A DNA stretch of 47,905 bases from a virus. The notes under the pieces were generated by a model. The model was given only the letters and a program-made list of their open reading frames with translations, had not been told where the DNA came from and searched no databases. Of this stretch, positions 1-47,905 are shown in pieces (position 1 is the stretch's first letter; every line of letters starts with the position of its first letter). The DNA is taken from the IMG/VR virus record IMGVR_UViG_3300042894_002669, positions 1 through 47,905 of that record; one strand, given 5' to 3'. A program made the translations under genes and the position numbers.

Positions 1-27
1 ATTTAATAAAAATAGCTTTATCAAAAG

Positions 28-59
28 CTTGACTTGTAAAGATTTCTTTAGTATATTTG
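28..59 (+). promoter_or_regulatory. Bacteroidota-type sigma-A promoter
   Basis: TTGAC at 29-33 and TATATTTG at 52-59 match the Bacteroidota -33/-7 promoter (TTG and TAnnTTTG) with the usual spacing. It lies directly upstream of the endonuclease gene starting at 96, so that gene probably has its own host-polymerase (early) expression. Confidence 0.75.
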
Positions 60-95
60 TTAAAATAACGAGTATATTAAAGAAATTTTTATTTT

Positions 96-986
96 ATGGT
101 AGTTTGTAAAGAATGTGGTTTAGAATTTGAAACATTGGATTCATTGAGAAGACATAGGGTTCAAAAACATAAGATTAGTGCGGAACAAACATATATTGAT
201 TATATTTTGGGTGGTGTTGAACCATCATGTAAATGTGGTTGTGGAGATAAACCTAAGTATTTGGGTATTGATGTTGGTTATAGAGAATATATTAGGGGTC
301 ACGCTTCTAGGGTTAATAATAATTGGGGTCATAACCCAGATGTTTTGAAAAAATCACATGATACCCAAAGACAAATGTTTAAAGATGGTACACTTAAAAT
401 ATGGAATAAAGGTTTGACTATCGATGATGAACGTGTTAGAGATAACATAAATAAGGTTATGGCTAATCCTAATCGTGGTAAAAATATATCTAAAAAACTA
501 AAAGACATACCAAAATCTGAAGAACATAAAATAAAAATACAGAAAGCAGCTGAGTTAAGATGGTTAAACCCAGAAGAACGAGAAAAACAGTCGCATAGAT
601 TGATTGATAGGTTGGTTAAAAATAATTATAGAAATCAAAAAACAAATTTAGAGTATAGGTTTGAGGATATTTTAATTATTTTAGGTTTAAAAACTGATAT
701 AGAATATAAATATCAACACCAAGTTAGTTCAGCTATATTTGATTTTATAATATTTAATAAAAATATATTGATTGAGGTTGATGGTGATTTCCACCATTGT
801 AACCCAAATTCTAAACATAGAATACCAAAATATCCTATTCAATTTAAAACTGTTGCTAATGATTATAGAAAAAATCTTTTAGCGTTAGATAATGGGTTTA
901 AACTATTAAGATTTTGGGAAACCGATATAAACACTAAACCAGAATATGTTATTGAAGAATTAAAAAGAGAATTAGATATTGAATAA
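96..986 (+). CDS. Homing endonuclease, zinc finger plus VSR/DUF559-like nuclease
   Basis: A 296-residue protein. It opens with a C2H2-type zinc finger (C4, C7, H20, H25), followed by a second Cys-rich stretch (CKCGCG, about residues 46-51). In the middle is a NUMOD3-like DNA-binding segment (IWNKGLTIDDERV). From about residue 185 it has a VSR/DUF559-like PD-(D/E)XK nuclease fold; the motif FDFIIF...IEVDGDFHH supplies the likely catalytic Asp and Glu. Families of this design are mobile endonucleases that cut DNA lacking their own gene. It lies between a sigma-A-like promoter and a strong terminator, so it is a self-contained transcription unit. Unlike the other endonucleases here, no duplicated gene start is visible around it, but only 95 bases upstream can be seen. 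The family call is firm; its target site is unknown. Confidence 0.75.
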   Translation: MVVCKECGLEFETLDSLRRHRVQKHKISAEQTYIDYILGGVEPSCKCGCGDKPKYLGIDVGYREYIRGHASRVNNNWGHNPDVLKKSHDTQRQMFKDGTLKIWNKGLTIDDERVRDNINKVMANPNRGKNISKKLKDIPKSEEHKIKIQKAAELRWLNPEEREKQSHRLIDRLVKNNYRNQKTNLEYRFEDILIILGLKTDIEYKYQHQVSSAIFDFIIFNKNILIEVDGDFHHCNPNSKHRIPKYPIQFKTVANDYRKNLLALDNGFKLLRFWETDINTKPEYVIEELKRELDIE

Positions 987-1006
987 AACTAAAATATTTA
1001 CAATCA

Positions 1007-1031
1007 AACCCAGATTATTCTGGGTTTTTTT
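1007..1031 (+). terminator. Intrinsic terminator
   Basis: A perfect 7-bp stem, AACCCAG with CTGGGTT, encloses a 6-base loop and runs into a T tract. It closes the endonuclease transcription unit. Confidence 0.85.
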
Positions 1032-1043
1032 GGTTTTAAAAAC

Positions 1044-1055
1044 TATTTATAAATA
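1044..1055 (+). promoter_or_regulatory. T4-late-like promoter element
   Basis: TATTTATAAATA, containing the T4 late consensus TATAAATA at 1048-1055, lies directly after a terminator and 6 bases before the ATG at 1062. The same longer string, TATTTATAAATAAA, occurs before the genes at 3501 and 26028. If it acts like a T4 late promoter, transcription would start at about the start codon. It could instead be an A-rich translation leader. Confidence 0.5.
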
Positions 1056-1061
1056 AAAAAT

Positions 1062-1730
1062 ATGAGAAAATCAGATAAACTTAAAAACTTTAAGAAGGTT
1101 AATTTAATAGTTGAAAATAGATATTTAGAATCTAAAGGTGTAGTAACAGAATCGTACCATGACGAGTATGAAAAATATGAGCCAATTATGTATATTGGTG
1201 AACCTAAAACCTTTAGTAATGGTAAAACAGTTAAATATGGTGATATAGGTGAGTATATTGGTACTGAAGGTGGTGAAGAGTGTTGGGTATCTTTTCCAGC
1301 TTCTGGATTTGCGACAGTGTTTAGAAATATTAAAAAAATTGATGAACAATATTCAGAACTGGAAGAAGGTATTTTTGGTAAAATGTTTGGTGGAGACAAA
1401 GCAAATGAGAAAAATAAACAAATGGTTATTAGTGAAATATCTAAATTCAATTTTGAGTCATTATTCTACCAACCAGGTAATGGTCAAGTTTTAAGAACTG
1501 ATATAGCTGAAAAAAAAGTAGCTGATGCGACTATAGCTATGCCAACTCTTGCTAAAATACTACCTTATTTGTTTGAACTTAAGGGTGGTTATTTTTCACA
1601 CGCATATTTAGAAGTTAACGGTACTTTACATAAAGGGGTTATTCCTAGTTGTTTTGAATCGATTAGAGGTGTTAATGATATTATTAACAACCAAGAAGCT
1701 AGAAAAAGAGTAATTTCATTTTTGGATTAA
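1062..1730 (+). CDS. Hypothetical protein, probably a late gene
   Basis: A 222-residue protein with no domain I recognise. The N-terminus is basic (MRKSDKLKNFKKVN). The centre has a short beta-rich stretch with a Gly/Ser-rich run, then a charged helical region (about residues 105-130), then a mixed C-terminal part. No signal peptide or membrane segment is visible. The ATG at 1062 follows a late-promoter-like element, and the gene is closed by a terminator at 1748, so it is a single-gene unit between a mobile endonuclease and the tail-assembly genes. A structural or tail-assembly role is possible from position only. Confidence 0.7.
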   Translation: MRKSDKLKNFKKVNLIVENRYLESKGVVTESYHDEYEKYEPIMYIGEPKTFSNGKTVKYGDIGEYIGTEGGEECWVSFPASGFATVFRNIKKIDEQYSELEEGIFGKMFGGDKANEKNKQMVISEISKFNFESLFYQPGNGQVLRTDIAEKKVADATIAMPTLAKILPYLFELKGGYFSHAYLEVNGTLHKGVIPSCFESIRGVNDIINNQEARKRVISFLD

Positions 1731-1747
1731 TCTTAAAATAAAATACT

Positions 1748-1774
1748 AAAACCACTTTAACGAGTGGTTTTTTT
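1748..1774 (+). terminator. Intrinsic terminator
   Basis: An 8-bp stem, AAACCACT with AGTGGTTT, encloses a 6-base loop and is followed by a run of T. It ends the single-gene unit at 1062-1730. Confidence 0.85.
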
Positions 1775-1860
1775 ATTTATATTAGTTTCTATTTACAAAA
1801 AATCTTTAGTATCTATATTTATCATTAAAGTTATAATAATTTTAATAAAAAGTTTTAAAT

Positions 1861-3183
1861 ATGGATAAGAGGCCAAATGTATTCCCAACCAAAGAACAAG
1901 TAAACACATATCAAACAGAAGAAGCTAGAATTGCTGCGTTTGAGACTGAAAAAGCTGAAGCAACTAACGATATATATGTTAACGCTACTGCACCTAACGA
2001 TACACCAGAAGGGCATTATGATGCTGTTGAAGCTATGAGAATTCGTACACAACAACAAATTGAAGCTAAGAATAATTATGGTAAAGTACAACACCCAGAA
2101 TTATCAGAAAGGTTAATTCAAAGAGTTGAACAACCAGAACAACAAGTTGAGGACCCAAATGCTGAATTAATAAGACTTCGTGATGAACAATTAAGAATTA
2201 ATCAAGAAAATATTTTAAAATATCAACAACAAGCTAATCAAGCTAGTTCTAGAAATAATGAAAACACAGAAACAAATTCTGGTTTATACGAAACAAACCC
2301 ACAAACAAACATGAATCAAAACAATCAAAGTGGTCAAAATAATTATGTACCACCTACACCACCATCGGTTCCACCGATAAATAACACATCTAGTTATGGT
2401 CAAAATCCTTCGAATATAAATCCTTATATTCTTGAGATAAGTCAACCTAATTATAACGCTCCATTTGATGTGATTCCATTACCATCACAAGGTAAATTAT
2501 ACGCAAATAAAAGACCTAACATCAAAGTTGCTTATATGACAACTGCTGATGAGAATATATTAACTAGCCCTAACTTATTAGCTAGTGGTGAGTTTTTGGA
2601 GATTCTTATTAATAGAAAAATACTTGAACCAACACTTAGATATAGAGATTTAACTATTGGAGATAGAAATGCTATTATGATTTGGTTAAGAGCAACTGGT
2701 TATGGTGAGATGTATCCAGTTACAATATATGACGAGAAAAACAATCCTTTTGAAACAGATATCAATTTACAAAATCTTAAAACAAAAAACTTAGGTGCTG
2801 AACCAACTATTGAAGGGTTGTTTGATTTTGTATTACCATTAACAAAAAATAAAATTAAATTTAAATTTTTAACATGTGGTGATATTGATGATATTGAAAG
2901 AAGAGTTGAAATGGATAAACAAAATAACATACCAGTTGATAATACAACAACTTATACACTTGAGAGAATCATTGTTGAAGTAAATGGTGATAGAAATGCA
3001 AATATGATTTCAGATTTTGTATCAACACTTAGAATTGGTGATGGACAATCTTTAATGGAATACATAACAAGTATTGAGAGTGGCATTGACCTAAATATCA
3101 ATGTTACGACCCCAGGGGGAGGGTCTGTGGCCACCTTTCTTCCGCTTAACATGCGATTTTTTTGGCCTAACAGCAAACTATAA
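1861..3183 (+). CDS. T4 gp26-like baseplate hub / tail assembly chaperone-like protein, N-terminal product
   Basis: A 440-residue protein. Residues 1 to about 190 are low-complexity and rich in Gln, Asn and Pro. From about residue 200 there is a compact domain starting PFDVIPLPSQGKLY and continuing through TTADENILTSPNLL, DLTIGDRNAIMIWLR and FKFLTCGDIDDIE. I recognise this pattern from the T4 base plate (gp26-type, PF12322) family. The ORF stops at 3183, within 20 bases of a T7 run. In the +1 frame an open region continues with a helical domain (entry at 3101), so a longer shifted product is likely. Its place just upstream of the tape measure gene is where phages usually encode the tail assembly chaperone pair made by frameshifting. 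Family call moderate; chaperone role inferred. Confidence 0.65.
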   Translation: MDKRPNVFPTKEQVNTYQTEEARIAAFETEKAEATNDIYVNATAPNDTPEGHYDAVEAMRIRTQQQIEAKNNYGKVQHPELSERLIQRVEQPEQQVEDPNAELIRLRDEQLRINQENILKYQQQANQASSRNNENTETNSGLYETNPQTNMNQNNQSGQNNYVPPTPPSVPPINNTSSYGQNPSNINPYILEISQPNYNAPFDVIPLPSQGKLYANKRPNIKVAYMTTADENILTSPNLLASGEFLEILINRKILEPTLRYRDLTIGDRNAIMIWLRATGYGEMYPVTIYDEKNNPFETDINLQNLKTKNLGAEPTIEGLFDFVLPLTKNKIKFKFLTCGDIDDIERRVEMDKQNNIPVDNTTTYTLERIIVEVNGDRNANMISDFVSTLRIGDGQSLMEYITSIESGIDLNINVTTPGGGSVATFLPLNMRFFWPNSKL

Positions 3184-3442
3184 GATTCCACTTTTAGAAG
3201 AAGTTTGGATTTGTACTCAACACATGAAGAATATGACATATTTAGATGTGATGGCAATGCCGACTTACGAAAGAAGGTATTACTTAGGTATGCTTACAAG
3301 AGAATTCGAAAGAAAAGAAGAAGCGATAGAAGAAGCTAAAGAGCAAACAACTACTAGTGGTGGTAAAGGTTCTAGAACTTCTAAGGTATCGGGTCAACAA
3401 TTAAAATCAAAAATGAAAACTGGTGAAATACCACTTAAATAA
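3101..3442 (+). CDS. Frameshifted C-terminal extension of the gp26-like / tail chaperone gene
   Basis: This is an open frame at +1 relative to the gene starting at 1861, overlapping its last 83 bases. An ATG exists at 3101, but residues before about 22 read as the out-of-frame shadow of the upstream gene. The meaningful part starts near ANYKIPLLEEVW and continues with YLDVMAMPTYERRYYLGML, then a basic, low-complexity tail. The pattern of a predicted helix, a Met/Pro loop and an R-x-[FY]-Y motif is common in the C-terminal halves of baseplate-hub or tail-chaperone genes. Removing one base from the T7 run at 3157-3163 joins both frames into one protein of roughly 530 residues. Expression could be by ribosomal +1/-2 frameshift, polymerase slippage or separate initiation; a sequencing error is the dull alternative. 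Confidence 0.6.
   Translation: MLRPQGEGLWPPFFRLTCDFFGLTANYKIPLLEEVWICTQHMKNMTYLDVMAMPTYERRYYLGMLTREFERKEEAIEEAKEQTTTSGGKGSRTSKVSGQQLKSKMKTGEIPLK
3108..3163 (+). promoter_or_regulatory. Candidate recoding signal (hairpin, GGAGG and T7 slip run)
   Basis: A small hairpin, GACCC (3108-3112) with GGGTC (3121-3125), contains a GGAGG core at 3118-3122. About 30 bases further on is a T7 run at 3157-3163. The patch is unusually GC-rich for this genome and lies within the two-frame overlap. Internal SD-like sequences are known stimulators of recoding, but this spacing is longer than in classic cases. Confidence 0.4.
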
Positions 3443-3443
3443 T

Positions 3444-3474
3444 AAAATCCCCAAGTTATGGGGATTTTTGTTTT
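3444..3474 (+). terminator. Intrinsic terminator
   Basis: A 9-bp stem, AAAATCCCC with GGGGATTTT, with a 7-base loop, followed by T-rich sequence. It separates the chaperone-like pair from the gene at 3501. Confidence 0.85.
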
Positions 3475-3480
3475 AACAGA

Positions 3481-3492
3481 TATTTATAAATA
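3481..3492 (+). promoter_or_regulatory. T4-late-like promoter element
   Basis: TATTTATAAATA with TATAAATA at 3485-3492, 8 bases before the ATG at 3501 and just after a terminator. It is identical over 14 bases to the element before the gene at 1062. Confidence 0.5.
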
Positions 3493-3500
3493 AAATTAAT

Positions 3501-4949
3501 ATGAAAGTTAAACTAACAGAAACACAATACAAAGCGTTAGAGAAATTTATAGATGAAGCGAGAACAGCTGAATCACCAACATCATTGAAAAATTTATTTA
3601 ATGATAATCCAAACGCTAAATATTTTACCGTTGTTCAAAGGTTGAAAGGTGGTAATGATTCTGAATATCCTTTTGAAATATTTACACAAAATGGACATAA
3701 AGGTGTTAAAGATATCAGTATTGTTGGTAAGACAAAAGGTTGTGAAACCGATTTACGTCCAGATACTATGTTATATGGTACTTCTTTTTCACTATCATTT
3801 GGTTCTTGTGGTATTAGAAATATAAATAATGTTATTGGTGTTAAATTATATGGTGATGAAGCTTCATTAAAATCTGAAAAACCATTAGATTCAATAGAAT
3901 TAGAGCATGAATTAGATAATACTACTCAAGAATTAGCTGATAAGTATTATGATATGTTAAAAAATGTTGAGGTTGGAAGACAAATTTATATTGATAGTAA
4001 AAACAAATGGGATGGTATTGTAGTATCGAAAAGACCAGAAAGTATTAGTATTGAGTTATATAAACATGGAATACCTATTAATGAAGCTGATGATAATTCT
4101 GATATGGAATGGAATGTACAACCAGATGAACCTAAAAAAACCAAAGAAAAAACTAAACCAAAGAAAAAAGGTGTTATTTTAACATTGGATTTATCTTCAA
4201 ATCCTTTTTATATTGAGAATAATAAATTAATGCTTAAAGGTGTATCATTCGATAGTGAAACTAATAAAAAAAGCGAATTTGTTGTACAAGTCGATAAGTT
4301 TAATACTAATACTGCTCAAACTAAACCAGAAGCTAATCCAGAGTTAGAACCAGAAACCCCTCAAGATGTTAAATCAGATGAGGAATTAAGAAAAGAGGCT
4401 AAAGCTGCTTATGAATTGATATTAAACGACCCATTACTAAAAAAGGCTTTTTATAAAAAACCAAGCTTCTGGAATCTATTTGTTGCTGAATTAAAAGGTA
4501 AGAAAGCAATTGGTAAGGGAATTTTACCAACACTTCAATTATTAAATAGATATGGAACAAATAAATTAAATGATGAACTTGATGCTGAATTTATTCAAGG
4601 TAAAAGTGTGTCGTTTCAAACATATGGAAAACCGTATACAATTAATGTTGAAGATAAGGTATTCCAATTAGATGCTGGTAAAATTTATAAGGCTGTTGTT
4701 AGAAATTATAAAACTGGTGATAATTTTTATGTTTTAGATTCTAAAGAAGGTAATGGAAATGGTTATAAGTTATATATTAAATCTAAAACAGAAGTTCCAG
4801 ATGTTTATAGATGTGAACTAATTAGATATATTAGAAAAGCAAATAATGAAATCAAAGAATATAATCACCAAGGTGATGTGTATATAAAATTAGAAAAGAA
4901 AAGTGATGGTTATAAATCATTATCTCAATCTGAAGAAAACCCTAAATAA
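3501..4949 (+). CDS. Hypothetical protein preceding the tape measure gene
   Basis: A 482-residue protein, not recognised. Residues 1 to about 190 look globular and mixed alpha/beta. A Lys-rich spacer (around residue 215, EPKKTKEKTKPKKKG) leads to a short beta-rich part, and a Pro/Glu-rich linker (about 272-295) leads to a C-terminal globular segment with several Tyr/Lys-rich strands. No signal peptide or membrane helix. It starts after a late-promoter-like element and ends only 7 bases before the tape measure gene, so the two are probably co-transcribed. A role in tail assembly is likely from position only. Confidence 0.7.
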   Translation: MKVKLTETQYKALEKFIDEARTAESPTSLKNLFNDNPNAKYFTVVQRLKGGNDSEYPFEIFTQNGHKGVKDISIVGKTKGCETDLRPDTMLYGTSFSLSFGSCGIRNINNVIGVKLYGDEASLKSEKPLDSIELEHELDNTTQELADKYYDMLKNVEVGRQIYIDSKNKWDGIVVSKRPESISIELYKHGIPINEADDNSDMEWNVQPDEPKKTKEKTKPKKKGVILTLDLSSNPFYIENNKLMLKGVSFDSETNKKSEFVVQVDKFNTNTAQTKPEANPELEPETPQDVKSDEELRKEAKAAYELILNDPLLKKAFYKKPSFWNLFVAELKGKKAIGKGILPTLQLLNRYGTNKLNDELDAEFIQGKSVSFQTYGKPYTINVEDKVFQLDAGKIYKAVVRNYKTGDNFYVLDSKEGNGNGYKLYIKSKTEVPDVYRCELIRYIRKANNEIKEYNHQGDVYIKLEKKSDGYKSLSQSEENPK

Positions 4950-4956
4950 ATAAATT

Positions 4957-7431
4957 ATGGCATTAACCCCAGACCAAGTAAAACAGCTTGTTGAATTATT
5001 AAAAGAACAAGCTAGACAACAACAAGAGATTAATAGTGGTATTGATGGATATTTAGAAGGTTTAAAGAAAGCTAAAGCCGTACAAGAAACTATCAATGCT
5101 AATAGGAAGATAGAAGCTGATTTATTAAAGCAAACACAAAAAGGTACAAAAGCTGAGAGAGATATTGCACAACAAAAATTAGACTTACTTAAAGGACAAA
5201 CAGAAGAATTAGTAGAACAAGGGATTATCTTAAGAAAAAACCTTGCTGAGGCTAATAAGTTGAGAATGTCTTTTGCTGCAATGGGTGCTAGTGCATTAAA
5301 AGGATTTAATAAATTACCAGGTTTAATTGATAATTCTTTTGGTAAGTTGAAATCATTCGGATTGTTTGAAATGGATAAGGCCATTAAGCAATCTGCCTTG
5401 GATATGGGTAAATTTGGTGCAAATACCAAAGCTTTATCAACTTCTATTAGAGACACTGCATTAGTAACTAATCAGTGGGGTATGGGTGTTAAAGAGTTAT
5501 CTAAACTCCAATCATCTTTTAGTGAAGAATTAGGTAGAACCGTTATGATGGGTAATGAAGGTTTGGAAGCTGTATCTGCAATGGCAGCTGCTACTGGATT
5601 AGGTGTTGAGGGTGCAGCTAAGTTAACAGCTGAAATGGACAACCAAGGCTTATCTGCTAAACGAACTGCTGAATACATGGAGCAAACCATGAACGATACC
5701 GCTAAGATGGGTATAAACGCTTCTAAAGTGGTTAAAAATATCCAGAACAACATGAAGATGCTTAATAAGTATAACTTCAAGGGTGGTGTTAAAGGATTAG
5801 CTAAGATGGCTCAAACAACATCTAAATTAGGTGTTGATATGAACTTTGTTGCTGGAATGGCTGATAAGTTATTTGATATTGAGGGTGCTGTTGATATGTC
5901 TGCACAATTACAAGTTATGGGTGGTGAATGGGCTGAATTGGCTGACCCGTTTAAATTGATGTATATGGCTCGTAATGACATGGAAGGTTTAACTGAAGCT
6001 ATGGGACATGCCGCTGCTTCTGCTGCTCATTTCAATGCTAAAACTGGTGAGTTCGAGATATCTAGTCTTGAGATGCATAAATTACGTAAAATAGCTGAAC
6101 AAACTGGAGTTTCTTATGAAGAATTAGCAACTGCTGGTAAGAATGCTGCTAAATTTACTAAAATTAAAAGTCAAATTGGTTTTAGTATGGGTACTGGTAA
6201 GGAAAATGAAGAAATGAAAGAATTCTTGATGAATACAGCCCAATTAGATAAAGATGGAAAAGCATTTATTATTGATATGAAGGGTGATACCAAATTATTA
6301 AGTGAGTTAGGTGCTGGTGGTGATACTTTGATTAAAGCTGAAATGGCCAATAAAGCAACATTAGCTGAAAGGGCTAAAGCTGCAACTAGTTTTGATGAAA
6401 AAATAACCAATCTAATCAATATGGTAAAAACAACTATGTTACCAATTATTGATGGTATTGATGAAGTATTAGGACCATTGGTTGAGAATCTATTTAGTAA
6501 AGATTCAACTGAAGCATTCAAAGATTTAGGTAAAGAGATTGGTGGTTTTGTTAAAAGTGGTCTTGAAATGATTAAACCTTTGGCTGAAATGGCATTAAAT
6601 TTAGGACCTAAAGGTTTATTATATACCTTTTTAGGTGGTAAGGCACTTCAATGGATAGCTGATAAAGCAACTTGGTTTGCTAATGGGTTGATATTAGCTC
6701 AAGGTTTTAATATGGGTTCTAGTGGTAAAGGTGGTTTATCTTCAATGGGTGGTATGTTAAATTTAAGTAAAGGTAATCTTATGAAAGCTGGTGGTCTAGG
6801 TATTGCTGGTGCCGCTGTTGGTATGGGTACAGATTATTTGGTTGAGAATCAAAGAAAAAAAGGTAATGAAAAAACTGCTGACGCTATAAATGTTGGTGGT
6901 TCTATGGCTTCTGGTGCTTTGACTGGTGCTGCTATTGGGTCTTTAGTACCAGTTATAGGTACTGTAGTTGGTGGTATTGTAGGTGGTCTTATTGGTGGTG
7001 GAAAAGCTTTATTTGATAATTCACAAGAACCTCAACATGACGCTTTGTTCGGTTCTCCAATTCATGATGGTTTAGCCCATGGTAAAAATTTAGGTTCTGA
7101 TTTCTCTAAAAAAAGAGGAATAGTACAAGGTGGTAAAATAACTCCAATTGATAATAAAGATGATTTGTTAGCTATGAAACCTGGTGGTGGGATAATGGAT
7201 GGTATTTTTAGTGCCGCTAAAGACATGTTAGGTATTGGTCCTAAGAAATTTCATATAACATATGGAGATATTCAATTTAAATTTGATGACCTGGTTGTTA
7301 AAACATCTGGTGGTGATACCAAAGTTATTGGTAAAGACTTGTTGGAAAATCCACAATTTACTAGAGATATTACTAGAATGATTCATGTTGAAACTAAAAA
7401 AGCTATAAATGGTGGTAAGTTAAAAGGTTAA
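4957..7431 (+). CDS. Tail tape measure protein
   Basis: An 824-residue protein. Residues 1 to about 100 form a strongly helical, Gln/Lys/Glu-rich coiled coil. The centre is Ala/Met/Gly-rich and helical, with many KxxxMG-type repeats. Residues about 600-690 contain glycine-rich hydrophobic stretches (for example GIAGAAVGMGTDYLV and AAIGSLVPVIGTVVGGIVGG) typical of the membrane-active part of tape measures. The protein sets tail length and is ejected ahead of the DNA. By the usual rule of about 0.15 nm per residue the tail would be roughly 120 nm, which is an inference. It follows the chaperone-like gene pair, as in many tailed phages. Confidence 0.8.
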   Translation: MALTPDQVKQLVELLKEQARQQQEINSGIDGYLEGLKKAKAVQETINANRKIEADLLKQTQKGTKAERDIAQQKLDLLKGQTEELVEQGIILRKNLAEANKLRMSFAAMGASALKGFNKLPGLIDNSFGKLKSFGLFEMDKAIKQSALDMGKFGANTKALSTSIRDTALVTNQWGMGVKELSKLQSSFSEELGRTVMMGNEGLEAVSAMAAATGLGVEGAAKLTAEMDNQGLSAKRTAEYMEQTMNDTAKMGINASKVVKNIQNNMKMLNKYNFKGGVKGLAKMAQTTSKLGVDMNFVAGMADKLFDIEGAVDMSAQLQVMGGEWAELADPFKLMYMARNDMEGLTEAMGHAAASAAHFNAKTGEFEISSLEMHKLRKIAEQTGVSYEELATAGKNAAKFTKIKSQIGFSMGTGKENEEMKEFLMNTAQLDKDGKAFIIDMKGDTKLLSELGAGGDTLIKAEMANKATLAERAKAATSFDEKITNLINMVKTTMLPIIDGIDEVLGPLVENLFSKDSTEAFKDLGKEIGGFVKSGLEMIKPLAEMALNLGPKGLLYTFLGGKALQWIADKATWFANGLILAQGFNMGSSGKGGLSSMGGMLNLSKGNLMKAGGLGIAGAAVGMGTDYLVENQRKKGNEKTADAINVGGSMASGALTGAAIGSLVPVIGTVVGGIVGGLIGGGKALFDNSQEPQHDALFGSPIHDGLAHGKNLGSDFSKKRGIVQGGKITPIDNKDDLLAMKPGGGIMDGIFSAAKDMLGIGPKKFHITYGDIQFKFDDLVVKTSGGDTKVIGKDLLENPQFTRDITRMIHVETKKAINGGKLKG

Positions 7432-7475
7432 TAATTAGTTGGTTATAAAATATTTTAAAAATAAATTAACTTTTT

Positions 7476-7507
7476 CTTGACAAACGAATTAAAACACGGT
7501 ATATTTG
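7476..7507 (+). promoter_or_regulatory. Bacteroidota-type sigma-A promoter
   Basis: TTGAC at 7477-7481 and TATATTTG at 7500-7507 with an 18-base spacer. No gene begins for 180 bases downstream, and a terminator follows about 70 bases later, so it may drive a short RNA. Confidence 0.75.
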
Positions 7508-7512
7508 CAATA

Positions 7513-7603
7513 TAATTATTGTATAAATAATAATATATAATATAAATAATATATAAATAATATTAATTATAATATTAAAAAGACATTTTTTATGTCTTTT
7601 TTT
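7513..7603 (+). ncRNA. Candidate short AT-rich RNA between promoter and terminator
   Basis: The interval from the expected start of the 7476-7507 promoter to the terminator at 7577-7603 is about 90 bases. It has no start codon with a useful ORF and is almost only A and T, with three TATAAATA copies (7522, 7541, 7552). It could be a small RNA or a stacked promoter region. No known RNA family is recognised. Confidence 0.3.
7577..7603 (+). terminator. Intrinsic terminator
   Basis: Stem AAAAAGACAT with ATGTCTTTTT, 5-base loop, then T run. It ends transcription from the tape measure gene and from the promoter at 7476. Confidence 0.8.
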
Positions 7604-7664
7604 ATTTATATATAGATTGAAAATCTTACAAGCATTTATTTTGGTAAAAATTGGACTAGTTTAG

Positions 7665-7680
7665 TATTTATATATAAATA
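7665..7680 (+). promoter_or_regulatory. T4-late-like promoter element
   Basis: TATTTATATATAAATA with TATAAATA at 7673-7680, 9 bases before the ATG at 7690. It would start the long baseplate operon. Confidence 0.5.
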
Positions 7681-7689
7681 AATTAATTT

Positions 7690-10600
7690 ATGCCAAGTAC
7701 GTTTCCTTTTTATAACCAAGGTTCTCCAACACCTACCTCAAAGAACACAATAAACAATATTGCTGGTACAGTTACTGATAGTGGTATACGAGATTTTTTA
7801 TTGAAGTTAAATATTGGTGGTTCATCAACACCTCCAACAATGTTTTACAACATTACACCAACTGGTGTTATAAGTCCTAAGATTGGTGAACCTTTACTAG
7901 ATACATCAGTAAATAATAATATCAACCAAACTCCATTATATTCACCAATTGAACAATATGGAATTACATGGAAAAATGTTCAAAATATAAATCTTAATCA
8001 ATTTCAAAATACTTCAACAACAGCTGATGATTTAATTGATTTACCAGATTATATACCACAAAGCACAAATGGACCAATAAATAATAGTTCAAGTACTTTT
8101 ACTTTTGGTAATACTTATTTTCCATTGGGTGCTAGTAGTGTTTTATATCCTAATAAACCTAATGAAGATATTGAAAATTTTGGATTATTAGCTAAAACAA
8201 CATATGCTGATTTTAAAAACCTTTCAACACTTAAAAATTTATATAATCCAACAGATTTAGAAGTTGATACATCAAAAGGTATTGATGACCCAAGTGTTAC
8301 TTTTAGTTATTTAGCAGCACATAAGAATGCTGTTCAAAATGAAGGATACTTAGACCAGAATGGTGCTTTGAATCAAGGTGGTGGTGCTGGTATTCAAGCT
8401 GCTAATATCATAGGTAGCGTTTTTAATGGTGGGTTAGGTATTGGTGGTAACGGTGCAGCAGCTACAAACTTTGATATTAGAAGTTCTTTGGTTGGTAGAG
8501 TACTTGGTGCTACTGGTACTATAAAAGATACTAACTTAGGTATTATTGGTGGTCAACAACTAGCTTTATCATTAGCGAATAATGCAGCATTTAATGTTCA
8601 ACAAGATATTTTAGGTAAATTAAATATTCAAGATAATGTTTTAAGTCTTATAAAAGGGAATGGATTAGCTGGGTTTAGACCTAATTATCAAATTACAGTA
8701 CCCTCTAGTGGTGTTGGAAAGTTTTTTGAGGGTGCTGGTAAGATTTTAGGTTTTACGCTCCCTAGGAGCTTTATTAGCGATGATGCATCTATTTTTGCTA
8801 GTGAGAATGGTTATACTGAAAATATTCAAAGAGCGAATGCTTTAATTGTGAATACTGGTAAAGGTCAATTTGTAAGTCTTATTAAAAATGCAACTGCAAG
8901 TATTCAAGGTACTGGTGGTTACGATGACCCTACATATCAACCATTTAGAAGTGGTTACGCACCAGGTTACACAGACAGTAAAGGTATAAAACAAATCAAT
9001 GGTGATAATATATATGCTTACAGCAATGGTTTTGGTAATTTAATTAATCCATTAGATTCATGTGATGGTGTTATTCCAGATTTAAGTTTCCAAAGAGAGA
9101 TAAAAGCTGAATCATCTGGTTTTAAAAGCTTTGATGATTACCAAGATAGTCAAAATAATATAAATTACGTTGCTAAAACATGGGCTTCTAAAGCTGAAAA
9201 TGCTGTTAATACAACAGCAGATGGTGAAATTAATGATTTTTATTCAACAACATATGGAGTTAAGAAATCATTATTAGATAAAACTCAAAAATTATTTGAT
9301 AGTACTGGTATGTTAAATATGGTATCAGCTAAAGGTAATATTGGTGTTACACCTTCACAAATTCAAACTACCAACGGTGGTGGTATGTCCAAAGGTAGTG
9401 CTGTTCTTAAAAAAGAGTTATTCTCAAAAGAAGGTCTTTATGAAAAAAAGAAATTAGATGCTGAATCAACATATGCTAGAAGTTGGACAACACATGATAG
9501 ATACGATAAAGTATCTAAATTGATTAGACATAGAGGTTTAGACCCTATAGTACCTTACAGACACCAAATGGAAGGTAGTGTATTGGATGATAATGGTTTT
9601 GTTAAGATAGCACCATATGTTGATGTTGTTGAAGACCCAAAGAAATTTATGTTCTCAATTGAGAATTTAGCATGGAATGATGAATATTTTAATTTATTAC
9701 CATGTGAGAGAGGAACTGGTGATTTATTAACTGGTAAAAAAGGTAGGATAATGTGGTTTCCCCCATACGATATACAATTTAGTGAAAACAGTAGTGTTGA
9801 ATGGGAATCAAATAAGTTCATAGGTAGGGGTGAATCTGTATACACTTACAGTAACACCGAGAGAAGTGGTACGTTATCATTCAAGGTAGTTGTTGACCAT
9901 TCAACATATACCAACACATTTTCTGGAAATAGAGGTGGTAATAATTTGAGTCCAGATGATAACTATGTTGCATCATTCTTTGCTGGTGAAATTTCACCAG
10001 ATGCATCATTTAGTGATAAAATGACAAGCTACGAATTAGATGAAGTATTATTACAATACACCCCAACTCCAGAAGTTCAAAATGCTGAAAATGTTAAAAA
10101 ACCAACAGATACATTAAATCTTTATTTCCCAAATGATGTTTATACTTATTATGCAAACTATGAAGATGGTATTGGTGGTGGTATTGGGTATGTTGCTGGG
10201 CAAGAAACTAGTAAAAGAAATTATAATGATGATACTGATTTTGGATTAAACGCTAAAAATACATTCAAAGGGGTTACTTATTCATCATTTACTGAAACAG
10301 CAACGGCAATAGCTGTATATTTAGCTAAAAAAGAGAATGCTGGTATAATAGTTAATGTAAAAGGTTCAGCAAGTGTACCAGGTCAGAATACAGCCAATGA
10401 TTCATTAGCTAGTAAAAGAGCTAATACAGCTATTGCTATATTAAAAGCTTCTTTTACAGCTGCTGGGATTAAAGATGTTGATAAAAAAGTTAAGAAAATA
10501 CCAAATATAGTAGAAGAAAAAGGTTGTGATGCCACTGATAAGGACCAAAACGATATATCTTGTAAACAAGCTAGGAAAGCTATTGTTAGTTTTGATATTG

Positions 10601-11772
10601 ATTATAATTTGATTGCTGATAAAACTAATTTTACATTAATAAAGACAACAACACCAGTCACAACTAAAAATCCATTTTATGGTGAGTGTAGTTTTTTTGA
10701 AAAACTAAAAGAAACTGATAGTTTTATTTTTGATAAATTCAGAGATAAAATTAAGTATTTCCACCCAGCTTTCCATTCAACAACACCAGAAGGGTTGAAT
10801 TCTAGGTTAACATTTTTATTACAATGTACTAGACAAGGACCAACACTTGAAAAACAAGGTGCTAACAATTTAGCTTTTGGTAGACCTCCAGTTTGTATTC
10901 TTAGGATTGGTGATTTTTATAACACCAAGATTGTTATAGATAGTATTTCTATTGACTACGAACCACTAGTTTGGGATTTAAACCCAGAAGGTATTGGTGT
11001 TCAACCAATGATTGCTAATGTTAATATGTCATTCAAGTTTATTGGTGGTTCTACATTGTTAGGTCCAATAAATAAATTACAAAATGCGTTATCATTTAAT
11101 TATTTTGCCAACACACAAGTGTATGATGTTAGAGCTGATTATTTATCTAAGGTTAAAAATCCAGCAAATAGTAAAAAACCTAATAGTGATTATGAATTAC
11201 ATAATACAGCATTTGATGATTATAATAATGATTTAAATAAAGGTGTTAGTGCTAGTTCTGGTGAAACAAAAACTGAAATTATTGATTCTAATCAAGTTAA
11301 AGGTAGTGATGTTGCAACCGATAGTGTTCAAGAAACTAAAGAAATAACCCCACAATATAAAGTTGGTGTTTTTTCGGCTACTTTTATTTCTGATACTGAT
11401 TATGAATTTTTAGTAGAAGTTAATTATAAGGTTTATGAAACAGCAACTGGTGACTTCGTAGATGTAACACCGACTATACTTGAATCACTTTATACAGATT
11501 CTGATGGTTCAGCTTCTGGATTTAAATTATCAATAAAAGATATTAATAGTTCAGAAATTTATGAACAAGCAATAATAACAACAAGTTTTATTGGTTTTAC
11601 AACAAAAGGTACACCAGATTCTATTTTCGAAATTCCTAAAAAACCAACTAAAAACTCAACTTCTGAAGGTATTTTTGATTCTTTAGGTAAAGAAACATTT
11701 GAAATATCAATAAGTAGAACAACAAAAACAACTTCAGATGTAATAAGTAAAAGAAATATTAAATTAATTTAA
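7690..11772 (+). CDS. Large baseplate protein with CIS-tube-like and OmpA-like domains
   Basis: A 1360-residue protein. The first 640 residues are Asn/Gly-rich and unrecognised. Around residues 650-740 there is a segment (RIMWFPPYDIQFSENSSVEW, then ERSGTLSFKVVVDH) resembling the N-terminal domain of contractile-injection-system tube/baseplate proteins. Residues about 860-970 resemble an OmpA-like peptidoglycan-binding domain (VNVKGSASVPGQN, then SLASKRANTAIAIL). Residues about 1015-1140 (TPEGLNSRLTFL, FGRPPVCILRIGDFYNTK, MSFKFIGG) look like a second hub-type beta domain. The role is probably part of the baseplate that joins tube and spike and may touch the cell wall. It heads an operon: the next gene starts 3 bases later. 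Exact T4 counterpart uncertain. Confidence 0.65.
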   Translation: MPSTFPFYNQGSPTPTSKNTINNIAGTVTDSGIRDFLLKLNIGGSSTPPTMFYNITPTGVISPKIGEPLLDTSVNNNINQTPLYSPIEQYGITWKNVQNINLNQFQNTSTTADDLIDLPDYIPQSTNGPINNSSSTFTFGNTYFPLGASSVLYPNKPNEDIENFGLLAKTTYADFKNLSTLKNLYNPTDLEVDTSKGIDDPSVTFSYLAAHKNAVQNEGYLDQNGALNQGGGAGIQAANIIGSVFNGGLGIGGNGAAATNFDIRSSLVGRVLGATGTIKDTNLGIIGGQQLALSLANNAAFNVQQDILGKLNIQDNVLSLIKGNGLAGFRPNYQITVPSSGVGKFFEGAGKILGFTLPRSFISDDASIFASENGYTENIQRANALIVNTGKGQFVSLIKNATASIQGTGGYDDPTYQPFRSGYAPGYTDSKGIKQINGDNIYAYSNGFGNLINPLDSCDGVIPDLSFQREIKAESSGFKSFDDYQDSQNNINYVAKTWASKAENAVNTTADGEINDFYSTTYGVKKSLLDKTQKLFDSTGMLNMVSAKGNIGVTPSQIQTTNGGGMSKGSAVLKKELFSKEGLYEKKKLDAESTYARSWTTHDRYDKVSKLIRHRGLDPIVPYRHQMEGSVLDDNGFVKIAPYVDVVEDPKKFMFSIENLAWNDEYFNLLPCERGTGDLLTGKKGRIMWFPPYDIQFSENSSVEWESNKFIGRGESVYTYSNTERSGTLSFKVVVDHSTYTNTFSGNRGGNNLSPDDNYVASFFAGEISPDASFSDKMTSYELDEVLLQYTPTPEVQNAENVKKPTDTLNLYFPNDVYTYYANYEDGIGGGIGYVAGQETSKRNYNDDTDFGLNAKNTFKGVTYSSFTETATAIAVYLAKKENAGIIVNVKGSASVPGQNTANDSLASKRANTAIAILKASFTAAGIKDVDKKVKKIPNIVEEKGCDATDKDQNDISCKQARKAIVSFDIDYNLIADKTNFTLIKTTTPVTTKNPFYGECSFFEKLKETDSFIFDKFRDKIKYFHPAFHSTTPEGLNSRLTFLLQCTRQGPTLEKQGANNLAFGRPPVCILRIGDFYNTKIVIDSISIDYEPLVWDLNPEGIGVQPMIANVNMSFKFIGGSTLLGPINKLQNALSFNYFANTQVYDVRADYLSKVKNPANSKKPNSDYELHNTAFDDYNNDLNKGVSASSGETKTEIIDSNQVKGSDVATDSVQETKEITPQYKVGVFSATFISDTDYEFLVEVNYKVYETATGDFVDVTPTILESLYTDSDGSASGFKLSIKDINSSEIYEQAIITTSFIGFTTKGTPDSIFEIPKKPTKNSTSEGIFDSLGKETFEISISRTTKTTSDVISKRNIKLI

Positions 11773-11774
11773 AA

Positions 11775-12095
11775 ATGGCAGTATATTATGACCGTTACGG
11801 TAAGTTCAGAGGGAATGCAAATATGAAGCCAGTAGTTGGTATAAAAATACCTACAGCTTCAACAGATAAACAAGTAGTTTACAAACAAGGTTTAAGTAGA
11901 CTTGACAAATTAAGTAATATGTATTATCTTAATCCGTATAGCGGATGGTTAATAATGCTTGCTAACCCACAATTTGGTGGTTTAGAATTCAATATACCAG
12001 ACATGACACAGATAAGAATTCCTTATCCATTGGAAGATGCTATGCAAAGATACATAACAGAAATAAACAATCATATAACATTATATGGCGAATAA
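11775..12095 (+). CDS. T4 gp53-like baseplate wedge protein
   Basis: A 106-residue protein. The centre, MYYLNPYSGWLIMLANPQFG, followed by a predicted beta part ending RIPYPLEDAMQRYI, resembles the compact part of gp53/LysM-like baseplate wedge proteins (a Tyr/Trp-rich helix, then an I-x-IP strand). It starts 3 bases after the previous gene and its last 11 bases overlap the next gene (ATGGCGAATAA shared), implying translational coupling within the baseplate operon. Family call moderate. Confidence 0.6.
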   Translation: MAVYYDRYGKFRGNANMKPVVGIKIPTASTDKQVVYKQGLSRLDKLSNMYYLNPYSGWLIMLANPQFGGLEFNIPDMTQIRIPYPLEDAMQRYITEINNHITLYGE

Positions 12096-15000
12096 CAGAA
12101 TTGGATGTAGTGCTGGTAAAACTAGTCTTATAGACCCAAATAACTTCTCTGGACAAGGTTCATCTGATAATATATCAGTACCTTTAGAGGATTTAAATAT
12201 ATCAGTACAACTATCAACATTTAAAAAGGGTAGAACATTACTTACAGCTTCAAAAGGTGTTACATCAACGGAAAGTTCAAAAACTGTTGCGGTTACATTT
12301 ATTGAGGGTACTGAAGTTAATGGTCAGAAAGTTTTAACATCAAAATTCACTGATTTAACAACTGTATTTGATAAGAATAATGATAGTAGTGAGAATCTAG
12401 GTATAACTAATATTGATGTTGACTTCAACTCATCATATGCACCTATGATTACCATAAACTTTTTAGACCTTAGAGGGAGTAGTATTTTCCAAAATGAATC
12501 TCAATTAAATAACAATGAGAATAAATACTCAGTATTTTTTCAATTACCATATCCATTATATGAATTGGAGATAAAAGGGTATTATGGTCAACCAGTTAAG
12601 TATTGTCTACATATGACAAAATTTAATTCTAAATTCAATGCTCAAACTGGTAATTTTGAGATTACAGCTAACTTCATAGGTTATACATATGCTATGTTAT
12701 CTGATATGTTATTAGGTATCCTTAAGGCCATGCCTTACACTAGAAGAGGTGTTGATAAATACAAAGCAATTAAAGCTGAAGACCCAAAAGTTTTAAATCT
12801 AAATGAATTAATGATTGAAATTGGTTTACTAGATACTCATTTAGAAAAAATTGGTGCTAGCGACCCAGACGCTGGTAGGTTAAAAGTATTAAAAGAAATG
12901 TTAGTTGATTTAGAGTTAATGAAAACTACTATTAATAATTTTGGTAAAAGTATTGACTATAACACAGAAAAAAATGATTATGAAGCTTATAGGTTTATTG
13001 TAATACAAAATCATACAAGAGATTTAGTTACTAACTACGAAGATAATATAACAAATAATGTTAAAGAATATAATAAAAAAAATACTAACGTAAGTGGGTC
13101 TTATAGTTTAGTTGAAAGTGATTTTAATAATGTAGTTGTATTATTAATATATGATAAATCATTGAATGTTTTAGATGAAAGCACAACACCAAAATATTCT
13201 GATATTTCTGATAGAAGAGGTAATATAAATGATGTTACGCTTAAATTTAACACATACAATATGACTAGTTTATTTCAAAAAATAAACGATAAAAAACAAG
13301 AGATTGAAAAAGAAATTAGTATTACCGAAAATAAATTAGCGATTACAATTAGAAAAACACTTTCAGATGGTTTAGGTTTTGAATCTACAATTAGAAATGT
13401 TGTTAACTGTTTTACAGTAGCGGTAGAAGTTTTTCTTTCAATTATTTATGATGTATCTAAAGAAGCTGAAGAAGATAAAACAAAATTAAGAAAAGCAGAA
13501 TTAAAAAACGCATTTAAAAAACCAGACAGTTCAGATTTTAAAACTGAATTTGTGGAAAAATTTTATCCATGGCCAGATTATAGAGAAGATTCATCTGATG
13601 GTTTTAAAGAAAAATATTTAGGTGCTTATGGTGTTCTTAAAAACCCAAGAAATGTTACTGAATTAGAATTTATTGATGATTTATATAATGGGTTTATTAC
13701 AGCAAAAGAAAAAGAAAATGAAGCTCTTTTAGAATTTAATCAAATAAATAAATTATGGATTCCGATAAATGCTTTTGATACTAAATTATATAATGATAAA
13801 GAACCATATTCTAGAATATCTAATGCGTCTAATGTTGATGATGTTTTAAGACTTATACTACTTAGAGCAACAACATTTATTGGTTACACAAATAATGAAA
13901 CTTTTTTAGAAACAACTCCAGATTTTATTAATAAAATGGCTGAATCAGAAGCCAAAGCGATTATAAATACTAATAATTTATCACCACAAACAAAACAAGG
14001 TGTGAAAGATAAATTTGTTAATTTAGCTACTAATTATTATTTACTTACAAATATAACTGGTTCTATAAATACTATAGGTGACCCAATAACACCACCAAGA
14101 ACAAAAACACCAACAGTTGTTAAAACATCAATAGCTGACCGTAATAATTATTATTATGATTATATTTTTAGTGGTCCAGAGTTAAGAAATTTAACCCCAG
14201 GTACAACAGATAGAGAACACCAAAGAGTTATACCTTTATCTAATGGTTTTACTGGTAATTGGGAATACGATGTAAATAAATTACGTAAACGTGGTGAAAC
14301 GGATGTATTTTTAACTAATTACGCAAATTATAACCCATCAGCAATCGGAAGATACAATTCAACATATAAAGAAGGTGATGGTGGTAGATATATTTCATTC
14401 TTACCATTAACCGAATATGATAAGTTTAAAGATATGGGGTTAATTGATGACGTTGGTCAATCAAATAATACTATTTTATTGAGTAATTTAAAAAATAGAA
14501 CGGGTTATAATGTTTTTGGTGGTCAATATGGTATACAAGATTTTGTTAATTTAGATTGGGAGGTTACTGGTTTACAAGGTTTACCATCTAGATTCGTTTT
14601 TTACTCAGATGATGTATATGATATTAACGGACGACCAATTAATTCAAATACATTAAATTTTAATAGGAATGATTCTGGGATTCAGAGACACCAACCTTTT
14701 GATACGTATTATTTAGCACATTCATATACTGCTAGCGTAATAGATGTAATAGCTCCAAGACCTACGATAGTTCCATTTATAAAAACAGTAACAATACCAA
14801 CAACAACAATATTAATTTCTGAACTTACTGGTGTGGCTGACCCAAAAACTAGTCAATTTGATAGTAGTAAAAAATTACATAAAAATTTTAAAAATAATAG
14901 AATAATTTTTAAAAATTATAATGATAGAACTAAATTAGATTATTCATATCCATATATTGAACAAAGATATTCATATAAATTAAGCACATTTGGTACTGAA

Positions 15001-17646
15001 GAAATTGACACTACATTTAGTTTATTCGGTAGTAAATTATATTATGCTCAAAGAACTGATAACCATGCAAAAGCTTTATTATTTCTAAACACATTACCAT
15101 TCAATGGTCAATCGTTTGAGAAACCAGAGATAATAAATATGTTTAATAAGGTAGGTGGATTTATAAGAGCACCAAGACTTTGGTGTGCCTATGTTGGTGG
15201 TTTAATATGGAGACAAAGACAATTTAATGGTACTACTGGAATGTTTAAAGACCCAATAAACTGGGTTATTGAGACTGGTAGTACAACTTATTTCGGTTAT
15301 GATTCACCAGGTCAAAATGATGATTTTAGATTTATTAGAGGTAGAAATACTGGTTCATATAAGGAAATGCATGAATTAATTATTCAAGGTGTGTTACCTA
15401 ACCAAGTTAGAAATGCCTTTGTTGATGAATTTGAAAAATTTGTCAATGGTACTAATGATTATATAATAAATTGGATAGATTTAAAGGAAAATTTAGAAAT
15501 ATATGATTCTGAAGCTGCTGGTAATAATTATGAAGAATTCAGAGATACGGTTAATAATATGTATTACCAAGCTTATTTTGGACCTAGTAAAAGTATAAAT
15601 AATGCTAATTATAATAAATTTAAAAATATTGATAAATATGCTGTTATAGTTCCAGTAGATTATTTAGCTAAAGGTATAGAAACGTATATGCATAATGATG
15701 CCTTATTTTTAGAGTTAGCTGGTGATGCATCAAATAATATTGCTATTAGTTATATTTTTACAGCAATGATGGAAGAAACTGTTATAACTAATTCTGGACC
15801 TAATATATGGGGTTATGAACTAGGTAAGATTTCTAATGATGGTAAGGTTGATATATTTTTAAAAGAAAAAAATATGCATGCGTATTTAGATAAAATGAAA
15901 TCAATTTTTACCGACTCTAAATTAACTGAAGAAGGATTAACAATTAAAAATAAACAAGATGTTTTTGGTACTGATAGTGATGAAGTTGTTAAATTACAAT
16001 TATATAGAACATGTAAGAATGTTTATGATAAGTGGATTGGTGGAGCAACGGATGGGAATAATATAATTTTCCAATGTGGTAATAGTGTTGATAATAGAAA
16101 TGAAAGAGATAAATTCTTAGCTAAAAAAAGAGGTGTTTCAGAACCAAAATTAATTGATAGTTTTAGGTTTGTTACTAGGTCTTTTAGAGATATCGGTGAT
16201 GATTTTTTCATTGACCCTAGACCAGTACATACTTATTTGAAAGATAACCCAAATTCTAGTTTTTATAGTGTTATAAGTGATTTATTAGCGGCTAATAATT
16301 TTGATTTTATTGCTTTACCATCATTTATAAATTATAATGACCCAAAAATTATGGAATCAATATTTGAACCATATTCATATCATGAAGCTGTTAGTGGTGG
16401 TACATGTGGACCAAGTTTCGTTTGTGTTTATGTTGGACAAAAATCTAAACATTTAGATTTTGCTGGTTCAGAATATAACAATGATGGTTTTGATATACAA
16501 TGTGGTAATGATGGTAATATGATTCAAAAATTACCGACTGATTTTACTATTAAAAATGAAACACATGAAAATAATGTGGCAGTATTTAAAGTTGCTTATT
16601 CACAACAAAACCAAAATATTTTCAAAGATATAATCTTAGACCAAAGTGAATTTACTGAAACTGAAGAATCACTTAAAATAATTGATGATATTTCTAAAAC
16701 TGGTTCAGAAAACCAAAGACATTTTGGTGGTCAAAACCTATATAGTGTTTATGGTGTTAGAAGTTATAAAGCTGAAGTTGAAATGATGGGTAATGCTATG
16801 ATTCAACCAATGATGTATTTTCAATTGGATAACATACCAATGTTCCATGGTGCATATATGATTACACATGTTAAACATAGTATCAAACCTAATTCTATGT
16901 CAACGAATTTTACTGGTGTTAGAATTAGACATCCAGAAACACCAATTCTTAAGGCTAACGAATTATATTTATCTTTATTGGAGAGTATATCAATTACAGC
17001 AACACCAACTAACCCAATAACAGCTGGTTGCCCTATAGCTCCTAATAAACAAGCATTTAAAACTAGTGGATTTGGGTTTAAAAGTAGTGTAAACACATGG
17101 TTATCTGGAGGTGGTAATACAAACCAAAAAGAATCAGTTAAAGGTCTTAAAAAAGTACCTTTCTTTTATGATTTGGTTACAAATAAATTAACAGCTGCTG
17201 GTACTTTTGCTTTAGCTCAAGGTGCACAAGAAGGTTTAGGTACACAACCAAGTTGTAAAAACCCAGGTAATATAGATGGTGGTACGTGTGGTGTGGCCAA
17301 TAGATTTGTACAATATACTAGTTGGGAAGAAGGTTGGAAAGCTTATAGTACTTATTTACAAAATAAATTACAAACTATTGGTACTTCTGCTGGTGCTAAA
17401 TTTGCTGATTGTTATGTTGGTGAATCTAACGTAACATTCCAATTAGCTGGTGTTAAATTTAACCCTAGTGGTCCATATAATAATACTGGTGGTAAACCAA
17501 CATTAAGACAATATATTAATGTTTATGCCCCATGGGGTGATGGTGCTAACAACCCAGCTAATTATATTGCTAATATTGCTGCAACAATGAAAGCATTCGG
17601 TTATGATATTAGTGTTGATGAACCAATGATTAATTATATTAAATAA
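12085..17646 (+). CDS. Giant baseplate hub protein with C-terminal peptidoglycan hydrolase
   Basis: An 1853-residue protein, among the longest in the window. The N-terminal 250 residues (VDFNSSYAPMITINFLDLRG, PLYELEIKGYYGQPVKYCL) look like a hub beta-barrel region, comparable in role to T4 gp27. The long middle is unrecognised. At about 1590-1640 (EMMGNAMIQPMMYFQLDN, ITHVKHSIKPN) a second hub-like beta segment occurs. From about 1690 there is a lysozyme/transglycosylase-like domain: TFALAQGAQEGLGTQ, the NPGNI motif, SWEEGWKAYSTYL, and an Ala-rich helical end. The arrangement parallels T4 gp5/gp27, where a cell-wall enzyme sits on the tail tip. The likely catalytic Glu is in AQGAQEG. It overlaps the previous gene by 11 bases. 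Confidence 0.65.
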   Translation: MANNRIGCSAGKTSLIDPNNFSGQGSSDNISVPLEDLNISVQLSTFKKGRTLLTASKGVTSTESSKTVAVTFIEGTEVNGQKVLTSKFTDLTTVFDKNNDSSENLGITNIDVDFNSSYAPMITINFLDLRGSSIFQNESQLNNNENKYSVFFQLPYPLYELEIKGYYGQPVKYCLHMTKFNSKFNAQTGNFEITANFIGYTYAMLSDMLLGILKAMPYTRRGVDKYKAIKAEDPKVLNLNELMIEIGLLDTHLEKIGASDPDAGRLKVLKEMLVDLELMKTTINNFGKSIDYNTEKNDYEAYRFIVIQNHTRDLVTNYEDNITNNVKEYNKKNTNVSGSYSLVESDFNNVVVLLIYDKSLNVLDESTTPKYSDISDRRGNINDVTLKFNTYNMTSLFQKINDKKQEIEKEISITENKLAITIRKTLSDGLGFESTIRNVVNCFTVAVEVFLSIIYDVSKEAEEDKTKLRKAELKNAFKKPDSSDFKTEFVEKFYPWPDYREDSSDGFKEKYLGAYGVLKNPRNVTELEFIDDLYNGFITAKEKENEALLEFNQINKLWIPINAFDTKLYNDKEPYSRISNASNVDDVLRLILLRATTFIGYTNNETFLETTPDFINKMAESEAKAIINTNNLSPQTKQGVKDKFVNLATNYYLLTNITGSINTIGDPITPPRTKTPTVVKTSIADRNNYYYDYIFSGPELRNLTPGTTDREHQRVIPLSNGFTGNWEYDVNKLRKRGETDVFLTNYANYNPSAIGRYNSTYKEGDGGRYISFLPLTEYDKFKDMGLIDDVGQSNNTILLSNLKNRTGYNVFGGQYGIQDFVNLDWEVTGLQGLPSRFVFYSDDVYDINGRPINSNTLNFNRNDSGIQRHQPFDTYYLAHSYTASVIDVIAPRPTIVPFIKTVTIPTTTILISELTGVADPKTSQFDSSKKLHKNFKNNRIIFKNYNDRTKLDYSYPYIEQRYSYKLSTFGTEEIDTTFSLFGSKLYYAQRTDNHAKALLFLNTLPFNGQSFEKPEIINMFNKVGGFIRAPRLWCAYVGGLIWRQRQFNGTTGMFKDPINWVIETGSTTYFGYDSPGQNDDFRFIRGRNTGSYKEMHELIIQGVLPNQVRNAFVDEFEKFVNGTNDYIINWIDLKENLEIYDSEAAGNNYEEFRDTVNNMYYQAYFGPSKSINNANYNKFKNIDKYAVIVPVDYLAKGIETYMHNDALFLELAGDASNNIAISYIFTAMMEETVITNSGPNIWGYELGKISNDGKVDIFLKEKNMHAYLDKMKSIFTDSKLTEEGLTIKNKQDVFGTDSDEVVKLQLYRTCKNVYDKWIGGATDGNNIIFQCGNSVDNRNERDKFLAKKRGVSEPKLIDSFRFVTRSFRDIGDDFFIDPRPVHTYLKDNPNSSFYSVISDLLAANNFDFIALPSFINYNDPKIMESIFEPYSYHEAVSGGTCGPSFVCVYVGQKSKHLDFAGSEYNNDGFDIQCGNDGNMIQKLPTDFTIKNETHENNVAVFKVAYSQQNQNIFKDIILDQSEFTETEESLKIIDDISKTGSENQRHFGGQNLYSVYGVRSYKAEVEMMGNAMIQPMMYFQLDNIPMFHGAYMITHVKHSIKPNSMSTNFTGVRIRHPETPILKANELYLSLLESISITATPTNPITAGCPIAPNKQAFKTSGFGFKSSVNTWLSGGGNTNQKESVKGLKKVPFFYDLVTNKLTAAGTFALAQGAQEGLGTQPSCKNPGNIDGGTCGVANRFVQYTSWEEGWKAYSTYLQNKLQTIGTSAGAKFADCYVGESNVTFQLAGVKFNPSGPYNNTGGKPTLRQYINVYAPWGDGANNPANYIANIAATMKAFGYDISVDEPMINYIK

Positions 17647-17678
17647 TTTGTATTATTAAAATTATTTTAGTACCTTTG
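17647..17678 (+). promoter_or_regulatory. Possible Bacteroidota-type promoter
   Basis: TTTG at 17647-17650 and TACCTTTG at 17671-17678, start-to-start spacing 24, match the sigma-A pattern. The ATG at 17686 is only 7 bases beyond, so the mRNA would be nearly leaderless. Weaker than the other three because the -33 part is only TTTG. Confidence 0.45.
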
Positions 17679-17685
17679 TACTATT

Positions 17686-18318
17686 ATGGTAGCAAATATA
17701 GTTTCAAAAAATAGTGTGGATGTTTCACAAGACTTTAATGTGGTGGATTCTATTGATAAGATTATCTTAGGAATCCCTACATTAATAGTTGGTTTTGATT
17801 TAACCGAATCATTATATCCAGACTTCGATATTCTAGACATATGTGTTAAAGATGATATATATTGGACATTTAAAAAAATTGAAAAGAGAGATAAGTTCAA
17901 CGAAGATTTAGATTGGTTTATAACCAAAGTTTATTCTGATTTAATCAAAGATGTTAATTATCTATTTGTTGACCCAATATTATTAAAACCAAAAACACTA
18001 ATCAAAATAGTTAGAAAAATTTATAGTATTGAGAATTTAACAACATATGTATATAACGATATGTTATACATATATGGTGATAAAATAGTATTTGGTGTCG
18101 ATTTAAAATTATTTAAGTTTATTGGGTTTGATATTAAAAAATTAAAAGATAAAATTAATCACATTAGTACTGACTTTTTGGATGATGATGATGATGACAT
18201 ACTTATAGAATATAAAAACATTGTAGAAACACTAGGTAATTCAGTGCGATACATACCTTATTTATTCACTATAAGAAATGGACAAAAAAATACTACTAGC
18301 ATCTTTCATAATAAATAA
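17686..18318 (+). CDS. Hypothetical protein
   Basis: A 210-residue protein, not recognised. It is rich in Asp, Ile and Leu, with predicted alternating strands and helices and an acidic run of six Asp near residue 168. No signal peptide or membrane segment. Its 3' end overlaps the relic start of the next phage gene (MDKKILLASFIINK, reading from 18278). This indicates that the gene now at 19017 originally overlapped it, before an HNH endonuclease was inserted. It may have its own sigma-A-type promoter. Confidence 0.65.
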   Translation: MVANIVSKNSVDVSQDFNVVDSIDKIILGIPTLIVGFDLTESLYPDFDILDICVKDDIYWTFKKIEKRDKFNEDLDWFITKVYSDLIKDVNYLFVDPILLKPKTLIKIVRKIYSIENLTTYVYNDMLYIYGDKIVFGVDLKLFKFIGFDIKKLKDKINHISTDFLDDDDDDILIEYKNIVETLGNSVRYIPYLFTIRNGQKNTTSIFHNK

Positions 18319-18343
18319 AAATGACAGAAGAAGAAAAAATTAA
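18278..18343 (+). pseudogene. Relic 5' end of the gene now starting at 19017
   Basis: An ATG at 18278, in a different frame from the upstream gene, encodes MDKKILLASFIINK before running into the HNH gene. This aligns with MEKKTLLLATFIFNER at the start of the gene at 19017 (about 10 of 14 positions identical with one gap). I read it as the original start of that gene, cut off by the insertion. Confidence 0.7.
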
Positions 18344-18986
18344 ATTAAGAAAGATAAAATCTAAGGAATATTACCTAAAAAATAGGGAAAATATTTTAAA
18401 TAAACGTAAATTATATCGAGAAAATAATAGTTCTAAAATAAAAGAATATAACGATAATAATAAAGAAAAAAATAAAACTAGGAAAAAAAATTGGTATATT
18501 ACCAATAAAGAACATGTTAAAAAATACGGTGCAATATATAGAAAAAATAATAAAATAAATATAAATAACTATAAAAAAATATATTATAATAATAATAAAT
18601 CTAACATTAGAAGTTACTTTAAATATTTACGTAATAATAATCCTATAATTAAATTAACTGATAATATTAGAAGAAATATTAGATATGGTTTCACTAATAA
18701 TGGTTTTATTAAAAATAATAAAACACAAGATATTCTTGGTTGTTCATTTGATGAATTTAAAATATATTTAGAATCGTTATGGGAACCATGGATGAATTGG
18801 GGTAATTATGGTAACCCTAAAGATGGGATTATTGAACCAAATAAGACATGGGATATTGACCATATTATTCCTATATCAACAGCCATAACTGAAGATGATA
18901 TTATAAGACTTAACCATTACACCAACCTACAACCGTTATGTACCAAAATAAATCGACACATTAAACGAAACTCTAGTAAATATTGA
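18321..18986 (+). CDS. HNH homing endonuclease
   Basis: A 221-residue protein. The first 110 residues are extremely Asn/Lys/Tyr-rich and basic, suited to DNA binding. The C-terminal part has the HNH signature WDIDHIIPIS, then LNHYTNLQPLC and NRHIKR, the usual form of phage HNH enzymes that make a nick or break at a homing site. It is inserted about 14 codons after the original start of the gene now at 19017, and the intact copy follows 30 bases after its stop. Its codon use is even more A-rich than its neighbours, consistent with recent transfer. Confidence 0.85.
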   Translation: MTEEEKIKLRKIKSKEYYLKNRENILNKRKLYRENNSSKIKEYNDNNKEKNKTRKKNWYITNKEHVKKYGAIYRKNNKININNYKKIYYNNNKSNIRSYFKYLRNNNPIIKLTDNIRRNIRYGFTNNGFIKNNKTQDILGCSFDEFKIYLESLWEPWMNWGNYGNPKDGIIEPNKTWDIDHIIPISTAITEDDIIRLNHYTNLQPLCTKINRHIKRNSSKY

Positions 18987-19016
18987 TATATTTAATAATA
19001 TACAACATTTATTATA

Positions 19017-19421
19017 ATGGAAAAAAAAACCTTATTATTAGCTACATTTATTTTTAATGAAAGAGTTGAGTGGTTCTTAAGTTATCTTGAGAACAGATTC
19101 AGTATTCCCAGAACAAAAGTATTTTGTTATAAGAATCTAGATGATGAATCAAAGATGATAATCACCTTTAAATTAGTAATACCAGAAAACAAGAGAATGA
19201 ATTTAAAAGATTTATTCCCAAGTGCTATTCCTATCCATAAAAAAGGTGATGCAATATACACAATAAATGCATTGAATATGTTAATCGATTCAATTAGTGG
19301 TGGTGATGTTGGTAATATTGACCGTAGTTCAGTTAAAATAAATTGGGATGAATATCAAAATAAATTAATCTTAACCAAAGATAAGGAACTAGTATTTTTG
19401 AATATATCTAAGGTTTTTTAA
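19017..19421 (+). CDS. Hypothetical protein with restored N-terminus
   Basis: A 134-residue protein, not recognised; mixed alpha/beta, no membrane segment. Its first 15 residues (MEKKTLLLATFIFNE) repeat, in diverged form, the relic start at 18278 before the HNH gene. The rest of the gene appears intact, so the insertion did not disrupt the product. Likely start is the ATG at 19017. Confidence 0.7.
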   Translation: MEKKTLLLATFIFNERVEWFLSYLENRFSIPRTKVFCYKNLDDESKMIITFKLVIPENKRMNLKDLFPSAIPIHKKGDAIYTINALNMLIDSISGGDVGNIDRSSVKINWDEYQNKLILTKDKELVFLNISKVF

Positions 19422-19432
19422 TGTTTTTCTGA

Positions 19433-19441
19433 TATTTATAT
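19433..19441 (+). promoter_or_regulatory. Weak late-promoter-like element
   Basis: TATTTATAT, 41 bases before the ATG at 19474, resembles the TATTTAT half of the late-like elements at 1044 and 3481 but lacks TATAAATA. Low confidence. Confidence 0.25.
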
Positions 19442-19473
19442 AGAAAGATAACAACTAAATTAAATTAATTGGT

Positions 19474-19674
19474 ATGAACAACGATAACAATAATCAAAAC
19501 AACCCAAAAGATAAGTCTTTAGATTCTGCTTTAGATGGATTTTTAGGTACACCAAGTCAAGACCCTAATATGGATTGCACTTCTGGTGTTTGTGTAATTA
19601 AAGGTGATAAAAGCCTTATTGAGAGAATTAACAAAAAAATAATTACCGAAGACGGTAGACAATTATTATTCTAA
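19474..19674 (+). CDS. Small hypothetical protein
   Basis: A 66-residue protein. The N-terminus is Asn/Asp-rich and probably disordered; the C-terminus is a short charged helix ending RQLLF. A Cys pair (DCTSGVCVI) lies in the middle. Not recognised. Its stop is 7 bases before the next ATG, so it is probably cotranscribed with the gene at 19682. No SD sequence, but an A-rich leader. Confidence 0.6.
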   Translation: MNNDNNNQNNPKDKSLDSALDGFLGTPSQDPNMDCTSGVCVIKGDKSLIERINKKIITEDGRQLLF

Positions 19675-19681
19675 TAGTAAA

Positions 19682-20455
19682 ATGAGTAAAAGAAATAAAT
19701 TTAACCCACAATTACTTAAAGAAGAACTTAATAGATTCAAAATGTTAGAAAGTTACTCTTTCTATACTGGTAAACAAGAAATGCCAGAATATGATGAAAA
19801 AAAAGATAACTTAATATTAGGTAATGAACTAGAAGAAGCTGATGAAGAAGAAGTATCTGCTGATGCTGCTGCTGATGATATAGCTAATGAATTAGGTATA
19901 GACGACACTCAAGGTAGTGAAGCTACTCCAGAAGCACCAACTGATGATATGAGTGGTGATATGGGTGGTGATATGGGTGGTGATGTTCCACCAACCCCAG
20001 AAGCGGCTCCAGCACCACCTATGGAAGAACCAGCTAGTGATGATGTTGAGATTGATGTTACTGAATTAGTTAAAGGTTCAGAGGAAGCTAAAATGTCTGC
20101 TGATAGAGCTAGTCAAAATTCAGAAATGTTATTACAAAAACTTAGTGATTTAGAATCACGTGTTGCTAGTATGGATAATGTTAGTAGTAAGATATCTGAA
20201 TTGGAACAAGAAATAATCAAAAGAAACCCAACACCAGTTGAAAAATTGGAGATGCGTTCATTAAGTTCTTATCCTTATTCACAAAAATTAACTGATTATT
20301 GGGCTGACAAAGAAGGTGCTTATGATGTTATGGGTAATGAAAAAGAAGATGAAGAATACACATTAACACAAGATGATGTTGATAGTAGTTATTCCGAAGG
20401 TGATATAAAACAAAGTTTCACCGTTAAAGATGATTACGAAGAAGAAGATATTTAA
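19682..20455 (+). CDS. Acidic, partly disordered hypothetical protein
   Basis: A 257-residue, strongly acidic protein. Residues about 60-125 are Asp/Glu/Ala/Pro-rich with repeats of GDMG, likely disordered. Residues about 130-180 form a probable coiled coil (EAKMSADRASQNSEMLLQKL and following). The tail is again acidic. Such a composition suits a scaffold or a binding partner, but I do not recognise the family. The gene is followed by a strong terminator and precedes the tandem promoters of the replication block. Confidence 0.65.
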   Translation: MSKRNKFNPQLLKEELNRFKMLESYSFYTGKQEMPEYDEKKDNLILGNELEEADEEEVSADAAADDIANELGIDDTQGSEATPEAPTDDMSGDMGGDMGGDVPPTPEAAPAPPMEEPASDDVEIDVTELVKGSEEAKMSADRASQNSEMLLQKLSDLESRVASMDNVSSKISELEQEIIKRNPTPVEKLEMRSLSSYPYSQKLTDYWADKEGAYDVMGNEKEDEEYTLTQDDVDSSYSEGDIKQSFTVKDDYEEEDI

Positions 20456-20475
20456 AAAACATATTAAAAACACTC

Positions 20476-20505
20476 AAAAAGGCTCTATTATAGGGCCTTT
20501 TTTAT
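20476..20505 (+). terminator. Intrinsic terminator
   Basis: Stem AAAAGGCTC with GGGCCTTTT (one G-T pair), then a T run. It separates the small-protein genes from the replication block. Confidence 0.85.
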
Positions 20506-20531
20506 TTTATTTATTTTTATTTCAATTTTTA

Positions 20532-20563
20532 CTTGCATCTTATTTAAAATGTTAGTAAATTTG
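20532..20563 (+). promoter_or_regulatory. Bacteroidota-type promoter P1 of the SSB gene
   Basis: TTG at 20533-20535 and TAAATTTG at 20556-20563 fit the -33/-7 pattern with the same start-to-start distance of 24 as the other sites. It is the upstream one of two. Confidence 0.6.
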
Positions 20564-20617
20564 TAAAAATTAGTTGGTTTTAATGTTAAAAAATATCATT
20601 AAAACATCATAATTTTA

Positions 20618-20648
20618 CTTGACTTTTATGAAAAATATAGTATATTTG
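20618..20648 (+). promoter_or_regulatory. Bacteroidota-type promoter P2 of the SSB gene
   Basis: TTGAC at 20619-20623 and TATATTTG at 20641-20648, spacer 17. It lies about 55 bases before the ATG of the SSB gene; with P1 it gives tandem promoters for a highly needed protein. Confidence 0.8.
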
Positions 20649-20701
20649 TAATAACTTAAGAACGTAAATAAATAACAGTTAAATAAATAAAAACAGAACA
20701 A

Positions 20702-21631
20702 ATGAGTGAAACAAAAAATCCGCTAGAGGCAATGCTAGCACAGTACGAGGCTAACAATAAACCTAAGTACACGAAATCAACAGAAGCTAAGGTTTATAAC
20801 TTAGATAACTACTTTAATACTTATATCGATGATAAAGTAAAGTCTGCAACAAAAACGGTACGTATATTACCAACACAAGATGGGACTAGTCCATTTACGG
20901 AATTATATGCACATAGTGTTCAAGTTGATGGTAAATGGTCTAAAATTCCATGTTTAAAACATGAGAAAGGTGAAGCATGTCCATTTTGTGAGGCAAATGA
21001 TGCTTTGCGTGCAACTGGTAAAGATTCTGATAAAGAATTGGCTAAAAAATACAACGCTAAATTATTTTACGTTGTTAAAGTAATTGACAGAGATAACGAA
21101 CATTTAGGTGTTAAGTTCTGGAGATTCGCACATGATTGGAGAAAAGAAGGTATCTTGGATAAGATTCAAGGTGTTTTGTTAGCAATCAAAAAAGATGTAA
21201 CTAACCCAGAAACTGGTCGTGATTTATCTATCACAATCAATAGAAATCAATTAGGTAAACCAACAGTTTCATCTATTTCTCACTTAGACCCATCTGTATT
21301 ATCAGAAGATTCTGAAATTTCTACTGAATGGTTAAATGATGCTAGAACTTGGGAAGATGTTTACGCTATCAAATCTTACGAGTACATGGAAATCGTTGTT
21401 AAAGGTGGTATTCCAGTATGGGATAAAGACGAAAAGAAATTCGTTGATAGAGAATCAGTTACTAATGAAGGTGGTGATGGAATTGAAGCAGAAATTACAA
21501 TTGGTGTTGAAAATGTAAAAGCTAATGTAAAAGCTTCAACAACAAAAACTAAAGTTGAGACTGTTTCTGAAACTGTTGATTCTGAGGTAACTGTTGATTC
21601 TGAGGGAACTGAAGATGAATTACCATTTTAA
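20702..21631 (+). CDS. 32: gp32-like single-stranded DNA-binding protein
   Basis: A 309-residue protein that would coat single-stranded DNA during replication and recombination. Residues H71, C84, C93 and C96 form H-X12-C-X8-C-X2-C, nearly the T4 gp32 zinc site (H-X12-C-X9-C-X2-C). The N-terminus is helical and basic (EAMLAQYEANNKPKY) like the cooperative-binding arm. The region from about 100 to 230 has the aromatic-rich strands of the OB core (FYVVKVIDRDNEHLGVKFWRF). The C-terminus is acidic and ends EDELPF, like bacterial SSB tails that dock partner proteins. It is served by two promoters and has its own terminator, so it is strongly and separately expressed. Confidence 0.85.
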   Translation: MSETKNPLEAMLAQYEANNKPKYTKSTEAKVYNLDNYFNTYIDDKVKSATKTVRILPTQDGTSPFTELYAHSVQVDGKWSKIPCLKHEKGEACPFCEANDALRATGKDSDKELAKKYNAKLFYVVKVIDRDNEHLGVKFWRFAHDWRKEGILDKIQGVLLAIKKDVTNPETGRDLSITINRNQLGKPTVSSISHLDPSVLSEDSEISTEWLNDARTWEDVYAIKSYEYMEIVVKGGIPVWDKDEKKFVDRESVTNEGGDGIEAEITIGVENVKANVKASTTKTKVETVSETVDSEVTVDSEGTEDELPF

Positions 21632-21655
21632 TTAATGGTATAAAAAAAAAACAAG

Positions 21656-21681
21656 AAGGAGTGAGGGATTGCTCCTTTTTT
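21656..21681 (+). terminator. Intrinsic terminator
   Basis: Stem AAGGAGT with GCTCCTT (one G-T pair), loop of 8 bases, then a T run, just after the SSB gene. Likely gives partial or full separation from the recombinase gene. Confidence 0.7.
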
Positions 21682-21716
21682 GTTCTAAAATAACATGAGT
21701 ATTAACTTAACAAAAG

Positions 21717-22820
21717 ATGGCCAAAAAACCAGAAAAAAAAGCAATTGAAAAAAAACCATTTGATTTAGATGCGTTTTTAGAAACAGAAAACATAAATTCA
21801 GAACCAAAGGATAAAGATTTAACATGGATTCCATTATCTAAGGCTTGGCATGACGCATTAAAATTACCAGGTTTTCCACGTGGTTATGTATCTCTAGTTA
21901 GAGGTTACTCAAACACTGGTAAATCAACTGCTTTCTATGAAGCAATTGCTGGATGTCAAAAAATTGGTGATATGGCAATTGTCATTGAAACAGAAGGTAA
22001 CTGGAATACGGAACACGCAAAACAAGTTGGTGTTAAATTTATTGAAGTTGTTAATGAGAAAACTGGTGAAATAACAGAAAAACCAGATGGGTTTATTCTT
22101 ATGAGAAGTTCTGATTTGTATAATAGATATAAAAACTACGACCATCAGAATAGTAAGATGATGACCAAACCAACAAGACTTGAGCCAGTTATCGAAGATG
22201 TTTCTTACTTTATATCTGAAATGATTCAAAAACAAGAGGAAGGTATTATCAATACTAATATGTGTTTCTTATGGGATTCAATTGGTACACTTAACTGTTA
22301 CAAATCTGCTTGTTCAAACACAAGTAACAATATGTGGAATGCTGGTGCTATGGGTGCTTTTCAAGCTATAGTTAATTTTAAAATCCCTTCTAGTCGTTCA
22401 TTAGAAAGTGAATACACAAATACGATGGTTTGTGTTCAAAAGATTTGGTTAGATAGTATGAATGGTGTTGTTGTTAAACATAAAGGTGGTGAGTTCATGT
22501 TCTTTAACTCTAGAATAATTGTTCACATCGGTGGTATTTTAACACATGGTACTAAAAAATTAACAGCTAAAGCATTAGGTCAAGATTTCCAATATGGAAC
22601 TGAAGCTAAGATTAGATGTGAGAAGAATCACGTTACTGGTATTGAAAGAAATGGTACTATTGCATCAACACCACATGGGTATGTTAACCCAGATGAGTTA
22701 GATGCTTACAAAACAAAAAATAGAAAGTTCATCCATGACGCATTAAATGTTAGTTATGATGTAGAACTTGAGTTTATTGAAGAAGAAGGAACGATGGAAG
22801 GTGACGACATCAGAGAATAG
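21717..22820 (+). CDS. uvsX: UvsX/RecA-like recombinase
   Basis: A 367-residue protein. A Walker A motif, GYSNTGKST, is at residues 63-71; a Walker B-like strand, MCFLWDSIGT, lies near 184. The RecA core continues with VIETEGNW after Walker A and a Gly/Lys-rich loop (IWLDSMNGVVVKHKGG) where the DNA-binding loops occur. The N-terminus carries a Lys-rich arm. The enzyme forms filaments on ssDNA and exchanges strands, working with the gp32-like protein encoded just upstream. Length is close to the usual UvsX size. Start chosen at the ATG 85 bases after the SSB stop. Confidence 0.85.
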   Translation: MAKKPEKKAIEKKPFDLDAFLETENINSEPKDKDLTWIPLSKAWHDALKLPGFPRGYVSLVRGYSNTGKSTAFYEAIAGCQKIGDMAIVIETEGNWNTEHAKQVGVKFIEVVNEKTGEITEKPDGFILMRSSDLYNRYKNYDHQNSKMMTKPTRLEPVIEDVSYFISEMIQKQEEGIINTNMCFLWDSIGTLNCYKSACSNTSNNMWNAGAMGAFQAIVNFKIPSSRSLESEYTNTMVCVQKIWLDSMNGVVVKHKGGEFMFFNSRIIVHIGGILTHGTKKLTAKALGQDFQYGTEAKIRCEKNHVTGIERNGTIASTPHGYVNPDELDAYKTKNRKFIHDALNVSYDVELEFIEEEGTMEGDDIRE

Positions 22821-22846
22821 AGTATTAACTATTTAAATGTTCAAAC

Positions 22847-23908
22847 ATGAACAAAAGACCTCCACGTAGTGGTGAAAAACAAATTAAGAAAACAAATACA
22901 CTGTTGGTAGACGGAAATGCCTTATTTAAAACGGGCTTTTTCGGTGCCAAACAGATGTATAATTCACAAGGTAAACCCATAGGTGGTGTTTACCAATTCC
23001 TAACAATGTTACGAAAAATGCTATCTGAAGACTTATACCATAAGGTATTTGTTTTTTGGGATGGTAATTTTAGTGGTAAATTAAGGTATGAAATATATCA
23101 ACCTTATAAAAGTGGTCGAGGTAAAGACTACATAAATGGTACCCAACCAATAGATGAAGATGAATTACTTCAACGCAGAAGAGTTTGGGATTACTTAAAT
23201 GAGCTCCATATAAGACAATTAAAGCACTCAATCATTGAAGGTGATGATTTCATTGCTTACTACTGTTTGAATAAGAAATCAAACGAGAAAATCACTATAA
23301 TTACAAACGATAGAGACATGGCTCAGTTGATTGAGGATGACATTAAAATATACTTTTGTGACTCTGCAATTAAAAATTATGTTGACACAACCAACTTTTA
23401 TTCGTACTTTGCATATAATTACGAGAACGCTGCTCTAATTAAAACAATGATTGGTGACAATAGTGATACCATAAAAGGTATTAAAGGATTAGGTCAAAAG
23501 AAGCTAATAACGCTCTTCCCAATGTTAAAAGAAAGAAAATTAACCTTAAATGAGATAATAGATGATGCGAAAAAACAACAATTAGAAAGAATAACAAACA
23601 AGAAAAAACCATTAATGATATTAGATAATATTATTAACTGTGTTACAGAAGGAGTTCAAGGTGATAAATTATATGAAATTAATCATTTATTAGTTAACCT
23701 AAAAGAACCTATGATGACACAAGATGGTGTAGAACAATTAGAAGAACTAATTGATGGTTTCATAGACAACATAGAATTTAAAGAGGTTTATGATATGATG
23801 GTAAAAGATGGATTAGATAAAGAGATGGGTGAATTTAGATACCAAGAATATTTAATACCATTTAAGAACTTACTCAAAAGAGAAATTACGAACATTAAAA
23901 ACATTTAA
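22847..23908 (+). CDS. rnh: FEN-type 5'-3' exonuclease (T4 RNase H-like)
   Basis: A 353-residue protein. Conserved acidic motifs of the FEN/5'-exonuclease family are visible: LLVDGNALF (D22), VFWDGNFSGKLR, IEGDDFIAYY, TNDRDMAQLI and IGDNSDTIKGIKGLGQKK, the last including the helix-hairpin-like GIKGLG that grips DNA. Such enzymes remove RNA primers and 5' flaps during lagging-strand work. T4 RNase H is about 305 residues; this one has a slightly longer basic N-terminus and C-terminal extension. It sits between uvsX and the helicase gene in the replication block. Confidence 0.8.
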   Translation: MNKRPPRSGEKQIKKTNTLLVDGNALFKTGFFGAKQMYNSQGKPIGGVYQFLTMLRKMLSEDLYHKVFVFWDGNFSGKLRYEIYQPYKSGRGKDYINGTQPIDEDELLQRRRVWDYLNELHIRQLKHSIIEGDDFIAYYCLNKKSNEKITIITNDRDMAQLIEDDIKIYFCDSAIKNYVDTTNFYSYFAYNYENAALIKTMIGDNSDTIKGIKGLGQKKLITLFPMLKERKLTLNEIIDDAKKQQLERITNKKKPLMILDNIINCVTEGVQGDKLYEINHLLVNLKEPMMTQDGVEQLEELIDGFIDNIEFKEVYDMMVKDGLDKEMGEFRYQEYLIPFKNLLKREITNIKNI

Positions 23909-23910
23909 AA

Positions 23911-24441
23911 ATGAAAACATTAGAAAACAAAAAAACAGAAACAACACAAAACAGTGATTTTGTGAGAAAATTTGAAGAACAAAGATTTGAATTTGTGTTA
24001 TTTATAAATAACAACAATATTATCTGTCAAAGATTCTTTGATATCAGAAACTTCAATGAGGATTCACTTAATTCATTAGAATTAAAAGAACTTATGGATA
24101 ACATCGTAGGTGTTAATAACGGTACGTTTGGTGAATTAGGTCTTATACCTAGATTCTTAAAAAATAAATCAGTAAATTATTTATGGGATAATTACAAACC
24201 TTACCATGACCAAAATGAAGACACTACTAAAGTAACATCAGATAAAGTAGATAACTTTTTCTTTGAAATTAGAGTAGATAAAAAAGCGGTTGCTAAGGGT
24301 GGATTTTCTGGAAATTTATTCCCACCAAAAGTTAGATACTCAGTGGATATTAAAGAAATTATCCCATCAATTATCAGTGAGATAAGGTATTACTTAGCTC
24401 AAAAAAATTACATAACTTTAGAGTCTAATTTGACACTTTAG
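23911..24441 (+). CDS. Hypothetical protein in the replication block
   Basis: A 176-residue protein, 2 bases after the exonuclease gene and 42 before the helicase gene, so probably part of the same transcript. Visible features are an aromatic-rich beta strand near the start (RFEFVLFINNNNIICQRFFD), a predicted helical middle and a basic loop (GGFSGNLFPPKVRYSV). T4 has several small accessory proteins at this place in replication operons, but I do not recognise this one. Confidence 0.7.
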   Translation: MKTLENKKTETTQNSDFVRKFEEQRFEFVLFINNNNIICQRFFDIRNFNEDSLNSLELKELMDNIVGVNNGTFGELGLIPRFLKNKSVNYLWDNYKPYHDQNEDTTKVTSDKVDNFFFEIRVDKKAVAKGGFSGNLFPPKVRYSVDIKEIIPSIISEIRYYLAQKNYITLESNLTL

Positions 24442-24483
24442 TATATTTATTATTAAAAAGTTTTAAAATATAAAAAGAAATAG

Positions 24484-25887
24484 ATGGCGAATATAGACAA
24501 AAATAGTTTAGCATATTTAGGTAGTGATTACCAATTAAGATTATTAGCACAAATACTTACAGATAAACAATTTGCTAACTCAATTATCGATATATTAGAC
24601 CAAAATTACTTTGAAGAAGAAAATTTAAAAAAGATAGCAGCTGCTATTAAAGAGGCTAAAAATACGTATGACATAATACCAGACTTTGGTAGTGTTGAGT
24701 TTAGATTATTAGAAGATATAAGCAATGTGCAAGCTAGAAAGTTTGCACTTGCACAACTTAAAAAGATTAAAGAATCAAGTTTAAATGATTCTATATATGT
24801 TCAAGAAACTGCAATGAAGTTTTGTAAACAACAAGAGCTTAAGAAATCTATTAAACAAATACAACAAATCATTGATAAAGGTAATCTAGAAGACTATGAA
24901 CAATGTGAAGCTATTCTTAGGAAAGCACTTGAACATGGTGATAACAAAGATGATGGTATGGATATTGGTCATGATATAGAAAGCGTATTAGATGATGACT
25001 TCAGAAAACCAATCCCAACTGGTATTAAAGGTTTGGATGAAATCATGGATGGTGGGTTATCTAAAGGAGAATTGGCTGTAATACTCGCACCTTTTGGTGT
25101 GGGTAAAACAACCATGATGACCAAGATATGTAATACCGCAATGAATGAAGGTTATAAGGTTCTTCAAATATTTTTCGAAGATATGCCAAAGGTTATCCAA
25201 AGGAAACATTTAGCTTGTTGGTCTGGTTACGATTTAAATAGTCTTGTCTTACATAAAGAAGAGATATTGAAAATCTCAAAAGAAATGGAAAGTAATACTA
25301 AAAATGGAACTGGTAGATTAAGACTTAAAAAATTCTCTAGTGATGGTACAACTATACCAATGATTAGACAATACATAAGACAACAAATTGCTAGTGGTTT
25401 TAGACCAGATTTAATTACTTTGGATTATATTGATTGTGTTACTCCATCAAAAAAGTTTGATGATATAAATGCTGGTGAGGGTGCTGTTATGAGACAATTT
25501 GAATCTATGTTATCTGAATTAGATTTAGCTGGATGGACAGCTGTTCAAGGTAATAGAAGTTCTATATCAGCTGAAGTTGTTGAAGCTAATCAAATGGGTG
25601 GTTCAATCAAAAAGGGTCAAATTGGTCACTTTATCGTGTCAATTGCTAAAACACTTGACCAAAAAGATGATGGAACAGCTACAATGGCTATTCTTAAATC
25701 TCGTTTCGGTAAGGATGGTATGATTTTCCCAAACATAGTTTTTGACAACGCTAGAATACAAATTGAAATGGGTGATGCATCACCAACTGGTAAAAGTCGT
25801 ACAGAATATAAAAATGGTGTTGATAAAGATAATCAACAACGTATTAATGCATTATTTGAAGCAAAACAAAAAGCAAAACAAATTTAA
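24484..25887 (+). CDS. 41: DnaB-like replicative helicase (T4 gp41-like)
   Basis: A 467-residue protein with the DnaB/gp41 plan: a helical N-terminal domain (about 1-150), then a RecA-like motor. Walker A is APFGVGKTT at residues 202-210; Walker B is near 310 (DLITLDYID). The preceding PTGIKGLDEIMDGGLSKGE is the standard DnaB lead-in. It would unwind the fork as a hexamer. Length matches gp41. It ends 7 bases before the relic 5' end of nrdB. Confidence 0.85.
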   Translation: MANIDKNSLAYLGSDYQLRLLAQILTDKQFANSIIDILDQNYFEEENLKKIAAAIKEAKNTYDIIPDFGSVEFRLLEDISNVQARKFALAQLKKIKESSLNDSIYVQETAMKFCKQQELKKSIKQIQQIIDKGNLEDYEQCEAILRKALEHGDNKDDGMDIGHDIESVLDDDFRKPIPTGIKGLDEIMDGGLSKGELAVILAPFGVGKTTMMTKICNTAMNEGYKVLQIFFEDMPKVIQRKHLACWSGYDLNSLVLHKEEILKISKEMESNTKNGTGRLRLKKFSSDGTTIPMIRQYIRQQIASGFRPDLITLDYIDCVTPSKKFDDINAGEGAVMRQFESMLSELDLAGWTAVQGNRSSISAEVVEANQMGGSIKKGQIGHFIVSIAKTLDQKDDGTATMAILKSRFGKDGMIFPNIVFDNARIQIEMGDASPTGKSRTEYKNGVDKDNQQRINALFEAKQKAKQI

Positions 25888-25894
25888 AAATAAC

Positions 25895-25995
<101 letters not shown>

Positions 25996-26007
25996 TGTTA
26001 TTTATTA

Positions 26008-26019
26008 TATTTATAAATA
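26008..26019 (+). promoter_or_regulatory. T4-late-like promoter element before the GIY-YIG gene
   Basis: TATTTATAAATA with TATAAATA at 26012-26019, 8 bases before the ATG at 26028. Late promoters directly before endonuclease genes are known in T4 introns. Same 14-base string as at 1044 and 3481. Confidence 0.5.
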
Positions 26020-26027
26020 AAAATATA

Positions 26028-26738
26028 ATGGTGAAAATATATAAAATAGTTGACCCTAGATTTGAATTTGAGGTTCGATATATTGGTAAAACAAAAATGA
26101 CATTAAAAAAAAGAATGGGTGCTCATTTATATCATGGTAGACATAAACGAAAAACACCTCTTTATTTATGGATTAATAAATTATTAAATGAAGAGGTGGT
26201 ACCTTTAATTATTTTAATTGAAGAAGTAGATAAAAATATATGGGTTGAAAAAGAAATATACTGGATAAAATATTATAGAAGTGTGTTTGGTGATAAGATT
26301 CTTAATTTAAGTGATGGTGGTGAATCTAACTTAAATCTAAGTCCATCTAAAGAAACTAGATTAAAAATATCTTTAAGTAATAAAGGTAAAACATGTTTTT
26401 GGAAGGGTAAAACACTAAACAAAATACATAAAGATAATATTAGTCTTGGTGGTTTAGGGTTAAAAAGAAGTGAAGAAACTAAAAAAAAAATTAGTGATAG
26501 TTTAACGGGTAGAAAATTAGATGACGAACATAAATTAGCACTATCAAATGGGCATAATAAATTTAAAAAAAGTGTTTTAAAAATATGTCCTAAAACTAAT
26601 GAAGTTTTAGATGAATATAGTTCAATATCCGAAGCTATTAAAGAAAATAAATTAGAGAAACTTAAAACTAATTTAATTGGTGTTTGTAAAGGTAGAGGTA
26701 AAACATGTGGTGGGTATATTTGGAGATATAAAGATTAA
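26028..26738 (+). CDS. GIY-YIG homing endonuclease with NUMOD domains
   Basis: A 236-residue protein. The N-terminal catalytic domain has the GIY-YIG pattern in the form KIYKIVDP, then VRYIGKT, and a following Glu in the helix WVEKEIYWI. Residues about 120-185 carry NUMOD3-type motifs ([10 protein letters not shown] and [11 protein letters not shown]), and the C-terminus is a NUMOD1-like helix-turn-helix ([12 protein letters not shown]), giving the catalytic-linker-DNA-binding plan of the I-TevI type. It separates the relic nrdB starts from the intact nrdB start 16 bases downstream. Very A-rich codons. Firm family call; likely homing target is the 5' end of nrdB. Confidence 0.85.
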
Positions 26739-26754
26739 TAAAAAAAAAAACAAA

Positions 26755-27726
26755 ATGAGTGAAAAAAAAATGGTGATTGAACCAATACTTAAAGAAAATG
26801 AAAATAGGTTTGTATTATTTCCAATAGTACATCAAGATTTATTTGATTATTATGAAATAGCTCAAGAAGCTATGTGGACACAAAAAGAAGTTGATTTATC
26901 AAAAGATATTGACCATTGGAATAATAAATTAACTGATAATGAACGTTTCTTTATTACAAACGTATTAGCATTCTTTGCAGCATCTGATGGTATTGTAAAT
27001 GAAAATTTAGCAGAGAACTTTTTAAAGGAAGTTCAATATACTGAAGCTAAATTCTTCTATGGATTCCAAGTAATGATGGAAAACATTCATAGTCATATGT
27101 ATTCTTTACTTATCGATACATACATCAAAGACATCTCTGAACGTAATAAAGCGTTTAAAGCAATCGAATATATGCCACCAGTAAAGAAAAAGTCTGATTG
27201 GGCTTTAAAATGGATTGAATCAGAATCATTTGCTGAAAGACTAGTGGCATTCGCTGCTGTTGAAGGTATATTCTTCTCTGGTTCATTTTGTAGTATATTC
27301 TACTTAAAATCTAGGGGTTTAATGCCAGGTCTTTGTGATACGAATGCCTTCATATCTCGTGATGAAGCTTTACATTGTGATTTTGCAATACATTTGGTTA
27401 ATAACCATTTAATCAATAAACCAACTGAATCTAGAATTAGAGAAATTCTATTATCAGCATTAGAAATTGAAAAAGAATTCATCACAGAATCATTACCAGT
27501 ATCACTTATTGGTATGAATTCAGAGTTGATGAAACAATACTTAGAATTTGTTGTTGATGGTTTATTAATTCAATTTAATTGTGAAAAAGAGTTTAATTCA
27601 AAGAATCCATTTGAGTTCATGAATCAAATTGCGTTGAAAACTAAACAAAACTTTTTTGAAGGTCGTTCAACAGAATATAAAACAGCTGATTTAAGTGGTC
27701 CGATATCATTTGATGAAGAAATTTAA
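26755..27726 (+). CDS. nrdB: Ribonucleotide reductase small subunit, eukaryote-like class Ia
   Basis: A 323-residue protein, the radical-generating subunit that makes deoxyribonucleotides with NrdA. Conserved R2 motifs are present: EVDLSKDI (first carboxylate), [16 protein letters not shown], then EAKFFYGFQ and [13 protein letters not shown], the latter with the Glu, His and radical Tyr in the standard E-X2-H-X3-Y spacing, and [11 protein letters not shown]. The wording is closest to eukaryote-type R2 proteins. I chose the ATG at 26755 because the N-terminus then matches the relic at 25895; an upstream in-frame ATG would lie inside the endonuclease gene. It is 16 bases after the GIY-YIG gene and 10 before nrdA. 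Confidence 0.9.
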
Positions 27727-27736
27727 CTAAAAAAAT

Positions 27737-30049
27737 ATGCAAGTAATAAAAAGAAACGGAAACAAGATTGATTTTAATCCTAGTAGAATACTTACTAGGA
27801 TTAAAAAACAAGCTGAAGGATTAAAAGTAAACTCAGATGAATTATTCATAAAAGTTACACAAGGATTAGCGGATAATATGACAACAAATCAATTGGATGA
27901 TTTGATTTCAGTTGTTGCTGAATCATTAGCTATGAATCATCCAGATTATTCTAAATTAGCAGCTAACGTAGCTATTAGTAAGTTACATAAAGAAACTGAA
28001 GATAACTTCATGAAAGCAACCAAGAAAATGTATAGTGCTGGTTTGTTGAGTGAAAATTATTATAATAAAGTTAAAGAAAAAATAACTTTGATTGAATCAG
28101 TAATAAATTATAAAAAAGATTATCAATTTGATTATTTTGGGTGGTGTTCATTGAAAGATATCTATTTATTAAAATTACCTAATGGTAGTGTAGTAGAAAG
28201 ACCACAACACATGTATGTTAGGGTTGCACTTATGGTAACAAACAACGATGAAGATTTTATCGAGAAATACAATGATTTAAGTAACCAACAAGAATCACCA
28301 GCAACTCCAATAAAAATAAATATTGGAACAACAATTGGTCAAATAGCATCATGTAATTTATCAATTGTACCAGATGACTCAACTGAAGGTTTATTAAATA
28401 TGTTAGGTAGACTTTCAATCTCATCTTCAAAAGCTGAAGGTATTGGATTAGCTGTATCAAACATACGTTCTAGAGAAACAAATGTTGGTAATTCAGATGG
28501 TAAAGCTGGTGGTATTTTAAAATACTTAAAAGTAATCAATGAAGCGTTGAGATTTTGGAACCAAAGAGGTAAACGACCAGGTTCTTGTGCTGTTTTTATT
28601 GAACCATGGCATAAAGATGTGTTTGATGTTTTAGATATTAGAAAGAAAACTGGTGATGAAAACTTAAGAGCTCGTGATTTATTCACTGCACTTTGGATTC
28701 CAAATAACTTCATGAGAGCTGTTGAGTCTAATGGTGATTGGTATTTATTCTGTCCTCACGATATTAAAACAGCTGGGTTAAAACCATTGTATGAGATTTA
28801 TGGTGATGAATATGAAGCTGAATATAATAAAGGAGTTGAAATGGGTTTAGGTACAAAAATTAAAGCACATGATTTATGGCTTAAGATACTAGAAGCTCAA
28901 ATCGAAACTGGAATGCCTTATATGTGTTATAAAGACCATGCTAACGAGAAATCTAACCAAAAGAACTTTGGTGTGATTCACTCTAGTAACTTATGTTCAG
29001 AAATAATGGAAGTAACTGATAAAGATACAACAGCTATTTGTACACTAACATCTATCCCAGTTCAAAAATTTGTAAAAGATGGTAAATATGATTTTAATGA
29101 ATTAGGTCGTGTTGCACGTTCTATCACAAAATCACTTAATATTGCTATTGAAATCAATGAGTATTCAACACAAGAAGGTAGAAAAGGTGGTTTAGAACAA
29201 AGAGCTTTAGGAATAGGTATTCAAGGGTTAGCTGATGTTTACGCAATGTTAAAATTACCATTTACATCATCAGAGGCTAGATTATTAAATAAAAATATAT
29301 TTGAAACAATATACTTTAATGCATTAAGACAATCATGTGATTTAGCTAAAGAAACTGGATTAACCTATGAACATTATGAAGGTTCACCAATATCTCAAGG
29401 TATTTTCCAATGGGAAATGTGGGGACTAACAGAAGATGGTTTAAGTGGTATGTATGATTGGGATGAATTAAGAGCTGATATCCTTTTATATGGTCTTAGA
29501 AACTCTCTTCTAACAACTTGTCCACCAACAGCTAGTTCGGCTCGTGTAATCGGTTCTAATGAAGCTTTTGAGCCATTCACATCTAACCTATATGTTCGTA
29601 AGGTAACTGGTGGTGAATTTGCAATGGTAAATAAACACTTAGTTAGAGATTTAGAAAATTTAGGATTATGGAATAGAGATATACTTAATGAATTGATTAA
29701 AAATGAAGGTAGTGTTCAAAACATACCAGTTATACCTCAAGAAATTAAAGACGTTTACAAAACAGTGTGGGAAATATCTCAAAAAGCACTTATAGAGATG
29801 TCTGCCGATAGAGGTCCATTTATTGACCAATCACAAAGTCTTAATATATTCTTCGATACACCAACAGTAGGTAAATTAACAACAGCACATACATTGGGTT
29901 GGAAATTAGGGTTAAAAACTGGTCAATATTACTTAAGAAGTCAACCAGTCGAAAATAAAGCAAAACACTTAGCTATCGATATGGATAAGAATAAAACACC
30001 AGAAAAACCAGTAGACAGTCAATTTGAATGCTTCGGTTGTTCAAGCTAA
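27737..30049 (+). CDS. nrdA: Ribonucleotide reductase large subunit, eukaryote-like class Ia
   Basis: A 770-residue protein that reduces ribonucleoside diphosphates. An N-terminal ATP cone is intact (VIKRNGNKIDFNPSRILTRI to about residue 95), so overall activity is probably still controlled by ATP/dATP. Active-site Cys residues are visible in IGQIASCNLSI, SNLCSEI and TTAICTLTSIP; the tail ends CFGCSS, giving the redox C-X2-C pair. The wording (RPQHMYVRV, KTVWEISQKA, FIDQSQSLNIF) is that of eukaryote-type R1. It follows nrdB and ends just before a strong terminator. Confidence 0.9.
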   Translation: MQVIKRNGNKIDFNPSRILTRIKKQAEGLKVNSDELFIKVTQGLADNMTTNQLDDLISVVAESLAMNHPDYSKLAANVAISKLHKETEDNFMKATKKMYSAGLLSENYYNKVKEKITLIESVINYKKDYQFDYFGWCSLKDIYLLKLPNGSVVERPQHMYVRVALMVTNNDEDFIEKYNDLSNQQESPATPIKINIGTTIGQIASCNLSIVPDDSTEGLLNMLGRLSISSSKAEGIGLAVSNIRSRETNVGNSDGKAGGILKYLKVINEALRFWNQRGKRPGSCAVFIEPWHKDVFDVLDIRKKTGDENLRARDLFTALWIPNNFMRAVESNGDWYLFCPHDIKTAGLKPLYEIYGDEYEAEYNKGVEMGLGTKIKAHDLWLKILEAQIETGMPYMCYKDHANEKSNQKNFGVIHSSNLCSEIMEVTDKDTTAICTLTSIPVQKFVKDGKYDFNELGRVARSITKSLNIAIEINEYSTQEGRKGGLEQRALGIGIQGLADVYAMLKLPFTSSEARLLNKNIFETIYFNALRQSCDLAKETGLTYEHYEGSPISQGIFQWEMWGLTEDGLSGMYDWDELRADILLYGLRNSLLTTCPPTASSARVIGSNEAFEPFTSNLYVRKVTGGEFAMVNKHLVRDLENLGLWNRDILNELIKNEGSVQNIPVIPQEIKDVYKTVWEISQKALIEMSADRGPFIDQSQSLNIFFDTPTVGKLTTAHTLGWKLGLKTGQYYLRSQPVENKAKHLAIDMDKNKTPEKPVDSQFECFGCSS

Positions 30050-30056
30050 AATAATT

Positions 30057-30081
30057 AAGGGCCCCATGAGGGCCTTTTTTT
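30057..30081 (+). terminator. Intrinsic terminator
   Basis: GGCCC pairs with GGGCC around a 5-base loop, extended by one G-T and two A-T pairs, then a T run. It ends the replication/nrd block before the baseplate wedge genes. Confidence 0.85.
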
Positions 30082-30139
30082 ATTTACCATATTTACTTAT
30101 AAAAATTAAATAGTATAATATTTACTAATAAACAAAGTT

Positions 30140-30526
30140 ATGGCTAGTAAAACATATATAAATATAAATTTTCCCTTTAAGAATAGTAATGATGGTTTCT
30201 TTTTGGATTTGAATTCAGACCCAAACGCAGCAATTAAAGCTGATTTAATGCACTTAATACTAACACGTAAAGGTCAACGATTATACAACCCAGAATTTGG
30301 TACGGATTTACTTAGATTCATATTTCAACCAAATGATGATATGACATTATCAGAAATAAAAAGTGAGATTAAAACGGTTGTTAAAAGATATTTACCAAAC
30401 TTAACAATTAATGAAATAACAGTTACTGAAACAGAAGAAAGTGAATATGCTGCTGTTATCAATATAGATTACACAATAACTGATGGAGTTTTCCAAACAG
30501 CTGATTTTGTAACAATTAAACTTTAA
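30140..30526 (+). CDS. 25: T4 gp25-like baseplate wedge protein
   Basis: A 128-residue protein. The pattern IKADLMHLILTRKGQRLYNPEFGTDL, split by a turn and followed by LRFIFQP, is the gp25/GPW signature; the family adopts a lysozyme-like fold and lies where the sheath meets the baseplate. Length fits (T4 gp25 is 132 residues). It starts the second structural block and is 12 bases before the gp6-like gene, as gp25 and gp6-type genes often adjoin. Confidence 0.85.
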   Translation: MASKTYININFPFKNSNDGFFLDLNSDPNAAIKADLMHLILTRKGQRLYNPEFGTDLLRFIFQPNDDMTLSEIKSEIKTVVKRYLPNLTINEITVTETEESEYAAVINIDYTITDGVFQTADFVTIKL

Positions 30527-30538
30527 TAAATAAAAATT

Positions 30539-32356
30539 ATGGCAAATCAAGGTATAAATTACACTAGTAGAAACTTCGCAGATATCAGAGCTGAACTAAT
30601 CGATATGGTTAGAAAATATTACCCAGATATCTTTAATGACTTTAATGATGCTAGTGTTGGTATGATGTTATTAGAGTTAAATGCTGCTGTTGGTGATATG
30701 TTATCTGTTAATACGGATAGGATGTTTCAAGAGACACAAATCGATTACGCACAAGAGAGAAAATCTGTATTATCTTTAGCTAGAACTTTTGGTTTAAAGA
30801 TTCCTGGTAAACGACCAAGTGTTACTATTGTAGATTTTAGTGTTAAAGTTCCAGTATTTGGTGATACATTTGATTCATCATACGCTCCAATAATTAGAGC
30901 TGGTACTCAAGTTACTGGTGCTGGTAAAGTATTCGAAACAAGTGTGGATATTGATTTTTCAAATCCATTTACGGTTGGTGGTATACCTAATAGAAAGATA
31001 ATACCTAATGTTGACTCAAACGGTACAATAATAAACTATACTCTTATTAAAAGAGAAATGGTTATAAATGGTTTTACTAAAATATTTAAAAGGGTAATAA
31101 ATGCAAGTGATGTTAAACCATTCTTTGAACTTATATTACCAGATACAAATGTTTTATCAATAGATTCAATTATAACCCTCCAAGGTACTAATTTCACAAC
31201 TGAACCAAACGCTGCTCAATTTATTGATTTAACCAACAGATGGTTTGAGATGGATGCATTGGCTGAAGATAAGGTTTTTATTGAAGATACAACAAAAACA
31301 ACTGATAATGCTGGCGTAAGACCAGGTAAATTCATATCTGTTACTAAAAAATTCATAAGTGAATATACTGATTTAGGTTTCACCAAGACAATATTTGGTT
31401 CTGGAACCAAAGATACATCTAGTCTTTGTGATTTTGACAGCAACACAGCGTTGGTTAATCAAATAGGTGATTTCATAAATAATATGTCTTTAGGTGAAAC
31501 CCCAACAGCAAATACCACTATGTTTGTTAAATATAGAGTAGGTGGTGGTACTGATACAAATATTGGTACTGGTGTTTTAACTACTGTTGGTTTAGCTAAT
31601 GTAAGTGTTATTGGTAGTGACCAACAAATAAATAATGCTGTTAAAAACTCTTTAAAAGTTAATAATGCATTTCCAGCTTTAGGTGGTAGAGATGTGCCTA
31701 GTGTTGATGAAATCAGAAATATGGTTAAATATAATTTTGCTTCACAAAATAGAGCCGTAACGATTAAAGATTATCAAACTAGAATAACACAAATGCCAGG
31801 TAAATTTGGTGTACCATTTAGATGTGGTGTTTTTGAAGAACAAAACAAAATAAATGTATATGTTTTAGGTTTAAATGGTAATAGTCAATTATCAAATACT
31901 TCTACTAGTGCATTAAAAGATAATATTTCAACTTATTTAGCTGATTATAGAATGCTTAATGATTATGTTCAAATAACTGATGGTAGAATTATTAACCTAG
32001 GGTTTGAGATTGATTTATATATTGATAAAAAAGTAACCCAATCACAAGTAATATCACAAGTAATAAATGATGTTCAATCTTATATGGATATCAATAAATA
32101 CCAAATGGGTGATAATATCTATATTTCTAATTTATTAAAAGAAATAAATAATGTTGGTGGTGTGATTAACGTCATTGAATTGAGAGTTTATAATAAAGTA
32201 GGTGGTTTGTATAGCTTAAATGAGATTTCACAACCTTATTTAGATGCTGACACAAGACAAATCGATTTAAGTGGTGATTATACATTATTCGGTGAACCAA
32301 CTAGTATGTTTGAAATTCTAGAACCAACTAAAGATATATTGGTTAGAGTTAAATAA
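30539..32356 (+). CDS. 6: T4 gp6-like (gpJ-type) baseplate wedge protein
   Basis: A 605-residue protein. The start GINYTSRNFADIRAEL, then PDIFNDFNDASVGMMLLEL and AAVGDMLSVNTDRMFQETQI, is the standard gp6/gpJ N-terminal layout. The middle has PSVDEIRNMVKYNFASQNRAVT followed by KDYQT, matching the conserved core. The wedge forms the ring of the baseplate that triggers sheath contraction. T4 gp6 is about 660 residues, so it is near full size. Only 12 bases follow the gp25-like gene. Confidence 0.85.
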   Translation: MANQGINYTSRNFADIRAELIDMVRKYYPDIFNDFNDASVGMMLLELNAAVGDMLSVNTDRMFQETQIDYAQERKSVLSLARTFGLKIPGKRPSVTIVDFSVKVPVFGDTFDSSYAPIIRAGTQVTGAGKVFETSVDIDFSNPFTVGGIPNRKIIPNVDSNGTIINYTLIKREMVINGFTKIFKRVINASDVKPFFELILPDTNVLSIDSIITLQGTNFTTEPNAAQFIDLTNRWFEMDALAEDKVFIEDTTKTTDNAGVRPGKFISVTKKFISEYTDLGFTKTIFGSGTKDTSSLCDFDSNTALVNQIGDFINNMSLGETPTANTTMFVKYRVGGGTDTNIGTGVLTTVGLANVSVIGSDQQINNAVKNSLKVNNAFPALGGRDVPSVDEIRNMVKYNFASQNRAVTIKDYQTRITQMPGKFGVPFRCGVFEEQNKINVYVLGLNGNSQLSNTSTSALKDNISTYLADYRMLNDYVQITDGRIINLGFEIDLYIDKKVTQSQVISQVINDVQSYMDINKYQMGDNIYISNLLKEINNVGGVINVIELRVYNKVGGLYSLNEISQPYLDADTRQIDLSGDYTLFGEPTSMFEILEPTKDILVRVK

Positions 32357-32423
32357 TACTATTTCCTTATTAGATTTAAATTAGTAAATTTAAGGATATA
32401 ACAAAATTAAAAATTTTTAAAAG

Positions 32424-32753
32424 ATGGGTTGTAATTGTAAAACGGGAAAAGACCAATATGCTGTTGGTTCAGAAGTTAATTTAACTAAAAAAATAACTAA
32501 CTACACACTAAGAAGTGTTGTGTTTTTATTTTCATTAATATTATTACCAATAATATTAAGTGCTGCTATTTGGTTTATGTTTAGAACTTTAGTTTTAAAT
32601 AAAGAAGTTAATATAACAGAAATTTTATCTATATTAGTTAATAAATTAACACCTAATAAAGATGATGACGATGATGACGATGATGATGATGATTATGATG
32701 ACTACGATGAAGATGAGTATGAACTTATAGATGTTGAGCACATAACAAATTAA
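32424..32753 (+). CDS. Small single-span membrane protein with poly-Asp tail
   Basis: A 109-residue protein. It begins MGCNCKTGKDQY, with two early Cys. Residues about 31-55 (SVVFLFSLILLPIILSAAIW and following) form one strong membrane helix. After it comes a helical linker and an acidic tail with 11 consecutive Asp, then YDDYDEDEYEL, encoded by GAT/GAC repeats around 32660-32715. The early Cys are not a lipobox since no signal helix precedes them. Not recognised; it lies among wedge genes but could act in the host membrane, for example in lysis or superinfection control. Confidence 0.65.
   Translation: MGCNCKTGKDQYAVGSEVNLTKKITNYTLRSVVFLFSLILLPIILSAAIWFMFRTLVLNKEVNITEILSILVNKLTPNKDDDDDDDDDDDYDDYDEDEYELIDVEHITN
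32660..32715 (+). repeat. GAT/GAC trinucleotide run
   Basis: Imperfect GAT/GAC/TAT repeats coding for the acidic tail of the membrane protein. Such runs expand and contract easily, so tail length may vary between isolates. Confidence 0.7.
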
Positions 32754-32765
32754 ACAAAATAATTT

Positions 32766-35700
32766 ATGTCAAATACGGTAAGAATAAAAACAACACCAAA
32801 TGGTGATGATAAATATATTAAAGTTAATATAGAACAAGATTTTGATTTTATTGAGATTCTTTCATTAAAGATATCTCAAGAAGAAGCATATACAAGATTT
32901 TGTTCTGATTATGGTACTATTGTAGGTAGAGTAACAGTAAATAATGGTTTTGGTGTTCCAAACGCTAAGGTTAGTGTTTTTATTCCACTAGATGATACAG
33001 ATAAAACAAATCCAGAGATTAAAAACATATACCCTTATGAAATAATCACTGATAAAACATCTGAAGGTGTTAGATATAATCTTCTACCTAAAGATGGTGC
33101 ACCAGATAATGATTGTTTTACCACAATAGGTACTTTTCCAAGTAAAAGGGAAGTATTAGATAACCCAACTATGCTTGAAGTATATTGTAAATATTACAAA
33201 TATACTTCAACAACAAACAATTCTGGTGATTTTATGATATTTGGTGTTCCAGTTGGAACATATACAGTACATGTTGATGTTGATGTTTCAGATATTGGTA
33301 TAATTTCACAAAGACCATATGACTTAATTAGTCAAGGTACACCAGAAAAAATGTTTGATAGTCCAACAAAATTCAAAGGTGGTAAAAATCTAGATAAATT
33401 AGTACAAATTAAAACATTTAATACTGGTGTTAACGTACAACCATTCTGGGGTGATACAGAAAATTGTGAGATAGGTATCACTAGATTAGATATACCTTTA
33501 AACCATACTGTAATACCATCTGCAATTTTTACTGGTAGTATTTTTGGTGACCAAGATAAACAAAGTGTTAATAAACGTTGTAGACCCAGAAATAAATTAG
33601 GTAACCTTTGTGAACAAATTACTGGTGAAGGGTCGATTGAAATGATTAGAAAAACTATTGATGGTGATATTGAAAGATTTGATGTAGATGGTGGTAGAGT
33701 TATAGATGAAAATGGTTCATGGTCATATCAGATACCTATGAATTTAGATTATATGGTTACTGATGAATTTGGTGGGTTAATTTATTCACAAGACCCTAAT
33801 ATTGGCATACCAACTAGAGCTAGTGTTAGGTTTAGAATAGGTATGGACGAAACTGGTGGTCAAGGTAGGCTTAGAACTAGAGGTAAATTTCTAGTACCTA
33901 ATAATCCATCAACCCAAGGTGAGATAGATTATAATTTTGGTCCAGAAACTAATAATGGTCCAGCAACCAAAGATTCTAGTTTTAAGGATTTACATTGGAA
34001 TAAAATATATACCGTATCTAATTTCATTGCTAGATACCAAACAAACAAATTAACATCTACAAGAGGCATGACAGCGATTAAAAATGTTGATGCATGTGCT
34101 GGTGATAAAACACCTTTCCCGTATAATAGAGTGGATACAGAGGTAAACCCTATGTTCACAAATATTTGTGTTATCATGTCAATATTATCAACAATAATAA
34201 TATTGATTAATGCTGTTATAATATCTATTATAAATTTTATTATTTGGGTTATTAAAAAAATAATAGGTTTTATAAATTCATTGATTGATGTTGCAAATTG
34301 GTTTGGTTTATCTATTCCAAACATACCAGAACCAGAATACGCTAAGTGTTTAAGTATAACTTGCCCATCTGAAGAACCAAACATGGTGTATGCACCAGGT
34401 TGTGTAACAATTGGTGGCGAACCATTTAATAGTGGTTATACTGAATTAACAAATGAATATGGTAATGTTGACACTAGTAATGTTAGTATGCTTAAATGTT
34501 TAGCTTTTCAAATGGCAAAATCTATGGGTTTATTTCAATACGAATTTTATAATGATTGGATTAATGGTTCTTTATTTAGTTTCTTGTTAAAATATAAAAA
34601 AAAACGTAAAAATAATGGAAAACCTGGTAGTGAAAAGTTTTGTGAATATGATTGTGATGATTTCACCAATGACCCAAATTATACTGGTGTTAATAGTAAT
34701 AATAATGGAAACCCAGACAATAACTGTCATACACAATATTTAGTTGATTCTTGTTTTTCTAACATTATTATTGATTTTGATGCACAAAATAGGGGTTATA
34801 GTACTGGTGGTTTAAGAGAAGGTATTATAAAAAATGTTAATGGAGAATTATATTATGCTGCTTCAACACATAATGTTGGTTATAAATTATTCGCAACTGA
34901 TATAATGTGTTTAGGTTCAGTGTTTGAATGTGATTGGCAAGGAATTCCTAAAGTTAATGATTTATTAATCCCCACAACATATAAATTACCACCAGATGTT
35001 TCAGATATTAGTGAAGAAGGTGTTTTTGAGGCAACTGGTGTTGTCGATTTAAATGATACACATGGTGGGTTATTTTTTAACGTTGATTGTGTTGGTATTC
35101 ACGTAGATAGTAATGGTTGTTTAAATTTAAGACACATATGTGAATTTGGTGTTAATATTGATGAAATTACATTTGATAGTGCTGGTACACCTATTACACC
35201 AGATGGTAATATTGGTTCATTAGATATTGACGATGATAATGGTAAATGGTTTAGAGATGTATTTTTTGAATTAAATAAAAATACTACCTCACCAACTAGT
35301 TTTAGTTTACCAACTAGTGGTGCCACAACTGATTTTAATACTGGAAATAATGGTGTTTATGATTTTACTAGCCCAATTAAAAATGGTAATGATTATTTAT
35401 CGTTTAGAAATTTCACGAATGGTGATAATGATTATGGGCAAACTAAACATTCTTATTTCTTTTATTTTGGTTTATTACCAGGTAAAACATCATTAGACAA
35501 AATGAATTCAAAATACTTCACTAAATGTGTTGTTTTAAAGAGAGATGAATTTATAATTCAATCAACAGCAACATCAACTGGAAGTAACACACAAATTGGT
35601 AGTATAACATTTAGTTTTATAGGTGGTAAAGCTCCAATATCATATACGGTAGTAGGACCTAACTATTCGATAAATGGCTCAATACAATCAAATACTAGTA

Positions 35701-36842
35701 CACTTATATCTGGATTGGGTATGGGTACCTATACTATTGAAGGTACTGATTCACTAGGTAGAGTAATTAGTAGAGATGTAGTTGTTTCTGGTCCAGCTCC
35801 ACTAGATGCGTATGCTTTTGTTAGTAAAAACGCTTTAACAGTTTCTAGTAATGATGGTGAGATTACAATAAATAATATAAACAACGGTGTTCAACCATAT
35901 ACATATGTATTAAAAGATGCTAATGGAACAATAGTTAGAGGTCCATCACCAGCAACACCTTCAGTAATAACTGGAATACCATTTCAAGACCCAATAGGAT
36001 ATACTATTGAAATTACCGATAGTGTTGGTACCATGGTTAGTGTTGATAAATTAATAGTAACTGGGTTACCTATTTTAAATGGTGTTACAACTAAAATAGA
36101 TACAACATGTTATGGTAGTACTGATGGTAAGATATCGATAACACCACAAGGTGGTAAACCACCTTATTCTTTTTCAACAACTGGACCTAATGGTTTTAGT
36201 TCTACAAATAGTAATTTAGTTAGTTTAGTTTCTGGTACATATACAACGATTATTACTGATAGTTTATCAACACCAGAAACAGTAACTATTATAACAAATG
36301 TTGATTCTATTAATCCAAAAATGACTTTAACTGCTGGCTCAACTAGTGAATTAAATAAACAATGTAAAATTGATAGGTATTTAGTTACTGTGTATTTAGA
36401 TTATTCATTTGATGCACCTACAACATCAAATTTACAATTCCAAGATATAAATGGTCAGTGGCACGATATTTCAATGCCATATGTTAATAATACAACACCA
36501 TTAAAATTCATAGTGGATAAAACATTAGTATCAACTAGTATTAAAATAAGAGCTAAATATGGTACTATAGCTTGTTATAGTGATGATTTAAATATATTAA
36601 CTTCAACTATGGTAACTCCAACGATTGAATTAAATGGTAGTATAAGTACAACACTTAATACAAACCCATCAATCACATCGTTATATAAACATAATATAAG
36701 TTCATCTGGTGGTATTGGAACTGTTACTGGTAACCCATATAACATAACATCTATTTATGTTAGTCCTATCTATGACAATAATCTGAATATAACAACAATA
36801 CTTACTGATAGTGTTGGGTGTACTAAAACAATTAATGGGTAA
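32766..36842 (+). CDS. Large tail/baseplate protein with SprB-like repeats
   Basis: A 1358-residue protein. The N-terminal part (TIVGRVTVNNGFGVPNAKVSV, then SGDFMIFGVPVGTYTVHVDV) looks like a carboxypeptidase-regulatory/beta-sandwich domain. Residues about 465-515 are strongly hydrophobic, with a long helix (SILSTIIILINAVIISIINF) of membrane-like character. From about residue 935 there are at least four repeats resembling SprB adhesin repeats of Flavobacteriia: C-x-G-S-x-D-G-K-I, GGKPPYSF, SGTYTTIITDS; the last ends DSVGCTKTI. A receptor- or surface-binding role is inferred. It stands where T4 has wedge genes. It ends with a TAATG junction shared with the next gene. Confidence 0.65.
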   Translation: MSNTVRIKTTPNGDDKYIKVNIEQDFDFIEILSLKISQEEAYTRFCSDYGTIVGRVTVNNGFGVPNAKVSVFIPLDDTDKTNPEIKNIYPYEIITDKTSEGVRYNLLPKDGAPDNDCFTTIGTFPSKREVLDNPTMLEVYCKYYKYTSTTNNSGDFMIFGVPVGTYTVHVDVDVSDIGIISQRPYDLISQGTPEKMFDSPTKFKGGKNLDKLVQIKTFNTGVNVQPFWGDTENCEIGITRLDIPLNHTVIPSAIFTGSIFGDQDKQSVNKRCRPRNKLGNLCEQITGEGSIEMIRKTIDGDIERFDVDGGRVIDENGSWSYQIPMNLDYMVTDEFGGLIYSQDPNIGIPTRASVRFRIGMDETGGQGRLRTRGKFLVPNNPSTQGEIDYNFGPETNNGPATKDSSFKDLHWNKIYTVSNFIARYQTNKLTSTRGMTAIKNVDACAGDKTPFPYNRVDTEVNPMFTNICVIMSILSTIIILINAVIISIINFIIWVIKKIIGFINSLIDVANWFGLSIPNIPEPEYAKCLSITCPSEEPNMVYAPGCVTIGGEPFNSGYTELTNEYGNVDTSNVSMLKCLAFQMAKSMGLFQYEFYNDWINGSLFSFLLKYKKKRKNNGKPGSEKFCEYDCDDFTNDPNYTGVNSNNNGNPDNNCHTQYLVDSCFSNIIIDFDAQNRGYSTGGLREGIIKNVNGELYYAASTHNVGYKLFATDIMCLGSVFECDWQGIPKVNDLLIPTTYKLPPDVSDISEEGVFEATGVVDLNDTHGGLFFNVDCVGIHVDSNGCLNLRHICEFGVNIDEITFDSAGTPITPDGNIGSLDIDDDNGKWFRDVFFELNKNTTSPTSFSLPTSGATTDFNTGNNGVYDFTSPIKNGNDYLSFRNFTNGDNDYGQTKHSYFFYFGLLPGKTSLDKMNSKYFTKCVVLKRDEFIIQSTATSTGSNTQIGSITFSFIGGKAPISYTVVGPNYSINGSIQSNTSTLISGLGMGTYTIEGTDSLGRVISRDVVVSGPAPLDAYAFVSKNALTVSSNDGEITINNINNGVQPYTYVLKDANGTIVRGPSPATPSVITGIPFQDPIGYTIEITDSVGTMVSVDKLIVTGLPILNGVTTKIDTTCYGSTDGKISITPQGGKPPYSFSTTGPNGFSSTNSNLVSLVSGTYTTIITDSLSTPETVTIITNVDSINPKMTLTAGSTSELNKQCKIDRYLVTVYLDYSFDAPTTSNLQFQDINGQWHDISMPYVNNTTPLKFIVDKTLVSTSIKIRAKYGTIACYSDDLNILTSTMVTPTIELNGSISTTLNTNPSITSLYKHNISSSGGIGTVTGNPYNITSIYVSPIYDNNLNITTILTDSVGCTKTING

Positions 36843-38620
36843 TGACTACATATAGAACACAACAAAGATTAAACAACGAAACATCAACAAAATCGACAAA
36901 TACTGATACGTTTTTGAAGATTAATTTGGATGGTAAAGAAAGGTTATTACCTCCAGACCAAATTAATAAAATAGTTAATGTTGGTGAAAGATTTAACACA
37001 GAAAGACAACGTTGTAATTATTATAGAGTTTTAGGGACAATAAACCCTACAATTTCAAATGCTTTATTTAATTTAGATAATAGCACCAATAATAATTGGC
37101 AAACGTGGAAAGGTTTTAATGAGTTAGTTTTTGTTGATACATCATATCCTAAAGATGGTGATGTAGCTGATTCAAACGATGTTAATTATGTTGATTCTAT
37201 TAAAAATTTCTTAAAAGAAGTTAATGGTTGGTTTGGTTATAATGAACCAGATAAAACCAAGTCTTCTTTATGTAATTATTATGATATGGAACCAACTAGA
37301 AATCGTTTTTCTTTTATCCAAGATACCAAACCATATAATAGTCAAAATGGTTCACCATCAGTTAAGAATTGGGAATTAACAATAACATATCCACATCATA
37401 ACGATACTGGACATACAATGGTTAATGGTGGGTTAATGGTTATAGAAGCGATACCAGCTATAGTTGCGACAAAATCAATGACAGCATTTGGTGTTGCATG
37501 TTTACATAATTTAATAATCGGTGATACAGTTAAAATTACTGGAACAACTGGTTATAATGGTGTTTATAATGTTATTCGAACTGGATTAGATAATGGTGAT
37601 TATAAAGATTATTATTTTGTTATTGATGTACCTAATAGTGGTAATATTGGTCCAAATTCAAGAATGAAAAGAATGGTATCAGATAAAGAATCTGAATATT
37701 ATTTTAGAGTATTTAAAAAAATTAAAACTAGAAGTACACCAATGATTGAACAAGATGATTATGAAACATATAAATTATCTTTTAGTGAAAATGTTTATTC
37801 TGACCCAATTACTCAATTTGTATTTAATGAGGATATAGATATTAGTGATTTGGTTGATAATTTAGGTAGACCATTGAGTGAATTATACTTAACTAAAATT
37901 AAAACTAGTAGCAACAGTTTATTCACTAAAGTATCTTCTGGTATTGAAACACCATTTATACCAGAATTAAAAACAAGTGGAACTAATACATTTTTACAAT
38001 CAATTCCAGCTATTAATTTAATCCATAACGGTGGGTTATTACCGTTTAAGACACACACACCACTAGAACCTCAAGTTTCTATAAATGATAATTATTTTTA
38101 TGGTGATTTGGTTGAATATAATATGTATGAAGTCCAAGAAACGATTTTAGCTAATGTATCACATAGGTTTAACACTTTGAATAGAGAAACATTAGCTAAC
38201 TTCTCATATGTTGATAAAATAGGTGAATCTCCAACATTTAAAAATATAGATTTAGGTCCAAGACAAGAAGGTTATTTTTATCAAGCACATGAACTTATTA
38301 AAATTAGAGAATTTTCAACTTACATAGAACAAGGTGATAGTAGTACTGAAGGTATTCCATCTTATGCTGTTAATTTAGGTGATGGTAGATACTTATGGAG
38401 AGACTTGTTAGACATTGGTTATAACCAATCAGATGAAAAACCATTAGATTACCCATTTTTAAATGGGTGTCATTATATGTATACAAATGATTGTTTCCTT
38501 GTAAGAAGACAAGACGCTTTTGATAATTGGGGTTTGTATTATTATAAATTTCCAGCTGACCCATTAGGTGAGCGAATGACTGATAAATTTACAACTAATA
38601 CCGAAGAAGATGCTTGTTAA
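36842..38620 (+). CDS. Hypothetical structural protein, probable baseplate
   Basis: A 592-residue protein starting in the TAATG overlap with the previous gene, so translation is probably coupled. No domain recognised. It is rich in Asn, Asp, Tyr and aromatic residues, with a globular middle (GLMVIEAIPAIVATKS, VKITGTTGYNGVYNVI) that looks like a beta-rich domain. The last codons GATGCTTGTTAA contain the original start ATG of the next structural gene, since ATGCTTGTTAAT recurs at 39555. Confidence 0.7.
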   Translation: MTTYRTQQRLNNETSTKSTNTDTFLKINLDGKERLLPPDQINKIVNVGERFNTERQRCNYYRVLGTINPTISNALFNLDNSTNNNWQTWKGFNELVFVDTSYPKDGDVADSNDVNYVDSIKNFLKEVNGWFGYNEPDKTKSSLCNYYDMEPTRNRFSFIQDTKPYNSQNGSPSVKNWELTITYPHHNDTGHTMVNGGLMVIEAIPAIVATKSMTAFGVACLHNLIIGDTVKITGTTGYNGVYNVIRTGLDNGDYKDYYFVIDVPNSGNIGPNSRMKRMVSDKESEYYFRVFKKIKTRSTPMIEQDDYETYKLSFSENVYSDPITQFVFNEDIDISDLVDNLGRPLSELYLTKIKTSSNSLFTKVSSGIETPFIPELKTSGTNTFLQSIPAINLIHNGGLLPFKTHTPLEPQVSINDNYFYGDLVEYNMYEVQETILANVSHRFNTLNRETLANFSYVDKIGESPTFKNIDLGPRQEGYFYQAHELIKIREFSTYIEQGDSSTEGIPSYAVNLGDGRYLWRDLLDIGYNQSDEKPLDYPFLNGCHYMYTNDCFLVRRQDAFDNWGLYYYKFPADPLGERMTDKFTTNTEEDAC

Positions 38621-38621
38621 T
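38610..38621 (+). repeat. 12-bp direct repeat, left copy (relic start of gene at 39555)
   Basis: ATGCTTGTTAAT at the end of the upstream gene is identical to 39555-39566. It contains both the stop of the upstream gene and a start ATG whose reading continues MLVNEI, like MLVNQYKI in the gene at 39555. The two copies flank the endonuclease at 38666. Confidence 0.75.
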
Positions 38622-38641
38622 GAAATTTTTAATGTTTGTTA

Positions 38642-38653
38642 TATTTATAATAA
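38642..38653 (+). promoter_or_regulatory. Late-promoter-like element
   Basis: TATTTATAATAA, 12 bases before the endonuclease ATG at 38666; a one-base variant of TATAAATA. It may let the inserted gene be expressed late. Confidence 0.3.
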
Positions 38654-38665
38654 AAAGAAATATAA

Positions 38666-39565
38666 ATGAAAAAATTAACGACTGAAGAATTCATAATTAA
38701 AGCTAAATCAATTCATGGTGATAAATATGATTATTCTATAACTAATTATGTAAATTCATATAGTAAAATTAAAATAACATGTCCAGAACATGAAAATTTT
38801 GAACAAACACCAAATAGCCATTTAAATGGTAGTGGTTGTTATAAATGTGGTGTTGAAAATAGAAGTGAAAAACAAAGAATGGTAAATGAGGATTTTATTT
38901 GTAAGGCTAATTTAGTATATGGTGATAAATATGATTACTCACTAGTTGAGTATTTTAATAATAAAACAAAAATTAAAATAATTTGTAGTAAACATGGTGT
39001 TTTTGAAATAAAACCAAATGACCATTTAAATGGTAGTGGTTGTGGTAGATGTTTTGGTAGAGGAAAAACCACTGAAGATTTTATCACTGAAGCAATTAGT
39101 AAATATGGTCTTTTATATTCGTATAAATTAACAGAATATAAAAGTACGCATAAAAAAATTAAAATAATATGTAGTATCCATGGAATGTTTGAAAAATCAC
39201 CAAATCATCATTTAAATGGTGGCGGTTGCCCGATATGTAAAGAGTCTAAAGGTGAATCTGAAATAAGAAAATACCTAACAGAAAATAATATTAATTTCTT
39301 ACCACAACATAGATTCCCAGATTGTAGAGATATTAGACCACTACCTTTTGACTTTTATTTACCAGATTATAATACATGTATTGAGTACCAAGGTGAACAA
39401 CATTACAAACCAATCAATTATTTTGGTGGTTTTAAGGTTTTTAAACAACAACAAAAAAGAGATAGAATAAAATTAAATTATTGTGTTGATAAACAAATTG
39501 ATTTGATAATTATTAAATATGATGAAAAAATAACTAATAAATTAAAACAATATTATGCTTGTTAA
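38666..39565 (+). CDS. Homing endonuclease with three zinc-ribbon-like repeats
   Basis: A 299-residue protein. Three repeats of about 60 residues each have the form H-G-D-K-Y-D-Y, then K-I-x-C-x-x-H, then H-L-N-G-S-G-C-x-x-C (for example at about 18-60, 80-128, 143-191); the Cys/His would bind zinc and recognise DNA. The C-terminal about 100 residues form a PD-(D/E)XK-like nuclease (LPFDFYLPDYNTCIEYQGEQH). It is closely related to the endonuclease at 40430, about 860 bases away. It is inserted at the start of the gene at 39555; its last 11 bases overlap that gene's restored start. Confidence 0.75.
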   Translation: MKKLTTEEFIIKAKSIHGDKYDYSITNYVNSYSKIKITCPEHENFEQTPNSHLNGSGCYKCGVENRSEKQRMVNEDFICKANLVYGDKYDYSLVEYFNNKTKIKIICSKHGVFEIKPNDHLNGSGCGRCFGRGKTTEDFITEAISKYGLLYSYKLTEYKSTHKKIKIICSIHGMFEKSPNHHLNGGGCPICKESKGESEIRKYLTENNINFLPQHRFPDCRDIRPLPFDFYLPDYNTCIEYQGEQHYKPINYFGGFKVFKQQQKRDRIKLNYCVDKQIDLIIIKYDEKITNKLKQYYAC

Positions 39566-40370
39566 TCAATATAAAATAAATCTTTCATTAATGTCTGGTG
39601 CTACAGCAACTACTATTAATATTCCTATTAATATGGAATACCAATTGGTTGACCAATCTGAATTAATTGAGCGAGTATTTGTTGAAACTGAAATTGAAAA
39701 AGCAATAAACCCAATTATTGATTACGAAAAAACTAGATTCTTACCAACAGATTTACTAGGTAATCATGTTGATAAGATTACATATGTTGTTAATTTGGAT
39801 GGTAAATTAACTTATGGTGATATTGGTTTCACTGATGATGATATTAAACTTGAAACTGAAAAGTTCAAACAAACATTCCTTAATTTATCATTCTACGATA
39901 GTGACAACCCATTAATACAAAACTTAATCAGTTTTATCACATTATACCCCAGCTTAACACCAATGGACTTATACCAAACTAGTGGACCAAATATTTCAGT
40001 TGGTCAACCAATACCAGCTAGTCAGATATTTTTAACATTCTCTGTTGATAACCCTATACTTAACCCTATAGGTAATGCACAAGGTTATTACATATATGAT
40101 TTTAAAGATGAATTAGTAATTAATGGTGCACCAAAGTATCTTTATATGAGAGCATCTTTTAAAAACGCTAAAAGTGGTAAGTCAACTAACCTTATGGTAA
40201 GTAATGCCGCATTACCTATAGACCAATTGATAACTAAATTATATACTAGATATGTTTTGGTTAGGAAAAATAATGGGTACTACTATGAAATTGATAACAC
40301 TTACTCAAATAACGTATCTTATTCAACAAATAACGCTACGGTTAACTTATATCAAATATTAGCAACATAA
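39555..40370 (+). CDS. Hypothetical structural protein with restored start
   Basis: A 271-residue protein, not recognised; mostly beta-strand with Asn/Ile/Tyr-rich composition, and without membrane segments, like neighbouring tail proteins. Its start MLVNQYKI overlaps the endonuclease stop region, while the original start lies at 38610. It ends in another TAATG overlap (40368-40372) with a second relic, MEVLKRKIL. So this gene is flanked by two endonuclease insertions, one at its own start and one at the start of the gene that followed it. Confidence 0.7.
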   Translation: MLVNQYKINLSLMSGATATTINIPINMEYQLVDQSELIERVFVETEIEKAINPIIDYEKTRFLPTDLLGNHVDKITYVVNLDGKLTYGDIGFTDDDIKLETEKFKQTFLNLSFYDSDNPLIQNLISFITLYPSLTPMDLYQTSGPNISVGQPIPASQIFLTFSVDNPILNPIGNAQGYYIYDFKDELVINGAPKYLYMRASFKNAKSGKSTNLMVSNAALPIDQLITKLYTRYVLVRKNNGYYYEIDNTYSNNVSYSTNNATVNLYQILAT

Positions 40371-40399
40371 TGGAAGTATTAAAACGCAAAATTTTATAA
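40370..40399 (+). pseudogene. Relic 5' end of the gene now starting at 41316
   Basis: ATG at 40370, sharing TAATG with the upstream stop, encodes MEVLKRKIL and then stops. The intact gene at 41316 begins MSSVIKRKILLE. I read it as the original start of that gene, separated by the endonuclease at 40430. Confidence 0.7.
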
Positions 40400-40429
40400 C
40401 TTTTAATTTTTACAATATATTTATATTAT

Positions 40430-41332
40430 ATGAGAAAACTAACAACAAATGAATTTATTGTAAAATGTGCGATGATACATGGAAACGTTTATGATTATTC
40501 ATTAGTCGACTATAAAAATAATAAAACAAAGGTTAAAATAATTTGTTCGATACATGGTGAATTCGAACAAACACCAAACTGTCACCTAGATAATCAAGGT
40601 TGTCCATATTGTGGTCGTGAAAAATTTAAGTTAAATAAAACTTTATCTAATAATAAATTCATAAATAAAGCTAAGAATATACATAATGGAATCTTTGATT
40701 ATTCCTTGGTTGAATATAAAAAATATGATGAAAAAGTTAAAATAATTTGTTCGATACATGGTGAATTCGAACAAACACCACATAGCCATCTTTTAGGTAG
40801 TGGGTGTCAACATTGTGGTGGTGTTAAAAGAAAAAATTTATATGAATTTATAAAACAAGCAAAAGAAAAACATGGTGATAAATATGATTATTCTTTGGTC
40901 GATTACATCAATACAAAAACCAAGGTTAAAATACTTTGCCCAAAACACGGAGAATTCAATCAATTAACAAATAACCATATTTTAGGACAAGGTTGTCCAA
41001 TTTGTAAAGAATCAAAAGGTGAAAAAGTGGTGCGAAATTATTTAATTAGTAATAACCTAAAATTCATAAAACAAAAATATTTTAATGATTGTAAAGATAT
41101 TAGACCATTACCTTTTGATTTTTATCTACCAGATTATAATGTATGTATTGAATATGATGGAATACAACATTTTAAACCAATTGACATATTTGGTGGTGAG
41201 AAAGGTTTTAATAGAGTCAAAAAAACAGATTTAATAAAAACAAACTATTGTTTAAACAATGATATTAGGTTAATTAGAGTTAATTATAACGAAGATGTAA
41301 ATGAAAAATTAAAAAATGAGTTCGGTTATTAA
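40430..41332 (+). CDS. Homing endonuclease, paralog of the one at 38666
   Basis: A 300-residue protein with the same plan as 38666-39565: three zinc-ribbon-like repeats (H-G-x-Y-D-Y, C-x-x-H-G-E-F, then C-x-x-C) and a C-terminal nuclease, LPFDFYLPDYNVCIEYDGIQH. Two of its repeats share 45 identical bases at DNA level (40532-40576 and 40736-40780), so they duplicated recently or are kept alike by conversion. It is inserted after about 9 codons of the gene at 41316. Its last 17 bases overlap that gene's restored start. Confidence 0.75.
   Translation: MRKLTTNEFIVKCAMIHGNVYDYSLVDYKNNKTKVKIICSIHGEFEQTPNCHLDNQGCPYCGREKFKLNKTLSNNKFINKAKNIHNGIFDYSLVEYKKYDEKVKIICSIHGEFEQTPHSHLLGSGCQHCGGVKRKNLYEFIKQAKEKHGDKYDYSLVDYINTKTKVKILCPKHGEFNQLTNNHILGQGCPICKESKGEKVVRNYLISNNLKFIKQKYFNDCKDIRPLPFDFYLPDYNVCIEYDGIQHFKPIDIFGGEKGFNRVKKTDLIKTNYCLNNDIRLIRVNYNEDVNEKLKNEFGY
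40532..40576 (+). repeat. 45-bp repeat within endonuclease gene, copy 1
   Basis: Identical to 40736-40780. It encodes part of the zinc-ribbon-like module (KIICSIHGEFEQTP). Same frame in both copies, so it is an internal coding repeat. Confidence 0.85.
40736..40780 (+). repeat. 45-bp repeat within endonuclease gene, copy 2
   Basis: Second copy of the 45-base coding repeat at 40532-40576. Confidence 0.85.
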
Positions 41333-42197
41333 AAGAAAAATATTATTAGAGGATAGTATTGATAGAAATTATAATAGCCCTACGTGGGGAACTATTACGG
41401 CTACAACATTCTATTTAAAAATTAATTTAACACAAACTGTTGATGATATGGGTTTATTTACTGATATAGAATATATACCTAAAGATAATAATAACCCATC
41501 ATCACCAGATTATACTTTATTGGTAGATAAATTAAGTTCTAGTGGTTTTACATTCCCATTTATGACTGGTGCAACATCTCAACCGATGACTGGAATCACT
41601 AGTACTAATAAAAACATATTAAGAATGCCTAGTAGTGTTGAATCAGACTATTATGTTTATGGTAATTCACTAATAACTGGGTTTACTGATAGTAAATTAG
41701 AAGATGTTAAGTCTTATGATAGAAATAATCAGTATAGAATCGGGTTCGATACCAATTCTCAAGACTACATTAACTATAATAATTTAAATATACTTGGTGT
41801 TGATAGGGTTTTTTCTATGGGGGAACCTAGAATATATGTATTTAACACACCTAATGATAGTAATTTAGGGACTAATAATCAAATTTATGGGTTACAGTAT
41901 TTAGATTATACTGGGGAAACTAGAAGTGTTGTGATAGATAACATCAATTCAACAATTCCACTTACTCAATTTAAATATATTGGTGAGGGATGGAATGAAA
42001 CAAACACATCTTTATCAGCTATTACCAAAGAAGAGTATTTATTTGGTATAATTAATCCACCAGAAGTACAAAGTGACGTATTTATAGATAGAGGACAGAC
42101 TAGTGTGTTAGATATTCATTTAAGATTATCTGAAATCAAAAACTTAGGTGAATTAAGTAGATATGGTAATGGATTTTACAAACTAAATAAACAATAA
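41316..42197 (+). CDS. Hypothetical structural protein with restored start
   Basis: A 293-residue protein, not recognised. It is beta-rich with many Asn, Ser and Thr. The C-terminal section, VFIDRGQTSVLDIHLRLSEI followed by GELSRYGNGFY, looks like a small conserved domain shared by structural proteins in this phage type, but I cannot name it. Its start MSSVIKRKILLE is the restored copy; the relic is at 40370. The ATG lies inside the last 17 bases of the endonuclease gene. Confidence 0.7.
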   Translation: MSSVIKRKILLEDSIDRNYNSPTWGTITATTFYLKINLTQTVDDMGLFTDIEYIPKDNNNPSSPDYTLLVDKLSSSGFTFPFMTGATSQPMTGITSTNKNILRMPSSVESDYYVYGNSLITGFTDSKLEDVKSYDRNNQYRIGFDTNSQDYINYNNLNILGVDRVFSMGEPRIYVFNTPNDSNLGTNNQIYGLQYLDYTGETRSVVIDNINSTIPLTQFKYIGEGWNETNTSLSAITKEEYLFGIINPPEVQSDVFIDRGQTSVLDIHLRLSEIKNLGELSRYGNGFYKLNKQ

Positions 42198-42246
42198 AAT
42201 ATACTTTGAACAAAACAATGTTATATTAATACAAAGATAAAAAATT

Positions 42247-43170
42247 ATGGCAACTGGAACGTATGGTATAGTAAGACCAGCAGATATATCACCAGATGAT
42301 GTAGAAGTGTTTTACCACTACACACCATCTAGAGATAAGATTGGTAATAACGACTTGATTAAATTGGATTCTAACGAAGTTTTATTCAAAATAGATAATC
42401 CAAATAAAACACAATCTGGAGTATCTGGATTTGAAATTTTTGGTGGTATGTACACACTTAAATTACCCGTAGCAACATTTGGTGCAAAGGGTTTTTATAC
42501 AATTTACATCAAACCAGTTGAGATTAGAACTAAAATAGTTGACTGTGGTGCTCTTTCAGCATACCCAGACATCAAAGGTGTTTTATTTGATATCTCATCA
42601 ATCCCCTCTCAATTTGCAAATAAATTTGAGAATAATGGACTTGTTGGTTATAGAATTGAGTATTTAGACACAAACACAGCTGCTGATGATGCTAAGTTAA
42701 ATAATTTCTTTAGGGTTATTACATCAAACAATAGAGCTGAACCAGTTAATCAAAATTTAACAAATAGTAACCAAAAAGCTATTCGTTATAGATTCAATGA
42801 TAACTCAAGTTTGACTTATTGTACCGTATCACCAAGTTCTGCATCAAACGTTAAACCTAATGCAGTACCATTTATCGGTCAACCAAACCAACAAGTAATT
42901 ATAACAAATACATTTTTCAACCCTATAATGGTTGAGGTTGAAATGGTTCAACATGATGTTGAGACTCTAGCATTTGCATTATTTGGTAATCAAAGTAAAA
43001 GTCTTGAAGATGGTATTTACACTATCTATAACTTCAACAATGATATTTATAAACAATACAACTTGTTTGAAATCAAAGACCAATTTAGTGGTAAACCATT
43101 ATTTGAGGTTAGAGAAGAAAGAGCTAGTATTGATTTCACAAAATCATTTACATCAGTAACAACATTATAA
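42247..43170 (+). CDS. Hypothetical structural protein, probable tail/baseplate
   Basis: A 307-residue protein starting MATGTYGIVRPADI. It is predicted mostly beta-strand (GGMYTLKLPVATFG, GFYTIYIKP) with no membrane segments. Family not recognised; position between wedge-type genes suggests a baseplate or tail-tip role. It ends 10 bases before the next gene. Confidence 0.7.
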   Translation: MATGTYGIVRPADISPDDVEVFYHYTPSRDKIGNNDLIKLDSNEVLFKIDNPNKTQSGVSGFEIFGGMYTLKLPVATFGAKGFYTIYIKPVEIRTKIVDCGALSAYPDIKGVLFDISSIPSQFANKFENNGLVGYRIEYLDTNTAADDAKLNNFFRVITSNNRAEPVNQNLTNSNQKAIRYRFNDNSSLTYCTVSPSSASNVKPNAVPFIGQPNQQVIITNTFFNPIMVEVEMVQHDVETLAFALFGNQSKSLEDGIYTIYNFNNDIYKQYNLFEIKDQFSGKPLFEVREERASIDFTKSFTSVTTL

Positions 43171-43180
43171 TTAAAAAAGA

Positions 43181-45808
43181 ATGAGTAATAATAGAATAAA
43201 AGTCGTTGGATACGCTAAAAAAGAATTTTTTGGGAATGGTATCGAATATAGACCATTTAGTCCAGATTTAGTTGGAACACAATTAACTAGTAATAGTGGA
43301 ACTACATTGTTTACAATGGGTAATTTTACTATTACAACAAATATGGAACCTAAAAATGATAAAACATTTATTACTAGTAAGTTCTCAAAATTTGTTACAT
43401 TAAATGATTTAGATTTAACACAAGTACAATCACAAACAATATTAAATGATAATATAAAGCCAAAACTTAATTTAGATAAAACAAATTTAAATTATTATGC
43501 ATTGTTTGGTTCTTTAACTGAATTCGTTAGAGTCTCATTAGAAGAAATAATAACAAATTGGCCAGCATCATTATACCTAAACCCAAACTCTTCAGATATA
43601 AATGGTGATGCTTTAAGTGGTGCAACATTCCAAGATAATAATTATGATTTAATTACAAATCAAACAACATTTAAAGTAGATACTAGATTTATAAACAATA
43701 AATTTCAAATTAATTATTTAGCTAATGGTACTATTTTAAATTCATTCAATGAAAATAATCCATTAAGAGATTTAACAGTTGAATATTTATCTTATTCTAT
43801 ATTAGTTAATGGTGGTGAATACCCTCTGATTGGTTTCACTGGTTCAACTACTCAAGCAAATGATTATTTATTTTTCAAAACTTTTGGTAATCCATTTAGT
43901 GGTTCTAGTAGTGGTACAACTACTTACCATATCAAACCAAACGAACAACAAGTCGAACAATTCTTTAATGGGTTACCAGATTTCGAATCATACTTACTTA
44001 ATAGACAAGTTACACCAATTTATACAGCATCATTTAGATATCCAATAACAACTGATAATGGTATTGTATTATACATTAATAATGATGTAACTTGGCCAGT
44101 ATCTGATGGGTATAATATTGATTTCGATACAACTCAATATATTGGTTATGTTAATAAATTAGTAGATATTTCGAATAAAAACGATTTAAAATCTAGTGAT
44201 TTAATAAACAGATTTTTAGTTACTGAATCTATTTCAGATTTTGATACAACACCAGTTCATTTAAGTTATTTGGACCAAGATACATCTGGTCAAAAAGCAA
44301 ATAAAACACTTAGGATATATGGTAGAGAATTTGATGAAGTAAATAAGTTAATAACTGGTATTGAATTCGCACATACAGTAACATATGATAAACAAGATAA
44401 CACACCAGATGTCTATTTAAAAGACTTAGCTAGAGTATTAGGTTGGGATTTAATTTCATCTGTTGTTGAAAATAATTTATTATCAAATTACATAACTAGA
44501 AAACCTTCAAGTTTCTCTGGTCAAAGTGTTGGATTAACAGCTGCTGAAGCTGATGTTGAGCTTTGGAGAAGACTTATACTTAACTCACCATGGATTTGGA
44601 AATCTAAAGGTGCTAGAAAATCGATTGAATTTCTTCTTAGATTTATTGGGGCTCCAAAAGGTCTTGTTAAATTCAATGAATACGTTTATAAAGCCAAAGA
44701 ACCAATAGATATTGAATTATTTATAAAGGTATTAGAATTAAACGGTTTGGATACTGATTTAAGCATTTACCCTATTGATTCAGACGGATTCCCAAGACCA
44801 TTGGCTGATACACCAGATATGTATTTCCAAAATAAAGGGTTATGGTATAGACAAACTGGTGGGGGGTTATCTGATGTAGATATACTTACTGGTAATAACC
44901 CACATTTAGGACCTTATGATGGTGGTTTTCAATACATCAACCAATTTGTTAATTTAATACCTAATTTTTCAGCAGTAACAATAACAGCTGAAACGATTAC
45001 TTCTGGTTCAACCAATTTATTTGTTAACAACCAATCTGGAACGTATGATGAAACTACAGCTAACACAACTGTTAATACTGTATCTTTAACTGGACTTGAT
45101 GGTGAAGACTTATCAAACTGTTATGTATTCACACCAACGGTCATTTCAGACCCATACAGTGGTGGTACGGTTAATAATGCATGTGGATGTCCATGTGAGG
45201 GTGTTGATAACGTTATGAGTCTTTGTATAAAGAAAAAAGATGAAATTAATACCAGTTCATGTAGTGATAGTTTAATTACATCACCTACTAATAATCCAAG
45301 TACTGGTATTTACAATTTCACATATTATCAGTATAATAGTGATGGAAGTATTTTCACAAATAATGGCTCTCCAGTTGAACTTAATTCGATTTACACAACA
45401 ATGGAGTGTTGTAAAAGTTTTAACGGTACACCATTTATAAACACTGAAGTCGTGAATGGTGTTGTGGTTAATTCTGGTTATGTTTGTTGTGATGGTGGTG
45501 GTAAATGTGGGTGTACTTTAGCATGTGGATGGTTAGCTGCCCCAACACCTAAAGATGGTTATATTGATTTTATCAAGGAAGATGGTAGTCATACAATAAT
45601 AACACCAGATGGGTGTAATTGTTTGAGAAAATTTTCAGTAGCTGTTCCAAATATAACTGACCCATACACAAATAATGTTGGTTATGCTTGTAAATTGACA
45701 AGTGGTGGGAGACATGATATGTTGAACCCATCTACTAGTTTTATTTTAAGAACATATTTAGGTAGAAAAAATGGTAGTGTTAATTGTAATGGGTTTTATA
45801 GACCTTAG
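43181..45808 (+). CDS. Tail protein I / gp7-like baseplate protein with Cys-rich C-terminus
   Basis: An 875-residue protein. Around residues 410-510 there is a recognisable P2 gpI-like core: LARVLGWDLISSVVENNLLS, then EVELWRRLILNSPWIWKSKG and IEFLLRFIGAPKGLV, as seen in phage baseplate proteins that join wedge to tail fibre. Residues about 660-790 are strikingly Cys-rich (CGCPCEG, ECCKSF, YVCCDGGGKCGCTLACGW), more like a metal-binding or disulfide module than a usual phage wedge protein. The end (KLTSGGRHDMLNPSTSFILR) is globular. The T4 counterpart may be gp7. Confidence 0.65.
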   Translation: MSNNRIKVVGYAKKEFFGNGIEYRPFSPDLVGTQLTSNSGTTLFTMGNFTITTNMEPKNDKTFITSKFSKFVTLNDLDLTQVQSQTILNDNIKPKLNLDKTNLNYYALFGSLTEFVRVSLEEIITNWPASLYLNPNSSDINGDALSGATFQDNNYDLITNQTTFKVDTRFINNKFQINYLANGTILNSFNENNPLRDLTVEYLSYSILVNGGEYPLIGFTGSTTQANDYLFFKTFGNPFSGSSSGTTTYHIKPNEQQVEQFFNGLPDFESYLLNRQVTPIYTASFRYPITTDNGIVLYINNDVTWPVSDGYNIDFDTTQYIGYVNKLVDISNKNDLKSSDLINRFLVTESISDFDTTPVHLSYLDQDTSGQKANKTLRIYGREFDEVNKLITGIEFAHTVTYDKQDNTPDVYLKDLARVLGWDLISSVVENNLLSNYITRKPSSFSGQSVGLTAAEADVELWRRLILNSPWIWKSKGARKSIEFLLRFIGAPKGLVKFNEYVYKAKEPIDIELFIKVLELNGLDTDLSIYPIDSDGFPRPLADTPDMYFQNKGLWYRQTGGGLSDVDILTGNNPHLGPYDGGFQYINQFVNLIPNFSAVTITAETITSGSTNLFVNNQSGTYDETTANTTVNTVSLTGLDGEDLSNCYVFTPTVISDPYSGGTVNNACGCPCEGVDNVMSLCIKKKDEINTSSCSDSLITSPTNNPSTGIYNFTYYQYNSDGSIFTNNGSPVELNSIYTTMECCKSFNGTPFINTEVVNGVVVNSGYVCCDGGGKCGCTLACGWLAAPTPKDGYIDFIKEDGSHTIITPDGCNCLRKFSVAVPNITDPYTNNVGYACKLTSGGRHDMLNPSTSFILRTYLGRKNGSVNCNGFYRP

Positions 45809-45833
45809 TTAATAAATAAAAAAAAAATTAAAG

Positions 45834-45845
45834 TATTTATATAAA
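45834..45845 (+). promoter_or_regulatory. Late-promoter-like element
   Basis: TATTTATATAAA, 14 bases before the ATG at 45860; a variant of the TATAAATA-type sites. Weak. Confidence 0.3.
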
Positions 45846-45859
45846 AAAATTAAGTTATA

Positions 45860-47905
45860 ATGGGTTATTTTTACGGAAGTGGAGCATCAAACATTTACTC
45901 TAGATGTTTAACACTAAATGATATACAAGATATTAACGGTTCTGTTGTTGAAAATACAGATGGTACCGTATCAGTATACACACCTAATGGGCCATTTTTT
46001 TTAAATAAAATGTGCTGTGAAACTTTTGATTCCACTAAAAATTATGTATTTGACATTGATTCTCAAAAATGTAGATGGAAACCTATTTCTGAAAATTGTT
46101 TAATTGATAACTTAAAAGTAACTATAAATCCATATGGTAATGATGGTACTATATTTTATGTTGATGATAGTAATGAAGTTTGTGACTTAAAAATTAGTTT
46201 TGATTATTTATTTAAAATTAATTGTGAATCACTTACAGAAGTATTAAACCAATCAAACCAATCAAACCAACAAATTTCTATTAGTCAAGATATTAAAAAT
46301 ATTGAAAACCAAATATTAGAACAAGAGTCTTTATGTGAAACTATATCTAAACATATAACTGAATTAAATCGAGTGATTAGTCAAACTAGTTATAGTATTG
46401 AATGTGTAACAACAGTTATTAAACCAATATTAAAAATAAACCCACAATCATCACAATCATTACTATCTCCATTTAAAAATACTGGTTTTAATAGTGCGAT
46501 TCCTTTCCAATACTTTTCACCATCATATAGTAGTGGTAAACAAATATTATGTTTAACAGAAGAAGGGTTAGCTGCATGGTCAACAATATTAGGTAATAGA
46601 TATAATAGATTTATAAATGGGGATGCAACATCATATTCATGTACTGATTTTGAAATATTAGCCAACCAAAATGCTAGTATTATTTCTTTAAACAATGCTA
46701 ATAATGTTCAACAACCAATATTAGCATTTGCGTGTACAACACCATTTGGAACTAAAACACAATTATTAATAGATTTAGAATCTTTTATTAGTCAACAAAC
46801 ACAATGTATCACTACATTAAATAACTTAAACACTACGTTAATTAGTATAACAACATTATCTTCATCTACATGTACAAAACCAATCGATGTTTTTGAGACA
46901 CTAGATGTTGAAATAACTTTAGATGCTGTATTGAATAATACTTTAACAACAGTTGCAACTTATTCATTATTATCACCAATAGGTATTGGTAATCTATATT
47001 CTTATTTAATCAATAATATTGATACTGGGTTTTTAGTTTGTGGTGAACCAGATAGGAATGAAGTTATTATAGGTATAACTGGTTGTACTCCAATGGATAT
47101 AAATTCATTAGATAATGTTTTTTCATGTAGTGAATTAAGAGAAAATTTAATTGATGATTTATTTATTGAGTCTGGGTTATCTGATATAACATTATTTAAT
47201 AATTCATTAAGTGGTAATTCATTTAGTTCAAAATGGTTACATCATGAAACAATTGTATCAGACCCAACAATTATTAATTCTATCGCAAATAAAAAGATTA
47301 AATTAAGTATCAAGATAAATAATTCGTGTTCAGATTTTTGTGTGTTGATTGATAACATACATTTGGATAAATCATGTACACGTGTATCTGATAATAAAAT
47401 GTTTATAAGTAAACCACCTAGTTTTGAATTAGAAAGAATAATTGATAATAAAAAATCATGGATTGCTAATACAACATTTACAAATAGAACATTTAACATT
47501 AAAAATAATGTATCAACAAACCCTATTAGACAAACTGATTATGATGTAAATGATGAAAGACTTATAATAAACACAAAAGAAATTGATTTAGATATAAGCA
47601 TTGCATCCGCTATAGAAACAGATGTTTGGTGTTATATTGCTGATAACCCATGTTTATTATCAGCTTTAACTCAAACAAATAATTGTCCTTGTCCAATATT
47701 ACCATGTTTTAAAAGTAGTTTCAATATTATAGATTATAAGGATTCTAATTATGGTGATTTAGAGGATATATACACTACAATTAGACAACATAGAAACCAA
47801 TGGTTAAAATCAATGAACGAAAGGGATTTAGCGGCAAATGTTTATTTTACGGTTAAAGATAGCCCTTATAATGTTTTCCTTAATCCAGATTTAGATGCAG
47901 TGCGT
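45860..47905 (+). CDS. Large structural protein, open at the right edge
   Basis: ATG at 45860 opens a frame with no stop to the end of the window, 682 codons. It begins MGYFYGSGASNIYSRCLTLND. It contains regularly spaced Cys, a Gln/Ser-rich helical segment of about residues 125-180 (LNQSNQSNQQISISQDIKNI, likely coiled coil) and a second around 295-340. The composition matches the neighbouring structural genes. Family not recognised; it may be a tail fibre/baseplate component. The C-terminus is missing from the window. Confidence 0.75.
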   Translation, partial: MGYFYGSGASNIYSRCLTLNDIQDINGSVVENTDGTVSVYTPNGPFFLNKMCCETFDSTKNYVFDIDSQKCRWKPISENCLIDNLKVTINPYGNDGTIFYVDDSNEVCDLKISFDYLFKINCESLTEVLNQSNQSNQQISISQDIKNIENQILEQESLCETISKHITELNRVISQTSYSIECVTTVIKPILKINPQSSQSLLSPFKNTGFNSAIPFQYFSPSYSSGKQILCLTEEGLAAWSTILGNRYNRFINGDATSYSCTDFEILANQNASIISLNNANNVQQPILAFACTTPFGTKTQLLIDLESFISQQTQCITTLNNLNTTLISITTLSSSTCTKPIDVFETLDVEITLDAVLNNTLTTVATYSLLSPIGIGNLYSYLINNIDTGFLVCGEPDRNEVIIGITGCTPMDINSLDNVFSCSELRENLIDDLFIESGLSDITLFNNSLSGNSFSSKWLHHETIVSDPTIINSIANKKIKLSIKINNSCSDFCVLIDNIHLDKSCTRVSDNKMFISKPPSFELERIIDNKKSWIANTTFTNRTFNIKNNVSTNPIRQTDYDVNDERLIINTKEIDLDISIASAIETDVWCYIADNPCLLSALTQTNNCPCPILPCFKSSFNIIDYKDSNYGDLEDIYTTIRQHRNQWLKSMNERDLAANVYFTVKDSPYNVFLNPDLDAVR

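Follow-up and report, generated by a model that had tools for sequence, protein, structure and literature searches.

Near the start of the window, by which we mean the whole stretch of 47,905 nucleotides that was analysed, a T4 gp26-like ORF ends while the +1 frame carries on. This arrangement had been noticed in a sequence-only reading, and it was found as described, with the +1 frame free of stops over positions 3095-3442 and including ...FFGLTANYKIPLLEEVW... (Table 1). The run of seven T's (T7) that had been placed in the overlap occupies exactly positions 3157-3163, where frame 0 reads CGA TTT TTT TGG CCT AAC AGC AAA CTA TAA. The product joined through a shift at this run was computed to be 526 aa long, in line with the roughly 530 residues anticipated, and the -1 frame at the junction is closed after 8-27 codons. 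Among the 10,173 codons that make up 13 large ORFs of the window, an in-frame TTTTTTT occurs a single time. Inside these ORFs, 806 open +1-frame stretches were counted, none of which reaches 80 codons. The window, a virus contig from IMG/VR, has a GC content of 29%, which goes up to 45-49% in the stretch 3100-3180.

The gene pair had also been described as lying just upstream of the tape measure gene. It is indeed located upstream of this gene, but it is not adjacent to it, as another ORF lies between the two. The tube gene is not seen, since the window begins at position 1; in the phages LIS04, SP-15 and immuto the gene order is sheath, tube, gp26, extension, tape measure. Elsewhere in the window, endonuclease-like inserts are found among structural and replication genes (96-986, 26028-26738, 38666-39565 and 40430-41332), and these comprise a C2H2 zinc finger with DUF559, a GIY-YIG with NUMOD3, and two zinc-finger-rich ORFs that resemble each other.

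Table 1. Features of the gene pair and of the genes downstream of it
Feature	Position	Strand	Remarks
Frame-0 ORF, short form (TAC-N, T4 gp26-like)	1861..3183	+	440 aa; C-terminus ...NMRFFWPNSKL, then stop
Low-complexity N-terminal extension of the frame-0 ORF	about 1861-2442	+	~190 residues
5' arm of a candidate 5-bp upstream stem	3115..3119	+	GGRGG in the clade, GGGGG here; pairs with 3139-3143
Clade-specific conserved element TTTCTTCCNCTTAAC	3136..3150	+	Synonymous positions frozen except N; includes the 3' arm CTTCC 3139-3143
Putative shift site TTT TTT TGG CCT	3157..3168	+	Invariant in 59/59; synonymous ratio 0.00 at F1, F2 and P
+1-frame extension, predicted C-terminal domain of the long form (TAC-NC, T4 gp51 C-terminal-like)	3164..3442	+	92 codons + stop
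Frame-0 stop TAA, end of the short form	3181..3183	+	TAA here in 59/59 aligned sequences; a few with an additional earlier stop
482-aa ORF between chaperone and tape measure	3501..4949	+	No PHROG match; best Pfam E=0.079
Tail tape measure protein	4957..7431	+	PHROG_167, E=1e-10

Nature of the two products

The frame-0 protein is a member of the T4 gp26/gp51 family, so the assignment made from the sequence alone was right. It matches positions 21-176 of the 'baseplate hub' profile PHROG_150 (E=3.2e-7, 31.1 bits), and its score against the Pfam family T4_baseplate (24.4 bits) is just below the cutoff of 24.5. T4 gp26 and gp51, which appear in PMC3004832 as hub assembly chaperones, both belong to PHROG_150, with gp26 ending at profile position 235 and gp51 running to 280. 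The frame-0 proteins of four other clades end at 233-234. The joined product of the window covers positions 21-279 of the 282 in this profile (35.4 bits, E=1.5e-8), and the joined products of Mel-JY01 and LR756508 extend to 274 and 273, respectively. The end of the short product coincides with that of T4 gp26, and the long one aligns through the gp51 C-terminal part, thus a gp26-like and a gp51-like form would come from one gene.

The extensions were also compared with each other by means of sequence profiles. That of the window matched that of the Mel group (P=4.5e-13), the latter matched cyanophage gp51 (P=3.2e-5), and cyanophage gp51 matched the C-terminal part of T4 gp51 (P=4.5e-5), with P values of at least 0.15 for reversed-profile controls. 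The direct comparison between window and T4 was weak (P=0.004), and the link to gp51 is therefore based on this chain of profiles, on the match of the joined product and on the shared position. By these comparisons the long form includes the gp51 C-terminal domain. This goes beyond the sequence-only reading, which had recognized a helical domain downstream, and the architecture reaches far past the clade of the window.

The AlphaFold model of residues 195-440 of the frame-0 protein has a pLDDT of 90.9, and the structural matches of this domain in BFVD are T4-like hub proteins, with E values as low as 9e-25, one of them annotated as gp51-like. Comparison of the domain with PDB structures gave no significant match; among the matches listed, the HK97 tail assembly chaperone 2ob9 had the highest probability (0.21) and target TM score (0.50), at E=4.2. 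Solved structures searched by sequence gave no match either. The low-complexity N-terminal extension of the window chaperone is absent from T4 gp26 and from the other clades.

Conservation of the junction in the window clade

Relatives were collected by searching IMG/VR with the frame-0 protein, and 80 loci were kept. Of these, 77 span the junction and carry the residues FFWP, corresponding to 59 distinct sequences. The +1 overlap is common to all 59 distinct scorable relatives, which have tblastn identities of about 42-79%, and this is more than chance would produce, with the same domain in the +1 frame wherever the sequence is long enough, and TTTTTTTGGCCT[AG]A is invariant at the site in all of them. 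The T7 tract is present at 77 of 77 loci, and a run of six T's at none. No intact single ORF was found in the clade; in one odd contig (L067) the frames are joined, but the FFWP codons are missing, which looks like a sequencing error.

To quantify the constraint, synonymous diversity relative to codon usage was determined for each of 343 codon columns of the 59 ORFs; the shuffled expectation ignores phylogeny, and the remaining columns of the same sequences served as control. The mean synonymous ratio over the 343 columns was 0.83, and a ratio below 0.05 was found in only eight of them, namely codons -7, -6, -4, -3, 0, 1, 3 and 4 (the first Phe being 0), which written out give TTT CTT (CCN) CTT AAC .. 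.. TTT TTT TGG CCT AAC. The upstream codons -7, -6, -4 and -3 have ratios of 0-0.02, and codon -5 (CCN) is free (1.29). Beyond the T7 tract, CCT and TTTCTTCC are frozen as well. A change of TTTTTTTGG to TTCTTCTGG would be synonymous in the shift site. The +1 extension is under purifying selection, with a median dN/dS of 0.38 in the relatives, at a dS near saturation. A +1-frame ATG ahead of the conserved core is found in 5 of the 59 relatives and lacking in 54, and nine have no ATG, GTG or TTG in this frame at all, which makes a free protein from the +1 ORF unlikely in the window clade.

The frozen codons upstream form the element TTTCTTCCNCTTAAC, located 7-21 nt ahead of the shift site and found in the window clade only. 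RNAalifold predicted a consensus stem GGRGG/CUUCC (z -4.7 versus column shuffles), a short helix that is weak evidence. Such a stem would account for some of the freezing upstream, with TTT 3136-3138 and CTTAAC 3145-3150 not covered by it. No conserved structure was predicted downstream of the site in the window clade, and Rfam gave no match above the gathering score.

The same junction in other phages

Across the phages compared, the junction is always at a Phe-Phe motif. In the group of Microcystis phage Mel-JY01 (n=60), the extension is in the +1 frame behind TTT TTT TGG CCT in 55 sequences, CTT TTT TGG CCT in three and TTT TTT TAC CCT in two, and this group keeps only YTT TTT TGG/TAC CCT, with F1, F2 and P alone frozen and neighbouring codons at a ratio of about 1. 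The L085 group, also +1, has TTC TTT TGG CCT in eight sequences and TTT TTT TGG CCT in two. Single phages with a +1 extension are Flavobacterium phage immuto (TTT CTT TGG), RM378 of Rhodothermus (TTT TTT TGG AAT), SP-15 (TTT TTT CAC), GXN1 (TTC TTT CGT), LIS04 (TTT TTT AGT) and LR756508 (TTT CTA TTC CCT).

In cyanophages the extension is in the -1 frame behind T_TTT_TTC in 74 of 74 sequences, and the same heptamer with a -1 extension is found in KVP40, Bellamy, PA5oct, Atu_ph07 and LR756511, and T_TTT_TTT in RAS14. All 74 cyanophage sequences have GAGG or AAGG about 9-10 nt upstream of the heptamer, placed as a Shine-Dalgarno-like stimulator would be; the same bases encode a conserved Glu-Gly. 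An ATG at +15/+24 is present in 72 of the 74, so both a frameshift and a separate start are open in cyanophages. Short 'gp51' genes are annotated in the -1 frame behind T_TTT_TTC in Bellamy (L096, 3199-3369) and KVP40 (L097, 3322-3489), and these annotations probably miss the fused product.

In two sequences, L188 (TTC TTG TAT CCT) and L194 (TTC CTT TGG CCA), the site is lost and the +1 frame is no longer open; directly behind the gp26 stop, the gp51-like ORF begins at an ATG of its own and forms a separate gene. From the sequences, it looks as if the frameshift has been replaced by a separate gene. A scan with a nucleotide pattern, independent of the protein and off by a single base for the clade of the window, matched 46 loci, and 39 of these are such junctions in another clade. 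The pattern also matched an unrelated conserved locus in L281, L291, L295, L297 and L302, in which frame 0 is closed and the +1 ORF has 219 aa; this match is probably due to chance.

A putative +1 frameshift at UUU_UGG

The overlap is conserved, the site frozen, the extension under selection, and the two forms are homologous to gp26 and gp51. On this basis we consider it highly probable that 1861-3442 is a tail assembly chaperone gene of a T4-like phage that gives two forms through a programmed +1 frameshift at UUU_UGG. The sequence-only reading had proposed a programmed frameshift of the lambda G/GT type, and frameshifting is supported as the best explanation, but in the +1 direction and not in the -1 direction of lambda. 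We infer a ribosomal event, in which most ribosomes would terminate at 3183 and release the 440-aa gp26-like short form (TAC-N). A minority, a frequency that is likewise inferred, would pause with peptidyl-tRNA-Phe on UUU 3160-3162 in the P site and UGG in the A site. The Phe-tRNA would then slip +1 onto the overlapping UUU 3161-3163, the next codon would be GGC 3164-3166, and reading would go on as GGC CUA ACA... to 3442, giving the 526-aa long form (TAC-NC), the extra helical domain of which would be the counterpart of the T4 gp51 C-terminus. The chaperone function is presumed by analogy with lambda gpG/gpGT, in which case the tape measure protein may be coated by the short form, and the domain that only the long form has may recruit tail-tube subunits.

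Re-pairing by +1 in the P site is possible at the conserved site, where UUU_U is invariant and shows no synonymous variation. At most of the junctions, the shared step would be that Phe-tRNA, or Leu-tRNA where the codon is CUU, moves +1 to pair with UUU ahead of UGG. Against this mechanism stand the frequency of UGG, which is not particularly rare (7.8 per 1000 codons), the absence of a predicted conserved structure downstream, and the sites of LR756508 and LIS04, which fall outside UUU_UGG and at which a different Phe codon would have to be the slippery one. The slip does not call for a fixed third base in the first Phe codon, and the freezing of this base may reflect the E-site codon.

A different ribosomal step, either a +1 shift of Pro-tRNA on CCU 3166-3168 or a -2 shift of Phe-tRNA on T7, is an unlikely but serious alternative. 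CCU is frozen in 59 of 59 sequences of the window clade and in 60 of 60 of the Mel-JY01 group, there are precedents for a +1 shift at a Pro codon (Listeria phage PSA) and for a -2 shift (phage Mu; PMC5009743), and -2 re-pairing is possible in the T7 clades. However, RM378 has AAT in place of the Pro codon and L194 has CCA, which argues for Phe as the slipping codon, as does the junction itself, since a +1 shift at Phe gives FF-G-[L/I], like FF-R-[V/I/L] of the -1 phages and VF-K-L of T4 gp51. A constraint on the Leu codon of the +1 frame would account for the frozen CCU just as well as slippage at Pro would. The eight L085-group sequences with TTC TTT TGG CCT and immuto with TTT CTT TGG allow no -2 re-pairing, which speaks for +1 over -2. 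Both the Pro slip and the -2 slip are thus disfavoured by the sequence comparison.

Transcriptional slippage on T7, by which some mRNAs would have one U fewer (or two more) and the frames would be joined before translation, we regard as improbable. It is an established mechanism for RNA polymerase on homopolymers, and T7 is uninterrupted in the window clade and in most of the Mel group, but homologous junctions in the same frame occur without a long run, as TTCTTTTGG (a run of four T's, in the eight L085-group sequences) and TTTCTTTGG (immuto). Moreover, a T run alone would not need frozen CCT and upstream codons, and the -1 phages keep a heptamer phased for tRNA, T_TTT_TTC, in all 74 sequences.

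There is very little probability that no frameshift occurs and that the +1 ORF works as a small gene in its own right, expressed from an internal start or by re-initiation, as in the 'gp51' annotation of cyanophages and KVP40. The window does have a +1-frame ATG at 3101, the cyanophage ATGs and the separate genes annotated in KVP40 and Bellamy agree with such a start, and in L188 and L194 the genes are truly separated. The scarcity of start codons in the window clade (54 of 59 without ATG ahead of the conserved core, nine without ATG, GTG or TTG) stands against this, and a separate start leaves the synonymous freezing of the shift-site codons and the open overlap frame unexplained. Finally, an assembly or sequencing error that added one T to what is a single ORF in nature, a concern in a homopolymer run where a single deletion would join the frames, was rejected as having a negligible chance, because 77 independent loci (59 distinct) from many metagenomes all have T7 and the isolates Mel-JY01 and RM378 also have T7GG.

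Discussion

The gene of the window shares with T4 gp26/gp51 (TAC-N/TAC-NC) the PHROG_150 family, the design of a short and a long form and the place before the tape measure, and poly-U shift sites are found in T4-like phages. However, T4 has two separate genes, whereas the window would have one gene with a +1 shift at UUU_UGG_CCU. In the case of lambda gpG/gpGT, too, one gene that precedes the tape measure gene gives chaperones of two lengths, but lambda shifts by -1 and the window would shift by +1 on Phe codons. The gp26/'gp51' proteins of cyanophages, KVP40 and jumbo phages are homologous, with the same Phe-Phe junction and a gp51-like domain in another frame; these loci would use -1 with U_UUU_UUY (heptamer T_TTT_TTC/T) and the window +1.

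Conserved +1 sites are rare in phages and bacteria. In other +1 shifts, such as those of prfB (CUU_UGA), influenza PA-X (UUU_CGU), Listeria PSA (Pro codons) and the HSTV-2 tail gene, which has been called 'very likely +1' (PMC5009743), the P-site tRNA re-pairs +1 before a slow codon, as is proposed for the window. The site of the window is set apart from these by its Phe-Trp-Pro context with UGG as the A-site codon, and it lacks both a stop codon and a Shine-Dalgarno sequence 3 nt upstream.

Vladimirov and colleagues have reportedly concluded that frameshifting is kept in several T4-like groups and that genes 26 and 51 are separate in T4. Their study (Vladimirov, Gautam & Davidson 2022, Virology 566:9-15) deals with the TAC genes of T4-like phages according to papers citing it (PMC10885494, PMC12846349); the PRFect paper cites it for T4-like phages with a short gene and a fused long gene, and the Adele paper for the poly-T tracts that serve as -1 signals in the TAC-N genes of these phages. 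As far as its title and these citing papers tell, the T4-like TAC genes, the split of T4 26/51 and the poly-U -1 sites are thus already published. According to a 2016 review, long-tailed phages conserve G-T frameshifting, 'except T4' (PMC5009743); in a 2010 comparison cyanophage and vibriophage gp51 were found to be without the first ~200 residues, which was not explained there (PMC3037559). No description was found of the +1 version, of the UUU_UGG_CCU site or of a change of direction at the homologous position, the 2022 study being represented by its title and citing papers. Whether YUU UUU UGG CCU is an undescribed programmed +1 signal in large T4-like groups, with the direction switched between +1 and -1 at a homologous Phe-Phe position and a separate gene occasionally replacing the frameshift, we judge to be evenly balanced.

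What these data add is a very well conserved +1 site, along with natural variants and losses by which the mechanism can be tested directly. They also give a practical annotation rule for hundreds of gene pairs annotated as hub or 'hypothetical'. A single picture would fit the loci compared here, in which the missing gp51 part is supplied by gp26 via frameshifting, and T4 has split the two forms into separate genes.

Follow-up and report, generated by a model that had tools for sequence, protein, structure and literature searches.

An endonuclease gene between two copies of its neighbour's start in a phage genome, a layout shared by further endonuclease genes of the phage

The A/B junction and its endonuclease

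In the window, the whole stretch of 47,905 nt that was analysed, two genes that we call A and B are separated by a gene for an endonuclease, and these genes, like those at the other endonuclease sites of the window described below, lie on the + strand. Gene A, the upstream gene, is an ORF of 592 aa (36842..38620) whose end is conserved among relatives; it gave no Pfam or PHROG family match. Gene B, the downstream gene, is an ORF of 271 aa (39555..40370). No homologue of gene B, and no named-phage relative of B or D, was found in the collection of named phages. The endonuclease gene (299 aa, 38666..39565) is preceded by an inserted, non-coding leader (38622..38665). Leader and gene are flanked by two identical copies of the 12-mer ATGCTTGTTAAT, at 38610..38621 and 39555..39566, and the window contains no other copy. 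The earlier note had reported this repeat, with the upstream stop in the left copy and the downstream start in the right one, and the codons of the ORFs confirm it. The left copy contains the last codons and stop of gene A (...GAA GAT GCT TGT TAA), together with a remnant of gene B's original start, its first 12 nt, and corresponds to the empty site in relatives. The right copy contains the start of gene B (ATG CTT GTT AAT). The endonuclease ORF also finishes here, with its final codons and its stop (...TAT TAT GCT TGT TAA), a point on which the note was silent; thus, the endonuclease and gene B now overlap by 11 bp, as A and B once did. Without the relatives, the repeat would be no more than moderately unusual: when the right flank was shuffled 2000 times, a 12-bp match was reached in 3 cases, and one more gene of the window has a flank match of 11 bp. 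The repeat gains its weight from the comparison with uninterrupted relatives.

The endonuclease combines zinc-binding treble-clef repeats with a Vsr-like nuclease domain at its C-terminus. Pfam identifies DUF4379/DUF723 zinc fingers, and the PHROG matches are to families 559 and 9084 (endonuclease, homing endonuclease). The best Foldseek PDB matches of the AlphaFold model (pLDDT 89, pTM 0.56) are to the Vsr endonuclease (1cw0/1vsr), with high probability and a weak E of 0.03. Residues E197, D229, E240 and H246 are conserved in the alignment of the Vsr-like endonucleases. The EDxHD endonuclease I-Bth0305I has a Vsr-like nuclease fold, and the comparison with EDxHD enzymes is based on the fold matches, with their weak E of 0.03, and on the four conserved residues, a search for a PDB sequence match to the 299-aa protein having found none. 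I-Bth0305I, a homing endonuclease from a phage whose DNA-binding part is extended, has been treated among intron-associated endonucleases (PMC3943268). The present protein is alike in being a phage endonuclease with an extended DNA-binding part, its Vsr-like character coming from the fold matches. I-Bth0305I is grouped with intron-associated enzymes, whereas Rfam gave no match to an intron or other RNA family within the window. Genes A and B are complete without splicing, so the endonuclease lies outside an intron or intein. By its domains, its presence in one phage and absence from relatives, and its position outside any intron, the gene belongs with the free-standing phage homing endonucleases, with cutting and transfer as predicted activities.

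The leader contains the late-promoter-like motif TATTTATA at 38642–38649. This motif occurs at window positions 1044, 3481, 7665, 19433, 26008, 38642, 40418 and 45834, no more than 60 nt upstream of many genes, and it precedes each of three endonuclease genes, those starting at 26028, 38666 and 40430. It resembles a T4-type late promoter, a promoter reading taken from the motif, and the copies ahead of the endonucleases may serve the downstream gene as well.

Uninterrupted junctions in relatives

A scan with protein B collected 54 viral contigs. L001, a separate 72.6-kb contig from a near-identical phage, has the same insert at A/B. The endonuclease was present at the junction in one contig, and there were 33 distinct junctions without it. 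In 27 of these 33, the stop of A and the start of B lie in a single ATG(N)5TAA copy, an exact overlap of 11 bp; contig L024 has the 11-bp overlap too, with the alignment start shifted. The earlier note had proposed that the two genes overlapped in these bases before the insertion, and that in a relative lacking the endonuclease a single copy would supply the stop as well as the start. The relatives bear out both proposals, and the junction of L041/L042 is exactly ATGCTTGTTAAT, in single copy. Distant relatives, with 33–44% identity in protein B, also carry the 11-bp overlap. It follows that the ancestral state is the overlap, from which the insertion is derived.

The exceptions to the overlap are few. 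The ends of A and B are 28 bp apart in L002 and L003, 30 bp apart in L017 and 31 bp apart in L037, and in L043 the genes overlap by 1 bp. Contigs L002/L003, which have no endonuclease, form the sister group of the window with support of 100/100, and their 28-bp spacer leaves some probability that in this clade a spacer came before the endonuclease. Their copies of the repeat have diverged from one another, and the two window copies are identical at 12 of 12 positions. Both window copies have a C at position 4, a base that is rare among the single-copy junctions (2 of 27); the sharing of this C favours one recent source for the two copies. Sliding identity against L002/L003 is flat, with no step beside the insert, and a recombination boundary at that position was rejected. 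The spacers of L002/L003 and L017-19 were considered as scars of a lost endonuclease. Their resemblance to the endonuclease 3′ end reached p 0.08–0.11 against shuffles in the best cases, the L017 spacer is similar also to the late-promoter motif, and the idea was dropped.

Other endonuclease genes of the phage

Six endonuclease genes of the phage were examined, five of which can be compared on both sides; the sixth, at 96–986, has its left flank at the window edge, and the relatives of its next gene are too distant. All five, which include Vsr-like, GIY-YIG and HNH types, sit between two copies of the downstream gene's start, at A/B, B/C, nrdB, the HNH site and a locus of the same phage outside the window (L164). 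The duplicated starts are 12 bp, 27, about 38, 46 and 78 nt long, the A/B repeat being the shortest. At four sites, those of gene C, nrdB, the HNH endonuclease and L164, the copies have diverged and resemble different alleles, with a native-like copy on the left and a working copy of a different allele on the right. At two of these four, the HNH site and L164, each of the relatives tested is more similar to the left remnant than to the right copy, which is the one in use. At A/B both copies are identical, so there is no allele contrast.

The second Vsr-like endonuclease (40430..41332) follows gene B, is of the same family, 52% identical to the first, and was likewise assigned from Pfam, PHROG and the alignment. 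To its left lies a remnant of the gene C start of 27 nt (40370..40396), whose layout, ATAATGGAAGTATTAAAACGC.., is that of the intact B/C junction in relatives, ATAATGGAAGT(A/T)ATTAAACG or similar. The stop of the endonuclease is 17 bp inside the gene C start, which is different in sequence, ATGAGTTCGGTTATTAAAAG, so that gene C (41316..42197) begins MSSVIKRKIL instead of MEVLKRKIL. The left remnant matches the L030 allele at 20 of 21 positions, and the right start matches L009/L048 equally well (20/21). The stops of the phage's three Vsr-like genes all fall within the start of the following gene, at depths of 11, 17 and 13 bp.

At nrdB, the remnant is 46 nt long, MKEPILKNNPDRFVL (25895..25940), and stands left of a GIY-YIG endonuclease with NUMOD3, as identified by Pfam (26028..26738). 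In relatives with intact helicase/nrdB junctions, the helicase gene leads almost straight into the nrdB start, ATGAAAGAACC or similar. The remnant is nearest to the type found in L108/L087/L083, and the replaced start of nrdB (26755..27726) matches a different allele, L082, at 12 of 12 residues. In the close relative L082 (67–1893), the helicase gene beside nrdB has an apparent intein. After the nrdB remnant, window positions 25941–25995 hold a run of some ten AAT units, followed by AATCCAAATAGATTAGTC; the latter has the look of a further and shorter nrdB remnant, as if the site had been struck more than once.

The HNH-type endonuclease is an ORF of 221 aa (18321..18986), called from its sequence motif and with no Pfam match. 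A remnant of the start of gene 19017–19421 lies to its left (18278..18315), inside the end of gene 17686–18318, and in relatives the two genes overlap here. Comparison with relatives indicates that the start of the downstream gene (19017..19421) has been replaced (MEKKTLLLATFIF): the left copy is nearer than the right in 8 of 8 relatives (28–29 versus 16–21 of 38 bases). At L164, the downstream gene's first 26 codons lie left of the third Vsr-like endonuclease and a diverged copy lies right of it, and the left copy is the nearer in 10 of 10 relatives (55–66 versus 48–58 of 78 bases).

Related arrangements occur in other phages. In L197/L198, a related endonuclease is enclosed by a perfect repeat of 48 bp, which starts from the ATG of a gp6-like baseplate gene. 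L079 is a 3′-end mirror case, in which a convergent gene has had its 3′ end duplicated (23/24 bp). At all the sites described, L197/L198 and L079 included, the endonuclease 3′ end faces the target gene. Two overlapping surveys of 50–60 endonuclease loci found long flanking duplications at only four further loci (L165, L074, L079 and L197), in a scoring by alignment that misses short or diverged footprints, two of the window's own among them. The start-duplication layout thus appears to be recurrent, not universal. In L074 (2998–4058), a diverged copy of the next gene's start precedes the endonuclease, the next gene being peptidyl-tRNA-hydrolase-like by eye; this is a candidate for the same layout. 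A further survey match, L208, was rejected as a tandem endonuclease repeat, not a flanking gene-start footprint: at 2971–4477 a zinc-finger endonuclease is present in tandem copies with similar starts, suggesting that the endonuclease gene itself was duplicated.

Origin and significance of the layout

Comparison of the sequences shows that the ancestral junction was a one-copy overlap, that the insertion is derived, and that four more endonuclease genes of the phage share the layout. The earlier observation on the 12-bp repeat is thereby confirmed and its interpretation supported, in a wider setting than the note had given it. We think it probable that a free-standing homing-type endonuclease gene was inserted at the start of gene B, in an acquired segment that ended with a complete B start. 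The insert would have consisted of its own leader, a zinc-finger array and the Vsr-like nuclease, entering at the 11-bp overlap of A and B. The predicted product is the end of A with the remnant of B's first 12 nt, then the endonuclease, then the start of B, a layout that leaves A and B whole and provides the endonuclease with a stop codon from within the B start. We suggest that the endonuclease initiates the event by breaking the target gene within its first codons. Repair of the right side would draw on a molecule carrying the endonuclease beside its own version of the gene start, and the left side would be joined without long homology, so that the native start remains as a remnant. The cutting site would be destroyed either by the insertion or by the changed start, and the length of the remnant would mark how far into the gene the cut fell, from 12 to 78 nt. 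At A/B, the sharing of stop and start preserves the neighbours and keeps an upstream stop codon beside gene B. At nrdB, the GIY-YIG protein is predicted to cut the allele MKEPILKNNPDRFV and to spare the other allele. Several observations count against this reading. Identity to L002/L003 shows no step beside the insert, and in the two surveys long flanking duplications were confined to four further loci. The identical copies at A/B carry no mark of a "foreign start" there, and the 28-bp spacer of L002/L003, which lack the endonuclease, means that the junction was possibly opened before the endonuclease came.

The spacer of L002/L003 is the basis of a different order of events, in which a small duplication or spacer opened the A/B overlap, the endonuclease entered the spacer later, and the repeat is the older feature. 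The sister clade L002/L003/L045, with the gene ends 28 bp apart and no endonuclease, is as this order would have it, and junctions have been opened also in L017-19 (30 bp) and L037 (31 bp). However, the diverged copies in L002/L003, set against the identical window copies with their rare C, make the window duplication look younger than the split, and a pre-existing spacer does not predict five other sites where a duplicated start and an endonuclease occur together. We regard a spacer that came first as unlikely.

The short perfect direct repeats around the insert, and the perfect 48-bp repeat in L197/L198, also call to mind the target-site duplication of a transposon, made by a staggered cut and fill-in. 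For such an origin, the repeat lengths vary too widely (12, 27, about 38, 46, 48 and 78), even inside one protein family, and the repeats start at or near a start codon. The copies at four sites have diverged, like different alleles. The insert has no terminal inverted repeats at its ends, contains a nuclease ORF only and encodes no transposase. We hold this origin to be very improbable. The suggestion of the earlier note, that the small duplication was created on insertion, stands in so far as the single-copy overlap is ancestral and the insertion derived; it does not stand in the sense of a transposon-like target duplication, given the varied lengths and diverged copies at the other endonucleases. 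That the repeat is a chance match or an assembly artefact is scarcely credible. The shuffles make a 12-bp flank match not impossible somewhere among 33 genes, but the single-copy overlap was predicted beforehand and then found in relatives, and the same structure is present in a separate contig. Chance and artefact are refuted because empty sites exist.

An insertion of the endonuclease gene together with a complete B start has a parallel in fungal mitochondria, where mobile-endonuclease gene hybrids are known at Allomyces atp6 and at Glomus atp6, atp9, cox2 and nad3. In these, an endonuclease arrives with a foreign C-terminus, and the native C-terminus, which is nearer to relatives, is left behind (PMC3630166). 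The fungal hybrids and this phage are alike in having an endonuclease with two copies of one gene end, one the left-over native copy and the other a diverged working copy (PMC3630166). In the fungal cases, the 3′ end is replaced, in mitochondria, with LAGLIDADG or GIY-YIG enzymes, whereas in the phage it is the 5′ end, with Vsr-like, GIY-YIG and HNH enzymes. The sharing of stop and start codons between neighbours is a phage feature, in contrast to the fungal hybrids.

The seg and mob genes of T4-like phages are stand-alone endonuclease genes between or overlapping phage genes, and they have been linked to co-conversion of their flanks (PMC2988022). The present genes are likewise stand-alone endonuclease genes among phage genes. 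In T4 it is the upstream gene with which overlaps have been described; in the present phage the endonuclease runs at its end into the start of the gene that follows, and a remnant of the native start stays behind. Duplicated gene starts go unmentioned in that review of free-standing T4 endonucleases (PMC2988022). Passages of a further paper describe phage nucleases with CapR/DUF723 zinc fingers near essential genes and tie them to genetic exchange (PMC10448857). Going by those passages, nucleases with such zinc fingers are a shared trait, with DUF723 here too; the main zinc-finger nucleases of that paper are of the T5orf172 type, and the passages gave no gene-end duplication beside the nuclease genes. 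Among the open-access papers searched, as distinct from subscription journals, we found no description of 5′-end replacement in phages with the native start left behind; its fungal 3′-end mirror is already known.

The wider question is by what route homing endonuclease genes that lack introns settle in compact genomes without damage to genes, and how they avoid cutting themselves. In one virus of bacteria, five insertions of three nuclease types have left the same readable footprint. The footprint, a native start left behind and a replacement in use, is a directional record of insertion. The remnant points to the expected cut site, and the two alleles to the sequences expected to be cut and to resist. 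The finding shows one way in which selfish endonuclease genes may spread into a densely packed genome and leave their neighbours whole. More tentatively, such inserts could be natural "cleave and rescue" cassettes, in which the endonuclease cuts the start of a conserved gene and brings along a version of that start which resists cutting, with the result that only progeny having the cassette survive; the targets would be conserved phage genes, such as baseplate or tail genes and ribonucleotide reductase. If so, this would be a general route for intron-less selfish genes into essential, tightly packed genes.

Two minor observations concern other parts of the phage. The recA/uvsX-like gene at 21717–22820 is flanked by an 11-bp match, GAGTATTAACT, at about 21690–21720 and at 22821–22831 of the window, which could be due to chance. 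The contig of the same phage contains a few further nuclease-like ORFs.
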